From: Polytrichum commune | Taxonomy: Eukaryota > Streptophyta > Polytrichopsida > Polytrichales > Polytrichaceae | Assembly: GCA_950295325.1 (NCBI GenBank) | Contig: OX485806.1 | Span: 3,162,001 to 3,226,000, forward strand | Direction of reading: 5' to 3' | DNA length: 64,000 nt | Shown: positions 1 through 64,000 of the stretch, one piece after another | How the letters are laid out: each line of letters begins with the position of its first letter | Position numbering within the stretch: the stretch's first letter is position 1 | Notes under the pieces: generated by a model | The model's database searches: none | What the model saw: the letters and a program-made list of their open reading frames with translations, nothing else | Told to the model about the DNA's origin: nothing | Position numbers and translations under genes: made by a program

Positions 1-381
1 AAAATTAATATAGGGGCTGAAGATAAGGTTCCTAGAAGGTATGTTTAGTATAATGTTTGCTATAGTCTCCTATGTGTTTTCTTCATAATTTTGTTTGCAA
101 TGATATTATTGTTTGCACCCTTCTTTGTTTTCATGGTTTCCCTTAACACTCGTCAATGCGTTAGGAAGTAGATTAGCTTTTATTACTTAAAAGGAATATA
201 GAGTACAAAAAATTGCAATGACTTGGACAATATAAGTAATGGAAGGGTGCAAATAAATGGGCCATTTTTCAAATTTAAGTAATTATAGGGAGGCTTTAAT
301 TCAACCCTTGAAGGTAATTAGCCCCAAAACAAAAAACCCCGAGCCGCACGTGGTGCACAAAAATGCCTTAGAGTGACCTAC

Positions 382-1317
382 CCGTGCTTGTCTAGTTGAT
401 TCCCTTGGTTTCTTTAAGCCCGTGTTCCCATGGTGATGGGAACGGCGGCCTTCTTTGGCATACGCGGCTTGTCTATAAAATTCCGCTTTCGACACACCGT
501 GAATGGTGTACCATGCCGTACAACATACGTCTGTGCTCTCAAGGGTGATGACCTTCCGACCCGCTCCGTTCACATGTATCGTCCTATGGACATCAAGTTT
601 TTTGGTGGATCTTAGACGGAAATCTCCAAGCCACATTTCCTCGCGGATGGCCCTCAATTTATCCCTTGGGAACAATTGGCAACAACGATGTACACAACAA
701 TCCTTTGTGGCAACTTCTCTAATAGACTCCTCACAGAGCAACCTTTGACGTTTACACTCATTTGCAGACGGAGTAGGACGTGCCAATGTATCGTACTTCC
801 GTAGGCCTTTGCGTGGCCGAATGTTTGCTTTGAGCTCCTCTTGGATTTGGATGTGTCGTCGCTCATGGTCATGCAAGCTAACCCCCTCAATTGTCACATT
901 CCTCAACGGCCACCTTCACAACGAGACCCTATGAGTTGGATTCACTTCGGAGTGTACGAGTGATTCCAATATAACAACTCCAACGTCCTCGGTTCCAAGG
1001 GGGTTTTCATCAATGCAATCTTGTGGATGTGTGTTACGACAAATACCCTCCGCCACAGCAACTCCACTGTCATTAACAAGTACCACATCCAAATTCACCC
1101 ATGAAGCTCATGTAAGCCCCGCACATTCCACAATGGGGCAAAAATGGGCAGATGGCGAAGGACTCCCCAAAGGACCTTCATCTGCACTGTCATCAAAACT
1201 ATCCTCCGCGACAATGTCTAGCTCATCCCCAGACGAAGAATGGGTGTTGCCCATGTCTTCAGAGAAGGAGTCCCCTCTTCCACCAACTCCCTCCATTGCG
1301 CCTACACACATCCACAT
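382..1317 (-). pseudogene. Transposase-like gene, N-terminal part, two in-frame TGA
   Basis: One minus-strand frame runs from ATG at 1317 to beyond 382, broken only by TGA at 1108-1110 and 916-918; all three pieces share the frame. The N-terminus is acidic and Ser-rich (about residues 15-60). The C-terminal part is basic, with the segment WYTIHGVSKAEFYRQ followed by HHGNTGLKKPRESTRQA. That layout (Cys-containing lead, short helix-turn-helix-like stretch, HGN plus basic patch) resembles the N-terminus of a multicopy transposon-type protein family I recall from seed-free plants; this is from memory. A good donor (CGG|gtaggt) at 382/381 suggests the exon ends there. The open frame continues to 301, but its last 27 residues look intronic. 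The rest of the gene would lie left of the window. Both TGAs would become CGA (Arg) by a single T-to-C change. Confidence is good that it was coding, low for the family. Confidence 0.55.
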
Positions 1318-1496
1318 GAAACCTCAACACACATGGACACAATGCAAGGTTCCAAAAGAATCAAATATCGGAGAATGCAAGACATCATGATCAATTGGGA
1401 CACCGAGGATAAAGACATAAGCAACACAACTACAATGTGAACTCCCAATACTGTGCGCAAGTCCAAAAAAAGTTCCACAAAATATTTTGGGAGGGA

Positions 1497-1978
1497 GTTT
1501 GGGTCGGCCGACCTAAACCCTGTGGCACCATGGATTCATCCACAGCTTGCCCATGGGATGGGGTCGGGATTCCGTCGACCGACTCAAACCTTGCACAATG
1601 ATGGGTTCAGGGCCATCAAGAATTCGATCATGCTGTGGGAAAAAATTTGGGTCGACCGACCCAAACCTTCCCATGCTCAACCTACATCCGCCCAAGCTGA
1701 AGTAGGGGTTTGGGTCGACCGACCCAAACCTTCACAGGGTAAATATACCCCCACTGGGCTAAGGGTTTGGGTCGGTCGACCCAAACCCCTTAAGGGTTAG
1801 AGAGGCACCCTGAAACACATGGATAGGGGTTTGGGTCGGTCGACCCAAACCCCTTAAGGGTCAGAGACGCACCCCACTACACTGGGGTAGGGGTTTGGGT
1901 CGGTCGACCCAAACCTGCTAAGGGTCGTACATGCACCCTAACACACTGGGGTAGGGGTTTGGGTCGACCGACCCAAAC
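1497..1978. repeat. Array of 20-bp palindromes, partly with exact 64-bp period
   Basis: Core TTTGGGTCG-NN-CGACCCAAA, usually inside G...C, so arms are 10 bp. Good 22-bp copies start at 1645, 1708, 1765, 1829, 1893 and 1957. The first lacks the outer G. Degenerate copies lie at 1497 and about 1570. The last four are exactly 64 bp apart. Their spacers share words such as AAGGGTCAGAGACGCACCC and ACTGGGGTAGGGG, so the array is a short tandem satellite with the palindrome as its conserved core. Central dinucleotides are AC, AC, GT, GT, GT, AC. The array lies in the leader of the minus-strand gene. Confidence 0.9.
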
Positions 1979-2127
1979 CTCATAAGGGTCAGACTCAAAA
2001 CCCGCCAACACTCGTGGAAAGATGAAGAGCGCCCAAATACACCACAAAATCCGGCGTATAATACGGAGGATATTGCGTGGTGTGTTGAATTTGAGCTCAT
2101 TGCAAAGTTCTTGGTGGGCTTGCACCC

Positions 2128-2141
2128 TAAACCCTAAACCC
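2128..2141. repeat. Short telomere-like run (CCCTAAA)
   Basis: Two tandem CCCTAAA units, the plant telomere heptamer, inside the leader region of the minus-strand gene. It is probably interstitial and small. Confidence 0.5.
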
Positions 2142-2278
2142 AAATTCCATGCTTTGGAAAAAGTGCTCATGAACGGCAGCATGCACAAACCTTTCAGTAC
2201 AGCTCCGACTAAGAGTTCTCTCTACGAATTCAGCAGCGGGAGAGGAGAAAAAAAGGACCGATTTTTGGGGGGTGCGCC

Positions 2279-2290
2279 CCTTTATACTAT
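2279..2290 (-). promoter_or_regulatory. Possible TATA box for the minus-strand transposase-like gene
   Basis: The minus strand reads AGTATAAAGGGGCGCACC here, followed downstream by a CT-rich leader. It lies about 960 bp upstream of the ATG at 1317. The palindrome array (1497-1978) lies between them, so the layout is promoter, leader, palindrome array, start codon. The plus-strand gene at 6810 has the same layout. Confidence 0.35.
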
Positions 2291-2598
2291 CCACCTCCGC
2301 TTCCCAGACTTAGGCATTGGATGTCTTTCCCGCCTTCTTCTATTGCAGAGGTTATTTCGAACATCCTTAAATAATTCCCGGTTTTTTGTTTATTGTAGAA
2401 AATGCGCATCTATCAATGGCCCCCTGATACCCCAGCCGTCATATGACTTAGTCTATGATATTTAATCTATTTTTTTGGTTTTGTGTGGATATGACATATA
2501 CCATTGGGAGGAAGGGTGGCGGCCACATTAATTTTTTCAAGTATCATGACGGTATATTTTAACCAATATGTAGAGCCAAACACAATTCCATTCAATGC

Positions 2599-2742
2599 TT
2601 TCAAGTGTAAACCTATTTAGGTGGGATTTGGGACATTTGGAGGTTGCAATTATGAGAGAGTTTCCAAGCCTTTCGAGTGTAAACCTATTTAGGTGGGGTT
2701 TGGGCCATTTGGAGGCTTCAATTATGAGAGAGTTTCCAAGGC
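2599..2742. repeat. 72-bp tandem duplication
   Basis: Two adjacent units (2599-2670 and 2671-2742) share TTTC(A/G)AGTGTAAACCTATT, GTGG(G/A)(A/G)TTTGGG and ATTATGAGAGAGTTTCCAAG. They differ at only a few positions. No coding sense was found. Confidence 0.85.
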
Positions 2743-2939
2743 TTGAGGCCATTGTCATGGTGAATAAAATTATTTATTTGTCTCCACTAAACCCTACACC
2801 CTAGAACATTGTTCTATTATCTCGCATGCAAGTGTGGCAATGACGAACGTATATGGACGTTGTTAAGGGGATACTAACTACCAATGTCCCTTTTTAGTTC
2901 AATCTTTTAATGTTACTTGAATCCATCCTCAAGTTCACT

Positions 2940-3810
2940 TCAAGTTTACAAATGTGTGTGAGCAAAACATCAAAAATTGGACCCTCAACCCTTATATCAT
3001 CCACAACATGAAATACATATTGACTAAATACAAAACCAATTAGGATATCATGTTTAAACATCCCATATAACATATTCACATGATCAACATTGTATTTACT
3101 ATGGCCTTCCGATTAGACTCTTCTTCATATTATGCAAACAATATTTGTTATATCTTCCTCCATTATCTAATACACGTGCAGAGAACAATGAATAACAACA
3201 TGATTGTTTGAATGGCTTCATTTGATGTTGTGCTTCTCCGATCTACTTTTACATCACAATCCATATATTAAATACATAATAAACCATGGTTTATTAGCGA
3301 CTATGCGATTCCCTAAAGTGAGCAAAACATCCAAAGTTCGACCCTTAACCCCTAATAACATCCACTCTGACAACATTTCATGTTATTTGAATAAACACAA
3401 GAGCAATCAATATATCGCGTTTAAATGTCTCAAATAACAAATTAACATATTAATCAAGATCGTCTTTCCTATAACCTTCCTTTAAGACTCTTCTCACCAG
3501 TAAGACAATGTTATACATTGACAATGTTAATATGTTATAACCATATCTCCTAAACCCTAAACCCTAAACCCTAAACACCAAATGTAGTTGTGGTTCACTG
3601 ATGCCCCCATATACAAACAACATCTATTTTATCTTGCGCCATCATCTAATATACATGGAGGGAACATGTATAACAACATGATTGCTTGAATGGCTCCATT
3701 TGATGTTCTGCTTCTCCGATTTACTCTTATATCACAATCTAATATATATTAAATATATCATGAACCATGGTTTATTGGCCACTTTGCGATTCATCAAAGT
3801 CACAATATCA
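2940..3810. repeat. Diverged tandem duplication, unit about 370-480 bp
   Basis: A block beginning GTGAGCAAAACATC at about 2958 and ending in a segment with AATGGCTTCATTTGATGTT and AAACCATGGTTTATTAGC (about 3320) is repeated from 3319 to about 3800 (AATGGCTCCATTTGATGTT, GAACCATGGTTTATTGGCC). The second unit contains the telomere-like run at 3551. Only short spurious frames are present. Confidence 0.7.
3551..3576. repeat. Interstitial telomere-like repeat (CCCTAAA)n
   Basis: About three and a half consecutive CCCTAAA units, the plant-type telomere repeat, inside AT-rich repeat DNA. It is too short to be a chromosome end. Confidence 0.8.
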
Positions 3811-3989
3811 GGGATGTACTTAAAACTTGAGCATGTCAGCATTTTCAAATAAGGCTCGTGCATTTCAAAACCCTTACAAAATGCAGTTGGGGAATGTATT
3901 CATTTAATAGGCTCCACACTCAAATATTCTAAATTGTTCCACATGTTGGGGGGTGTGGGTAATCTTTTTTATTCATTCAATATCGTGTG

Positions 3990-5390
3990 AGTTGTTGGCA
4001 TCATTGGTAAAGTCTAGATGTCAATGATTACATCGTTAAATATCACGCAATTGTATGGTTTTCCTAACATGCTCGAACAAAAGAGAAACCAATGCCCTCA
4101 ATGTGTTTGGAAAATTTAGGGTATGGTGTCATGTAAGTAAGGGTTAAGTATTCGTTTAGCATAAAGTTTTGTTGTAAGAATGCATTGGCTATATAAATGG
4201 TTAGTTTAGTAGAATAACACATTTTATGTACCACCTTAGTGTACTCCAGAGTTCAAGGTACATACTATTTAAGGGCTTTATGTTGGATACTATATACATA
4301 CTATTTAAGGGCTTTATGTTGGATGAACGAGAGGTGCACTTGTGCACTTCAGAATTATGTCTTGCTATAACTTTTTACTGACATTATCGTTTTTTACGAA
4401 CTAAGTCATATCATAATTTTTCGTGTGCATACTACCTACTTATGTTATTTGGATGAAAAAATACTTTCTATTAAATGTTACAGAAATGTGTAACTCCGAA
4501 TGTTATGCCACACTAATTAGAGAAAATAGTCTAGTGGATTAGGAAATGATCACAAGCACAAGGGATTGAAAACTTGAGAAACTTGTACAAAAGCTTTGGT
4601 GGGGTGCGAGGTGGGGGTGGGGGGCATTTTATACATCATAGTAGAGTTATACATGAAGTCTTGGATCAAACTTAGGTTTGAGAATATAACCATAAAGTCA
4701 TCCAATTATTTCAAGGGCTTAGAACCAATTTTAAAGCAGGACCACAACAACATAGTCTAATGTTTGGGTCGTCCTACCTAAACCATCCCAAATTAACGAA
4801 TATAGTGATTAATACAAATGCAGCCTAAAAAATAAGTGACTTAGCATATAAAATTTTGAGAGTGTAGGACAAAGAGCCTATGCACAATTTAAGAACATAA
4901 GATATCAACCTAGTATGTGATAAAAAACATGTAGGAAATTTTACCTACAAATTTTTTAAAAGAGAGGATTTTAGCCATTCATCCTTCTTCAAATTGGGAA
5001 ATTAGTTGGCCTAAGTACATATCTTTAGGCTATATCTTGCAGGAAGAGTAGAGGTTGAATCAGAAGATGGTGAGGACTTTCACCCTTAAACTCATTTGAA
5101 TTTTAGCAACCTTTCATAACTTATAATCAACGCTTTAAAAAACAGTTGGTTAATCCTTGGCCTTCAAACGTGGTGAAAGGCATAGTTGTTGGCATCATTG
5201 GGAAAGTCTAAATGTCAATGATTACATCGTTATATGTCACGAAATTGTATTATTTTTCTAACATGCTCAAACAAAAGAGAAACCAACGACTTCAACTTGT
5301 TTGGAAAGTTTAGTGTATGGTGTCATGTAAGTAGGGGTTAAGTATAAGCTTTGGCATAAAGTTTTGTTGCAAGAATGCACTGGCACCGCA
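3990..5390. repeat. Direct repeats of about 200 bp, 1.2 kb apart
   Basis: The segments at about 3992-4192 and 5185-5385 match along their length (GTTGTTGGCATCATTGG, TCAATGATTACATCGTTA, AAAAGAGAAACCAA, GGTGTCATGTAAGTA, GCATAAAGTTTTGTTG). They diverge beyond both ends. Between them lie a 34-bp tandem duplicate (about 4250-4325), a degenerate copy of the palindrome (4762-4783) and otherwise featureless AT-rich DNA. They could be decayed terminal repeats of an element, but no clean termini or target duplication were found. Confidence 0.65.
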
Positions 5391-5499
5391 CCTTAGTATA
5401 TTTCATGTAGCACCTTAGTTCATTGAAATAAGTTATACCCGCTAAGGGTTTAGAGTTAGGCTTTAGGATTTAGGGTTCCCCGAAATCCTAATTACGTGG

Positions 5500-6283
5500 G
5501 TACCCTAATCCTGTGGGCCGCCTATTGGCGGGGGTGGGGCCAATTCCCGAGGCGATCAAAACCCCAAACGTCACCTTTTCGAATTCCTTCTCTCTCTCTC
5601 CGCGCCAAGCATTCCCTCCGCGCCTCGCTTGGAAGCGCCGCCTCTCCTGAAGCGCCGCTTTCGCGAAGCGCCGCGGCGATTCAGGCGCGGTATTCCCACC
5701 ATTCTGCTTCTTCTTCATTATTTGTCTTTTCGCTCTTGCTCTTGCTCTTGCATAACTCTTATCCAATCTTAGGTTTTAGGAAGAGTCTTGAAAAGCACAG
5801 AAACTTGCGGAGGAAAGGTTTAGTGCGTGAGGGTAGAGGAACTTAGTAGATGAGTTTTCAAGAGTGTTGTTCAAGAGTGTTCAAGAGTGTTGTAGAGTGT
5901 TGAAGAGTGCGGCAAGAAGTTAGGAGAACATCGTGTAGGAGGTTGAGATTGTGCTTGTGAGTATCAGGAGTTCTTGTGTAGTTTGAGAGATTTCAAAGTC
6001 GTTTGAGCGATTCTGTAATTTTGTGATAGATTCAGGAGTTGCTTGAGACATTTAGAAGTCGTTTGAGAGATTCAAAAGTCTTTTGAGAGATCCAGTATTT
6101 GTTTGAGAGATTTCAGAGTTGTTTGTGAGATTTCAGAGTTGTTTGAGAGATTTCAGAGTTGTTTGAGGGATTCCAGAGTTGTTTGAGATTGAATAGTTGT
6201 TTCAGAGATTCCAGAGTTGTTATTGAGGGTTATTGGAAAGAGACATCATCTACTCCAAAGTGTTTGCACAACAAATTTCAAAG
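5500..6283 (+). promoter_or_regulatory. Inferred promoter and 5' leader of the ParB/MTase-like gene
   Basis: GC-rich block with CTATTGGC and GCCAATT (CCAAT-type words in both orientations, 5521-5545), then a CT-rich stretch (5580-5600) and a long G/T-rich leader. The leader contains the tandem array at about 5990-6215. It ends at a plausible donor, TTTCAAAG|gtattgtg (6283/6284). With the acceptor TTGCAG at 6804-6809, directly before ATG 6810, this gives a 5'UTR intron (6284-6809) holding a palindrome array. The short frames across 5488-5846 are probably not genes. Confidence 0.45.
5990..6215. repeat. About 20-bp tandem repeat GTTTGAGAGATT(T)CAGA
   Basis: About ten imperfect units of GTTTGAGAGATTTCAGAGTT, preceded at about 5845-5905 by shorter repeats of CAAGAGTGTTG. 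It lies in the inferred leader. No long open frame crosses it. Confidence 0.8.
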
Positions 6284-6415
6284 GTATTGTGTTATGTTTC
6301 TTAATTCTTAGTGTTGTAGCATACACAACGCATAAGCATTGTTTATGCTACGTGCAAACTTTTAAAATATATTAATAAAAAACACTTTGGGGAGACAACC
6401 CAAACAAAGGCTGAT

Positions 6416-6565
6416 GTTTGGGTCGCTCGACCCAAACAAAGGCTGATGTTTGAAACCCTAAACCCAATCAAAGGCTGATGTTTGGGTCGCTCGACCCAAA
6501 CAAAGGCTGCTGTTTGAAACCCTAAACCCAATCAAAGGCTGATGTTTGGGTCGCTCGACCCAAAC
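6416..6565. repeat. Three palindromes with exact 64-bp period
   Basis: Copies of TTTGGGTCGCTCGACCCAAA start (with the outer G) at 6416, 6480 and 6544, exactly 64 bp apart, each with central dinucleotide CT. The spacer (CAAAGGCTG..GTTTGAAACCCTAAACCC) is unrelated to that of the 1.7-2.0 kb array, yet the period is the same. They lie in the inferred 5'UTR intron. A decayed copy sits at 6762-6783. Confidence 0.9.
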
Positions 6566-6809
6566 ACAGTCTTCTAAACCCTAATCTCATAAAGAAATCC
6601 ATGATGTTAGATACAATATAAAATGCAAGTCCACCCAAAAATAAAAATACAATATCACCATTAAATGATGTTCACATATAACAATACACAAACCACCAAA
6701 ATACATGCGGCAATTTATTACATTTCAATTACATCACGTGACTTCTATTCATTTTGAAGAAGTTTGGGTCGAACGACCGAAACTAACATTGGGGTTTCTT
6801 TCCTTGCAG

Positions 6810-8135
6810 ATGGCCCCAAAGAAACGACTAGGCGAAAGGCGGTTCATGCCTGCGCCGGACATGTTGTGGCAGGAGCACGAAACCCCGCAGGAAGACTCCT
6901 ATTCCCCTAAGGACGGGCTTGTCCTCGCTTGGTCAATTCAAGTAGTCAAAGCCTCAACATACAAAATGATTTTTGTTGTCAAGGTGGGAACCGTGGAGAA
7001 GCACACCTGGGCGACTCTTACGGGATGGGAGGTCGCATTGGTACAGTCTCTTGGAGACTATACCAACGTCATCCTCGAGAACTCGGCTGTCCAGAACGCG
7101 CATATGTTTATGCACCAGTTCTCCGAACCCTTTGACGCTATCTATGCAAAAGAAACATGTGTAGAACCCGACGTCATCAAACCGGAGTCCATATTCATCG
7201 ATAACAGTACATCGAATACCAAGGTCTCAAGCCGGTTCACAAAACTAAAACATGCAATAACCGTGCTGAACAAGGACGTGCAAAGCAAAACCAAATCACA
7301 ACAAGCTGTGAGGCGGAAAGCTCCCACAGAGGAAGGAGCAGGGTCGTCAAGACATCAATCAGTGAGGATGCCGCGACCAGTACCGGCTGACTCGCGGAGG
7401 ACCACTCCATCCCAAACACCTACGAATAGTGAGGCTCCTACACCTTGTGGGAGCCGTCAAACAACTCCATCCAAGAGGGCGAGAGAATCATCTGTGATGA
7501 GTGACAAGCCAGTCTCACCGGAGTTGCGCATGCCGAAGCCCGGCGAAGAGGTGGATGCAGGGGAGCTGCAGAAAATCGTGAACAATTTCACGACGAAATG
7601 CTCCCACTGTTTTTTCATGTGCAGGGATTTCAAGTTCGACGTGAACATCAGCCAGTGCCATCTAGCGCCACCAGAGAAGTGTGTCCGGGCAAAGGAGGAC
7701 GCCTACGTTGACTGGATAATCGCGCAGATCGTTTGCGAGCAGTTTAAAGACGACAAGCAAACGATTGTAGTGATGCCACAGGGTCTCAAGAAAATGCCTA
7801 CACCTGAAATGTGGCCAACAATTCAGAAGGGCAATTTTTGGCTGATAGACGGCCAACACAGCGTGGAGGCATTCAAGAAAATCCAACTCATGAATGAGTG
7901 GGATGATCCCAACAATCAGAAGGAGAAGTTGAAGGTGTGGAAGGCACTGGTGGTGTGGTCTGACGATGAGACCCGACTGAGCGACATCTCCCGTTACTTC
8001 AACATGGGGAATAAGAAAAGGGCCTACCAAGCTTCCTGGATAAGGAATATCATGGCCTCGCGGGAGGTGTGGGAGTTCTATGGTAGGCCTCCCAAGGAGA
8101 GGGAGAATGCGAAGGACAAGAATCCCAAGTGGGAG
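6810..8135 (+). pseudogene. ParB/DGQHR-like plus methyltransferase-like gene, coding exon 1
   Basis: Begins with ATG immediately after a strong acceptor and runs 442 codons, phase 0, to a strong donor (GAG|GTGAGT). Residues 1-190 are of unknown type. Residues about 195-270 are a low-complexity Ser/Pro/Arg linker. Residues about 280-430 carry FWLIDGQHSVEA (DGQHS at about 347-351), then WKALVVW and a C-terminal SRYFNMGNKKRAYQASWIRN. In ParB/sulfiredoxin-fold and DGQHR proteins, DGxHR-A is the nucleotide-binding box; here the Arg is Ser. Fusions of a ParB-like domain with a DNA methyltransferase are known in phages and prokaryotes, which matches the next exon. The fold assignment is my inference from motifs; no search was run. 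No in-frame stop lies in this exon. Confidence 0.6.
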
Positions 8136-8351
8136 GTGAGTATTGTTTGGGTCGACCGACCCAAACTCCTCGTGCAGCCTTGTTTATTTAGTTTGGGTCA
8201 ATCGACCCAAACAACTGTTGCAGTCTTGTGGTTTTTTTAGTTTGGGTTGATCGACCCAAACTCTTGTTGTAGATGTTGGTCATGATATGGTTTGGAAATT
8301 ACATGTATTTATCTAACACGCATTCAAATGTTCTGTTTTGTTCACGTGCAG
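8136..8351 (+). other. Intron with three palindromes
   Basis: Donor GAG|GTGAGT and acceptor CACGTGCAG|GAT join two phase-0 exons. Palindromes start at 8145, 8191 and 8240 (spacing 46 and 49 bp). The last two have central AT and one arm mismatch each. They make up about a third of the intron. Confidence 0.75.
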
Positions 8352-9683
8352 GATTTCAAATACCAAATGATCAACAAATTCTCCTCCATTGATAATTCGA
8401 GCCACAAGCAGAAGAAATACAGCGACCTCAAGGGGGAGATTTACTTGATTACAGCATCGGACTCAGTTTGGAGGAAGTGGAAAATCGTGTTTGAAAAACA
8501 CGAAACGGGGGATTTGATCGACCCCGACACTGGCGCTTTCTTCAGCCTGGCCTCGCGCTTCAAGCAGATGAAGCCTCTCGTGAGAGAGTTCTTTAGAACT
8601 CTTCAAGGGCTGTCAGAGACGGAGGTGGAGAAGGCGGCATCGCACATCCTGCACGTGGCACCCACGGCCAAGAGGTGCTGGGTGCACCCGAAGATTGTCT
8701 TCGTAAAGCCCAAATCCTTCGTTCATTCATGCTACACCATGAAGGAATGGACGGAGAACAGGAAAAATAAGACGACTATCGTGCAGGAGCTGCATAAATT
8801 GGTGCCAGAGAGGAATATTGTCGTGGACGGCGAGGTTCATGAGGCTAACTGGAGAGCATTCAAAGATGAATATAAGTTCACCAGTGCGTCCATGACGGCT
8901 CTAATAAGGGAAGCGGGGGACGACTTCTTGCGGGCCAAGATGGTAAAGGGTGGGAAGAACCGGGCGCTTCCGGATCACACAGTGCGTGCGTTCTCGAACT
9001 TCATCAAGGAGAAGAAGATTGTCTAGTTTGAAGGGGACGCTTACTTCAACCTTGTCACCTTCGAGCCTTTGAAAATTCAGGGCTGGCCAGGTCAAGACGC
9101 CAGAATGGCGATAAGAACGAAAGCAAGGGACCGCTTTCCTTTTGGAATGATTGATTTTAGAAACATTCCTGGAAGCTCATTTGAGGGCACGATGAGCACC
9201 CTCTTCTACGACCCCTTCTTAACTAAGTTCGTCGATTATGCAAGCCCTAAGTTCAGGGAGGCAGATATATGGCTTTGGATAGTCGAGGATAGGAGGGCGG
9301 AGCAGGTGTACGAGCTTGTCCGGAAACTGCAACCGGAGTATGCAGTGTCCAAGTCTCACTACATCGCCGCACCGGCGGAGGGGGCTTACACGACGTTGAA
9401 GGACAAGAAGACTAAGTTCGTCAACGTCTTGTGTTTATACTTCGTGTACAAAGTGGAGTTGCTGAAGGTGCCGAACCACCCTATATCCCGCATGGACAAA
9501 CTCTTCCAAGTTCCAGAAGGGTTGGGTGCCAACAAGTGCCTCTACGACGAGGCTAAATACGCGAACTATCCTGCAGATGAGCTGCGGATGGAATTTTACA
9601 TGAGAATGATGAGGACGCTGACGAGGAGAGGGGACTGCATCTTCAACGTCTTCAGAGGCTCAAAACTTCTCTATGCTGCTATG
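8352..9683 (+). pseudogene. ParB/MTase-like gene, coding exon 2, one in-frame TAG
   Basis: 444 codons, phase 0 at both ends, ending in a strong donor (GCTATG|GTAAGTGA). TAG at 9024-9026 is the only break. Frame and sequence character continue past it (…KKIV-stop-FEGDAYFNLV…). The part after the stop resembles a beta-class (IV to I order) N6-adenine/N4-cytosine DNA methyltransferase. FYDPFL at about residue 729 (gene numbering) sits where DPPY is expected. RRGDCIFNVFRGSKLLYAA at about 868-886 sits where the GD.vlDpF.GSGTT..AA motif is expected, and exon 3 continues with IYSYIEDGDLPFYRVQKSL like the motif that binds the cofactor ribose. DPPY changed to DPFL and a weakened motif I suggest loss of catalysis or a divergent use. 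The family call is inference. Confidence 0.5.
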
Positions 9684-9843
9684 GTAAGTGACTTTCTCTA
9701 GCTCGTAAGCAGTTTGGGTCGATCGACCCAAACTAGGCTCTTTGGAGGTTTGGGTCGATCGACCCAAACTACACATTGTACTTAGTCTTGTTTATGTGAC
9801 TGCCTCGACAAATTCTAATTTCCCTATAGCTTGGATTGTGTAG
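9684..9843 (+). other. Intron with two palindromes
   Basis: Donor ATG|GTAAGTGA at 9684; acceptor TTGTGTAG at 9843. It holds two perfect palindromes starting at 9712 and 9748 (36 bp apart), both with central AT. It is phase 0 on both sides. Confidence 0.7.
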
Positions 9844-11327
9844 ATGTCGGGGCTGAATATATACTCCTACATAGAGGATGGCGATCTGCCATTTTACAGG
9901 GTGCAGAAATCGCTGGCGAAGAAGATGGACATCCTCGATTGGATCCCGGGTAGCTACGTCGACGAGGTTGTTCAAGGGGGCGAAAACCCTCTTGATAGGG
10001 TGAGGCGCATCAACCTGGAGGAAATGGCCATGAGGGCCACGACCCAAGTACCCGAACCTCTGGTCGGGTTGCATCCGGGCAATCCGTCCCGCACAGAAGG
10101 TGGCGAGGTTGAGGAGGAGGAGGAAGAAGAGGAACACGATGAGGCGGAGAAGGAAGGCGACATCGAGGAAGGGGCAACGGGCTTCACGCAAGAATCCGAA
10201 GCCCCTCAACGGAAGTAGGCGATGCGGGCGGCAACCCCGCAGAGTAAGCTCGTGCCCGTCCTGACGGTGGACGATGCACGGGACATGTACTCCAGGGACG
10301 CGACCGCCACGTTCAGGGAGAGGAGGAAGATGAAGGGGAAGAAGCTGTATGGCGACTACTCCGTGGAGGAGACCATTGCCATAAGCAGCGAGGACGACGA
10401 TGATATTGAGCTCGCCAAACGGCTCAGATCGGATCCCCCTCCCCGACAGCGTTCGCTGGCATGGTTAGGGTGAAACCCGAAGTCCTCACGGTGGATGAGG
10501 CAAACGAGAAGATGCGGAGGGACGAGGAGCAACGCGTCCGTCTGCAGAAGGCTGCCGCTGAAGAACCCTCGGTGCGGAACGAGGTAGCAGAGCTGAGGGC
10601 TCTCATGTTGGAGCAGGAGTGACAGAGGGCGATGGCCCAACCTCCGTCCCACGCCGAATTGATATCACAAGTGATACAAGGAATGTGGGCGCAAGGTTTG
10701 GTGGTGGCTCCCTCCAGCTCCTTCCCGCACTTGCCCCCCGGCTTCCCTGCGCAGAGCATCCCTCAGCAGCCTATGCCGCAATCGTCTTTCAGCTTCCAGC
10801 ACTTGATGCGGCCCCACCAAGTTCCGTACGCGCCGGTCCAGCAAGTGGATGACCCCAACATCTGGCGCGTCTCTGGAGCCTCCTCCCCTTTGGGCCCTCC
10901 ACCACTTCGGCCCCCCATAGTCATGGCGCCCCCTCACCAAGCGGACGACCCCAGGATGTTTGGGTCGACCGACCCAAACCCACCATCCACTGTAGTGTCC
11001 GAAGGGCCCTCTCCAGATGCAAGACAGTTTGGGTCGCCCGACCCAAACCCCGTTGCCCTTGACCAACATGGGTGTCAACTAGACACGGCCATGCTAGATG
11101 TTGAAGGCCTGCAAGGGCCTGGTGATACCTCTACTCCTAACCAAATCGATGAACGCATGCATGATGCACATGCGGAGATTGGTTTAGGACAAGGGCCTGA
11201 TGCCGATCGTTTGCAGGAGAAGGTTCCTGACGTCGTCGGAGAAGGCGGTGGCGAGAGAGGCGGGGCAGCGGGGACGGTGGAGGCTTCCACATCGTCGAGA
11301 CATGACCAGGGCGAGGTAATACACTGA
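9844..11327 (+). pseudogene. ParB/MTase-like gene, exon 3: acidic and Pro-rich tail, two stops and a frameshift
   Basis: Opens MSGLNIYSYIEDGDLPFYRV, plausibly the last conserved MTase segment, then a Glu-rich stretch (10102-10150). TAG at 10216-10218 interrupts the frame, which continues (AMRAATPQSKL…) to about 10465. There a one-base shift moves the sense to the next frame (VRVKPEVLTVDEANEKM…). TGA at 10620-10622 interrupts that frame (…LMLEQE-stop-QRAMAQPP…). The remainder is Pro/Ser/Gln-rich. Two palindromes (10958, 11027; 69 bp apart, so in phase) are translated as FGSTDPNP and FGSPDPNP. The frame ends at TGA 11325-11327, unless the donor GAG|gtaata at 11314/11315 is used. Confidence 0.55.
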
Positions 11328-11764
11328 GCCCTCCCTAGTTTGGGTCGACCGACCCAAACTTCCTGGGTCATTGTCTTGTTGGCGTGGTTGTGTCCCCCTT
11401 GCTAGGAGGAAATGCACACCCCCTGCCCCCCATGCTCTACACTTGCTCCCCCTCCCCCCAACGTGCCCCCCCGCGATCCCCTTCGTCTCACCTGCACTCG
11501 ACTACGCTCGACCTTGGCGGCGCGCAACTAATTTTGTAGATGTAGAATTAGGATAGTGTGAATGCCCTCGTTCACCGCGGTCCCCCCCCCCCCCATCAAA
11601 TTGTACATAGAGATTTGTAAAAATAAAATTATTATTTTTGGCGCCCATATGTTTGCATCCGTGTCCCAATGTATGTTGTTTGCCTTGTATGTTTTTGTTG
11701 CCACCAATGGTCCAATTGTTCTTGTGTTTGCACAAAATTTCCGTTCTGCTTGAGATGGACATAG
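11328..11764 (+). other. Spacer between the ParB/MTase-like and FCP1-like genes
   Basis: A palindrome (11338-11359, central AC), a C-rich stretch (11400-11480), a run of C (11582-11594) and an AT-rich part. Possibly the 3' end of the first gene and the promoter or leader of the second. No convincing frame of its own. Confidence 0.5.
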
Positions 11765-12619
11765 CATAACATAGTCCTCGCCGCCTTCTCTCGCTCGTCG
11801 CCGCAAGGTTCGGAGCATAGTGTCGCGGCTCCCCACCGATCCTCTCCGAGGAGTGTGGAGGACAGCGCGGTGGTCCCCCCGATTTTGCCCTCGCCACCTT
11901 CGCCTCCCAAGACCCGGTTCCTCGTGCTAGACCTCAACGGGGTCCTTGTTCAGTGCGTGCATTGTCTGAGGGTCCCAACGGTCCCTTTCTGCAAGCCCGA
12001 GGATGCCAACTACGATGGTCCCCCCGCGTACATCAAAAGCAAGCTAGTGTACCTCCGCCCGTGGCTTCGGCGCTTCCTACAGGTCGCCCTATCCAAATGG
12101 TGAGTGATCATTTGGAGCTCCATAAAGTCCGAGAATACCCAGGCCGTCGTGGAGTTCATCTTCAAGGGACTCCAACCCCCGTGCTTGGTCCTAGGACAGG
12201 ATTCTTGTAAAACATTATACACCCCCGAGGGCAGGGTTGTAAAGAAGCCCAACAACCCCGCCGTAAACCAATTTCTTAAGGTCTTGAAGCCAGTCGTATG
12301 GGACCAGCGTCCGACCATGGTCGGCTGTCCCTACGACGTTCGCCCCACCCGTGACAACACATTGATGGTGGACGACAGCGCTTCCAAAAACATTTTGAAC
12401 CCGACCTCGAACTTCATAGTTTGCCCCACGTGGACGGTCGAGAAGGTCCGAGACCGCTTTTTGTTAGACCTACTTAAGTACATTCAAACGCTCGTGGGGA
12501 GCGGACTACCCGTGCCCCGGTTCCTTAGTTGTAATCCGATAGGCGAAAGATACATGGATCTGAAGGACTATATGTACAGAGAGTTGTACGCTCACGCGAA
12601 ATATAATAAACTCATTTGA
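11765..12619 (+). pseudogene. FCP1/NLI-interacting-factor-type HAD phosphatase-like domain, in-frame TGA
   Basis: One frame from after TAG 11762-11764 to TGA 12617-12619, broken by TGA at 12101-12103. The HAD/FCP1 signatures are in order. RFLVLDLNGVLV is motif I; the second Asp is Asn, as in plant DLNG-type members. VYLRPWLRRFL follows. VIIWSS is motif II and comes one codon after the TGA. NTLMVDDSASKNILNP is motif III. So the stop cuts the core of the domain between the cap-proximal helix and motif II. No ATG opens the frame, so an upstream exon is likely. CTD-phosphatase-like enzymes of this family dephosphorylate Ser/Thr. With DLNG and a nonsense codon, activity here is doubtful. Confidence 0.7.
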
Positions 12620-12730
12620 GATACTACATGGTGTGCCATTGTGTGTGATATATTATGCCTCAATTGTATATCAATTTTCACATGCTCCCCCCTCCCCTTG
12701 GGTTTTGTTTTGTTTCCTTTTTTGCGCCAG

Positions 12731-13084
12731 CGTTTGGAGCCCTCGATTGAGATCGTCAGCGAATCAAACTTGGGGAGCTTCTTCTACGAGACCGTCTACG
12801 ATGCCGCGTCCACCATCGACTACTCCAAGGAGCCTATCGACGCCGGCGTCATCGATAGCCCCCCACCCAAGCAAATCTTCCGGCCATCTCCGTCCCCGTC
12901 GCCGCTCAAGGGCATAAATCGCAAATGCGTCCGGACGTCCCCCTCTTGGCCCGGCAGCAGTATTACACCTCAACGGCGGCTACGGATGGACGCTCGGCCC
13001 ACGAAGAGTGGCACCCTTCCTATCCCTTTGCGGGACGCCTTGCCCCTCCTCGCCAACTCCGACGGGAACGCCCCCGGTGACAAG
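12731..13084 (+). pseudogene. FCP1-like gene, downstream exon
   Basis: Begins after a polypyrimidine tract and acceptor (TTTTTTGCGCCAG|CGT) and runs phase 0 (RLEPSIEIVSESNLGSFFYE…) to donor GACAAG|gtgacc. Pro/Ser/Arg-rich, no recognised domain. The upstream donor is unresolved: the previous frame ends in TGA at 12617, and no phase-0 GT upstream of that stop looked convincing. Confidence 0.5.
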
Positions 13085-13222
13085 GTGACCCCCCCCCCCC
13101 CCTCCAAAAAAACATGGTTAACCACGCATTACAATCATCCCGCACTTAAAAAATGAACGTGTGACACGTTTGGGTCTTCCTCCCTTAACTAACACGTGTG
13201 TTCTTGCATTCACGCGTTGCAG

Positions 13223-13552
13223 GTTGCTCCCGCCCGTAAACCTATGCGGGATGATCCGTCCGTCGAGTTGGAGCGTTTCTACTCCATGACCAGAAATGCA
13301 AGACAATCCACTTCATCGTATTCGAATTCTTCGTCGTATAATTCGGGCGGCCGACGGAATCCAAAATGTGTTATTGTTGGCTGTCACCCCAAGAATGGCT
13401 ATAGTCGCGGGGTGGAGATTTTCAGGAATGTTGAAGCAATGCGAGCAAAAGAAGCCGCAGCAAAAGAAAAAGAGGCAAAATAAAAAGAGGCAAAAGAAAA
13501 AAAAGCAAAAGAAAATGAAGCAAAAGAAAAAGAGGTAGTCTCCGAGGCTAGA
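13223..13552 (+). pseudogene. FCP1-like gene, last exon with Lys/Glu repeats
   Basis: Starts at acceptor GCGTTGCAG|GTT in phase with the previous exon (intron 13085-13222). It encodes a Ser-rich segment, then NPKCVIVGCHPKNGYSRGVE, then Ala/Lys/Glu repeats. TAA at 13481-13483 falls inside the repeat, which resumes in the same frame (KEAKEKKAKENE…) up to TAG at about 13550. By repeat register the stop replaces GAA, so this one is not a C-to-T change. Confidence 0.45.
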
Positions 13553-13719
13553 TAGGCCATAGTAGGCGTAGGGTTGTAGGCCATAGTAGGCGTAGGGTTG
13601 TGGGCCATAGGCAAGAACATTTTGGGTCGCACTATCCAATGGATGTGTGGTGTTAGCATGCTATGCATTTTACATGCCACACTTTGTATGTTTTTTTTGC
13701 AATAATATAAGTGTCACAT

Positions 13720-13975
13720 GATTTCCCCTTCCATATGGTCTAAGGTTTGGATTGCCCTACCTAAACCATCACAAATATGAGTTTGGAATATTTTGTATGT
13801 TATATTATATTGGTTCACATATTTCCCCTTCAATATGATCTATGGTTTGGATTGCCCTACCTAAACCATATTCATACAAGTTTTTGTGCGATAATATGAA
13901 TGTTTTAAGATTTCCCCTTCAACTTGGCCTAAGGTTTGGATTGCCCACCCTAAACAATCCCAAATATGAGTTATT
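13720..13975. repeat. Three roughly 100-bp repeats with decayed palindromes
   Basis: TTTCCCCTTC followed by a shared segment and GGTTTGGATTGCCCTACCTAAACC (or close) occurs at about 13722, 13826 and 13910. The cores are mutated versions of the TTTGGGTCG/CGACCCAAA palindrome. They mark the right edge of the palindrome-rich region. Confidence 0.75.
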
Positions 13976-14625
13976 AATGGGGTTCTTGTTCTAAACACCC
14001 GCTTCAAAGTGTTCGCATCTTACAACTTTCTCCAATATGTGTTCCATTTATCCTTGTTCTTATTTTTGTGAATGTCTCAAAATGCCCAAAAAGTCTCAAT
14101 TTAACGAATATAGTGTTCAATGAGAAGATGACACCTTGATAATACGACTTTTTTTGTATTTCCCAAAAATGTCATACTAAAGAGGGAGAACAATAGTGCA
14201 AAGATTTCTCTCGGGGCGATCACACCCCCTTACGTCTCATAACCACATGAGATAATAGTTTGCTACCCTATCTTATATACCATATATAATTTTAAAAATT
14301 ATGATTATTTTTCTACATATGCATAACCATTGATATTATCTTTTGTATATATTTTTTGAAATTCTTAGGTATCTTTTTTTAGTAAAATTTTAAGTTCAAT
14401 TTTGCGTCATTCTAGTTCGAGCATAATGTGAAAATATTACTCCTTAATGTGGATAAATGCTAAACTACGTAAAGGTGAAATGCACAAATTTAGTGTCTTA
14501 CACAAAGTGCCATCAAGGTTTGTCCTTCAAACTTTTATAATAGGTGCTAAAAAGTGAAAGTAACTACCTAAATTGAAAAAAAAAAAGGTTAAGAGATATT
14601 CAAAGGTAGTGCTACCCTTGCTCTC

Positions 14626-14667
14626 AAAAGAGCATCAAACTGGCACACGCTGGTTTGATGCTCTTTT
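14626..14667. repeat. Perfect 15-bp hairpin
   Basis: AAAAGAGCATCAAAC and its exact reverse complement flank a 12-nt loop. It stands alone in AT-rich DNA. It may be a remnant of a foldback element. Nothing else was recognised between 13980 and 16126. Confidence 0.8.
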
Positions 14668-16131
14668 TGGAAGGTCAATTAGTGGCGCTAAATAATGTTA
14701 TATATAAACTAAGATGATGTTCTATCGAGGATGTACCTAGCTTTTTGCAAAGAAACGACCCATGGTGTTCATCAGTTTGATTGAGACTCATTTGTATCAC
14801 AATACTTCATCTTTATTATAGGTATCATATTTACACATAGCTTGGTAATATATTGGAGAAACATTCAACGCAGTGTTCATAATTTATAATGGCAAATATT
14901 GGGAATATTCCTTATAATGTAGCAATATTTTGTCTAATTTTTTCAGGGGGATCTAGGATCTAAAGGCAGATGATTCAAATGTTGAAAATATGCGTATTTT
15001 GGATATGTTTATGAGTTTGAGAGAAGTTTGCAAAGAATGGAAGGAGGAGATTGAGGACATGGTTGTATATAATGTACTAAGATTGTCGATTTAGGATGTT
15101 GGACAAATGGGTGTAATAGTGTACACTGCAAATCCAATATACATATTTTTTTGTGTATTTTTGTCAACAATACTTGTGGAACTTGGAGATACTTTCCACA
15201 ACTATACGATTGGTAACTTCCGTTGAAGATTACCAATTGATGATGCCCATAGAAATTTTGACAATCACCAATTTGATAGTCATAAGGGATACTTTCAACT
15301 TGGGACAAATTTAGAGGGACATTTTGCCTTCACATGCATTGGAATGGGAAACAAGACAAATATGGACAACTCCGAAAGAGAGATTAGAAGATTTAATTAT
15401 AAAATAAAATTTGTATTAAATTCATAAAAAAAATTATATATGCAACTCCTTAAATAATATTATGTTCATGGATGTTTGAAAATAGTTATGCAAATAGAAA
15501 AAAAAAAATTATGTATGAAATGATTTTATTGATGCACATATCCAACCTTTCCCACCTTAACATCCATGTTTTTCCATCTATTACTTTTCCATCACATTCT
15601 CATCTACCTTGACACCATCCCATCCCCATACCCGTTTGCGGTCACCAGGAGGTAGCCACGTGCCAACGTGGGGGGAACCCTAGCGGTGTGGTTTATCTCT
15701 TCTACGCCGTTTTCTTGTTCTACATTTTAGTATGCAAAATAGGAACAATAAAACAGAGGTAGAGACGGAGCCTTGCAATTTTTTGGCGAGTGCTTGTGTG
15801 AGATTGTGAGCGTTTGGATGAGGTTTGAAAGATGATATTTCATATTTCATATTGGGAGGTTTGAATGTGAGTTGGGGTTTGAGTGGAATTTCTAAGTTGT
15901 AAGTGAGTGTGTTGCACATTCCAAGTTGGAGGGTGATTTGTAAGAATGAACAATGGATTGAGTGTTGTGGGTTAGATCCAAACAACTTTTTCAACGCCTT
16001 TCACATCAATGTGAGTTATTTTGTCTCCTAATCTTCAAACCATTTTCTCTTGCCTCTTGAATCACTTTCCATTGACTATATATTCCTTATATTTTTCATC
16101 ATAATATTTAGGGTAACTTGGCATATTGTTG

Positions 16132-17827
16132 TGTGAGCCCAAAGTTGTGTGCCCACATGTGGGTTAGTCTTAGAAATCATTAGAATTTAGGTCGTGAAGT
16201 TTATTTATTATGAAAAAGACATAAAAAGAGTGATGCTTTGGGTTTAGAGTGGGAGTAGGTGTTAGAGTGGAATTGTTAGCTATATGCAACTTATTGATGA
16301 AGGACTAGATTAAGAGGAATTGTGAATGTGATTTATATGGTTGGTTAGATAGGCTGGGTTTTTATTGATTGAATTAGGATAGATGGGTGTTGGTTTAAGG
16401 GGGGAGGCCACTGGAGACCTAGAGATTTTTGGGTGGTCGGATTGGGTGCGGATGGAAGGCTGCTAGACGGAGGCAGTTCTCTCTCTCTCTCTTGTTGGGA
16501 AGGGCGGAAGCACGCTGGTTACGGCCGAGCTCTTCGGCTGAGCTGTTGTTGCAGCTCGTTTCTGGTTTGGTGATTGCAGGCAGGGGTCAATAGGCAGGGC
16601 GCAGCAAGGGCTGCGAGGGTAAGGCGAAGGAGGTTGAAGGGATAAACCTTAGCTTGGAAGCAAAGCTAGGATGGAGAAAGGTCTGAACTCCGAGCTCACA
16701 TCGAAGGTTTCTGGCGGTGACTTGAAGACCTCTTACTTGGGGCTGCAAGGATTTTCCGTTGGCAGTTGAAGGGGAATGTAGATAGCTGCGAGGAAGAAGC
16801 GTCGGATCGCCGAGGTGGGTGAGGTCTGACTATGGAAGGAGGTGGGTTTAACAGAGAATTCGACAAGAGCGCTAATGTTCCCGGTTAGAGATGTGTTCAC
16901 CTGCAGCTGAGTTGCAATTGAGGTATCACATTTTGAAGAGTTTCTCTGACCAATCTGCAAGGAATTCACAGGGAGTTGTCTGTATCTGAATCGCCCGGGA
17001 GCTGGAATAAATTACTCCCTCTCTATTGTTAAATGACTGATTATACATTTGAATGCCGAAGTTGTTTTGAGGTAGTTGTGGCGTGTTCGAATAAGTGGTT
17101 GCCGAGGATCTGAGATCCTGGCAGAAGAGCGAAGGGGGATGAGTCTCTGGACTCACGAAGTGAACACAAATGTTATGGTTGCTGGTGCTTCCTGGGAACT
17201 GGAAGTAACATCAAAATCGGCCGAAGAGACTGGGATATGAGGCCGAGAGGGTGGCTGATCTCATCAGTTGGTGGAAACAGGGGAGGCTTACGAGCTACTG
17301 GCCACTGCAAACTGCCCTGAACAACCTAACCGAAAGTTGATGGGTCCTTGACGGGCGCCAACGGGCTCCTTCCGAGACCAAACAATGTAGATTCATGGTC
17401 TGCATGAAGTGACTGAAGGAGGTAGAAGGAGTTTAACTCAAGGGTTGTAGGATTATGCATTAGGGGATAGAAGGATTTTATTGAGAAAGGGCTAGAATTA
17501 GAGAGGGGATTAGATTGATTAGTAGGATTAGTTGATTTACTTAGGTAAATAGGCATTAATGGATTGGGTAGGAGTGTGTTAGTGTGAGTAGTGTTTTCTG
17601 TTGGCTGGTGGAAGAATGTGGATGTTAAGTGATCACAAGGTGCCACAGTGTTTTTAAACACTGATAACCTTGTGCTCTCTAAATGAAAGTTGTGAGATTT
17701 ATAAATGACCACATTGGAGAGAAAGTGTGACTCAAAGATACTAGGTTAAATACACGGATTAGGTGCATGTCAGCCTTAGCTCTCACCCGGACTAGGACGC
17801 TTAGAGGGTGGGGGTTTAGGGCTGACA
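16132..17827. mobile_element. Solo-LTR-like element, 1696 bp, TSD TGTTG
   Basis: Starts TGTGAGCCC and ends GGGCTGACA (TG…CA ends, forming a nine-base imperfect inverted repeat), with TGTTG directly on both sides (16127-16131 and 17828-17832). A second element at 18995-20431 has the same ends. No gag/pol frame lies inside. Most likely a solo LTR or a non-autonomous LTR element. The interior (16400-17350) is more GC-rich than its surroundings. Confidence 0.8.
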
Positions 17828-17832
17828 TGTTG

Positions 17833-18989
17833 TAGTAAATTTCTAGTGATGGCACCCAACTAAACACAATAAATATCAACTTCAGAGAGGTGTGTGTCAA
17901 TCACAACCATTTTTCTAATCAATAAGTCCACATGAGATACATGTCACTTCAAATTTGAGAATGCTAACTAAGTCTCCCTTAGGGGGTGGACTCTTCATTC
18001 CACGTACAAACCAACATGAGTGTAAGAAAGGGTATTATTGGAGACATTAGTGTACATAATATACATATGGGAGAGGTGTTAATTTTCTCTAGTGTGTACA
18101 TTCAAACTTATTATTAAAAAAGAATCAAGTAAAAGTAGATATACAACATGGGGCCCTAAGGTTTAGAGAATTCTTCACAAAAAAATGTGTTAGTTTCATC
18201 CAATTTACATTCACCTATTGTTGTCATAAGGTAAAAGTCCTCAATGACTCCTTTATCCATTCTTGTTAGGGATCGTATTTGGGTTCTTTTACCATTCTTC
18301 TTAGGGTTTGTATTTGGGTTCTAGGGCAAGCTACATGCGCTTGGAGTGCTCATGGGCTCCCTTGAGTTTTTTTCTCTCCAAATTATGGCTAAGTTATTGT
18401 GATCTTCTCTTTGTTTATTCGATATGAACATTGAGTTACACACTATGAGTGAAAAAAATATTCAATAACTTTAAACTCATTAAGAAGTGAACATAGATTT
18501 AACATGTATTAAAGGCATCATCAATTTATGTTTTATATTTTGTATACCGTAGTACCATAGCTGGTTCGTTCAAAAATAATTCTAAAATTAAAAAACGTAA
18601 AAATTATGAAATTATGAAGACAGAAAAACGAAAATAAAATTAATTAATTTTTGCAATCTTTTGGTGTTTCTAAGCCATTTAAGGTCATTTTTACTGATTT
18701 TTTTTGCTAAAAATGAAAATTGAGAAATTCAGTTTTTTGAGAGGCGAACCTTATTTTTTCAAAATAAATAAATATTCGTTCGCCAGGGGACGAACCAGCT
18801 ATTGTGTTACGGTATGTAGTGGAGATGTTTATCGCATTAAATTTAAAAGCTTGACATAAATACATGAGTCCATTTCCTAGCCTATTGTTAGTACTTATGC
18901 ATTTATTTTTCTCTATACAGCTCTGGTATATAAGAGGTATAATCTCATAGTGATCCATGCACGTCAATCAAGTTTCCAATGAAGAGTCC
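17833..18989. other. Intergenic AT-rich segment between the two LTR-like elements
   Basis: No gene, tRNA or clear repeat seen. Short frames only. Confidence 0.5.
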
Positions 18990-18994
18990 AACCC

Positions 18995-20431
18995 TGTGAG
19001 CCCAAAAGCATGTGCACACATATGTTTTAAGCTTAGAATTGATTAAGGCCAAGTTTGAATTTATTATTATTTTATTAAAATATAAAAAAGAGTGGTGTGC
19101 TTAAAAGTTCTAGGCATAGTGAGTTGGGTTTGAATTAGTGAGTAAGTATGGGTCGAACTCTTGGAATAAAGAATCAAGAGGGAGTGACCAATTAAGATTG
19201 GATTGTGTGAGGATTAGGCTTATTAAGGGAATTAGGTTCGAAGTATTGTTTGTTTTAAGCTCTAATGGCGATGGTTTTAGGGGGGGGGGGAGCTGATCCG
19301 AGAGGATTAGCTTTTGAATTCAAGGGCTCGGAACGGTGGGAGCCCCTGGATTTTCTGGGCCTCGGAGGAGGGGTCCCCTGGAATTCGTTGACAGGGGAGA
19401 GTTGTCTCTCTCGCAAGGGGAAGAACGGGGGCAAGGGCGGAGCTGCAAGGGGGGATCAGTCCCCGAGAGCACAGTGGCGAGAGAATGGAATGATTTATGC
19501 TGCGGAGGGGGACAGCAACATGGGGCCTCGGGGGAAAGCTCAGGGGCTGGGAGCCAGGGAATGTGGCTATGACATTCAACGACAGGGGGCTGATTCAGTG
19601 ATGGGCATTGATTTGCGGCGAAGGGGGTTCTAGCTAACCGATGCAGTGGCGGCAGTCTGGGTGATTCGGGAGCAATCTGCATTTTTTAGAACCATATGTA
19701 TTTTCGAAATCAGCCATTGCAACTGTGAGGGCGAGGATTCACGGGTAGAGAAACAAAGGGAAGGATCGTCGGATTGACTTGCATTGAAGAGAAAGTGAAT
19801 CATGAGGGTTCTGAGGTGATGGAATCACCGGCAGTGGCGGCAGCTGGGCAGTATTTGGATGCCTAGGTTGATCACCAAGCCAAAGAAAGTGAATCAGGAG
19901 GGGCCTGAGGTGATGGAATCACCGGCAGTGGCGGCAGCTGGGCAAGAGTTGGATGACTGGGTTGATCACCGAGCTGAACTAAGTGGGTGGATTGCTGCTG
20001 GTTGGGGAGAGCCTGACCCGAATCCAGTAGGAGTCGGAAGGGGATAGCGCTCAAATCTGAATCCAGAATGGGCAGTCCCTGTTCAAGCGAGGCAGAACCT
20101 GGGCCAATTTCCGTTGCAGTTCACCGGACCGTACTTGCAAGGTTCTGGTTAGTGGTTACAAGGGAATGGAAGTAGTTAGAAGTAGTAAATGTGGGTAGTT
20201 AGGTGTTAGGGTAGGGGAAGGGAGTATTTGGGGAATTAGTGACTTCATCAAAGGCATTTGTTAATGCCATTGTATGGATCTCTCTGAATAACAAGAGCAT
20301 ATTGGTATTTCCACCCCCCTCTTCAAGAGTGCATGGTCATTTTTTATTGATGAATCCTATGGGGAAAGACATGTGAGCCGGACCTCCACCTGGATACAGA
20401 CGCATATAAGGGTGGGGGTTTAGGGCTGACA
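18995..20431. mobile_element. Solo-LTR-like element, 1437 bp, TSD AACCC
   Basis: Same termini as the element at 16132 (TGTGAGCCC … GGGTGGGGGTTTAGGGCTGACA), with AACCC duplicated on both sides (18990-18994, 20432-20436). It contains a 94-bp tandem duplication (19797 and 19891) with GGTGATGGAATCACCGGCAG. The interior frames at 19265-19682 arise from a GC-rich patch and look non-genic. Confidence 0.8.
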
Positions 20432-20869
20432 AACCCCCCGGCCAGTGACAATTTCATGCCACTAGCTAATTTTGAGATGGAATTTGCATCATAATGGGTT
20501 AGGTTATGGTAGATGTCGCAACATCGTAGAGAGAGCAACTAATTCCTGTCACAAAGACACATGTGTTCTACTAGTGTAGATTGGGTCTTACACAACAAAT
20601 ACATATTGATTTTGAGAATGTTCACCACCTCAACGTCAAGTTCCCGTGTTGGTTTTGGGTCATCTACCAATAACCTTTGAACCTTTTCAAGTTTGCATAC
20701 GGAATTGTAATAAGACATACTCTGGTGTGTTGGAATCCCCGTTCAATTTGTTAACAAGAGATATCCAAAATTCCATCAATCTATAAATTTACTACATATA
20801 ATCAACATTTAGAAATATTGGTTTTTACCATCATTAGATACCTTGCATGTCATGAAACCTGGCTTGGGA

Positions 20870-21125
20870 TTCATGTCATTTGTGTAAACTCATCCATCAT
20901 AAATGAAAGGGCTTTATTAAAAATGTCCCCTACAAGATTGAAGGCCGATTCATTCCAATTCAACACCATCAGACTAATTTGAGGTCTATAACTTTATTTC
21001 CAGAGCCAAATAGCCTTAAAATGACCATTTACATGTTATAATATAATTCATTGTGATTTCACCTTCGCAAATGGATGAGATTACATAGACACCATGAATC
21101 ACTAGCCACGAAACCCAAGCCGACC
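20870..21125. mobile_element. Probable MITE, about 250 bp, imperfect TIRs
   Basis: The left end GGCTTGGGATTCATG…GTGTAAACTCATCCAT is mirrored at the right by ATGGATGAGATTACATAGACAC…CCCAAGCC. A relative at about 33690-33935 has the same terminal words (GGATTCGTGGTGTCTATG). Ends and TSD are not exact. Confidence 0.55.
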
Positions 21126-21876
21126 ATGGTCTGGTCAAATTCAGTTCATCTTCTAATACCATTTATGTATCTGCACAGATAAGTGGAGAGTTCTAAGAAG
21201 GTGTTGTGTTAGTAGTACATAAGTTAGCTACACTAAATATGATATTTAGTGTTTGATTGTATTTAGTGTTGTTACCACCCTATCATGTTCAACACTAAAT
21301 TTCATTTTTTTGATATTTAGTGTTAGACATGAATGCGCCGCCACCTTCCCTGCTGCCACCTCCTCTCCTACGAAACAATCCTCTTCAATCGCTTCTACTT
21401 CAATCGCTTCTAAGTTTCAATCTACTCCACGGGGAGTCATCAGAAAATATCGAGATGAAGCTCCGCAACTGTGAGGTCAAGGAGGAATGAATTCTGTGAG
21501 AAAAGTGGAAGCTGTCCTCACCTCCAAACCTCTTGTGGTACACAACTTCGCTCCTAGCTTGAGCTTCTGGTTCTTTTTCTTCTCTTCTCTTCTTTTCTCT
21601 CGCTGTGTGTCATTACACCAAAAGTTACAGTGCCTTTGCAGATTGGGAGGTATCATCGGGGCACACACTGGCATACATACACACAGGTGAAGCTTACAAC
21701 AACAATTTTGAGTGGCAATTGAATACGCTCTTGTTTGGAGAAATTAAGGTAACGCAATCAAAGTGCTGGTGTGTACCTGCTCTTGTCTGTCTTTCTTTCT
21801 TTTGGAAGAGGAAGTGAAGAGCTGCACCTGATTGTTGTGCCTTAAGGTTTGAGTGGTGGAGAGCAGTGAGGGCGAG

Positions 21877-21882
21877 TATAAA
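21877..21882 (+). promoter_or_regulatory. TATA box of the U2 snRNA gene
   Basis: TATAAA lies 30 bp upstream of the U2 start at 21907, the distance expected for plant Pol II snRNA genes. I could not find a match to the angiosperm upstream sequence element (RTCCCACATCG) about 70 bp upstream, so that element is absent or different. Confidence 0.7.
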
Positions 21883-21906
21883 GCAGGAGGCGGAAGAGAG
21901 AGAAGC

Positions 21907-22103
21907 ATACCTTTCTCGGCCTTTTGGCTAAGATCAAGTGTAGTATCTGTTCTTATCAGTTTAATATCTGATACGAGGCTCATCGAGCCTCATGATATTA
22001 ATCTAATTTTTCTCGGGTGCGGGCTCATCCGGCAGCTTGCTGTCCGAGCCCGCGAGTGTCGCTGTGGTTTTGCACTACTTCCTTCGCTGGCGCAACCCTT
22101 CTC
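21907..22103 (+). ncRNA. U2: U2 spliceosomal snRNA
   Basis: Starts ATACCTTTCTCGGCCTTTTG and continues with the invariant 5' region, including GTGTAGTATCTG (branch-point recognition) and the stem I/IIa sequence to TTTAATATCTGATA. Stem IIb (GAGGCTCATCGAGCCTC) follows, then the Sm-type site (AATTTTTCTC) and stem III (GCGGGCTC…GAGCCCGC). The conserved TTGCACTAC loop lies in stem IV. Length fits plant U2 (about 196 nt). The 3' end is approximate. A possible plant 3' box (CAGGATAGTGATT) lies at about 22127. Stems III and IV differ in sequence but keep pairing, which suggests a functional rather than decayed copy. Confidence 0.95.
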
Positions 22104-22744
22104 TCCGGGGACCCAAACATTTCAAAACAGGATAGTGATTTGTAAGACTCTATACATACGTGTTTGTGCAATATCACCATGAACGGTATCTGTCACGGCC
22201 TCTTCAATTTAAAAGCAGAAATTGCTGTTTAATTCGATTCCATCATGACAATTTCTACGCCTGGCGTTCTTGCTCGCAGTTTGACGAGAGCGCAACTTGA
22301 ACTGTGATCACATTGAATCATTTTAGCCCTTCTCTCGAATTCCAATTTGGCTGATTCGGGTTTGAGTTGCTCCTTAGGGTTTGTGTTTCCCTTCCCCCGC
22401 TCTTCTGTAGTACTTAATCTATGGCGACCCTCATGGTCTCTCTTTCTCTCAAAGGTGTGTGTGTGTGTGAGAGAGAGAAAGAGATCAGTGAGTAGTTTGC
22501 GCATCTGGTGGTAAATCTTAGGCTTGTAGATAGGTTGCTTAGAAAGCCATCACAGTAAATGTTATTATTTGGAAAAGGTCGGGGGATGATTAAATGCATA
22601 GACCTGTTCTGAGAAATCAGTGAGGACCGAAACATGCACTACCAACTGACGACCTTTTCAATCGGATTCATTATTGTCAACCGCTGAAAAGTGTTTGTAA
22701 TTAGTGCTTGAAGCCGCATTCTTGTTATTACCGTGTTTTGGGGA

Positions 22745-22985
22745 GTTTTGTGCATAATTTGGAAAAGGTCAGGGAGATTTTTGGGCATAATCGGTTGAGA
22801 TCCTAGTGTTTGCAAGTCCAACCGGTTGCATGTTAACATCCTCCGGTTTTTCTTTAATGAATTGGGGTATATTCTATGAATTCCTCTAAAATGATGGGTA
22901 AGTTTCATGCAGTCTTGAACTTCAACCGGTTATTTCTCAAACCCAACTGGTTTATCTGTAACTAACTGCCGGTTCCTCCCAGATC
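22745..22985 (-). repeat. Dispersed repeat R1, copy 1
   Basis: Read on the minus strand it matches the copies at 23020, 26390, 27545 and 53070. Shared words are GAACCGGCAGTTAGTTACAG, TGAGAAATAACCGGTTG, CATTTTAGAGGAATT, GGACTTGCAAACACTAGGATC and CCGATTATGCCCAAAAATCT. Roughly 230 bp. No terminal repeats or TSD were identified, so the class is unknown. Confidence 0.8.
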
Positions 22986-23019
22986 ATTGATTTAGTGTGT
23001 GCCCTTTCCAAACCGATGG

Positions 23020-23240
23020 AATAGGGGAGAACCAACTGCTAGCTATAGATGAACCGGTTGAATTTGAGAAATAACTGGTTTAAGTTAAAGCCTTCAGGAA
23101 AATGACCAATCTTTCTAGAGGAAATAAGAGAATAACCTCAACCTAATATAGAAAAACCAAAAAGATGTCAACATGTAGCTAGTTGGACTTGCAAACACTA
23201 GGAACTCGACCAATTATGTCCAAATACCTCCTCGGACATT
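23020..23240 (+). repeat. Dispersed repeat R1, copy 2, inverted to copy 1
   Basis: A more diverged copy in the opposite orientation, only about 35 bp from copy 1. The pair could fold into a hairpin of about 220 bp. Confidence 0.75.
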
Positions 23241-23909
23241 GGAACTAGAGAAGTGAAACTCATTCGTCACTAACGTGATTAAGTGTTGTTGATTTGGATG
23301 GAATTAGTTTTCTCATCTGTATTGCACTTACTTTGTTGTTCCTTGGTTTGAGGCTTGATTTTTCAGAATTTCATCGTCACAGTTTCAAGATTGCAATCTC
23401 TCATGACTTGGGCTTTCAAAACTTTAATACCAATTGCAATGTTCAATATTTTCTCATCATTGTCAATGGGATGAAACCTATGATTGATTTGTCTTTCACT
23501 GTCGACATGAATTATTACTTATCTTGCGTGTGTTTTGGGTCTTTAAGAATGAATTTCGCTCTCCATTGTTGAGCTTCATTTCTTCGCATGTCTAATCGGT
23601 ATCTTATTCTTATCATTTTGCAGCCATGGCAACCATCAATGTTGTCACTAACCCTCCCCACAGTCTCCAACAAGTTTTTACTATTGCCATAAGAAAACTT
23701 ATAATCACATGGATGGTACAAGACGAATCAGTACATGGTCAACGTGGTCTCTACATATGTGCGATTATCGTATTTCCAATACATTGTCGAGGGCAAAGAA
23801 CTGCGAATCTCGTGCGTGCTTCTCGTTGGTGGGCACATCGAAATCAGTTTTGCAACGAAGGTAAACAACAAATCGAATCTTCACAAATTTTTTACAGCAG
23901 GGGCCAATC

Positions 23910-25118
23910 ATGAGGACTAAAGCAACTCCGAACAAAGGAGCCTTAGGTCATGGACATAAACGCTCAGAATGGGTATAATGGTTATACCCTATATTACTTG
24001 ATGTATTTGAACATTATAAAAAATTTGAAGTCAAATTTTCAGCACGCCTTCTCATCGAGTTAGCTATGACATTTTTATTGGATTCCACCTCACCTTATAC
24101 ATGTCTTTCTCGCGATCCAAAAGACAATGTTTTTCTCATTGAAAAGTTGACCAACAGTTGGCTTCAGCAATTAATGTTTGTGCATAACATTATTCTTTTA
24201 TCACAATCAGGGTGTTTAACTTGCAGTCCACAAAAAAAACGTGAAATTGAAATACACGCCACATTTCATTTAGGTGTGTTACATAGGGGTTTTTTAAATG
24301 GTGCATTCGATGAAAATCTAATCGAAAACATCGATGAAACTCATTTCGTTGTGAACATGAATAATGAGAGAACCTTAGGATTTATGGATGATATTACAGT
24401 GTCCTATACTGAAGTGGTGTCAGGTGGAGACTCCATGACAATGGTCATTAGAATCTCTGGAGGACGACGATCAATGATCTAAGTTCCAATGTTTATTTTT
24501 ACAAATTCAAATGGCAACTATAATATTCGTGATTTAGATGATAATATTTCAGGGGTATGCTATAGGACCGGGCCCAAACGCTGGATGGACCAAATTTTCT
24601 TTGCAGAATATTTTTCTGAATCTAGGGCGTTCCAATCTGATGTTCATGGTCGTTCGAAGGTGGTTAGGATGGATATTTGCACAGGTCATAGTATGACTCC
24701 GCAATTTAGCGTTGTCTTAGAAGCAAAACAATTTATCTTAAAGTATTTGTCACCATGTTCTACACATTTGTATCAACCGACCGATATTTTTATTATTTCT
24801 AAAATGAAAGATGCATGGACTAGAAGATGGGAGGCCAAGAAATTTGATCTCATTGAAGCAAACACTTGGCAAAACACACCATGGACGGACGGTCACTGGT
24901 CCAAGAAACTCATCAATCTGGGTAAGAGATTTTTGTTGCAATTGGCTGCAGATTCGGTTGAAGATATCAATCGGGAGGTAGATTGTGATAATTTATCATA
25001 TGCTAGAAAAACTATGATTGGATCAGGCATGTCTTTAGCTATTGATGGTATTTGGAGTGTCCATCAACTTTTTCCACATCTTCAAGACATAATAGAAAAA
25101 TATCGGCAAATTTTTTAA
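23910..25118 (+). pseudogene. DDE_1-type (pogo-related) transposase, two in-frame TAA
   Basis: A single frame from ATG 23910 to TAA 25116-25118, interrupted by TAA at 23976-23978 and 24480-24482. Sense resumes in frame after each stop. All three catalytic acidic positions appear kept: NIDETHF (about 24330), MDICTGH (about 24670) and YQPTDIFIISKMKDAW (about 24770-24820). The pattern matches DDE superfamily endonucleases (DDE_1) I recall from oomycetes and seed-free plants; the likeness is from memory. A short frame at 23626-23913 may be a frameshifted N-terminal piece. No terminal inverted repeats were located. Confidence 0.8.
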
Positions 25119-26389
25119 GGGCAATTTGTGCCATCTTCAACTTGAGAACTATGTTTTTCTTTTATTGATGTAAATGCAATATTTTTAATGTTCAAATTTT
25201 TTTTTTCATTATATGTGACTTTCACATGCTATGAATTGTTTTCAAAATGGTTGTGTTCTATTTTCAAGCTCAAATGTTAAAATGCTTGATTTTACATGTT
25301 AAGTGTTTGGAATGTTGGATGGCTTCCACATACTAAATGGATCCCATTTTAATATTATTGGTTTCATATGAATGCTAAGAATGTACTTGCTTAAATGTAA
25401 TGTTGAATTCATCTAATGTTATTATTGAATTGTATTTTCCTCCGAATTGTATTTGTTTTCATGTTGGAACCCTCAAATATAAGAAGGTCGGAATGCTAGA
25501 AGATATGTTAGAATTCTTCTTTTATCATAAGACAAACATAATTGGTGTAGTAAAGTCACATAGTAGGGGTTGGGGGGGAAGTAAAGTTCAATGACACTTA
25601 CCATGGGGCGGGGCAAAATTGATGGGAAACAATGCATATTATTCTATATTGTCCTATATATGTATGTCTTTGTTGTAAATTTATGTATGGGTCCAATGTT
25701 GCATAATGCATTGTCATTATTATAAATATCTACATTGTCAAAAAGAAGATTACCCTAAATCTATGACATGTATTTTGTACACCACGGTCACATTTAATAC
25801 CCCTTCTATCCACCCACATGCTACAAGCACAAAAAGCTAATGCATTCTCTAAGATCGGGTTTGGTACTTCATAATATATGACAAACTTCTTAATTGAACA
25901 CTGATATTTGATTCATATATATGGTAGGGTCTGTGATTTAGATTAGACACCAAGAAGACAATGAAGTGTGATGTAATGAAACTAGAATATGACATGCTAA
26001 AACTATGAAAAAACTGTACTTAGACATGACATTCAATAGTCGACACAACCGAGAGTTGGGCCTATGTGGACACTCGAAGTGAAAGAGAATGTTCACTTTG
26101 ACCCACACTTGTAAATTTTTACATCCCACTTCTAAGTCTTAGACTTGAAATGACACGATTTACGTGATTTGCAATTGCTAAAGGGATGAGACAATTCCCG
26201 ATCCAATCCGATCCAATTGTCAGAAATTCATGTCCGTGGTGTCGGGAGTGCGCACATTAGGGCCACATGCCTTAGTGATGAAGCAAATCCTTTGGTAAAC
26301 CTTGGGTAGGGGTAGCACTAGATATAGCTTGGGAGTCAAACCTCTCATGAAACTTTTCTGCTCAAGAAGTTGAGAGATCAACACCAGAT
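25119..26389. other. Intergenic AT-rich DNA
   Basis: No gene found. A segment near 25790-25840 has loose similarity to 59150-59200. Nothing else recognised. Confidence 0.4.
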
Positions 26390-26622
26390 CTATGACCAGG
26401 GAGAACCGTCAGTTACTTACAAATGAAATGGTTGAGTTTGAGAAATAATCGGTTGAAGTTCAAGACTGCAGGAGAGTTACCGATCATTTTAGAGGAATTT
26501 ATGAAATATACCTCAACTTAATAAAGGAAAATCAAAGGATGTCAACATGTAACTAGTTGGACTTGTGAACACTAGGATCTCAACCGATTATGCCCAAAAA
26601 TCTCCCCGATCACTGCACCAGA
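26390..26622 (+). repeat. Dispersed repeat R1, copy 3
   Basis: Runs from AGAACCGTCAGTTACTTACA to CCGATTATGCCCAAAAATCT, with the same order of conserved words as the other copies. Confidence 0.8.
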
Positions 26623-26684
26623 TCATCCGGTTTTTACATGGGGCAGTCAACCTCTTGCTCCTTAAATCAATGAGAATTTGGAGT

Positions 26685-26850
26685 TACTGAGAGGAAAGTA
26701 CACCCCAACCTCCATAATGTCACTCCCTCTCTTATATCCCGAAACTTTGGGGAACCGATGTGCTCACTTTAAAATCTCCCTCCTTGTTGTTACACATTTC
26801 CCTCTCATATATCATGGGCTTTGACACTAAAACAAACCCACCAAAGAAAC
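26685..26850 (+). repeat. Dispersed repeat R2, copy 1
   Basis: Shares about 150 bp with 36640-36785 (CATAATGTCACTCC, CTCTCTTATATCC, GAACCGATGTG, CCTCCTTGTTGT, TTTCCCTCTCATAT). Both copies are in the same orientation. It could be part of an old LTR. Confidence 0.7.
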
Positions 26851-27544
26851 TGATGGAGATTGCATTCTTTTTTCTTCACTGTGGGCTTTGTTGTTTCGAA
26901 CTATTCTCACTAATTTAGTAAGCTTAAATTGAATATGTGGTGCACATTATAGGAGAGCATCACATCACCTTACAAAGTTGATAAAGTATTGTAATTACAT
27001 GTGCAAGGTCTTATATTTCATGATTTAACATATTGGGTTTAAATATAACATTACTTAGTCGATGAGTTGTGTTCAACTGTCCTGACTCCATATTCAATCT
27101 GAAGCAATGGGATTCTAGCATCCAGAGTCTTTATTCTCGGATCTCATGTTGGGTCCATGAACACAATAATGTTATGAACTTACACTGTTGCATCATTGAA
27201 TATGAAGTATCCAAAACGTAATGTTCATGTCCAACAATGGTGGCATTAAGGCATGACATGCATTCAGATTATTTTCAAGGACATTGTTTCTTTGAGAGTG
27301 GCGACAAAACAATGGTGACAGAAACCCATGCAATGGCACATGCGGACGGCATTTGTTTACAGTAGTAAGAGTCCACTTAGATTATTTCATAAATCATCTT
27401 CAACTAAAGTAGTCCACCCTAATTGGATGGCAGGAATTACTCTGATTGAGTCAGGAATTACTGCTGAGTATGATCACAAAACAAGTGATTGTTGGTCAAC
27501 AGACACAGTCATTACAGAGTTACAGAAGACAACACCAAGGCTAT

Positions 27545-27778
27545 GATCAAGGAGAACCGGCAGTTAGTTACAGATGAACCAGTTGAGTTTGAGAAGTAAC
27601 CGGTTGGAGTTCAAGAGTGCAGGAAAATTACAAATTACCGATCATTTTAGAGGAATTTATAGAATATACCCCAATTTAATAAAAGAAAACCGAAGGATGT
27701 CAGCATGTAACCGGTTGGACTTGCAAACACTAGGATCTCAACCGATTATGCCCAAAAATCTCCCCGATCACTACACTA
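27545..27778 (+). repeat. Dispersed repeat R1, copy 4
   Basis: The best-preserved copy, with CCGGTTGGACTTGCAAACAC and CCCAAAAATCTCCCCGATCA. The frame at 27574 is a by-product of the repeat: a similar peptide is read from copy 1. Confidence 0.85.
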
Positions 27779-28284
27779 AGGCTCGCTTCAGACTATGGCC
27801 GAAGGTCGAGAGGCCGTCGATTTCCACCAATCATATTACAAGAAACCAAGAATTCAACCTCTCGACCCTTCACACTAGAGGCCAAAGTCCAAAGGCCATC
27901 GCTCTCCAAAATGCCTACATGTATGGCAGTACTTTTTTACCAAGGCGACTGACTCTCGAAGGAAGTTTGGGTTAGATAAGAATGAAACCCAAACTATGGT
28001 TGAGAGGCCGTCAATTTTTTTTCATAAAAAAATTAAATATTGACAAGATCTTGGCCGTTAAATTGGAGGGGTTGTTTTGGACAAGGAATAAAGTGGGATG
28101 CTCCTATTTCCTTTGGACTTTGGGCTTGACTTTTGGAGGTTTCACACTGTGCCCGGCCGAAGGCTCCAATTCCTATGTTTTATTGGCTATTTTTAGGTTA
28201 TTTCTTTGGACTCTCAACAAAGTTTGGCCACTCAATCCCACGGCCTCTCGACTTGGACGGCCATAGTGTGAAGCGGCCCCAAGT
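27776..28284. mobile_element. Probable MITE, about 510 bp, TIRs about 45 bp
   Basis: Left end GCTCGCTTCAGACTATGGCC…GTCGAGAGGCCGT is mirrored by ACGGCCTCTCGAC…GGCCATAGTGTGAAGCGGCC at the right. The tip resembles the GGGCC(A/G)CTTCACAC tip of the Tourist-like elements at 40883 and 59855, so it may be a relative. No clean TSD was seen. Confidence 0.6.
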
Positions 28285-28736
28285 TAGGCACCTTGTAGAC
28301 AACACATAAGAATGTGCATTAGGTTTTATTGATACAGATACAAAATCCATCAAGAATGGGAAGAATGACAAGATTCTGAGCTCAAGTAGTACGGCCAGGC
28401 TCATTATCCTCACGGAACATTAACATGTAACTGATATTGAACAATGTACTTCCAATTCATTACAATATTGCTCAACAGTATTTGTAGCAATAACGCTAGT
28501 CACAGACAAGATTGTGATGCATTGAGGAAGAAGATTGAAGTCTGCCGAGTCAGACTGCACAAACATTCGGCAACAATTATGTGCCGGCACTCGACAATAT
28601 TCCAAATTTTTCATTGACAGTCGTTTCATCTACTTCTTGTCTTATGTATATGCAACTTAAGACTATCTAAATCGAATAATCCTTTGTAACAACATTTACT
28701 TCAGCGTATGCATGATTTGATTGCTATGAATCATGT

Positions 28737-30844
28737 CTAGCCCCAGAAGCGAGGAATTCCGGCCCGGATGGTCTTTACGATTGTTGCATTGATCCCAAAT
28801 GCCTTCTCAAGAACTGCGTCCGGAATCCCATGCTCAAACACCTGGTTCGCCGTCACCAAAAACCCGGGGTTCTGAGAGTTGAGAGTATTGAACGTGACGG
28901 CGGTCTCGTTGCCAACATTGATCTGGAAATGCTGGGTCGCTCTCGGGAAGAGCATGAGATCACCCGCGTGCAATGTGGAGGCATACAACACGTTGTCGTC
29001 TCCGATGAAGCCCGTGTAGATCGATCCCTTCACCACAAACAGCGTCTCAGTTGCGAGCGGGTGGGTGTGGGGTGGGACGACTTCCCCGATGTTGAAGTCA
29101 AGTCGAACGTGTGAGACGCCCTGCGTGTTGAGCCCTGGGAATTCGAGCACCGTTGCGAATGTTGGGGATGCATTTGTGCCTGAGATCGCAGGATTGTATG
29201 CTGGCAGATTCAACATGGACAACAGAAAATTTATAGCACATGTTAGAGCTCAATGTCTGCTTGGTTGCTGGAACGTTGTAAATTCTGCAAGGCGTTGAGT
29301 GAGATGTAGGTGTACTTGTGATACGTAGGCTGTGCAATGGAATTCGTCTGCTAGAATTGGTAACTTCTTGACACACGTTTTGTGGATTGAGGTAGCTCGA
29401 GCTAGCCGGAGCTCACTTCCTGAAGTAACAAGGGCGTGACCCCATTCAAGAGCAGAAGCGGAACGCTAATGTCACCAAGAAGCAGCTCTTGGAGACCTAT
29501 GTCATCAAGAATCTATGGCGCAGCTTTTTGATATTCATGATGCCTAGGCTGCTCAAGTTTTGGCTGAAATCAATGATGAACTGACACATGCATCGTGGTT
29601 TAAGGATTGGTTTCCGTGAAGATGACGAAGCAACCAACCAACCACATTTTATATGTCTACCAGAATGCGGGGGGCTGTGATCATGGGCCACTAGACTTCC
29701 ATGTGCCCACTCAACACATAAGATGAAATTGGTTGTTTGGCACATACAAACTCTACCCCACCAAATTTCACTTATATTTGTCTTTATTCCCACCAGATTC
29801 TGGTGGGAATACATGGAAACCCACCCTAAGCTCGCTAAAGTGAGCTGGAATTAAATCATGAAGTATGGGCACAATTCTCATTCAAGAGTGAAAGCAGAAC
29901 GCTACTGTCCTCAAGAACCTACCTATGGCACAACTTTCTCTTGAAGATTGACATTGAGAATAGAAATTTCACCCCCTCTATTTTTCAAGCAATCCGAAAT
30001 CACAAGAGAAAGCTTAAGGTACAGCTATGGACTGGACTGCACATAGAAATAATTGACCGCCTACTTGAAGAAGGTGGCACCAAGGTGACATCATCAACGT
30101 TCTCTTTCCACTTCTCAATGCAAACATGCCATAAGGTACATGGGTGTTACTTTGTCACACTTCTTTATCGGACACCTTGTATTTGACTGGTGTGTGAGAT
30201 GAAGGTCAGAAAAACGAACGCCATAAAGGAACTTGTTTTCAAAAAAGTGGACTTATGCCTTCCAATTTCAATAACTCAATATTGAACACAAGTGGGAGGA
30301 CGTCGTATGTATTCAGTTCAGAAATCAACAAACATGCACTTCTGATTACGATAACCAAGTCAGGGGAGGTTCGGATCTTTGTTAATGCTTCATGCTAATG
30401 CAACACGAGTTTTGTTGTGCAAATCTAATTCGTAGAAACTGTTGAAGAACATGAAAAATGTACCAAATAACACCCACATACCTCTAATGTAAACTACAGA
30501 ACCTCTAAACAAGAGACTATTATAACACAAGCATTCTGATTGCGTGATTTTGTAGACATCGAAATGTATGCAAGTGGCTGACAAATCACAGAGGCTGCTC
30601 TAACATATTCTAGATAGATAGTACCTGGGCCTCGCAGGCCAGTGAACAGAAAGTCCGCCGCCGTCACAGTCGACCGCGCTTTGCAAGGATAGCCATTCAT
30701 GTGCGTTGCATTCTTCGACAAATCAGCCACACAAAAATCTTGCAGGGGGTCAGGATCCGCAGCATGTACCACCACATTCATCGCGAAGCACACGAAAGCC
30801 AAGAACATCAACACCACCCAAGGATGGCCAAGTGTCTGATCCAT
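28737..30844 (-). CDS. GLP: Germin-like protein (two exons)
   Basis: Secreted cupin, expected in the apoplast or cell wall as a Mn-binding oligomer; enzyme activity (superoxide dismutase or oxalate oxidase) cannot be told from sequence. Exon 1 is 30844-30625 and exon 2 is 29179-28737. Joined they give 663 nt (220 aa plus stop), typical for the family. Splice sites are CCAG|gtacta and ctcag|GCACAA, phase 1. A signal peptide of about 28 residues ends at VVVHA. Mature-region Cys residues sit in DFCVADL and NGYPCKA. Germin box 1 reads VVPPHTHPLATETLFVVKG (His, His and Glu ligands). Box 2 reads GDLMLFPRATQHFQIN (fourth ligand His); it has PRAxxH where PxGxxH is usual. It ends in RAGIPRFWG. The 1445-bp intron carries part of dispersed repeat R3. 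No frameshift or stop was seen. Confidence 0.93.
30290..30480 (-). repeat. Dispersed repeat R3, copy 1, inside the GLP intron
   Basis: The reverse complement matches 62665-62905 and 40420-40590 (GTGTTATTTGG, TTCATGTTCT(T/C)CAAC, CACAACAAAACT, TGCATTAGC, AAGTGCATGTTTGTTGATTTC). A partial relative lies at about 34330-34440. Confidence 0.75.
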
Positions 30845-32850
30845 CGTTGAATGTCGCGTTAGAAGTAGATTGAACTGAAGCTGTCAGGTGCAATTCGATG
30901 ACGGAATCTGAGCAAGTCCTTCGATCCACAACAATAGAGTGAAATTTGAGCTGCCGATACGTTATGGAGACCCAAATGCAGCTCAGGGGATTACAACACT
31001 AGCCTAGTGTGAGTGTAAATGCTTGAAGATGGATTCAATGGGTGGTGCAGACATCGGAAGCGTAATCAGCAGTACCGTAGAGGACGCTCTACGTCATCCT
31101 TGCTAGCGCCGGAAAGTAGTTTCCACAGTGGATTAAGTGGGTGTTAGCCAATGTGAGTACAGTATGACATGTTGCAAAATCTGAAGGAAGAATTATAGTC
31201 CTTTTTTGTCGAAATAGAGAGCCCCTCTACGGAATCGAAATAGTTTTCACACCGAGTTTCTAAAGAAAGCTGCCTTGCAGGATTGGGTCAACTCAGATAG
31301 GTGTCACGGCCGGAAGTCATCAACCAAAATTTCATTTCAAGCGATCGGCCATGCAGAGTGTGCGTATGAGTTCTGCGCCAGCATACTATATAAAGACACT
31401 GAAAGGCCAAGAATTCTAACATGAATGTTAACCCTTCAAGGCTGGACTCAGGTTTCTTAACTGGGCAACCACCTACCTAGTCTAGAGCAATGTTTCACTA
31501 GACTAGACATCGCTCTGAAATGATAAGCACGGCGTCGTAGATTTAGACGTTTGATCAGTTTTTCCGCAACAGGCCGACCAGTAACCTCAAGCTTTGCGCT
31601 CACTACACCGTTTAGGGTATTTAGTGTCGCTTACTGTTCCGAACTACGCAATGCAACAACTTCTTACTATGGACTCCAGTTTTTTACTTTCAAAGGTTGT
31701 ATAGGTTGTCCATATGTTATAGAACATAAATGACTTCTCTTGGTAAAATTACTCTAGGTCTATTACATTCTTGATAAATAGTTATGCCATTGTGTAATTC
31801 TGAATAGTAAGTGACACTGAATACCGTAAATGGTGTACTTATTCATGAGGAGCTGCAGATCCATTCTAATGCCTTGCTCGCAAGTGACACCTTGACAATC
31901 ACAGAGCTGGTGCCTACAGGGCCTCCATTTCTTTGGCAGGCAAGTTGAAGGTGGTGTAAAATTTTGAATATCTTTGTTAAACGTGCCCCATGCTTCACGA
32001 ACACTACAGTCTACAAGGAAAAAGGGGGCGGGTTGGCAGGGGGGAGAGTCTTGTGACTCTTGTGACATCTCCCAAGAGTTACAAGAGGTGTGTCATGAAA
32101 CATTGTCCTTTGTGTTGTTTATGCGAAAGTGGTCTTGATGGCATGATTCATAAGTGCATTTCCAATGTAATAATTAAATTACCTCAATTGTACTTTAGCT
32201 TTGCCTTTCTACTATCATTTTATAGACATTTGAAACATGAAGCTACCAAAAAGTGGACATTATGTACACCTTTATCCAACGTGTCACTCAAGACTCGACT
32301 GCATTTCATGCTTTACAAACCTGGATAAATTTCTAATTTGCTATCAGAAATACATTTTTGAAGTGAGTTGCATCAATAGGCTTTTCTCAACAAACAAAAA
32401 ATGCATTATGAATATTATTAATCGTTGGATTTGGTATTTGGATTACTCTATCATAATCGAAATCATGTTTTATTTATAAATAAGTGAATAAAAATAACCA
32501 ACGTTGGGCAATCCAACATGAATTTGAGTCCGTTGGCCCTACCCTGTTCAAGAATCTTCTTGGTGCAGGGTGGGATTTACTGCCTACCTTGCGGTGGGTG
32601 GGCTCTTGGCTTCCTACCTACACCTAGCTAATTTTTTCCATCAAGTAGAGAGAAGATTTGTTATGTTTAGGGCATGATCCCTTGGTCAGACGAATAAAAT
32701 GTTATAGAATGACAATGATAAATATGACGACAGGACGCCCATCCCACAATATGATAATCCTTGCAACAACAAATGTCACTTTAATTAATATTCATCTATT
32801 CAACCTCAAAACAATTTCATGTTATAATTAGGCAATTTAGTGGTATCATG
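30845..32850. other. Upstream region of GLP and following gene-free DNA
   Basis: It contains TATATAAAG-type words (about 31387-31394) but at no useful distance from a start codon on either strand. The frames at 31763-32068 and 31990-32328 show no family features. No gene called. Confidence 0.4.
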
Positions 32851-32852
32851 TA

Positions 32853-33542
32853 CAGTAACCTCCCGCTTAAGTACGCATCCCAGTTAAGTACGCATTTTTT
32901 AGCAAAAAAATTAGGGTTCAAGATTTCTTAGTTGAATATGTCGTGAATCGTCATTTGGCATAAGTTTTGAAGTTTTTTTGCGTTTGGCTTTGAGGTCGAC
33001 CGCTCGGATCTTGCTCTGAAATGATTCAAATGATTTCTAAGGCCATCAAAAATTTCCTCTGCTTTTGCTTGAACTTCAAGGCAGAGCAGCTAATCCTCGA
33101 TGTCAAGAACCTGCTTATAAAGAGAGTCAAAACCCTAGAATATAACCCCGTTTTATAAACCAACATTCAGTTCCTGAGTGTTAACATCGCCTTCACTAAC
33201 GATGTACTCTCGGGCTAGAGCCCTTTTACTCGGAGTATTGGATATGCTAAGCTTCAAGATGATTTCGCAACGTTGATGCTCATTGAGACGCTGTCTATTT
33301 GGTTTCTTCGACATTGTAGCGAAACACAAGCGATTTGGGAAACCTTAAACCCTAAAGTACACACCTACCGGCTATAGTGAAACACAAGCGATAGCGTTTT
33401 GGGAAACCCTAAATCCTAAAGTACGCACCTACCAACTATAGCGAAACACAAGCAATTTGGGAAACTCTAAAGTACGCACCTACCAGCTAAGTACGCACAA
33501 ACTGCGCATGTTCAAGTTGCATACTTAAGCAAGAGGTTACTG
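32853..33542. mobile_element. Pogo-like element, 690-bp deletion derivative, TSD TA
   Basis: Ends are CAGTAACCTCCCGCTTAAGT and ACTTAAGCAAGAGGTTACTG, inverted with a few mismatches, flanked by TA on both sides (32851-32852, 33543-33544). CAGT-tipped ends, a TA target and a remaining CENP-B/pogo-type helix-turn-helix peptide on the minus strand support the class. Sub-terminal repeats AAGTACGCA(C/T)CTACC recur inside the right end (33360-33500). Confidence 0.85.
33150..33314 (-). pseudogene. Pogo/CENP-B-type DNA-binding domain remnant
   Basis: From ATG at 33312-33314 the frame reads MSKKPNRQRLNEHQRCEIIL, then …PSKRALAREYIVSE, and soon ends at a stop. The pattern (basic lead, L..hQrcEII, R.LAREY.VSE) is the N-terminal helix-turn-helix of pogo transposases. 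The DDE part is deleted. The 3' limit is approximate. Confidence 0.7.
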
Positions 33543-33689
33543 TAGGTAGCCAATCATAGGTCCACACTTATCCATGTGATCTTTTATACCAATATAAATT
33601 TATCTCTATCAAATGAAGAATTATCCAGTAGGTCAAATATTCATTTTTTCTAAGGGGATTCTAGCTCTTCTCCCTAATTTACTCTATAA

Positions 33690-33935
33690 GGCATGAACTT
33701 GACGAGGGATTCGTGGTGTCTATGTAAACTCATTCATTATGAAGGAGGAAACGTAGTGAAGTGTAGTATAACTTGTATTTGACTCCAAAAATAACATCAA
33801 AGACCCTGAATCAATCTTATGGAGTCTAGTTGGAATAAATCGACCCTCAACCTTAACGGGGACCTTTTTTTAACTAAATCCCCTTCATCCACATTGGATG
33901 ACTTGACACAGACGCCACAGATCCCAAGCCAGGCA
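33690..33935. mobile_element. Probable MITE related to 20870-21125
   Basis: Left GGGATTCGTGGTGTCTATGTAAACTCATTC is mirrored by ATCCACATTGGATGACTTGACACAGACGCC..AGATCCCAAGCC on the right. Diverged. TSD not determined. Confidence 0.5.
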
Positions 33936-33939
33936 TGAA

Positions 33940-36630
33940 CTACACATGCCTCCAACACAGCACATAATAGTGGTCAATTATTGCTTAATATAATACCTAT
34001 GTGTCCTTTGAGCTTGTATTTGGTACCTTCTTAATATTTAAGTGTTTTGTTAAAAAATGAAACCCATCTTTCAGGTCGGTGTTCATTGAGTCTGCTTTGC
34101 ACTTCTAGGACGAGTTTTCATTTAGAAGCGAAAAGAAATGTTGATGTTGAATTGGTCCCTTGGTACCACCTTTTCTAAGTATGTAAGGTAGATGGGTCTT
34201 AAGTGGCTCACTTCTTTAATCGGACCCCTAGATATGATTGATAATTGGTTCGGTGAGGATCAAAAAGAAAATATCATAAAGACATATGTTTAGAAAAGAT
34301 TGGAATACGTCTTCAAATTTCAAAGAATTACTCTACATTCAACAATGAACACAATTGGGAGGACCCGCGTATTTAGTTAAGAAATCAACAAATGTTATGC
34401 ACTTCTCATAACTATAATTAAATCAAAGGAAAGTAATGCTTGGTGTTTGCTCGGCTTTGAAAATAGGAAACTTTAGCTCACTATGTGTGAACTCCCATAT
34501 ATAATTGTGTACACTCAATGACCAAGAAGATACATATTGTGCACAATGGTCCATAAGGTCACATTAGTGGTCACTAAGGCAAGTGGATCTTGAATAAACA
34601 CAACTCTCTTTAAATCCTCTTCTCATAGGATGTGAAATACGCAATTAGTGCAAAATGATTAGCAAATCCAAATTGTGCCCATAGCCATTTTCCTAAGTAT
34701 GCTTTACAACATGTCCCATGATCAAGGCTTTAAAAAGTGACGTGAATATCTCTTGGTCGTGGTTTTTGGACAATGAGACATCCTAATTTTTTTCCCTCGC
34801 AGCCCTTGATCTCATATTGAAAACAACCCTTATCCAACTCAAAGAGAATAAGCTACTTAGTTTATGACTTGTCAAGTCTTCTCAACCAACTCAACTAGGA
34901 TACTTTTATTTAAATCATACAATCATATGCCACGATTTATCAAACACGTTCATGAATGTTGTAAAAGAAGATTCATACAAAGTGGATTGGGTTCATGATG
35001 TTTCATAATATTCCTTCAAGTTGCTTCACGGCTTAGGTTAGAGTAAAATTTTGTTGGCACCTCTCAATGGCATAGTTGACAAAATCACAAGATTGGTAAG
35101 ACATTCTAGGGAGATGAAAAAGGTACGTTAAACTTACATGTAGTACATGCTTCACAAATTCATGGTCATTTACACACCCTACGAAACATCATAGGAAGTA
35201 GCATGGTCTACGTTAATAGTGCAACAAGTACACAAAATGATCAAGTGCAATATATCCATAATAGTATTGTATGTCATGCATGATGCACATGATCTATAAA
35301 AAACCAATGCAATTAGTGTGCATAATTAATGTAGTCCATACATGTTAGAGGTTGTGAAGAATAATTCTAAGAGTTTCTACTTACAAGGATGATTCCTTCC
35401 TATTTAGCATCTTGTTATGTTGGACCAATGTCGTTAACCCTCTATTGCTCATGAGAGTCTCACAAGTTCTCTGTCAAAGAGAGAAGCCATAATGGAGCCA
35501 CATTGGAGGTTTTGTTATGTTTCAAGAATAGATAGATGCAAGTCTTGTTCGATTTTGATTTAATTTGAAAGGGAAGGATTATGCTCTAAAGTAATTGTGA
35601 AGCTCCATATTACTCGGGCTAGCATGAGTGGTCCCTTTACTAAATAGGCGGGCTACTCGTTCTTTTTGAATTCGCATGAGACGTTCCATGTGAGCTTCTT
35701 CGCCAACTAGGTTGGAGGGCTCTCCCCACTTTGGTCATAACATTTGGCATTAGAAGCACTATCCATGATTCTTCCATCAACAAACTCACCGAGCTTGACA
35801 TCCCTATCTCTAAAATTAAATCCCTTATCATGGAACTTATCTCACTCAATGTCATTAAATACCTCATACACATTGTTCCAAACAAAAGAAAACTTGAAAA
35901 TTGCCAAGCTCTGTCCCCCCCCCCCCCTGTTTAGATTAATTTTTATCTTAAGTCAAGTGTTTGTTCATGGGCCCACCTATCGATAGGTATTCACTACACC
36001 ATCCTCCTCTTTCAATTCTCTATGGAATGAAATGAGGATGGCTAATGGGCCAACTTCACATTGGTCAAAATTGGAGTTATATTTGTTTTCTCTCTTCCTT
36101 ACGAGCTAGTTTGGCTATCGGCTAATCAACATCTATCCATCTCAGTAGGGATAGGTTGGATTGATAGAGGTAAGTTGGCCAGCTGGCAATGGTTGGTTGG
36201 TACCATTATTTTAAAAGAGAAAAAAAAAATTGGGTTGCGGTAACCAAACCCCAATTGATGATTTTGCACTTGTTAAATGAATAGTACTTAGATTGATTAT
36301 TGTTCGTTTTGCAAGGTGGCCCATCGTATGTGGGATCCTATTCACAATATATTCCCAATATTCTCAGCACTTAAGTAATGTTATGTCGTAGAAGATTATT
36401 ATGACTTGAATGAGGAAGTGATTTTTCTTCATGTAGGTGTTGCCCATTATAAATTTAAACATCTTAAATAACTTAGTGTTTGGGTAACACCCCAAACCAA
36501 CACATGCTTTTAAAAGCAGCATGTAAGCTCATTGTGAGAGAGACACATTATCATGCCAATGAACTTTGACATGGTAGCTCTAGAATAGCTATAGGCATAT
36601 GAACTCCAAACTTGGAAACTCATTTTTTCA
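33940..36630. other. Gene-free repeat-derived DNA
   Basis: A partial R3-like stretch lies at about 34330-34440 and a C run at about 35914. The minus-strand frame 35640-35885 has no recognisable domain. No gene called. Confidence 0.4.
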
Positions 36631-36639
36631 TATAAACCC

Positions 36640-36785
36640 TAACCTCCATAATGTCACTCTTTGTAATGTCACTCCCTCTCTTATATCCTAAAGCTTTAGG
36701 GAACGGATGTGCCTAGTTTTAAATATCCCTCCTTGTTGTCACATTTCCCTCTCATATGTCACAAGTTTTGACATTATAATATTGC
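36640..36785 (+). repeat. Dispersed repeat R2, copy 2
   Basis: Matches 26685-26850 in the same orientation (CTCCCTCTCTTATATCC, GGGAACGGATGTGC, TATCCCTCCTTGTTGTCACA). Confidence 0.7.
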
Positions 36786-36789
36786 ACCA

Positions 36790-38610
36790 AAGATCTCCAA
36801 GTACACGCTCACATGCATCACGTTAACATCATTGTCATTATTGTTATTGTTGTAATGTTGACTCTATGTTATTCCATAATGTCACATGCTACACTAATTC
36901 TCTATTATCACACATCCGTGTGAACACTAAATACCTCCTTGATATCACGTGCACTTTGGTTGTCACAAACGTGATGTTAGGGAGGTTAGAGTATATATAT
37001 ATTCTGAATGTATAATATGTCCCTTTTAAAAAAAATTGAGGATACTCATCCACCTTGTCATCCAAATTATCCATCAAAAACTTGATTTTCACGAGCTACC
37101 TTGACTTGAGAACTTCAACTTTGTGACCGGTAGATCTTCTCAATTGTTGTGACACAAAGATATATTTCTTCACAAATCTTCATAATGGAGTCGGTCTCCA
37201 TATATAAGTGGTTGATCATAAAATATGTTGATGATAGTGGACTGAATTGCCCTTGACATCAAGAGTGGTATCAAAGTTACAATTCTAAAGGAATGCAGTT
37301 GTGGGCAACAAAGGGTTAAAGACCATTACTATGCTTTAGTGGCCATGCCGTTATGCATGTGACAAACCACTCAAGCTCGTGCATTCTAGTGTAAGTATTC
37401 TTGGCAATTTTTTTCTTCCATAGACTTACTTGGGAAACATAAAGTCTGTTCTATTCTAAACATGTTTTTGAAGAAAGATCAAATTTCCATAACATTCTAC
37501 AATATTGTTCTCCGTCTTTAGTATGACACGTTTGGGAAACACAAAAAAGTCGTATTATTGAGGTGTCGTCTTCTCATTAGTATGACAAATGGCGTAAAGT
37601 TGTCGTATTATTGAGGGAATATGAAAACATAAGTAATATGAGCTTAAAAATATGTTTAAGCAATATAGATGGTATGAAATGATAACTTATAACTCCAAAC
37701 AAAAACAAGTATTCTCAAGAACTCTTGAAATAGGAGTCCAAAGATCTCAGGTGTTGCCTACCCAAGTTAACAACTATCATCTTATCTAAATTCCCTACCA
37801 ACTTTTGAAAACTAATAATTTCATTAACACCCAAATATAAAGAGTTCTCTAATAAGAAACTAAACAACAACGACGCATGACATTTAGCATCAAGATAGCC
37901 ATGTATAAGGCAACAAACTAGGCACGAGACCACTCTAACCCTAACCATGTCCATTCTACACCAATAAGTTAACCCTAATTATCATCAAGTTCCCAACGAT
38001 AAGTGAAATTTTCAAGTAGTTCCCAAGTGAAAATGGATGTATTTTGGATGTACCAAACATAGATGAAATGAATTTTAGCATTAATGACCTCTTTAATATG
38101 ACAAAACAGAGATTCTAAAAGTTGCATTATCGAGTGTCATAGTCGTATGAAAGAGGAGTTTTGAACTAAAAACTTTGGTCGCACAAAAATGTGTCGTAAT
38201 ATTGAGGGTGTCTTATACTGTAAACAAGTGTTGTATTAACAAGGTTAGACTGTAGTTGCATATTTTGAAATGAATGTAAAGAACCTTCCTTATTCTTGGA
38301 CGTAAAAGACTCATCACTTTCCTAAGCTATCTTGTTAGATGACTAGACCAGAGTATGGGAAGTTTTTGAAGCCTTAGTGGCTAATTGCCGGTAGTTGCTA
38401 CGAAGGGTCGGATTTTTTCCAATTTACATCGGCAAGAGCCAGTCTTTTGTAAAATCAATCGGCCAATTGCCTATATTTTCATATTTTCATTGGCCAATAT
38501 CCGATTAAATGGAATTCATATCGGCACTAATTGTTTTAAAAATGTATGAAAAGTTATTAGAAATCATTTCTTAGTACAAAATCTTGAATAAGTGAAAAGA
38601 AAGTCATGTT
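36790..38610. other. Gene-free AT-rich DNA
   Basis: No frame with family features. Short repeated phrases such as GTCGTATTATTGAGG (about 37545, 37600, 38190) suggest an old decayed element between 37470 and 38260. Ends not resolved. Confidence 0.4.
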
Positions 38611-38626
38611 CAAAATTTTAAATTTG

Positions 38627-38745
38627 TTACGGCTGTGAAATCTCTTCTCTACTTGACGGAAAACTTGCCAGGTGGTCAACTGCCACCTGTGCTTGGCATT
38701 GGCCTGTCGGCCTTTTATCTCAAAAAAAAAAAAAAAAAAAAAAAC
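38627..38745 (+). mobile_element. Short poly-A retroinsertion with 10-bp TSD
   Basis: TTTAAATTTG occurs at 38617-38626 and again at 38746-38755. Between them lies a 119-bp insert ending in 23 consecutive A (plus a final C). The insert has a GC-rich body with GGCCTGTCGGCC, which can pair into a small hairpin just before the tail. This is the structure of a SINE or a strongly 5'-truncated LINE copy. Confidence 0.8.
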
Positions 38746-40224
38746 TTTAAATTTGAGCAATTTTAGAGTATCAAGAGCAAGTCATTGCTCGCGGTATAAC
38801 CTACCTCAGTGGTCTGCTCATTTTCAATATCGTGGCTTTTAGCCTACTGTATTAGGTGTCTGTGAGAGTGTGATAGCAATAAGATATCAAGTTGTGGTGC
38901 ACAATCAGAATGCATATTTCTGAGCAAGAGTGATGAGAAGGTTCTTCTGGAGGTCTCCGCTTTGCAAAAGATGCGCAGCACGATGAGGAGCAAGTGACGA
39001 GTTCCAACGCGATGCGAGCTACATTTCCGAGATGTATTTGAATATCTAATACACTGTCCATACACTACTTAAATCTGCATCTAATTAACCACCCACCACG
39101 CAAATATACTGTAGGTGTCTTAATGGAGATAAGTAACCGAATTTGGCCCGCTTAGAACCTTAATTCAGCAGTCTAGTCCAATGTTCGGGGAAAACCGACA
39201 GCTAGTTCACTATCAGCCGATGGATTTCCCCTCATGGCCGGTCCAAATTTCCAACCATCGGATGGCAATCTGATTGTAATTTCAATCCTCCGGCAATTAG
39301 CCGATGGACCAAAAAATGTCTCGGAAATGTAGCCGAAAGAAGTATTCAAATACTAAATATCATATTTTGAATACTTCTTTCCGGCTGAAATCAAACACTA
39401 AATATCATATTTTGTGTAGTGTTGCATTTTTTTATTCTAGAGGTCTAAGGCAACATTCTAAAATACATTTGAAACTTTTTCAAAACATTCTTCATGTTTG
39501 TTTTTTTTATTGAAAATCATTGAAGACATCAATCCGTGAGGTCCTTTTATGGCAAATCGTTATCGAAAACATTCCCCTCTTCTAGGATCAATTCTTCGAG
39601 CTCTTCTACATCCAAGTATTCATCCAAGATTGCGCATGGATTGTCCCCAATGTGAAATTCGTCTTGTTCAATGTTGTCGTCATTCTCCATCCAAGGCTCA
39701 GGGCTCAGGCATTGCTGTTGAGTTTGACTGTAAAAATGCTATATAGTAATATGGAACAATCGACAAAGTTGTACGTGTCTATGTTTGCCTTACTGGCCTA
39801 GACTGAATCTAATAGTGAATTCATCATAAAAAAACACTAAAAAAACACCTCAAAATTTGCTAAGTATTTTAAAATGCCTACTTTAAAATAAAGTTAAAGT
39901 AGATGCACCACTACCCACAACCCATTCAACTACCAAATGGAAAGAAAGAAAAAAAACAATGTTTAGTTTGGTTCTTTGCAAGCACAACCGGCCTTCACAG
40001 GCCATTAGGATTTCTAGGGAATTTATCAAATGTTGTACAACAAGTCTTTAACAGAAAATACATATATCAAAAATCAATTATGAATGGTCGCAATTTAGTC
40101 TAGTCCGCTCAAATGCCAAAAAACTCCATTTTACTACAAAATTATTAGGATGCAAATTGTACCAAACTAAATGTTGATGAACTAAAAGTAAGTTACAAAA
40201 GACAATACTTGTAGACTTATATGA

Positions 40225-40590
40225 GAAGTGTCATTCAAAAAGTTACCACAATGACATATATTACCATTTGACACTAAAATACAATATTTAGTGTAGTAAA
40301 GCCATGGCTTCATTTGGTTAATTTAACGGTTAACTCTAACAAAAACGTAAGGCTAGCTACCAAGTTGGCTCAAATTTTCCCTCGATCACTGCTCCGTTGG
40401 GCCACTACAACATACATACACTAAGGTGTGTGGGTGTTATTTGGTTCGGTGTTCATGTTCTCCAACTTCCATGATTAGATTTACACAACAAAACTTGTGG
40501 TGCATTAACAAATCTACAATGAAGCATCAACGTTGGAAATCTGACCTCCTGTGATTCGGTTATGGTTATCGAAAGTCCTAAGTCAATTGA
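40225..40590 (+). repeat. Dispersed repeat R3, copy 2, and adjoining palindromic repeat
   Basis: 40420-40590 matches R3 (GGTGTTATTTGG, TTCATGTTCTCCAACTTC, AATGAAGCATCAACG). The preceding 40225-40300 (TTACCACAATGACATA, TTTGACACTAAAATAC, TATTTAGTGTAGT) matches 62880-62945 in inverted orientation. Confidence 0.7.
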
Positions 40591-40882
40591 GGTCAATACA
40601 TGCAATCTCAACCGTTGAGAACATGGAAGTTGGGACTTACCACTTCACATAGGGTCCCACGTCCTAAGTCCCAAGCATGACATGGATGCCTACATGGCAA
40701 TGCTTTTTGGAAGTGAGGTTTGGGACTTCCGTGGAAAATTGGGTTGAGCCAAAAACTAAACCCAACTCTCAACACAAGCCCCGTGAATGTTTTGTCATAA
40801 AATAAACCAAGATCCAATTTTAATGATAATTAACTTTTTATGATATAATGATTTCTTGAGGCTCAAAAGTTGGGATTGCTAA

Positions 40883-41386
40883 GGGCCACTTCACACATGA
40901 GCCAAGAGCCGTGACCATGAAAGTGTGAGAGCCCAAAAGAAAGTGTCCAAAGGCTATCCCAACACACCTCCAAAATCATGTAGTGTGATTCACGGACCCT
41001 CAAGTGTAGTGTGAAGTCATATATGACCGGGCCATCAACCAAATGCTATTTCAATGAAATTCTATTCATGTAGGTCCTCACATATGATAAAATAGAATAA
41101 ACCAACGGTTGTGAACATTCAGAGTGCCATAGTCTCCCAATTTTATGTTAGGCCTACCTCCAAGAGGTGGTTCTTTGAAAATAGTCCAAGTGACCATGAA
41201 ACATGATCCATTCGATGCCATGTAGGAATCCACGTTGACTTTACATCCACCTTGCATTCACATACTCCGTGGGTCCCTCAAGCGTAGTGTGAAGTAGCGA
41301 ACTTGGACCGGCTCCGCCTTTTCCACCAATGAGAGTGCTAAAAGTGTAATGGTCACAGGCTCTCAGTCTCGTGTGTGAAGTGGCCC
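40883..41386. mobile_element. Tourist/Harbinger-like MITE, 504 bp, TSD TAA
   Basis: Ends GGGCCACTTCACACATGAGC and the inverted CTCGTGTGTGAAGTGGCCC, with similarity running about 37 bp inward. TAA lies on both sides. A 3-bp T(A/T)A target and GGGCC tips fit PIF/Harbinger. The copy at 59855-60353 is the same length class, with matching interior (GAATAAACCAACGGTTGTGA). Confidence 0.85.
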
Positions 41387-41989
41387 TAACACGAGCGGGA
41401 CTTGGAGCCCCATGTGAACGGAGCAACATAAGTCCCCTTCTTAAATTATAAGGTAGAAATACCATAACCCATTAACCACCCTCTAGCCGTGCACTAAACC
41501 GCCGTCATAATGGTGAAGTGCCATTTCTAAACCGATCACGGCTCGGCGGCAACTTCAATACATGCACACTTAGTGTAGCCAATGCGAGTCAAGTGTTAAT
41601 GTACCCATGAGGTAACTGATTAAGGCGATGTGTTGTATGGAAATGCGGATTACCGTGTTCGGTGTAGGGAGAATCTCGTGAACGAGTAGGGGGGTTGGAC
41701 AACTTTCCACTTTGAAAAATTGTAGCATTTTTTGTACAAGGCAGAAAAACATGAAACAAATTGCATTCTTCATGAATCCTTCTTGTCTATCTTGGGAAAA
41801 TTATCTCATGATTGTTAGACCAGATCTTCAATGCGAATCGCCTTATTTTCACGGGTTATGGTATGTCTACCTTAATACTGACAAGTAGAGCTCCAGTCAG
41901 CCTGCATGGGCGGAGACGTCACAGCCAGTCAGCGAATCGTCCCATTTCGTTTACTAATTATGCAACGTCTCATGTGCATAGTATTATTT

Positions 41990-43471
41990 ATTTAGTACAC
42001 TCTACAAAACAAACACAAAAACACAGTTGCCACCTCCCCCACAACTGCCTCACTCGCTTCCATCACTTCGCTCGCTCGCTCTCTTGCTCTTGCTCTCTGC
42101 GCTCTTGCTCTTGCTCTCCGATCTCCGAAACCCCAATTGCCACGCTCGCCATCGCGTCTTTCCCCGCCCTCATAATTTCCACATCCGCCACACGCCCGCT
42201 CCCCATCGCACTCGCCACGGCCTCGCACAATCCACGCACGCTCCCATTCTCCACACCTCAATTTCACTTCAAGCCCCTCCCGAGCTCCTTTTCGTAGTGT
42301 CCAGCACACGGCTTCTTGCGTCGTCGTCGTCTTCGTCTTCGTCTTCGTCTTCGTCTTGAGTCGCTCTGCAGCCCCCGCTTAGTGTTTGACCTGATTGTGG
42401 TTGGTGGTGGATGGGCTAATGAGGAGGGAGGAGGGTTGGCGCTTCGTTTGGTGTAGTGTTAACGATTGAATGAGCAGCTGCAGTTGTGGTGAGTGGAGCA
42501 GCTGCTGGAATGATCGCTGTGTTGATTATTGAAGGGAGGGTCGCTTTGATGTGATTGTGGGGAAAGGGGGCTCGGGAGAGGTTTTAATTGGAGGTGCAGA
42601 GTGGAGTGGTCCGAGGGTCGGGGGTGTGTACGGGCCTGTGATGATTGCTGTTTTGTGTTAGTGGAGGTGAGGTGATTTAATCTGTTTTGTTTTGTGTGAT
42701 TTAATTTGTCCTAATGGCGGTGCTAAGAGGGGGGTGAGAGGGCTGGGGTTTGGTGTTAAGATTGAATGAGCTGCAGTGTTCGGCGAGGGGTTTGATCGTG
42801 GTCAGTGGAGCAGCTGGTTAAGTGATGTTTCAATGATCGCCGTGTTCATTGAGGGAGGTCCACTTCGGATGTGTTTTCGTTCTGTAAGGGAGAGGGGATG
42901 AGAGGGGGAGAGATTAAGTGCGAGGTGCAGAGTGGTGTGGTCAGAGGGCCGGGAAGGGAGTGATCGTCATTTCTGTTTTGTGTAAGTGGAGGTGATTTGT
43001 TTTATTTTGTGTAATTCGATTTGTCGTAATGCTGGCGGGAAAGGGGAGGTGAAAGAGGGGTGGGGGTTACACGCAAAAGGGGTGAGGGGAGGAGGATGGT
43101 GGTACGGTGCGGCAGGTGGAGTTGTACGGAGAGCTGGGGAAGGACTGCCTCTTCCTCCATGAGAGGGCAGACAGCACCAAAATGTAAATACTTGTAGATA
43201 GGCCATGGAGACTTCTACAGTGTGATTAATTGCAGAGACACGAGTTGCAATTCTGCGGATGGTGCTCGACATCCCATCGGTAGTACTGGGAGCTTACTTA
43301 CCAACATCATATGCTCTGGACATTAGCCGTCTTTTGGTGATTAATAGGACTTCGTGAAGGGAAAAGTCTTGCGGCATCCAGCTCACTCTACCTCTGCACC
43401 AGCTCCTCCGAACACCATAACAATTTGTAATAATCTTGATCTCAAGAGCTAAGTGAGCGGCAGCGGGAGCA
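41990..43471 (+). promoter_or_regulatory. Inferred promoter and 5' leader of SPPL
   Basis: CT-rich tract with GCTCTTGCTCTTGCTCT (about 42070-42120), a (CGTCTT)n microsatellite (about 42315-42357), and a diverged duplication (42430-42720 and 42750-43045). The long frames here (41812-42359) follow the CT repeats and are not genes. A weak TATTTATTTAG lies at about 41983. A 5'UTR intron is possible but could not be placed. Confidence 0.4.
42430..43045. repeat. Diverged tandem duplication of about 320 bp before SPPL
   Basis: Shared words in order are TTGGTGT(A)..AT(T)GAATGAGC, GTGGAGCAGCTG, AATGATCGC(T/C)GTGTT, GAGGTGCAGAGTGG, TTTCTGTTTTGTGT or TGCTGTTTTGTGT, AGTGGAGGTG and TCGTAATG or CCTAATGG. 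The unit copies differ substantially but keep order. Confidence 0.7.
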
Positions 43472-46400
43472 ATGGGGTTTGGGAGGATTTCTCGTGGCTT
43501 GCTGTCGCTGCTGCTGTTGATGATTGTGGCGGCAGCGGGGGTGTTGCGCCCGTGTGCGGCGGATGACATTGTGCATGATGATTCGTTGGCGCCTACTCAG
43601 CCTGGCTGCTCGAACAGCTTTGTGTTGGTGCGTTCTGAACCGATGATTGCTTAGATGATGCACCGTCTGAATCGCTTAAGAAGCGAAGGGGAAACATATC
43701 GAGACTTCTTTTCCTCTTACGAGCTTGCTTTAAAGTCACATGGATTTTCAACGCAGGCCACCCAATAGTGCCCCGTAAGGATCATAAAACACTGGTATCA
43801 TGTCTGTACTAACCTATCCACACCTTAAGTTGGATACAAGGCTGCAGGGTGAATATATGTTAGAAAGGTTGGGTTCAGAATATAGATATGGAGGGATTTG
43901 TTGAGATGTTTCTCACTGAGTCCTGACGGTGAATTTTTGGCAGGTCAAGATTAGGAACTGGATCAAGGGGGACGAGGCGGCAGAGCTTGTAGGTGTGAGT
44001 GCAAGATTTGGCAGGCCTATTACCAACCATGAGCAGGAAGCTCAAAGTTCGCCCTTGTCAAAATTGGACCCCGAAGACGGATGCACTCAATCCAAGCCAG
44101 TAGGTGTTCTCAAGCCTGTATAGCACATAAAAGTGGAGGTGTGATATCCAGTTCCTGCACACATCCATGCCATGGAATAAAATCTTTGCCTTGTGTTAGA
44201 AAATCATTGAGAATAGACGAGGTATCAGATTTTACACTGCAGCCCTAGCTGTGATAAAATTAGGTCTTGTTGTGTGCGTATCATACAGTGGCTAATTTAT
44301 AGAAATGTCAAATATGAGGCTTGGCAGTCAGTTGATTATGTGGGTTTACAGATTCAGGGCTTTACTGCGTTGGTGCAACGGGGTAACTGTACCTTCACGA
44401 CCAAGGCGAGGGTGGCACAGGCAGCAGGGGCTGTTGCAATTCTGGTTGTCAATGACAAACAAGGTCTTTCTTTATTCCTTCTTTCTTAGCAACTCACATA
44501 TTGGTTCGTGCCTAAGTTCCTTTATTACATAGAACTAGGTTAGAGTGCCGAGTTGATTCTCGAACTTCACCTTCTTTCTTGCACAAGGAAAAAGGACACC
44601 ATAATTCTCTTCATTGAGACCATGAAATAAGCTTGTGCTTCTAATTTTCCAAGAAACATGCTTCTCATGGGATTCACTCCCGAATCTACACTGTGATCTA
44701 ACATCAATACTTGGCAGATACTAATCTATCTTGATTTTTTCTTGCAGAGCTGTACAAAATGGTTTGCTCAAATAATGGTACCTTTAAGGATATTACAATA
44801 CCATCTGTGATGTTGCCAAGAGCAGCTGGGAGTAGCCTGGAAGGAGCCTTGGCTCTTGATGAAGAAGGTACACTTCTGGTCTAACTACTTCCTGGGGTTT
44901 GAATTTAGGACATTTAGGATGAGATCTAGATTCCATGCAGACATGCTTGACAAAGAGCTTATGAGATGAGGTATTGTCTGTTTTGATGAAGAATCGTGTT
45001 GATTTTTGCAGTGAGAGTACTTCTTTACTCACCAAAAAGACCGCTGGTGGATATAGCAGAGGTCTTTTTGTGGCTGATGGCTGTGGGTACCATTCTGGGT
45101 GCCTCATTCTGGTCAGCTTGGACTGCCAAGGAGGCTGCTCAAGAGCACTATCGCCGTTTGAAGGCATGGATTGCTGGCCTTTCTCGCCCCCACACTCTCT
45201 GTTTTTGATAGTCCTCTTGTATGGAGCTGATTAAGCCACTGATTGGTGCAGTCGTTAGTCTGTCACTGATCTGCATATTCATAACACAATCCCTGGATTG
45301 TTTAGGTCTCTTTTTGGAGGCACAGTATAACAAATTACATTACGTCAATTCCTTGAATTGGTGGTTTAGTGTTTTGTGAAATGTGATCTGTACATATCTA
45401 ACTAGACGATTTTATTGTTATAAATTCTGGTCTTGTAAAACCTTGATGCTTGTTTTGCTGGAAGAATGAGCTAGTCGACTTCACTATATAGACACTGAAA
45501 CATCTCACAGTTGCTGTCTTATTAGAAATGCAATTAAGTCATGATTACAACCTACTCATACTGACTAAAGTATTATTGCTTTGTTTACAGGAAGAACCAG
45601 AACTTGCAGTGGCACATCCTGTGAATGGTGAAAAGGATGTGATTGATATCAATATCCTTTCAGCAGTGTTATTCCTGTTGTTAGCCTCAGCCTTCTTGAT
45701 GCTTCTGTACTTCTACATGTCAGCTTGGTTCTTGCGGGTCTTGGTTATCCTTTTCTGCATTGGCGGCTTTGAGGTACACTCACAACCATCATTTTGAAAT
45801 GTCTTCTTCAAGTTGCGCATTTGTTCCAGCGTGCCACTTGAGATCAGGACTGATAGCTGGGTGCTTAAATTATTTTGTATGGAATTAACTTGACTTAGCG
45901 TTTTGAAAGTGACTTTTTTGGGTTGTATGGTGGCTTTCCAGGGTTTGCAGACATGTCTTGTGTCTCTTCTCTACAGGTAATTGGCATCCTGTCCAAGACC
46001 TTATTAGCTCTCTGTTATGCATACTGCAAAATCAAGTGGGTCTCCTTAAGTTTATTGTTCACTGATTTCATTTATTACTTGAATGCCTCCTTGTTATTCT
46101 AGTGGAGAAAGTAATAGAGTGTCACATCTAAATACTTCACAATTCCTTTCCTTGTAGGTGGTTTCGAAAGGCCGGTTCCACCTTCATCAAAGTTCCACTT
46201 TTGGGAGCTGTCTCTGTTCTTGCGCTCTGCCTATCACCATTTTGCCTCACCTTTTCTGTCATTTGGGGCTATTACCGCTTAAATACCTATGCCTGGATTG
46301 GCCAAGACATTCTTGTAAGACAATTGAACCTCTTCCTGAAGTCCTATGATATTCATCATTGCTGTTGCCCAGATTCAATTGTGGATCCAAGGGCATCAAA

Positions 46401-48403
46401 TGCTAGATAGATGTAACCAGTTATTCAGGAGGGATCAATTCCGTCATACACTTCCCACCTGGCGACATTGTAGGGTTCCAGAGATTTTTTATTGTCGTAG
46501 TGAGGTTAACTGAATTACCTTCTGCATCCTTCCTCTGTCCTACAGGGTATTGCCCTCATCTTGACTGTCTTGCAAATTGTTCGACTACCAAATATCAAGG
46601 TACAATGTGTATTCTTGACAGAACTACCTTACATATATACTTGAAAATTTCTCCATAGCACTTCAATTTTGTATGAGGCATCTTCAATTACCTAGTCTGG
46701 AAAAATATCAAATCTGATTACAAGGGAAGAGGCATTAAGTAGTAAATTAAACAAGTATAATGACTTCGATGTGGGCATGGTGAACACAGGTCTCAACAGT
46801 ACTTCTGTGCTGTGCATTCTTCTATGATGTATTCTGGGTGTTTATATCACCTTCATTTTTTCATGAGAGTGTGATGATTGTGGTATGTATTCCTATCTCT
46901 GTTATTTCATGTTTCAAATGAAGGTGCATGGTTGCTTTGAGTATCACATATAGATTCAATTCAAAAAGAATTTTGTGCTATTTTTTGTGTATGTGCGGTA
47001 TGTTCAATTCATTGGGCCATAATTTTATGGCCTTTGGTAGCGCATCTTTGCACTTTTGAAAGTTTTGAGGAGAGTTCTAGGAACGGTCTTGACCTATCAT
47101 GGATTCTGGTGATTGCAGGTGGCTCGGGGGGATAAAAGTGATGGCGAAGGAATACCAATGCTTTTGAAGGTTCCAAGGTTGTACGATCCTTGGGGAGGCT
47201 ACAGTATCATTGGCTTTGGTGATATACTGCTACCAGGATTGTTGGTCTCCTTCTGCCTCCGGTACTGTATCTTGCATTCTTTTCCAGTGTTCTACAAATT
47301 GGTTAAGCCTCCTATTCATTGTTATTCTTCTCTCTCACTTATTCTCCTGAGAATATCTGATCTTTTTTTCCCAGCACATGGGTCCTCAAATCTCGATCCT
47401 TCAAACTGCTACTTCCTAACTTTTTGTTATTTTCTGAGAGGACATTTTTTAAGGATTGCACTTGTTTTGGCTTGTGGGAAAATTTTAGAAATAACTCAAT
47501 ACTTGCTACAAATATAGCTGAATAGATAGATGGTGCCTTCTAAAAGAATTTTTATTAATGGCAGGTATGATTGGACTACGAGGAAGAGTTTATGCAGGGG
47601 CTACTTCTTATGGTCCACTGTTGGCTACGGCCTTGGTACTATTATTCTGCCAATGTGTCTCAGTGTGTGTGTTCTGGTTGTGATAGGCCAATACGTTGTA
47701 ATAGATGGTCCCAAATGTAGGAATCAAGCTTGTGATTGTTTGTTTTGAAGCTGACTAGTCGAATTTACTGATAAGCAACTTAAAATGTTTGCCTGATGAT
47801 TTGTTGATTTGTGGCTTTCCTGCATTCTTCAATGCTTCGATTCCTTCAGTAGCAATGGCTTCTGTGGACTCTTCATGTTTTACAGAATCTAATGAGGTTT
47901 CATCTTGTCATTTGGTGGCTGTCTTCCAGGGTTGTTTCTTACTTATGTTGCACTGAATGTGATGAACGGCAATGGACAACCTGCACTCCTTTACATAGTG
48001 CCTTGTACCCTTGGTATGTTGCATTTCATCTTGGGATTTGAATGTCTAGTACTCTTGTCGTCCTATGACTATTGAGGTAATCATTTTCAACATATGTGAG
48101 CCTGTCTCAATGAGTACAGGCTTTTGTACTAAAGTAACAATCATGTAATAAGTTTATTATCTTGTCCATAAAATCTGTGGAGGTATGTGAGAGCTGATAG
48201 AATTGGCTTTGTCCTTGGCTTGAAAATCCTCCTTTGGACTTTGTTCTAACATCCCTAAGGGTTGTATGTGTGCAGGCACAGTGGTGGTTCTGGGTTGGTG
48301 GCGAGGAGATCTGAAGCCATTGTGGTTTAAAGGAGATGCCCTTGATCCATATCCACTAGACACTGTCGGTCTGGAAGGAGCAACAAGCAACCTGTGTGAT
48401 TAG
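43472..48403 (+). CDS. SPPL: Signal peptide peptidase-like protease with PA domain (14 exons)
   Basis: Intramembrane GxGD aspartyl protease of the endomembrane system. Exons: 43472-43627, 43944-44099, 44352-44463, 44748-44867, 45012-45163, 45591-45773, 45942-45976, 46158-46314, 46546-46599, 46790-46882, 47119-47261, 47565-47635, 47930-48013, 48276-48403. They sum to 1644 nt (547 aa plus stop) with consistent phases. Signal peptide about 1-31. The luminal protease-associated domain (about 50-170) includes [20 protein letters not shown] and ELYKMVC. Nine membrane segments are expected. The catalytic sites are FYD (Asp about 388), GFGD (about 438-441) and PAL (about 495-497), all present. Every intron is GT-AG except intron 5 (45164-45590), which needs AAG|gcatgg. 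No premature stop. The C-terminus after the PAL segment is short (about 50 residues). Confidence 0.95.
45164..45590 (+). other. Non-canonical GC-AG intron in SPPL
   Basis: The acceptor TTTACAG|GAAGAA is phase 0. The only phase-0 donor that keeps the family sequence is TTGAAG|GCATGG. GT sites downstream give the wrong phase or follow a stop (TGA 45206-45208). Confidence 0.75.
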
Positions 48404-49560
48404 TTACTTCTCGCAGCAGTGTAAGATGTACTCCGTATGCAACATATGGTAACAAGGTGCACTGGCCAAATGTGGAGACAAGGACTGTAAATTTTTCGGA
48501 ACAACTGTAACTGGTATAGAGCACCTGATGCTGTAAATATGGCATTAGAAATTTTAAAATTTGCAAAATTGGCTCTGGGTTCTTGGGACGGTGTCACTCT
48601 GAAAGATCATTATGTACACACATGATTAATTAGTTCCTGAATTACTTACTTACATCAGATCTATACCCCACACATGCATTCCAGCGAACACATTCCTTCA
48701 TTCTTGATTCATTATTGGCGTCTGCTTCTTGGCCTTCTGTCTAAGAAACAAAGAACAAAATAAAATGAAACAAAACAATTCTAGCAAAATGATACCGAGG
48801 CAGTATCTCATCTCGCAGATTGAGTCAACACGACTGACTGCAAATGTCAGCATCAACTTTGTAGGGAAGACTTTGAGATCAAATTTCTGACATACAAAAC
48901 ATTTAAAGTAGGGTATAAATTGTTCAGAATACACAGTGCCGACTCTTGGGTATCGATGGATTAATGGTAAGTCATTCTTCAGACAAATGATCCTGAAGAA
49001 TGACAAGTTGAAAAGATCCTCATCTGGGAGTGCGCTGCTAAAGCTTTGGCCATGAGGTGCTCTAACATATATTTTCTTTAACTGGTGTCTTATTTTACCT
49101 TGTTATTGTTTCTTACTCGGCTGTTGTTAAACTCATGTTGGCACTCGTTCACTTGCTATTTTAAACGATCATGTTGTTTATGTTGGCGTTGTAGGTAGAC
49201 GTTTTTATTCTGGAGTGCAGTAGGTGTTTGAGTTGCAGGGTCTCCCCATACGTTCTTTCTTTTGAGGTCTGTCAATGTGAGCAGGGATAGAGTGCTTTGT
49301 ACGATACCAGCCACTTACGAACCTACAACCACCTCACTGTAACTCTTGTGAGACTTGAGCAACTTCGACTACTCCATCCAGGCTCCTACTAGCTCCATGT
49401 TAGAAATCGAGATAACAAGAGAATTTTGATAAAGCCACTCCATCCAACCATAGAGAAGTAAGTCACATAAGCTGATGATCTTCCTTTCACCCCTGAACCT
49501 CTTTTATTCATATCTAGATTATACTTGTAGTCTCAAGATGCTACAACACCAATCACATGG
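48404..49560. other. 3' region of SPPL and spacer
   Basis: Presumed 3'UTR and gene-free DNA. Short frames without family features. Confidence 0.5.
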
Positions 49561-49589
49561 TTGTTCATCTACTCATCTAGAATGCTTGA

Positions 49590-51500
49590 GGTCACTTTAG
49601 ACCTTTTGGTTTGAGATACTTTAGACTCTTCGAAATCCAACACTCCAAACCTCATGTTAGCTCGCTGGCTGTTAGGTACACTAACATAGTGACACAATTC
49701 CATCTGCCATACTTTTGTACTTCCTCCAAGTAGATTAATATCCACATTATCATGTCCTCAGGACCATATCCAGGGATTTCAAGAATGTGTTCGCTGGAAA
49801 CTTGACAATTTGCAGGCGTCTGCAGACGTCGACAGGTACCGAATGTAGCAAATCAGGACAGTTGGCTAGTTTTCGAGGAGGTTGTAATGTAACCCAAACT
49901 AACTAGAACGAGGTAACTTAGATTCAAGGCTGTTGGTACCTAAGGGCCTCGGTGTTCAGTCTAGTGCAAAATCTGATGAAGTTTTGCGGTAGTGTCCGGC
50001 AGATGTGGCAGTTGTTTCCACCCTGAATGGGTCTAAAACACTAGCCTGTTTACTTGGTTGTTGAGGTGCGTGAACCGGCTTGGGCCATTCTAGTCGTACT
50101 AAATTCATTATAAGCTGCTTCGGAGACCAATTTAAGTAGAGCTACAATTTGGGCATTCTTGGGTCACGATCATGTGGACACGGTCAGGATGATTAGAGGC
50201 TCGGATCCGAGGTAGCCATTACACTACATGTGGGCTACATGTGCATGGTGGGCATATCAAATATCTGTGGAACTAAAGATTTGTGATTCCTAATTCGGTG
50301 TTCTACAAAGAAATCATTGCGCTCTTCTGGAGAGGTGAACCCTGCCGCTCCTGAGTGGGAGATCTACAGTTTGCTGTATATCGGAGATGCATCAAATGCC
50401 AAGAACGGAATTGCTGCAAATGGCATGCCGGCGTCAATGGTGTCCAACAATGGTCAATATTATTGGTATGTTTGTGGGATTCACCACCTTGCAAATGCAG
50501 CTGGCATGGGCTGGTACTAATTTGCGGTGTCTGGTCCATTTCAAAAGCTCGATACAGGACACGAGCAATTTTCTTAGTAGCTGGGATACTAAGAATGTCT
50601 CTGATGAGAGCAACATGTGTTACTGGCAGTGAGTGTCCCGTTTCTTACTTGATGCACCTCCTGTGTACAAGATCTCTGTGTCTAACTTGAGGTTATCAGG
50701 CACCTGGCCAAGCGGGTCTCCAGCTGTGCCCGAGCCTTCAATCTCTGGATTTGAGCGGAAACTCCTTCACTCGTCTTATCCCTACCACCATCAGCAGAGA
50801 CATATTAAACCTGGTCTATTTGGACGTGTCACAAAATTCACTGAAGGGGTCAATTCTCGGCTCCTGTCAAATTTTGAACGATTTGATACTTTAATAACAA
50901 CCGGCTTACTGGAGAAATCCCTTACAAGTATTACTTAACTAAAGCGCCTGGCTGTATTCAAAGTATCCAACAATCAGTTATCGGGCGTCATTCCTTCAAG
51001 TTTGAAAGGCAAGGGGAAATCATTCAATGCATCATGTTATGAGGGAAATACTCATCTTTGTGGAAAGCCTCGTCCTCGAAATGGCTCGTCAACGGACACA
51101 AACCAAAGTGTATTTCTGGACAAGGTTTTTTTGTTGGAATTGGAACTGGATTCTTCACAGGAATGGCCCTCTTTGTGAAAATGTGGGATCTATAGCCAAG
51201 CCATTTCTTAGATTGTTCAAATAGTATGGATAAAAGGCATCCGAAGTGCTGATATGGGTTCTTCAAACACCCTACGCAATAAGTTAAAGGGTGACACTAA
51301 ATAAGCAGTGTGTTAGAATTGGCGCCTTTACGTGAGCCATTTGGTTTACGAGTGCCCAGGCTAGATTGCAAGAGTTTGCGGTTTTGTATGTTCTTTGCGT
51401 TCATTTTGTTTCCTACTCAGTTTTATCGAAGTAGTTCAGTCACAAACTGAAAGCTCCTCCACTCTAGAAAAGAGCTGGAATTATGATCATTCTAACTTAA
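49590..51500 (+). pseudogene. Broken LRR receptor-like gene, copy A
   Basis: Recognisable pieces in order: LRCLVHFKSSIQDTSNFLSS (LRR N-terminal cap, about 50520-50630), SVSNLRLSGTWPSG (about 50665-50715), and LKRLAVFKVSNNQLSGVIPS with FNASCYEGNTHLCGKPRP (50938-51100), which ends an LRR ectodomain. They lie in different frames with stops between, so the gene is dead. No kinase domain follows. The order resembles BIR-type (BAK1-interacting) short LRR receptors, by memory. The upstream flank 49670-49870 matches 52690-53020, and 51370-51500 matches 54100-54240. Confidence 0.75.
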
Positions 51501-52016
51501 CGTGTTGACAAAGGTTGTTGAAAGTTCAAGCTGGAAATGTATGGTAAATCTAGGTATCATTAAATCGCGATTAAATTTGATAGTGCCTTAATTCATATGA
51601 ACATGTTAGAAGGACACTGGTCTCATGTCATCAGGACTAATTTATTTTATTAAATCCTGTGGATTTTGTTAGAATACTTTATATGCTCCAAGAGGTATAC
51701 GTCGGACTGGATTTCTTGGTGTTAGGGTTTTGGAGTCCAAACACTTGCTTGAAACTGTTAGAATTTCCTTTGTTGCTTGTGGCAGTTACATTCTCGTGAC
51801 AATGTAATATTGGTTTTCGAAACTTAGCAACGGACTCGCAAGGAATACTTAGCAGATGGAAAGCGACATATGGCTGAACTGCAAGGATAAGTCATGATGA
51901 AGATTTTTTCTCTTTTATGCATGCAAACAATCACCTTCCGTTTCTCAAGCATCTAAATATTGCGTTAAGTAACCTACATGAGAATCATTTTTCTTACTCA
52001 CTACGGGCAACGGATA

Positions 52017-52370
52017 ACATTACCCAACCCAAACGTCTTAACTCCGGCGCGGAGTTCGATGCGGCTCCGATGCGGCTCCGGGGAGGTTCGGATGCCAGCT
52101 CCGGTGGGTTCGGGTGGGTTGGGGCAAAAATTGCCCCCTATTTTTTTGATTGGGTGGGGCCTTACTTGATCTCATAAGGGGCCTCCTAGGGTAATTTGGG
52201 GCCGTAGAACCCAAATTTAGCAAAAAAAACCAAAAAAAGTCATCAAGGGGCCAAAACGGGGAGGGCCAGAAAAATGGACCCACCGGAGCTGGCATCCGAA
52301 CCTCCCCGGAGCCGCATCGGAGCCGCATCGAACTCCGCGCCGGAGTTAAGACGTTTGGGTTGGGTAATGT
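52017..52370. mobile_element. Foldback MITE with 93-bp perfect TIRs, TSD TA
   Basis: 52017-52109 and 52278-52370 are exact inverted repeats (ACATTACCCAACCCAAACGT … and complement), flanked by TA (52015-52016, 52371-52372). The TIR contains a short direct duplication (GATGCGGCTCC twice). The middle, about 170 bp, is not coding. Identical arms point to a recent insertion. TA target suggests Tc1/mariner-like mobilisation, but the tip fits no family I know. Confidence 0.92.
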
Positions 52371-53040
52371 TAGGGACGGGCAACTATCTACATGTCGGTT
52401 CAATTTGACCTGCAAGTTACTTCCCCATAGTTCACATGAACCGACAACCAATAAGAGTTGTTTTCTCCTTGCTTCATTTAAAAATACGTGGCACCTCACA
52501 TTGGGACTGAGTCCCTATTATACCTAATTGAGCAAATACGCAGCATGCAGCATATTCGGTCTACAGGAATTCCTTCACTATTCTACGAACATATACATTC
52601 ATTGCAAGTGTAGTAATAAAGTAGAACCAAGAGAGCATTTGGTCAACTATGTTCCCTCCACATCGCTCCCTACTAGAGACTTCAAAGCACCTCGTCTTAT
52701 CTCAATCTTAGCACAAAGTGACATTGCATGCGCCACACTTTAGTACTAATTCCTCCCAGTACATTAATAGCCACACTATCTGTAATGTTGGCATGGCCAT
52801 ATCCAGGGATTTCAAACAAGTGTTAGCTAGGAACTTTTACAATTTGCAAGCTGTACAGGTCACAGCTTATCCCTGCGGCGCATGCCTCTTCTATTGCTTC
52901 ATGTAATTTTCCTGTAACGTTGTAGCCAAATCTGAAATAATGAGAATCATACCTTTGTAGTACTAATTTGGAAGTTTCTGCAAATATCGACAGGTACTGA
53001 TTCTAACTAATCAGGAAAAATAATTACTATACGAGATGGT

Positions 53041-53058
53041 TTAGGGTTTAGGGTTTAG
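53041..53058. repeat. Interstitial telomere-like run (TTTAGGG)
   Basis: Two and a half TTTAGGG units, directly before R1 copy 5 in LRR pseudogene copy B. Confidence 0.7.
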
Positions 53059-53069
53059 GGGAGATCCGA

Positions 53070-53277
53070 CCACTTAGTAACGGATGCGCCGGTTGAGTTT
53101 GAGAAATGACGGGTTCAAGTTCAAGACTTTAGGCAAATCGCTGATCATTTCAGAAGAAAATATGGAATATACCCTAAATCAATAAATAGAAACCGAAATA
53201 TATCAACATGTAACCGTTTAATGGACTTGGAAACATTTGAATCTCGACCGATTTTGCCCAAAATCGCCCCGGACACT
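53070..53277 (+). repeat. Dispersed repeat R1, copy 5, inserted in an LRR pseudogene
   Basis: It carries the conserved words of R1 (GCCGGTTGAGTTTGAGAAAT, TCAACATGTAACCG, CGACCGATTTTGCCCAAAAT). Immediately after it, LRR-derived sequence starts (GATGCACCTCCTGTGTACA), which in copy A follows different DNA. So R1 sits at the 5' edge of the retained LRR sequence. Confidence 0.8.
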
Positions 53278-54399
53278 GATGCACCTCCTGTGTACACGAT
53301 CTCTCTAATTAACTCGGGGTTATCAGGCACCAGGCCAAGCGGTCTCAAGCTGTGCAGCCTTCAAACTCCCGGATTTGAGCAGAAACTCCTTCACTGGTCC
53401 TATCCCTACCAGAATCAGCAGCCGCCTACCAAACCTGGTCTATCAAGACGTGTCAATAAAATAATTCACTGCGTGGGTGAATTCCAGCATAGCTTGGCTC
53501 CTGTAAGTATTTGAGCAACTTGTTCCTCAATAATAATCATCAGCTGATCGGAGAAATTCCTGCAAGTATTACTCAACTGGACTGCCTGGCTGGGTTCAGT
53601 GTAGCCAATAATCAGTTATTGGGCCGCAATCCTTCAAATTGGAGCGTCCATGGGCGATCATTAAATGCATCCAATTGTACTGAAAGTGATGGTCTTTGTG
53701 GAGAGCATTCTTAACCGAAATTGCTCATCGTCTGTCTCAAAGCAAAGTATCATTTTGGTACCAGTCATTTATGACCAGGTCTCTTTGTTGGAATTGGAAT
53801 CAGGTTTCTCACGGGAATGCCAGCCCTCTTGTCGAAATTCTGGTATCCAAGTCTAAGCCGTTTGTTAGGCCGTTCTGCTAGGGATAAAAAGGCCATATGG
53901 GCTCTTCAAACAAGCCCAGGTAATCAGTTACATAGAGTGAGAGTCGTACAAGTTTCATTTGATGACGTGCTATAGCTTTTCAGGCCACATATTTGATCCC
54001 AATTGTTTGCTAAAGAAACATATCAAGCCTCCAATGGGTGCTATACCGAAGAGCCCATGTGTAAAAATCCATGCCTGTTTGTGAGATGTTTGGTGAGAAG
54101 TAGCAAGGCAAGATTGCAAGAGTTTACTGCTGGGTATGTTGTCTTCCTCGCCCTACTCATTTTGATCATAGTAGTTCACTCCCAAATTGAAGGTCGACCT
54201 CCAATCTGGAAAATAGATAATGAATCATTCGCAGTAGCATACATCCTTTAGCGTCAGTAGACATTACGAGTAACATCAAGAACATCGACAAAACTATTAT
54301 ATATACACACATACATCATTCCAGAGAAATATTTTTTGAGGATTTATGTAGGTCGCCTCTCTCAAAATTTAGGGTCAACATCACACCAGTGTAGTAGCT

Positions 54400-54690
54400 A
54401 TGGCGAGAATAATTGGTGTAATTCTTGTCATGCGTTGCACTTGTTGCTATTGCAGGGGGCCGACAGCAGCTAGTGATTTACAATGTCTGGTTAATTTCAA
54501 GGACTCGCAAGGAATGCTTAGCAGCTGGAATGCGACCAACGTTTCTCCGATGAGAATGGTGGTTGCTACTGGCGAGGAGTGTCTCATTTCCAGAACGATT
54601 TAAGCTTATGCACTTGCTGTCTACAAGCTGACCGTGTCCTACTGTTGTGGACTAGGGGGCGCCTGGCCCAGCGGACTGTGAGCCGTTTGC
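54400..54690 (+). pseudogene. Truncated LRR receptor-like gene, copy C
   Basis: Only the start is left: a hydrophobic leader (MARIIGVILVMRCTC…), the cap motif LQCLVNFKDSQGMLSSWNAT, and after a stop a faint GGAWPSG piece. It then ends abruptly. Confidence 0.7.
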
Positions 54691-54700
54691 TTTTCAATCC

Positions 54701-55096
54701 ATGGCGATTTTCTTAGTTACACGAGACCTCGAACCAAAGAGTAGGTTAATTGTGTGGCAGAATTGGCCATACCACGGAGGATGTTCTGCTCGTGAAGGCA
54801 TTGCAACTACAAACTTCACCACAAAATGCAATGCTCCTCCAGTCTGGCGATTTGCCACCCATATTTGGAAAAACCCAACATACACGAAAAGGAAAAATGG
54901 GACGATGAATCACTCACAACAGCTAAATTTTCCTTTTGGCGGCAGTGAAGCTTTTGAGCAACAACAAGAACAGCAACACAAGAAAAGAAAAGGTTGGCTG
55001 AACCCCACATTCTGTGAGACTCTCTCCACCATTTCTGTTCCTATTTTTCGAGGGTTTGGGACCACTTTTGTTCCTCGCATATCACGTTTTCCTTAA
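54701..55096 (+). CDS. Unrecognised open frame of 131 codons
   Basis: ATG-initiated frame with a Gln-rich stretch (EQQQEQQHKK) and no domain I recognise. It lies between LRR pseudogene copy C and the CACTA MITE. It may be chance or a remnant. Listed because of its length in otherwise stop-rich DNA. Confidence 0.2.
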   Translation: MAIFLVTRDLEPKSRLIVWQNWPYHGGCSAREGIATTNFTTKCNAPPVWRFATHIWKNPTYTKRKNGTMNHSQQLNFPFGGSEAFEQQQEQQHKKRKGWLNPTFCETLSTISVPIFRGFGTTFVPRISRFP

Positions 55097-55401
55097 CCCC
55101 TAACTTCCCAAGCCTATGAAAGGGTTGTTTCAAGTGCATTGCACTCAAAGCTGGTTGTGGAATTTCAAACAACAAGGTTTGAGGTTGAAGTGGGATATAT
55201 TCGTAGGATCTGGAAACATGGGAGATGAGCTATTTTTATGGGAGAAATGGCTGTGAAATACCATCTCAAGTTTCAAATTTTAACATTTTAAGGACGGGGT
55301 GGTGCACATGATAACATCATGTTCTATCCCCCAATAAAAGATTGTTGACCAATTGAATTCACCTGAAATATGAGTGAAATGCTTGTGTGATCTACTAGAT
55401 G

Positions 55402-55641
55402 CACTAGTAGATCCCGCAGCCGATTTCGGTTGCGGTTCTTTGACCAGCCTGATCTGCAGTCGCCAAACGACTACATATTTTAGATTTTTTATTTGTATTT
55501 TTTGACTGGAATTTTAGGAATTTTAAGGCATGTAATATACCGTTGGAAAGGTACTTTCAAGACCTTTCCAACGGTATATTACACGCCCCCAAATTCCTGA
55601 AATTTTAGCTATAGCTTTTTGGGCATAGTTTTCTACTAGTG
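55402..55641. mobile_element. CACTA-type MITE, 240 bp, TSD ATG
   Basis: Begins CACTAGTAGA and ends TCTACTAGTG, flanked by ATG on both sides (55399-55401, 55642-55644). Inside is a perfect 22-bp inverted repeat around a 9-nt loop (TGTAATATACCGTTGGAAAG…, about 55533-55585) within a longer imperfect one. CACTA tips and a 3-bp target fit the En/Spm class. Confidence 0.88.
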
Positions 55642-56039
55642 ATGGGACCAACTCAATAGTTGAGCACCTCTTAAAATTCTCATGACAAAATGTACAAAAC
55701 TGCAATGGGCTAGCCACCTTGCAATTAGAGTATGTGAATTGTCCCATATTTCTAAGCACGTATATGCAAAGAATTTCTTAAAAGCCAAAGAGTTTTCCAA
55801 AGGTTAAAATAGAATGGTCGATGTGAGGCCATATTTACAGGAACATGAATAAATAGTTCATCTATACCAAAATGAACACCATCGATGTTCAAGCATAAGT
55901 TTGCATTGGAGTGGCAACGATTGATTGGAGTCAACACCCTCCAATGAGCTCCCAACACAATAAAGACATGACCACTCCGCATTTAAACATTTTTTTGCAC
56001 ATTGTAATTATCTTCAAATTGCACGCGTCAAGTATCTAT

Positions 56040-56275
56040 GGGCATGTATTCATGTTGGCTTGATGGTGGTACACCATTTATGGTATTTAGTGGCATGTAC
56101 ACTATTTGCAAAGTCCTAAACTAGATGCCTAGAGGTCTAAAAGCGTCACGTCTACTAATTGCCAATCTGATACAATTTGCCAACATAAGTAACTTTTTGA
56201 AGTGAAATATTATTTACATTATGACATTTAGCGTAGCATATTGGGATACTTGAGATGATAAAGCTAGTAAGTCAG
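56040..56275 (+). repeat. Dispersed repeat R4, copy 1
   Basis: Matches the reverse complement of 60835-61080 over about 230 bp (GGTATTTAGTG, CACTATTTGC(A/G)AAG, TAGATGCCTA, CTAATTGCCA, CAACATAAG, GCATATTGGGATACTTGAGA). Short frames nearby are not genes. Confidence 0.75.
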
Positions 56276-56279
56276 AATC

Positions 56280-58840
56280 TAATTATCGGAAGTTTAGGAA
56301 AACAAACCTTGATGATGGTTGCCCTACTCTCAAAGGGAAGACACCTAGGATTATACTTGCGTGAACTTGGGATATGCGCCGTGTGCAGAATAAGTACTTC
56401 TACTACTCGAGAAGGAAAAGGGAAACCCTGCGTCGGAAAACACACTAACTCCACAACGACGAACAAGTCGACCAAGGCTTTAGAAATCATTTTTCATTTC
56501 AATATGATATTCTTGAGCATACTAATGACAAGTGTCATGAGTTTTCTCTTCAAACTCAACCGGTTCATCTATAACTAGCAGCAAGTTCTCCCCATTCATT
56601 AAGTGGGAAGGCTCTAAACTACATAACATAAGAGGCGCCAATATATGGCTAAACGCACACGTGAGCACAACCCTCCTACTTACAAGTAGGAATGACACCA
56701 CTTGCATCTCTTTTAATCTCTTTGTATGTAAAATCAAATTCTTGTAACACTATAAATAGTCCACTTTTCCGATTGGTTGAAGTTTTATATTGAACAAAAT
56801 TGCATTCATGGATGTGAGAGAGCGGTCATTCCCATGTGTGCCATTGCACTTATTTTCAATTTCGAGACAAATGGAACACTTCATTTCATTGGCATAAAAT
56901 CATACAAGGCCATCAACACCTAATTAAAGCAAAGAGAGGGCGACTCTATATAGGTTGCTCACGATGGAATTGCATGACCCCAATGTAAAACAACATCTAG
57001 GCATGGTCAATCAAAGTCATCATATATCGCAAAGTTCCGGAGGCAAGATTATCATATAGATCCAATAAAATGTTGAAATAACATCTTAAATTCATGAATA
57101 ATGGCGTCATGATTACACTATTTATTATTTTCTTCTAATATGTGTCAAGTTATGGCTACTACAAGGAAATTTGTCACACATGAAGAGAGCATATAGCATA
57201 AGAATATCACATTATAGATCACTAAGTATAGTTTTCACATAAGAATTATATTATACTCTACCCTTTGAAAATTTGTAACCCTAGTGCAACTTTACACTCT
57301 GAAGAGATATTGGACTTGAATCAAAACTTAAAGCGGTTGTTGGCTCCCCATATTGCATCGAAGTTGTCCATAAGTCTCGAGGGCTTTGGTTTAATGATCT
57401 AGCACACGGAATTGTCACTTTATTTGTCAAGTTCAAGACCACGTGCGGCCGAAATAAGACTAATACCTCTCAAACACGTGACCAAAATGGGTGAAAAAAT
57501 TATGAGTTTTTTTTTTCTTGAGTAATTGTACATGGAATCTACTACAAATTTGATGACCTCTTCTTTAAATTGAACAAATCATTTCTGCCGAGAATGACGG
57601 AAAATGACATTGAATACAAATTTCAAAAGAAAATTGTTGGCAATTTTTTTATATCTCATACAAAAAGTATAATTATTATATTATTTATAACATATAATAT
57701 AGGGGTCAAACTTTGATTGCACATAGTGTCCTAATACGCACAAAGTGATGTCCCCAGGTGTTGACATACTTGAGATGGCCTTGCCAAATAGTTTGGTGCA
57801 TTTTCTTGTTGTTGTTAAAGGTATAAAGTGTATCTGAGATGATATGAAGCTTCTTAATAGTTGATTTTTTCCTTCTCAAGATTTTTTCAGTTTAAATTTA
57901 AATGAATGATCAAATGAACATAAAATCCAACATTGTGAGGAGATTGAAAGACACATATCTTTAAGCAATTTTTGTTTCTTTTGATCATGCCTTTAATTTG
58001 TAATCTCTAACCTCCTTACTAGGAATTATTTATATAGAAAAAGAATCTACATTTTGGATTCTTATAAATTTTGCATCCATATTCCAATCACAAAACTTGA
58101 AAGGACAATCTGCATTATTCACATTGCTAATTGGATGAAACAACATTTAATTTGAATCATCAGTCAAAATTGTTTGTGAGGTTGGAAGTGCCCACAATAG
58201 GATCACATACCTAATTAGATATGCATGGGGTGGGGTAACCCAATGAGATTGAGCAAGTTGTTGTGCAAACAATAAATATAAGTGATACTCTTAACGGGTC
58301 CACTCACTTGGTTTTTGATCATACCCTCAAATAAGGTAGATGGGTCTTATATGGGTTTTTTTTTTCATGTTTACTGCCTAAAATACAACCTCAACTTGCC
58401 AACTCTTAAATGTGGTTGATCCGTAAATGTGGATGGAAAAGTTAGGTTCAATTACCAAAAAAATTGGAGCCCAATGCGAATTGAAATGAATTCTCAAAGG
58501 TGCCATCTAGGGAGCCATAGCTCAGGGGGATGGAGGGCATATAGCCCCCTAACCCCCCCCCCCCTTTAAATTATGTTCACTATTGGTCTAGAATGGTTAA
58601 CACATTTGAATACATAGTCCAATTTATTTTAAACACATCTTCTGGGTGTCCGTTCTTAGATACATAATGAGCAATGAACCACTCACATATATGTGTCCAT
58701 TTACTATAAGTAACCAATTTAGGCCCACTTCCTAGGGGGTGTACTCTTCATAGAAATCATACACGTCGCCTTGATTTTTATACCCTTATATCCGGCTTTT
58801 GGTGAATACAAAAAGTATACAAAGTTATAGCTGAGAAATA
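56280..58840. other. Gene-free AT-rich DNA
   Basis: A fragment of R1 (CAACCGGTTCATCTATAACT, about 56558-56577) and a C run at about 58552-58564. Otherwise nothing recognised. Confidence 0.4.
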
Positions 58841-58849
58841 GCAAAAAGC

Positions 58850-58877
58850 ATGTGTGTGTGTGTGTGTGTGTGTGTGT
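58850..58877. repeat. (TG)n microsatellite
   Basis: About 13 TG units, followed by ACACATACATACATCCATGC-like sequence. (CAA)n lies at about 59276-59300. Confidence 0.9.
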
Positions 58878-59464
58878 ACACATACATCCATGCAAAAATA
58901 GTACCATAGCACAACATATGTATACAAGGATAAAAAAATAAAAATAATGTAACTTGCCAAAAGCAAGCCTCCAATATTTGTAGGCAAAACTACCTCATTG
59001 ATTCATCTTAACTTTCTATAATTCTCATGTACATGTATGCCATTCTTGTAAATTTACGGTCTTCAAAATTCCATATGACATATTTTTAACCATCCCCAAG
59101 ATAAATAATATCCTAGCCCTCTATATATTTTATAACCCATAATCATACCTAATACCCTTTTCGTGCACCCACGTGCTACATGTACAAAGACTCATTAGAC
59201 CCACTTAGGCCTCACTTACGTTACCTTTACAATAACACTATGAACCCCAAATATATATATATAGTATATATGACGCAACAACAACAACAACAACAACAAC
59301 CATTTTAAACAAAGACATTGTATAGAATTCGTCAATGAATACCATTACATCAACTAGATCATCAACATGTATGATGATGTGGATGAACACGAAGGATGAA
59401 AACATGACACAATGGCGTGACAACTTGCATTCAATTACTAGACTACATATTTACAATATAACTT

Positions 59465-59640
59465 AGGGCCACTTCACACACGAGCCAAGAGCCGTGACCA
59501 TGAAATTGACTAGTACTATAATTTTACTACCCGCAAGTAATTTCTTTTGAATATTGGCTCTCCAAATTTATCCCAAGGAACTTAAATTAGAGCACTTTAC
59601 ACACGAGCCAAGTGCCATAACCGGCATTTTCGGAAGCCAG
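59465..59640. mobile_element. Two isolated ends of the Tourist-like MITE
   Basis: 59465-59507 is a clean left end (GGGCCACTTCACACACGAGC … GTGACCATGAAA) after TTA. 59591-59625 is a mutated end (GCACTTTACACACGAGCCAA). Both lack the rest of the element and lie just upstream of a full copy. Confidence 0.65.
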
Positions 59641-59854
59641 CAAAACCACATCAAAACACCGTCTTGTAGAAACTCGAAACCATCACTTTAACTCAATTAT
59701 TGTTGGTGGAGGTCCTCCAGCTTCTTGTCGAATCCATCTTGGGAAAGATTTCATCTGACAACAATGTCCAAGGTACGTGCATTGCATTGATTAATATTAG
59801 AGCAACCAAAGTAAAAGTGTTGCATTATGCTACACCATTTATGGTGTTTAATTA

Positions 59855-60353
59855 GGGCCACTTCACACATGAGCCAAGAGCGGTGACCATGTAATTGTGA
59901 GAGCCCAAAAGGAAGTGTCCAAAGGCTAACCCAAGGCACTTCCAAAGTCATGTAGTGTGGTCACGGACCCTCAAGTGTAGTGTGAAGTCATATGTGACCG
60001 GGCCCTCAATCAAATGCTAGTTCAATGAATATTTATTCATGTGGGTCCTCACTCATGATAAAATAGAATAAACCAACGGTTGTGAGCTTTCGGAGTGCCA
60101 TGGTCTCCCGGTTTTGTGTTAGGCCTACCTTCAAGGGGTGGTTTTTGAAAATAGTCCAAGTGACCATGAAACATGATCGATTGGATGCCATGCAGGAAGC
60201 CATGTAGACTTTACATCCATCTTGCATTCACTTTCTCCGTTGGTCCCTCCAGCGTAGTTTGAAGCAAACTTGGACCGCCTCCGCCTTTTCCACCAATGAA
60301 AGTGCTTGAAGTGTAATGGTCACGGGCTCTCAGTCTTGTGTGTGAAGTGGCCC
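59855..60353. mobile_element. Tourist/Harbinger-like MITE, 499 bp, TSD TTA
   Basis: GGGCCACTTCACACATGAGC at the left and TTGTGTGTGAAGTGGCCC at the right, with TTA on both sides. High similarity to 40883-41386 throughout. The frames inside (60033-60227, 60211-60399) come from the repeat. Confidence 0.88.
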
Positions 60354-60834
60354 TTAGTGTCACATGCATAATAATGTCATTGACCCTATTTTGAGACATG
60401 TGTTAGTTTACACTAATGATCAACAATTTCAACATTAGTGTCACCTCATGACACTTGGCGTTCAAGTGCATTTACTAATATCGGGCATGAGTATGTTTGA
60501 TTGTGTTATGAGGTACACGTGGGCCTATGTTACACAATGGTCTACAAGTTGACTAAAGTGTACGCATATGACACTTGACAATAGTATGTTAAAGAATACC
60601 TTCCTCTTGCATATTAAAATGTGACCGTACAACACTTGCCATTCATAACCATTACTTAGCATTCAACTCTCGTTTTGTGGGCCTTCGTAATATAATAATG
60701 GGATGCTTGGAAAGTTGCGCAAGGAGACTCATATTCAGATTGAACTCTCAGCATCTCATTGTTATGTTCTAAGGGCCCATGTCGTTGAGTGATGTTATGT
60801 TAGTATGCTCAATACTATCTTCCTCTTGCATACT

Positions 60835-61080
60835 AAAATGCAACATTGTCATCAACATTCTCAAGTATCCCAATGTGCAACGCTAATTGTGAAGATGTAA
60901 TTAGATTTTCAGTTAAAAGAAGTTGCTTATGTTGACGAATAATATCATAATGGCAATTAGCATATGTGACACTTTGAGACTTATAGGCATCTAGATTAGG
61001 CCCTTCGCAAATAGTGCACGTGACACTAAATACCTTAAACGATGTATTGCGGTACACATGCCTAATTTGGTTAGATATCA
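60835..61080 (-). repeat. Dispersed repeat R4, copy 2
   Basis: Inverted relative of 56040-56275; see there. Confidence 0.75.
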
Positions 61081-61084
61081 CAAT

Positions 61085-62548
61085 TAAACACCTATATTAG
61101 AGTGCTATGTGGTTTGGTGTGGCTTCAAGAGAAAATACCAAAAAGACATGTGTTTAACCCCTAATGTCCTATGCGACCATAATCTGAGCAGTTCACTCTG
61201 GCCCTTTTGACACTAGTTCGGATGGTTTCTTGATTGTTTCAACTACTCCTCTTATTCATGTTCAAGTTTGCTATGTTCTGCCATGTGGATAATTTTGATT
61301 CAACAATATTAGTTTTTTTTTATTAATTCAAATATGGGAGTGTGCTCTCAACTAGTTTACAGTGGAACTGGTCCACGAACCAAAACTTGACATTTGCCAC
61401 CTCCGCGGTTTAGGGGCATCATATATTAAATATGTTTTTTGTTGATCCCTATGTGCAAATGATTCCTAATTGATCTAAAAATTTGCATGACACTCAAACG
61501 TAGCATATTCTAAACATCCACCATTGGAACACTTAGTTGGACATGTGTTGGTGGGTGTAAATCCATGTGGAAGGTGCGCAGTTGTGGCATTGCTGCCTCA
61601 AATTGCAAAGCTTCCCAAAAAATCACAAAATAATGATTTCATGATTTATGAGTTGATTTGAGTAGGTATATTGCCCCTCTTTTGAATGAGTCTAACATGT
61701 TTGTCATTTGGAGATGATTTGAGTGGAGGTTTGATAAGAAAACCAACCCCAAATTAATTTCTAAATTGTTGCCCCTCAAGACCACTATTGACATTCCTAT
61801 TGTAATCTCCTACATAATAAAACTTCAACGTTTAAATTTTGGATTGCGAGTAGTGACCTCTAACCTGCAATCATATATACAATTAGATTTGTCAAAAAGC
61901 TTTAGATCTTTAGCTACAATTGCTGAAATTGAGTTCATGTTTTCTGAACAGATTTGAAGAAAATTGGAGCGTGTGCTTAGAATGTTATAACCATTCTAGA
62001 CTCAATAGTCAACCTATATGACCATTTAATGAGCAGGAGAATCTTCACTTTAATTTTTTTTTGTAAACGATATCCATATGAACGCCAAAACTTACGAGGA
62101 AAGTGGCTACTGCCTCCATTTGGATTCTGCTAACCATCTTATACTAGTCATGTGTTTCATATTTTACGAGAAGTGAGCTAGGGGGAGAAAAACTGAGCAT
62201 TTACAAAGTCCCATGTACCTTATGAGACTATGAGTCACACTCGGGAATTCATCGCAACAGATTCAAAAGGGGAGGAAGGGGGAGGAAAGAAGAAAAAAAA
62301 CCATATAAAACTGACGAGAAAGCGGCACTATGGTGCACAAAGTCATAGAAAGTACAGCTTCCTATTAAAGACTGGGGAGTGATATGATATGTCATCAAGC
62401 AAATAATAGTCAAGCGTGGAGTGCAGAGAAGGATAGGACTTTACAGAGTCAAACGCTCTATTTGAAGACAGGTCGCTGCTGCCTTTGAAACCACGAGATC
62501 ACACTCTGTCCGATTCTGACTCACGCTTTTAAATGAGAAGACGAAGAC

Positions 62549-62580
<32 letters not shown>

Positions 62581-62660
62581 ACCGGTCCTACATGAATGGG
62601 AAATGTGGAAACTTGAAGTTGACGACGAGTAGGTAACCTATCTGATAGGTAACAAGGAGT
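61085..62660. other. Gene-free DNA with GAA-rich microsatellite
   Basis: (GAAGAA/GAG)n at about 62540-62580. No gene recognised. Confidence 0.4.
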
Positions 62661-62664
62661 AAGG

Positions 62665-62945
62665 TATTGTGGGTGTTATGCGGTTCGTTTTTCATGTTCT
62701 CCAACTTCTACCGATTAGGCATACACAACAAATTAGTGTTGCGTTAGCAAAATCCACAATGAAGCATCAGTGATAATTGATTTGAAAATCGAACCTTTTT
62801 TGATGTCCTTATGGTTGTCAAGAAAGTGCATGTTTGTTGATTCCCTAACTGAATTCACGGGTCTCCTCCTAATTGTGTTCACTATTGAGTATTTAGTGTC
62901 AAATGGTATTTAATGTCACTGTGGTAACTTTTCGGATGACACTTC
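62665..62945 (+). repeat. Dispersed repeat R3, copy 3
   Basis: The longest R3 copy: GTGGGTGTTATGCGGTTCGT … GCATGTTTGTTGATTCCCTA … CTAATTGTGTTCACTATTGA, followed by TATTTAGTGTCAAATGGTAT. Matches 30290-30480 (inverted) and 40420-40590. Confidence 0.75.
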
Positions 62946-64000
62946 TTATGAGCAAGTGAACAAATATTGTCATGAATGACGGATGAGTTCGTCCATTGGC
63001 CATTCTCTTGTCACCAACTTGTGATAAAATATTGTCATGGATGATTGAGATGTGGATGAAAATTGACTTGGTGTAAGTGATAGTATTTGCAACGCTGTAA
63101 ATCTGTAATCCCCCAAAAAAAATTACTAAGGAATGACAAATAATGTTGGATTAGCATTTAGTGCTGGTGACACTGTACAGCAGTTTACAATTAGTATTGC
63201 GCAAGACAATTAATACTGGTGACACTAAATATCAAATTTAGTGTAGTCACTCAAGATTTGAAGGCATAATCCAATCTCTTTTAAACATCATGTGCCTTAA
63301 ACACACACCAATCTAATTACAGGTGTCCGATCAAGAAAAGTAACCAAATAAGATGCACATAGGTTAGATATGATACTGTACACGATTCCCATTCCCACAT
63401 CTGCCATTGTATGTATGAAAACGTGGGAGATGGGAGATGTGGAAACAAGGTGACGAGTGTATCATATCTACAAGGAACCTTTCTCCTTTCCTTGGCCAAA
63501 ATATCATTTTCTACAACAATCAGAGGATAGGGTCGGAGTTGGAACACGCACCCGAGTCTCCACATCCTGTAGTTGCCTGTGTGATCAGGACAATTACTGT
63601 ACCTGACAGGAGACAGGCGGCAGGTGAATTGGTTTTTTAAGGTTGAGTACATTACATTGTAGTGCTTGCTGTCCCTCGGTTCCAGACATAGTGAGGTAGA
63701 TAAGCCTTAAATGGTTACTTTTTTTCCCGATCAGCCACTTCTCCTTGGATACGAAAACACGCGATCAGCACAAGATGAATAGCAAATCCAAGTCGAAGCC
63801 AAAGTCACTTTCCTCACTGTTTCCAGAGCTCATATGAATGAATATCTTTATTCACTATCAAAGTGAAGATTCTCGTGCTCATCTAATGGTCATAGAAGTC
63901 CCTTCCCAATCATGCTGATTACAGAGCTTAGAATGGTCACAATATTCTGAGCCCACAGTCCAATTTCATTTCAACACACACCAAACCACATACCTCTCAA
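62946..64000. other. Right edge, gene-free
   Basis: Words of the TGACACTAAATATCAAATTTAGTGTAGT type (about 63216-63248) recur at 21235-21325, 39350-39420 and 40270, and may be remnants of one small palindromic element. No gene called to the window end. Confidence 0.4.

Follow-up and report, generated by a model that had tools for sequence, protein, structure and literature searches.

A stretch of 64,000 nucleotides of Polytrichum commune DNA, here called the window, contains many copies of one 20-bp palindrome, and the locus raises the question of what unit carries them and what purpose they serve. The palindrome, TTTGGGTCGNNCGACCCAAA, consists of two 9-bp half-sites, inverted with respect to each other and separated by 2 bp (9-2-9). 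A scan of the window returned 15 exact copies and 19 with at most one mismatch, all within 1498–11358; the one-mismatch copies start at 1498, 6763, 8192 and 8241. Weaker matches lie at 4763 (two mismatches), 13621 (three) and 1569, 13746, 13846 and 52196 (four each). Three first-order Markov sequences of equal length gave no match at up to three mismatches and one at four. The preliminary description had reported a repeated palindrome in this region and none in the other 50 kb, and both statements hold, the sole near match beyond 1498–13865 being that at 52196. Among its decayed copies, those at 1498, 4763 and 6763 stand with one or two mismatches, but those at 13.7–13.9 kb look like a separate motif, TTTGGATTGCCCTACCTAAA. 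As had also been claimed, the palindromes occupy the leaders of the presumed transposase gene and of a ParB-like gene, together with introns 1 and 2 and one coding exon of the latter. Those outside the ParB-like gene body are as follows.

1498–1977: array of palindromes upstream of the transposase gene, with exact copies at 1646, 1709, 1766, 1830, 1894 and 1958 and a one-mismatch copy at 1498
4763–4782: palindrome with two mismatches, from the window scan
6417–6782: ParB-like gene leader, with exact palindromes at 6417, 6481 and 6545 and a one-mismatch copy at 6763
11339–11358: palindrome directly past the predicted exon end, from the window scan

The palindrome-bearing region is a single DNA transposon, about 17 kb long, with hundreds of copies in the genome. 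We refer to its family as E (E1–E4, the window copy W and a sister copy S1) and to two sister families as G and F. The unit boundaries, which had been missing, can now be placed at −2871 and 14117, the left end lying 2.9 kb left of the window.

C4:3159129–3176117 (window coordinates −2871 to 14117), 16,989 bp: whole transposon, from TIRs and target duplication (TSD)
1–14117: part of the transposon inside the window; right end sharp in 15 of 20 fetched right-end pieces, left TIR in L001
14093–14117: right TIR; its left counterpart is outside the window, at −2871
14118–14121: 4-bp TSD CAAT; the second copy is immediately left of −2871
13746–13954: conserved right-end motif TTTGGATTGCCCTACCTAAA, three copies (exact at 13746 and 13846, two mismatches at 13935)
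385–1323, minus strand: first part of exon 1 of the DUF7869 presumed transposase, from tblastn with the E1 exon
1–386 (whole, −177 to 386): right part of a 564-bp insertion that breaks the transposase; absent from S1, termini read

The inverted ends are of the AACACTATATTCGTTAA type, and the termini read AACACTA...TAGTGTT with the 4-bp duplication outside them. At one mismatch or fewer the genome holds 585 + 593 = 1,178 TIR sites (control, 0), and the target duplication is present in 22 of 22 E elements read and also in G. Together with the linkage of the three genes described below, these observations uphold the earlier view of one large mobile element; the accompanying word 'undescribed' reflects a limited literature search. 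The window copy is broken. TTTGGATTGCCCTACCTAAA occurs twice letter-perfect in E1–E4, in the window copy and in N2, and once in N1; the third copy has two mismatches in each element and three in N1. N1 and N2 are non-autonomous, with intact ends and target duplications and no palindrome within two mismatches. Since they moved without palindromes, the palindromes are not needed in cis for jumping.

The frame at 301–915 on the minus strand, previously called transposase-like, proved to be a piece of exon 1, the remainder of which lies left of the window with the DUF7869 exon (L001:7655–9836). The second exon matches PF25273 (DUF7869) with an E value of 1.5e-41, and no other Pfam family exceeded the cut-off for this protein. 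The pattern IHDxMD ... VQxDN ... GHTHxD is found in most covering alignment rows, although L070 and L075 do not keep the middle D, and a remote kinship to CMC-type transposases may exist. Predicted structures had mean pLDDT values of 46 and 35, the transposase model being too poor for a DDE-fold test. The DUF7869 gene is spoken of here as the presumed transposase, and the uncharacterised DUF7869 family likely acts as a transposase leaving 4-bp target duplications. The 564-bp insertion is probably hAT-like, judging from its 8-bp duplication CTTGTCTA.

The remaining two genes lie on the opposite strand.

6810–8135, plus strand: exon 1 of the ParB-like/methylase-like gene, 442 aa, containing DGQHS; GT–AG boundaries common to E1 and E3
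8136–8351, plus strand: intron 1; carries one exact palindrome (8146) and two with a single mismatch (8192, 8241)
8352–9683, plus strand: exon 2, start of the methylase-like part; in-frame TAG at 9024 in the window copy
9684–9843, plus strand: intron 2; carries two exact palindromes (9713, 9749)
9844–11315, plus strand: exon 3 and the subsequent acidic/proline-rich part, broken in the window copy; exon end placed from GT and E1
11780–12616, plus strand: exon of an FCP1/SCP-like (NIF) phosphatase, PF03031, from alignment to the E1 copy; TGA at 12101 in the window copy

Exon 3 holds two palindromes within coding sequence, at 10959 and 11028. The exon-1 proteins of E1 and E3 are 93% and 83% identical to that of the window, the E palindrome being common to all three, and dN/dS is 0.10–0.18 among the E1, E4 and window copies of this exon (150 genomic matches scored). 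DGQH is invariant in all five E and G rows aligned. The best ParB-type profile matches of the E-family protein were to PHROG (E value 0.061) and DUF6551 (0.15), neither of which is significant. There was no significant match in Pfam, NCBIfam or the PDB, or to the DNA methylase profile N6_N4_Mtase, and searches of phages, IMG/VR and prokaryote genomes yielded no relative at the sensitivity employed. The usual methylase motif IV is DPPY; in the methylase-like part this motif is degenerate, reading DPFL, EPFL or DSFL. Of the ParB/DGQHR-methyltransferase-like fusion proposed earlier, the spliced DGQH protein is retained, while 'methyltransferase' goes no further than short motifs.

The FCP1-like phosphatase was correctly recognized as an NIF-domain protein. 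PF03031 gives 2e-05 for one window frame and 1.6e-13 on the unbroken E1 copy, and the domain scores 51.1 bits in E1 and 49.7 bits in G, above the gathering score of 21.8. The catalytic motif of FCP1/SCP phosphatases is DxDxT; both E1 and G read DLNGVL, with the first Asp kept and the second replaced by Asn, which makes phosphatase activity uncertain.

The three genes are linked genome-wide, far above random placement. A ParB-like match lies 3–9 kb upstream on the same strand for 103 of the 138 phosphatase matches scored (113 within 2–25 kb), and a divergent ParB-like match lies 5–15 kb away for 55 of 85 transposase matches (59 within 2–25 kb). In 200 trials with the 2–25 kb criterion, random placement never produced more than 4 and 3, respectively. 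The genome contains 9,731 palindromes with a 2-bp spacer and 9,735 when spacers of 0–6 are allowed. They are not spread evenly regardless of these genes, nor are the genes single-copy and apart: among the matches listed (the first 100 exact palindromes), 81 fall inside three E elements, one of which has its left end alone in the TIR-end listing, 14 are upstream of Z-type repeated genes and the other 5 are unassigned. E1 has 34 sites (18 at the ParB-like gene, 16 in the transposase leader), E3 has 32 (20 and 12) and G has 23 (12 and 9). With no more than about half of the sites in these elements falling at the ParB-like gene, this distribution counts against a ParB-like binder.

The G family has E-like ends, genes and gene order. 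Its palindrome is also of 9-2-9 form but differs in sequence, and it occupies positions in the genes that correspond to those in E1 and E3. The E palindrome is absent from G even at four mismatches, and the G palindrome is absent from E1–E4 and the window copy. A G subfamily whose exon 1 is 78% identical retains the G palindrome, and among the matches listed (50 sites, all on C1) a G-type ParB-like gene lies in or next to five of six G-palindrome clusters. F elements encode a 692-aa DUF7869 frame, and the leader and intron of this transposase gene carry the family's own 9-2-9 palindrome. The left end of F was not found, and tblastn with the E1 and G proteins over 20 kb around one copy revealed no ParB-like gene, so that in F the reader of the palindrome might be the transposase. 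Some E-type palindromes outside the E family stand beside the Z-type gene, which combines a ParB-like exon with an adenine-methylase-like part. This gene matches DNA methylases in PHROG (3.8e-06) and, below cut-off, PF01555 (0.021); it has no significant similarity to the E-family protein by hhalign (E values 0.86 and 0.024), so that site type does not simply follow one protein clade.

The palindromes appear to be under constraint, although similarity-based picking of sites favours conservation in both of the following comparisons. Half-sites are 0.93–0.98 conserved compared with 0.43–0.54 for flanks (sites chosen at up to four mismatches), and between E1 and E4 CpG decay affects 0 of 78 palindrome positions, 50 of 122 in other noncoding DNA and 56 of 525 in coding DNA. 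Palindrome CpGs are likewise spared in the E1–W and E4–W comparisons. In the closest pair, the window copy and S1, the palindromes are 7.2% diverged compared with 1.9% for noncoding DNA, and CpG decay is similar (2/28 palindrome, 6/97 noncoding).

In our view, the palindromes are probably, although by no means certainly, family-specific putative operators for an element-encoded homodimeric protein, the likeliest candidate being the ParB-like/methylase-like fusion, with a role in self-regulation or anti-silencing. This reading draws on the fixed geometry, the linked genes, the E/G family specificity, the constraint, the Z-type gene and the VANC precedent discussed below; the F family, transposase-only and yet equipped with a palindrome of its own, calls for caution over the ParB-like binder. 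The homodimer would bind the palindromes as double-stranded DNA and, seated on many sites of its own element, would keep the promoters and gene bodies of the family open against host silencing or tune their expression, while transposition itself would depend on the conserved ends. Family-specific half-sites would confine this help to copies of the same family, with the consequence that protein and sites would change together. As speculation, the methylase-like domain could be a DNA clamp and not an enzyme, since its motif IV is degenerate, and the phosphatase could target the transcription machinery. A bolder form of the idea, which we advance only tentatively, is that of a class of eukaryotic transposons labelling its own DNA with a private 20-bp 9-2-9 palindromic address. 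The reader would be a ParB-like/methylase-like dimer encoded by the element itself, which would either spread along that element or act as a clamp on it. This would be a eukaryotic counterpart of ParB–parS or of methylase self-marking, with its own code in each family and wholesale code switches while ends and transposase stay alike. The half-sites so read would be TTTGGGTCG, TTACGGACG and CCACGGGTG, and perhaps AGGCCTCGG and GTGTCTCGG.

We consider it unlikely, although a serious alternative, that it is the DUF7869 transposase which binds the palindromes (autoregulating its gene and assembling on internal sites), with the ParB-like gene as cargo unconnected to them. Of the proteins found, only the transposase is shared by E, G and F, F having its own palindrome and no ParB-like gene found in 20 kb; one G palindrome also lies in the transposase intron, and about half of the sites are in the transposase leader. 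The remaining half, however, surround the ParB-like gene, N1 and N2 moved without palindromes, and E-type palindromes occur beside the Z-type gene, where the E1 transposase gave no match in the 8 kb tested. Sites for a host transcription factor or chromatin protein exploited by the elements would suit leaders and introns, which is where host factors act, but we regard this as improbable. A host factor is not expected to vary by transposon family, so the different sites of E and G, within the same ends and gene order and with no cross-occurrence at four mismatches, count against it, as does the concentration of the listed palindromes in E elements and upstream of Z-type genes.

It is very doubtful that the palindromes work at the RNA level, as hairpins that govern splicing or transcript stability from within leaders and introns. 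They could fold as RNA, and in intron 1 the first copy begins at base 11 (E1), 10 (E3) or 20 (G), but a hairpin would put up with loops of different length and with compensated substitutions. A 2-bp spacer is instead seen in 9,731 of 9,735 sites, and changed pairs are one-sided in 25/25 (E1), 14/14 (E3) and 18/22 (G); the sequence itself is conserved, beyond pairing. We give equally little credence to neutral remnants of tandem-repeat expansion. The palindromes often lie in tandem units of about 32–78 bp whose number varies among copies, and those of the window and S1 are more diverged than other noncoding DNA; against this stand the conservation of half-sites and not flanks, the spared CpGs and the different palindromes at matching positions in G.

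Transposons must evade host silencing without wrecking the genome, and systems showing how are few. Here the palindromes of a single genome number in the thousands, are exactly spaced and belong to several families, between which the code is swapped at matching positions; this makes transposon self-recognition testable. Bacterial ParB–parS and phage ParB-methylase proteins have a DGQH motif and palindromic dimer-type sites over kilobases, and ParB-like/methylase-like proteins are known mainly from bacteria and phages. The element described here resembles these systems in its DGQH motif, scattered dimer-type palindromes and methylase-like second half, but the similarity of the E-family protein is at the motif level only. 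It points to such proteins as cargo of a eukaryotic transposon.

According to the available part of PMC4079192, Chapaev/CMC (Chapaev-Mirage-CACTA) elements have a DDE transposase and 3–4 bp target duplications, like the 4-bp duplications here, and Chapaev3 has A/T adjoining the duplication, as AA does here before CACTA. Unlike CMC, the termini are AACACTA and not CAC, and the right end of F reads ATGGGGATATTAAC inward. Membership in CMC/Chapaev was not supported, as neither 5'-CAC...GTG-3' termini nor a CMC-type transposase (Pfam, DUF7869 alone) was found. Fungi have DNA transposons that encode TET/JBP dioxygenases, which the accessible text of PMC12730594 discusses as a means of countering silencing. 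These transposons are similar in pairing a DNA transposon with a gene of DNA-modifying type; they differ in enzyme, host kingdom and transposase, and dispersed palindromes go unmentioned in that text. VANDAL elements are MuDR-type transposons (PMC12730594, same text), and the element does not belong with them by protein, as the presumed transposase is DUF7869 and no MuDR or DUF1985 domain is among the Pfam matches of its proteins. It also differs in the 4-bp TSD, the 20-bp palindrome, the ParB-like/methylase-like protein and an anti-silencing role that is putative. In the portions of PMC5735166 and PMC10398659 at hand, VANC proteins bind short motifs in VANDAL introns and upstream regions, leading to methylation loss, the VANC21 motif being the 9-base YAGTATTAY arrayed in a single orientation (PMC5735166). 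As in that Arabidopsis system, at least as these portions present it, a DNA transposon here carries extra genes and a dense, family-specific short motif in introns and upstream noncoding DNA, the number of which varies by tandem duplication (PMC5735166, PMC10398659).

The palindrome-bearing region belongs to a single large mobile element, as the preliminary description had suggested, with a sharp right end at window position 14117, an inverted counterpart at -2871 (left of the window) and 4-bp duplications. The window element is 16,989 bp long and has the target duplication CAAT. The right-end junction is identical in 15 of 20 right-end pieces from the genome; the other five pieces are cut short, displaced or lack a match. 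A 4-bp flank repeat was found in all 22 elements for which both ends were read, namely the window copy and 21 of the 36 adjacent plus/minus end pairs listed on contig C1 (exact matches only); the pairs read were picked from the 23 spaced by less than 20 kb, and the 13 wider pairs were left out. The spacing of the 36 pairs is 13–20 kb in 21 cases, 20–45 kb in 12, less than 6 kb in two and 146 kb in one. Across the 408 Mb searched (64 contigs, seven of them of 42–78 Mb; the window is C4:3162001-3226000), the end pattern with at most one mismatch gave 585 forward and 593 reverse sites, and a reversed control gave none. If most ends pair, the family, which we designate E, could account for up to about 10 Mb of the genome. 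Four of the right ends match one another at 100% identity over some 500 bp, which suggests that E elements have jumped recently.

Membership of CMC/Chapaev was considered on account of the CACTA-like ends and was rejected in view of the termini and the transposase. The ends, the target duplications and a DUF7869 gene led us to set aside a giant-virus or endogenous-virus origin. We did not recognise the element in the open-licence literature on moss and bryophyte transposons, new superfamilies and the Polytrichum commune genome, which is weak evidence of novelty, and that on Chapaev, Sola/Academ/Dada, VANDAL/VANC, transposon-encoded DNA methyltransferases, ParB and anti-silencing likewise gave no match. 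DUF7869 was absent from the open-licence literature searched.

The genes of the element are as follows.

Left end of the element, minus strand: transposase, two exons, the second matching DUF7869 (PF25273, 1.5e-41)
Window 6810–8135, 8352–9683 and 9844 onward: exons of the ParB-like/methylase-like gene, with GT–AG borders valid in the E copies E1 and E3
PF03031 match: FCP1/SCP-like phosphatase with DLNGVL at the catalytic motif position, where DxDxT is the usual motif

In the alignment of genes related to the first of these, IHDxMD, VQxDN and VGHTHxD are present in most covering rows, although two rows deviate at the middle D. Judging from these motifs and the place of the gene in the element, we consider that they probably form a DDE triad and that the protein is a putative transposase. 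The structures predicted by AlphaFold for a DUF7869 transposase and for the methylase-like exon are of too low confidence (mean pLDDT 46 and 35, respectively) to support a fold comparison. In the ParB-like protein DGQH is invariant across five aligned rows from E and its sister family G, and NVFGG[ST]K is followed by AA and a GL..S pattern, which we take to resemble methylase motif I. The E protein had no significant match in Pfam, NCBIfam, PHROGs or the PDB, and no relatives were found in the phages, IMG/VR and prokaryote genomes searched. The name ParB/methyltransferase-like, as first proposed, thus holds as a description of motifs but not as an established membership, since no profile library recognises the protein.

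The linkage of the three genes was borne out genome-wide. We scored 150 of 946 candidate matches to the ParB-like exon, 85 of 1,856 to the transposase exon and 138 of 1,289 to the phosphatase. Counted among the matches listed, so that some partners may have been missed, at least 103 of the 138 phosphatase matches have a same-strand ParB-like match 3–9 kb upstream (at least 113 within 2–25 kb), and at least 55 of the 85 transposase matches have a divergent one 5–15 kb away (at least 59 within 2–25 kb). Random placement with the 2–25 kb window gave at most four and three linkages, respectively, in 200 trials. Where E1, E3, E4 and the window copy were compared with one another, every part of the genes had a dN/dS ratio under 0.25. 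Synonymous sites are saturated in ParB-like exon 1 between E1 (L028/L029) and E3 (L032/L033), with a pS of 0.748; the same elements give 0.239 in transposase exon 2 and 0.438 in the phosphatase. This unevenness could have arisen if lineages exchanged halves of their elements, which would make the elements mosaic, or if synonymous sites are under selection.

The window copy itself is broken. Its transposase exon is interrupted by a 564-bp insertion (-177 to 386) with an 8-bp duplication, CTTGTCTA, and 15-bp inverted ends (CACGGGTAGGTCACT); the site is empty in the sister copy, S1. Stop codons interrupt the ParB-like gene at 9024, with further breaks after it, and the phosphatase at 12101. Copies in which individual genes are unbroken were found elsewhere in the genome. 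Within the window element we also note a 200-bp direct repeat (3990–4189 and 5184–5384) and, just behind the palindrome copy at 4763, an imperfect copy of the right end (ATTAACGAATATAGTGAT, 4792–4809) which may be the remains of a nested relative. On C3 (L005/L006, 10433001–10441844) two direct copies of a sequence at least 1,429 bp long, 100% identical and about 6 kb apart, probably belong to a young LTR retrotransposon within an element; one copy ends flush with a palindrome array, and the first begins at the boundary of the sequence compared. Elsewhere in the window we observed two adjoining frames at 23979–25118, of which the second resembles a DDE_1 transposase (PF03184, 2.5e-07), and a germin-like cupin gene (PF00190, 28737–29249), of whose DNA an inverted copy, 83% identical, lies about 38 kb away (L001, near window coordinate -9084). 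This cupin gene and CCCTAAA-type runs make a plant host likely.

The palindrome first noted in the window, TTTGGGTCGNNCGACCCAAA, was recovered there in 15 exact copies (19 with at most one mismatch) between 1498 and 11358, and its reported absence from the rest of the window was upheld: past 13865 there is a single match, with four mismatches, at 52196. In three first-order Markov sequences of 64 kb nothing matched at up to three mismatches, and a single site did with four. The genome contains 9,731 exact sites (control, 0). Allowing any spacer of 0–6 bp raises this only to 9,735, and the 2-bp spacer is therefore essentially fixed. The first 100 sites listed are distributed as follows: 81 are inside three E elements (38, 18 and 25), nine precede a methylase-like exon at C1:482239 by 4–7 kb, five precede a relative of that exon at C1:2163288 by 3.6–9 kb, and five are unassigned. 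In complete E elements the palindromes occupy the leaders of the transposase and ParB-like genes, introns 1 and 2, one exon and the intron that follows it.

The half-sites are conserved at 0.93–0.98 compared with 0.43–0.54 for the flanks, a contrast which arises partly by construction as sites were selected at up to four mismatches. Between E1 and E4, CpG decay affects 0 of 78 palindrome positions, compared with 50 of 122 in other noncoding DNA (Fisher, 1.7e-13) and 56 of 525 in coding DNA (5e-4); these fractions omit one, 50 and 41 other changes, respectively. The palindrome and noncoding values run in the same direction for E1 and the window copy (2/58 versus 52/128), for E4 and the window copy (4/48 versus 25/76) and, with few sites, for E4 and S1 (1/18 versus 1/3). 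The window copy and S1 show no such contrast (2/28 versus 6/97), and their overall divergence is 7.2% in palindromes and 1.9% in noncoding DNA, an excess due perhaps to tandem units aligned out of register. Two non-autonomous copies with E-type ends, of 3.6 and 4.8 kb, retain both ends intact and are flanked by target duplications, yet contain no palindrome within two mismatches; palindromes thus seem dispensable in cis for movement.

The G family carries a different palindrome in matching places. A G element on C7 (17,327 bp, target duplication ACAA) shares its outer 16 bp and its genes and their order with E. Identity with E is 65–66% in the transposase exons, 42% in the phosphatase and 33, 37 and 26% in the ParB-like exons. 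This element contains the palindrome TTACGGACGNNCGTCCGTAA in ten exact copies (19 within two mismatches); the E palindrome is absent from it even at four mismatches, as is the G palindrome from E1–E4 and the window copy. The transposase leader holds 16 of 34 palindromes in E1, 12 of 32 in E3 and 9 of 23 in G, and the ParB-like leader holds six, ten and six, respectively. The first intron-1 palindrome begins at intron base 11, 10 and 20 in the same order; all three elements have palindromes in intron 2, with two or three more near the end of the next exon. Of these three elements, only G has a palindrome in the transposase intron. The G palindrome has 1,310 sites genome-wide (control, 0); a G-type gene lies within or adjoining five of six clusters (50 sites listed, all on C1), and the same palindrome is retained in a G subfamily whose exon 1 is 78% identical.

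A third family with DUF7869, F (692-aa frame), carries the palindrome CCACGGGTGNNCACCCGTGG both in the leader and in the intron of its transposase, and two relatives carry CCACGGGCGATCGCCCGTGG, a symmetrical change in both halves. Its right end differs from that of E, reading ATGGGGATATTAAC inward (L068/L069, L079, L080); the left end was looked for and not located, and no ParB-like gene was found within the 20 kb read. E-type palindromes at C1:475–478 kb also lie upstream of a separate repeated gene, Z (L085:7511–7996, L086:1806–2718), which has a ParB-like DGNHR exon; palindromes apart, 8 kb at this place show no similarity to E. Further exons of Z resemble an adenine DNA methylase, a later one matching DNA methylases (PHROG, 3.8e-06; PF01555, 0.021, below cut-off), and 150 of 1,469 candidate matches to the methylase-like exon were scored. 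Profile comparison of Z with E aligned DGNHR to DGQHS (E 0.024) and the motif I regions (E 0.86), both non-significantly. Further 9-2-9 palindromes were noted as AGGCCTCGGNNCCGAGGCCT, 20 bp long, in tandem arrays (L081, C7:5152001–5155000; C1:2252876–2257762; 2,181 sites genome-wide, control 0), and as GTGTCTCGGTACCGAGACAC in tandem repeats of about 138 bp (L087, C1:468608–471946).

An inverted repeat so strictly spaced, conserved in sequence and spread over promoters and introns would be expected of sites read by a dimeric protein that binds double-stranded DNA. RNA hairpins and neutral repeats are both weakened as explanations by the fixed spacing and the retention of CpG. That the palindrome changes its sequence at matching positions, when ends and transposase differ less between the families, suggests a reader that is encoded by the element and varies from family to family. 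Between E and G, no other gene of the three has diverged as far as that of the ParB-like/methylase-like protein, which is the best candidate.

Three observations tell against this candidate and make the transposase a serious, if less probable, rival as the reader: F has its own palindrome with no ParB-like gene found in the 20 kb read, the transposase leader accounts for roughly half of the sites, and E-type palindromes stand beside Z. In our view the palindromes are, somewhat more probably than not, family-specific sites of an element-encoded dimer, most likely the ParB-like/methylase-like fusion; our confidence is tempered by the count of palindromes at the ParB-like gene, which comes to about half of them rather than the majority. 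An experimentally tested precedent is provided by the VANC proteins of Arabidopsis VANDALs (PMC5735166, PMC10398659).
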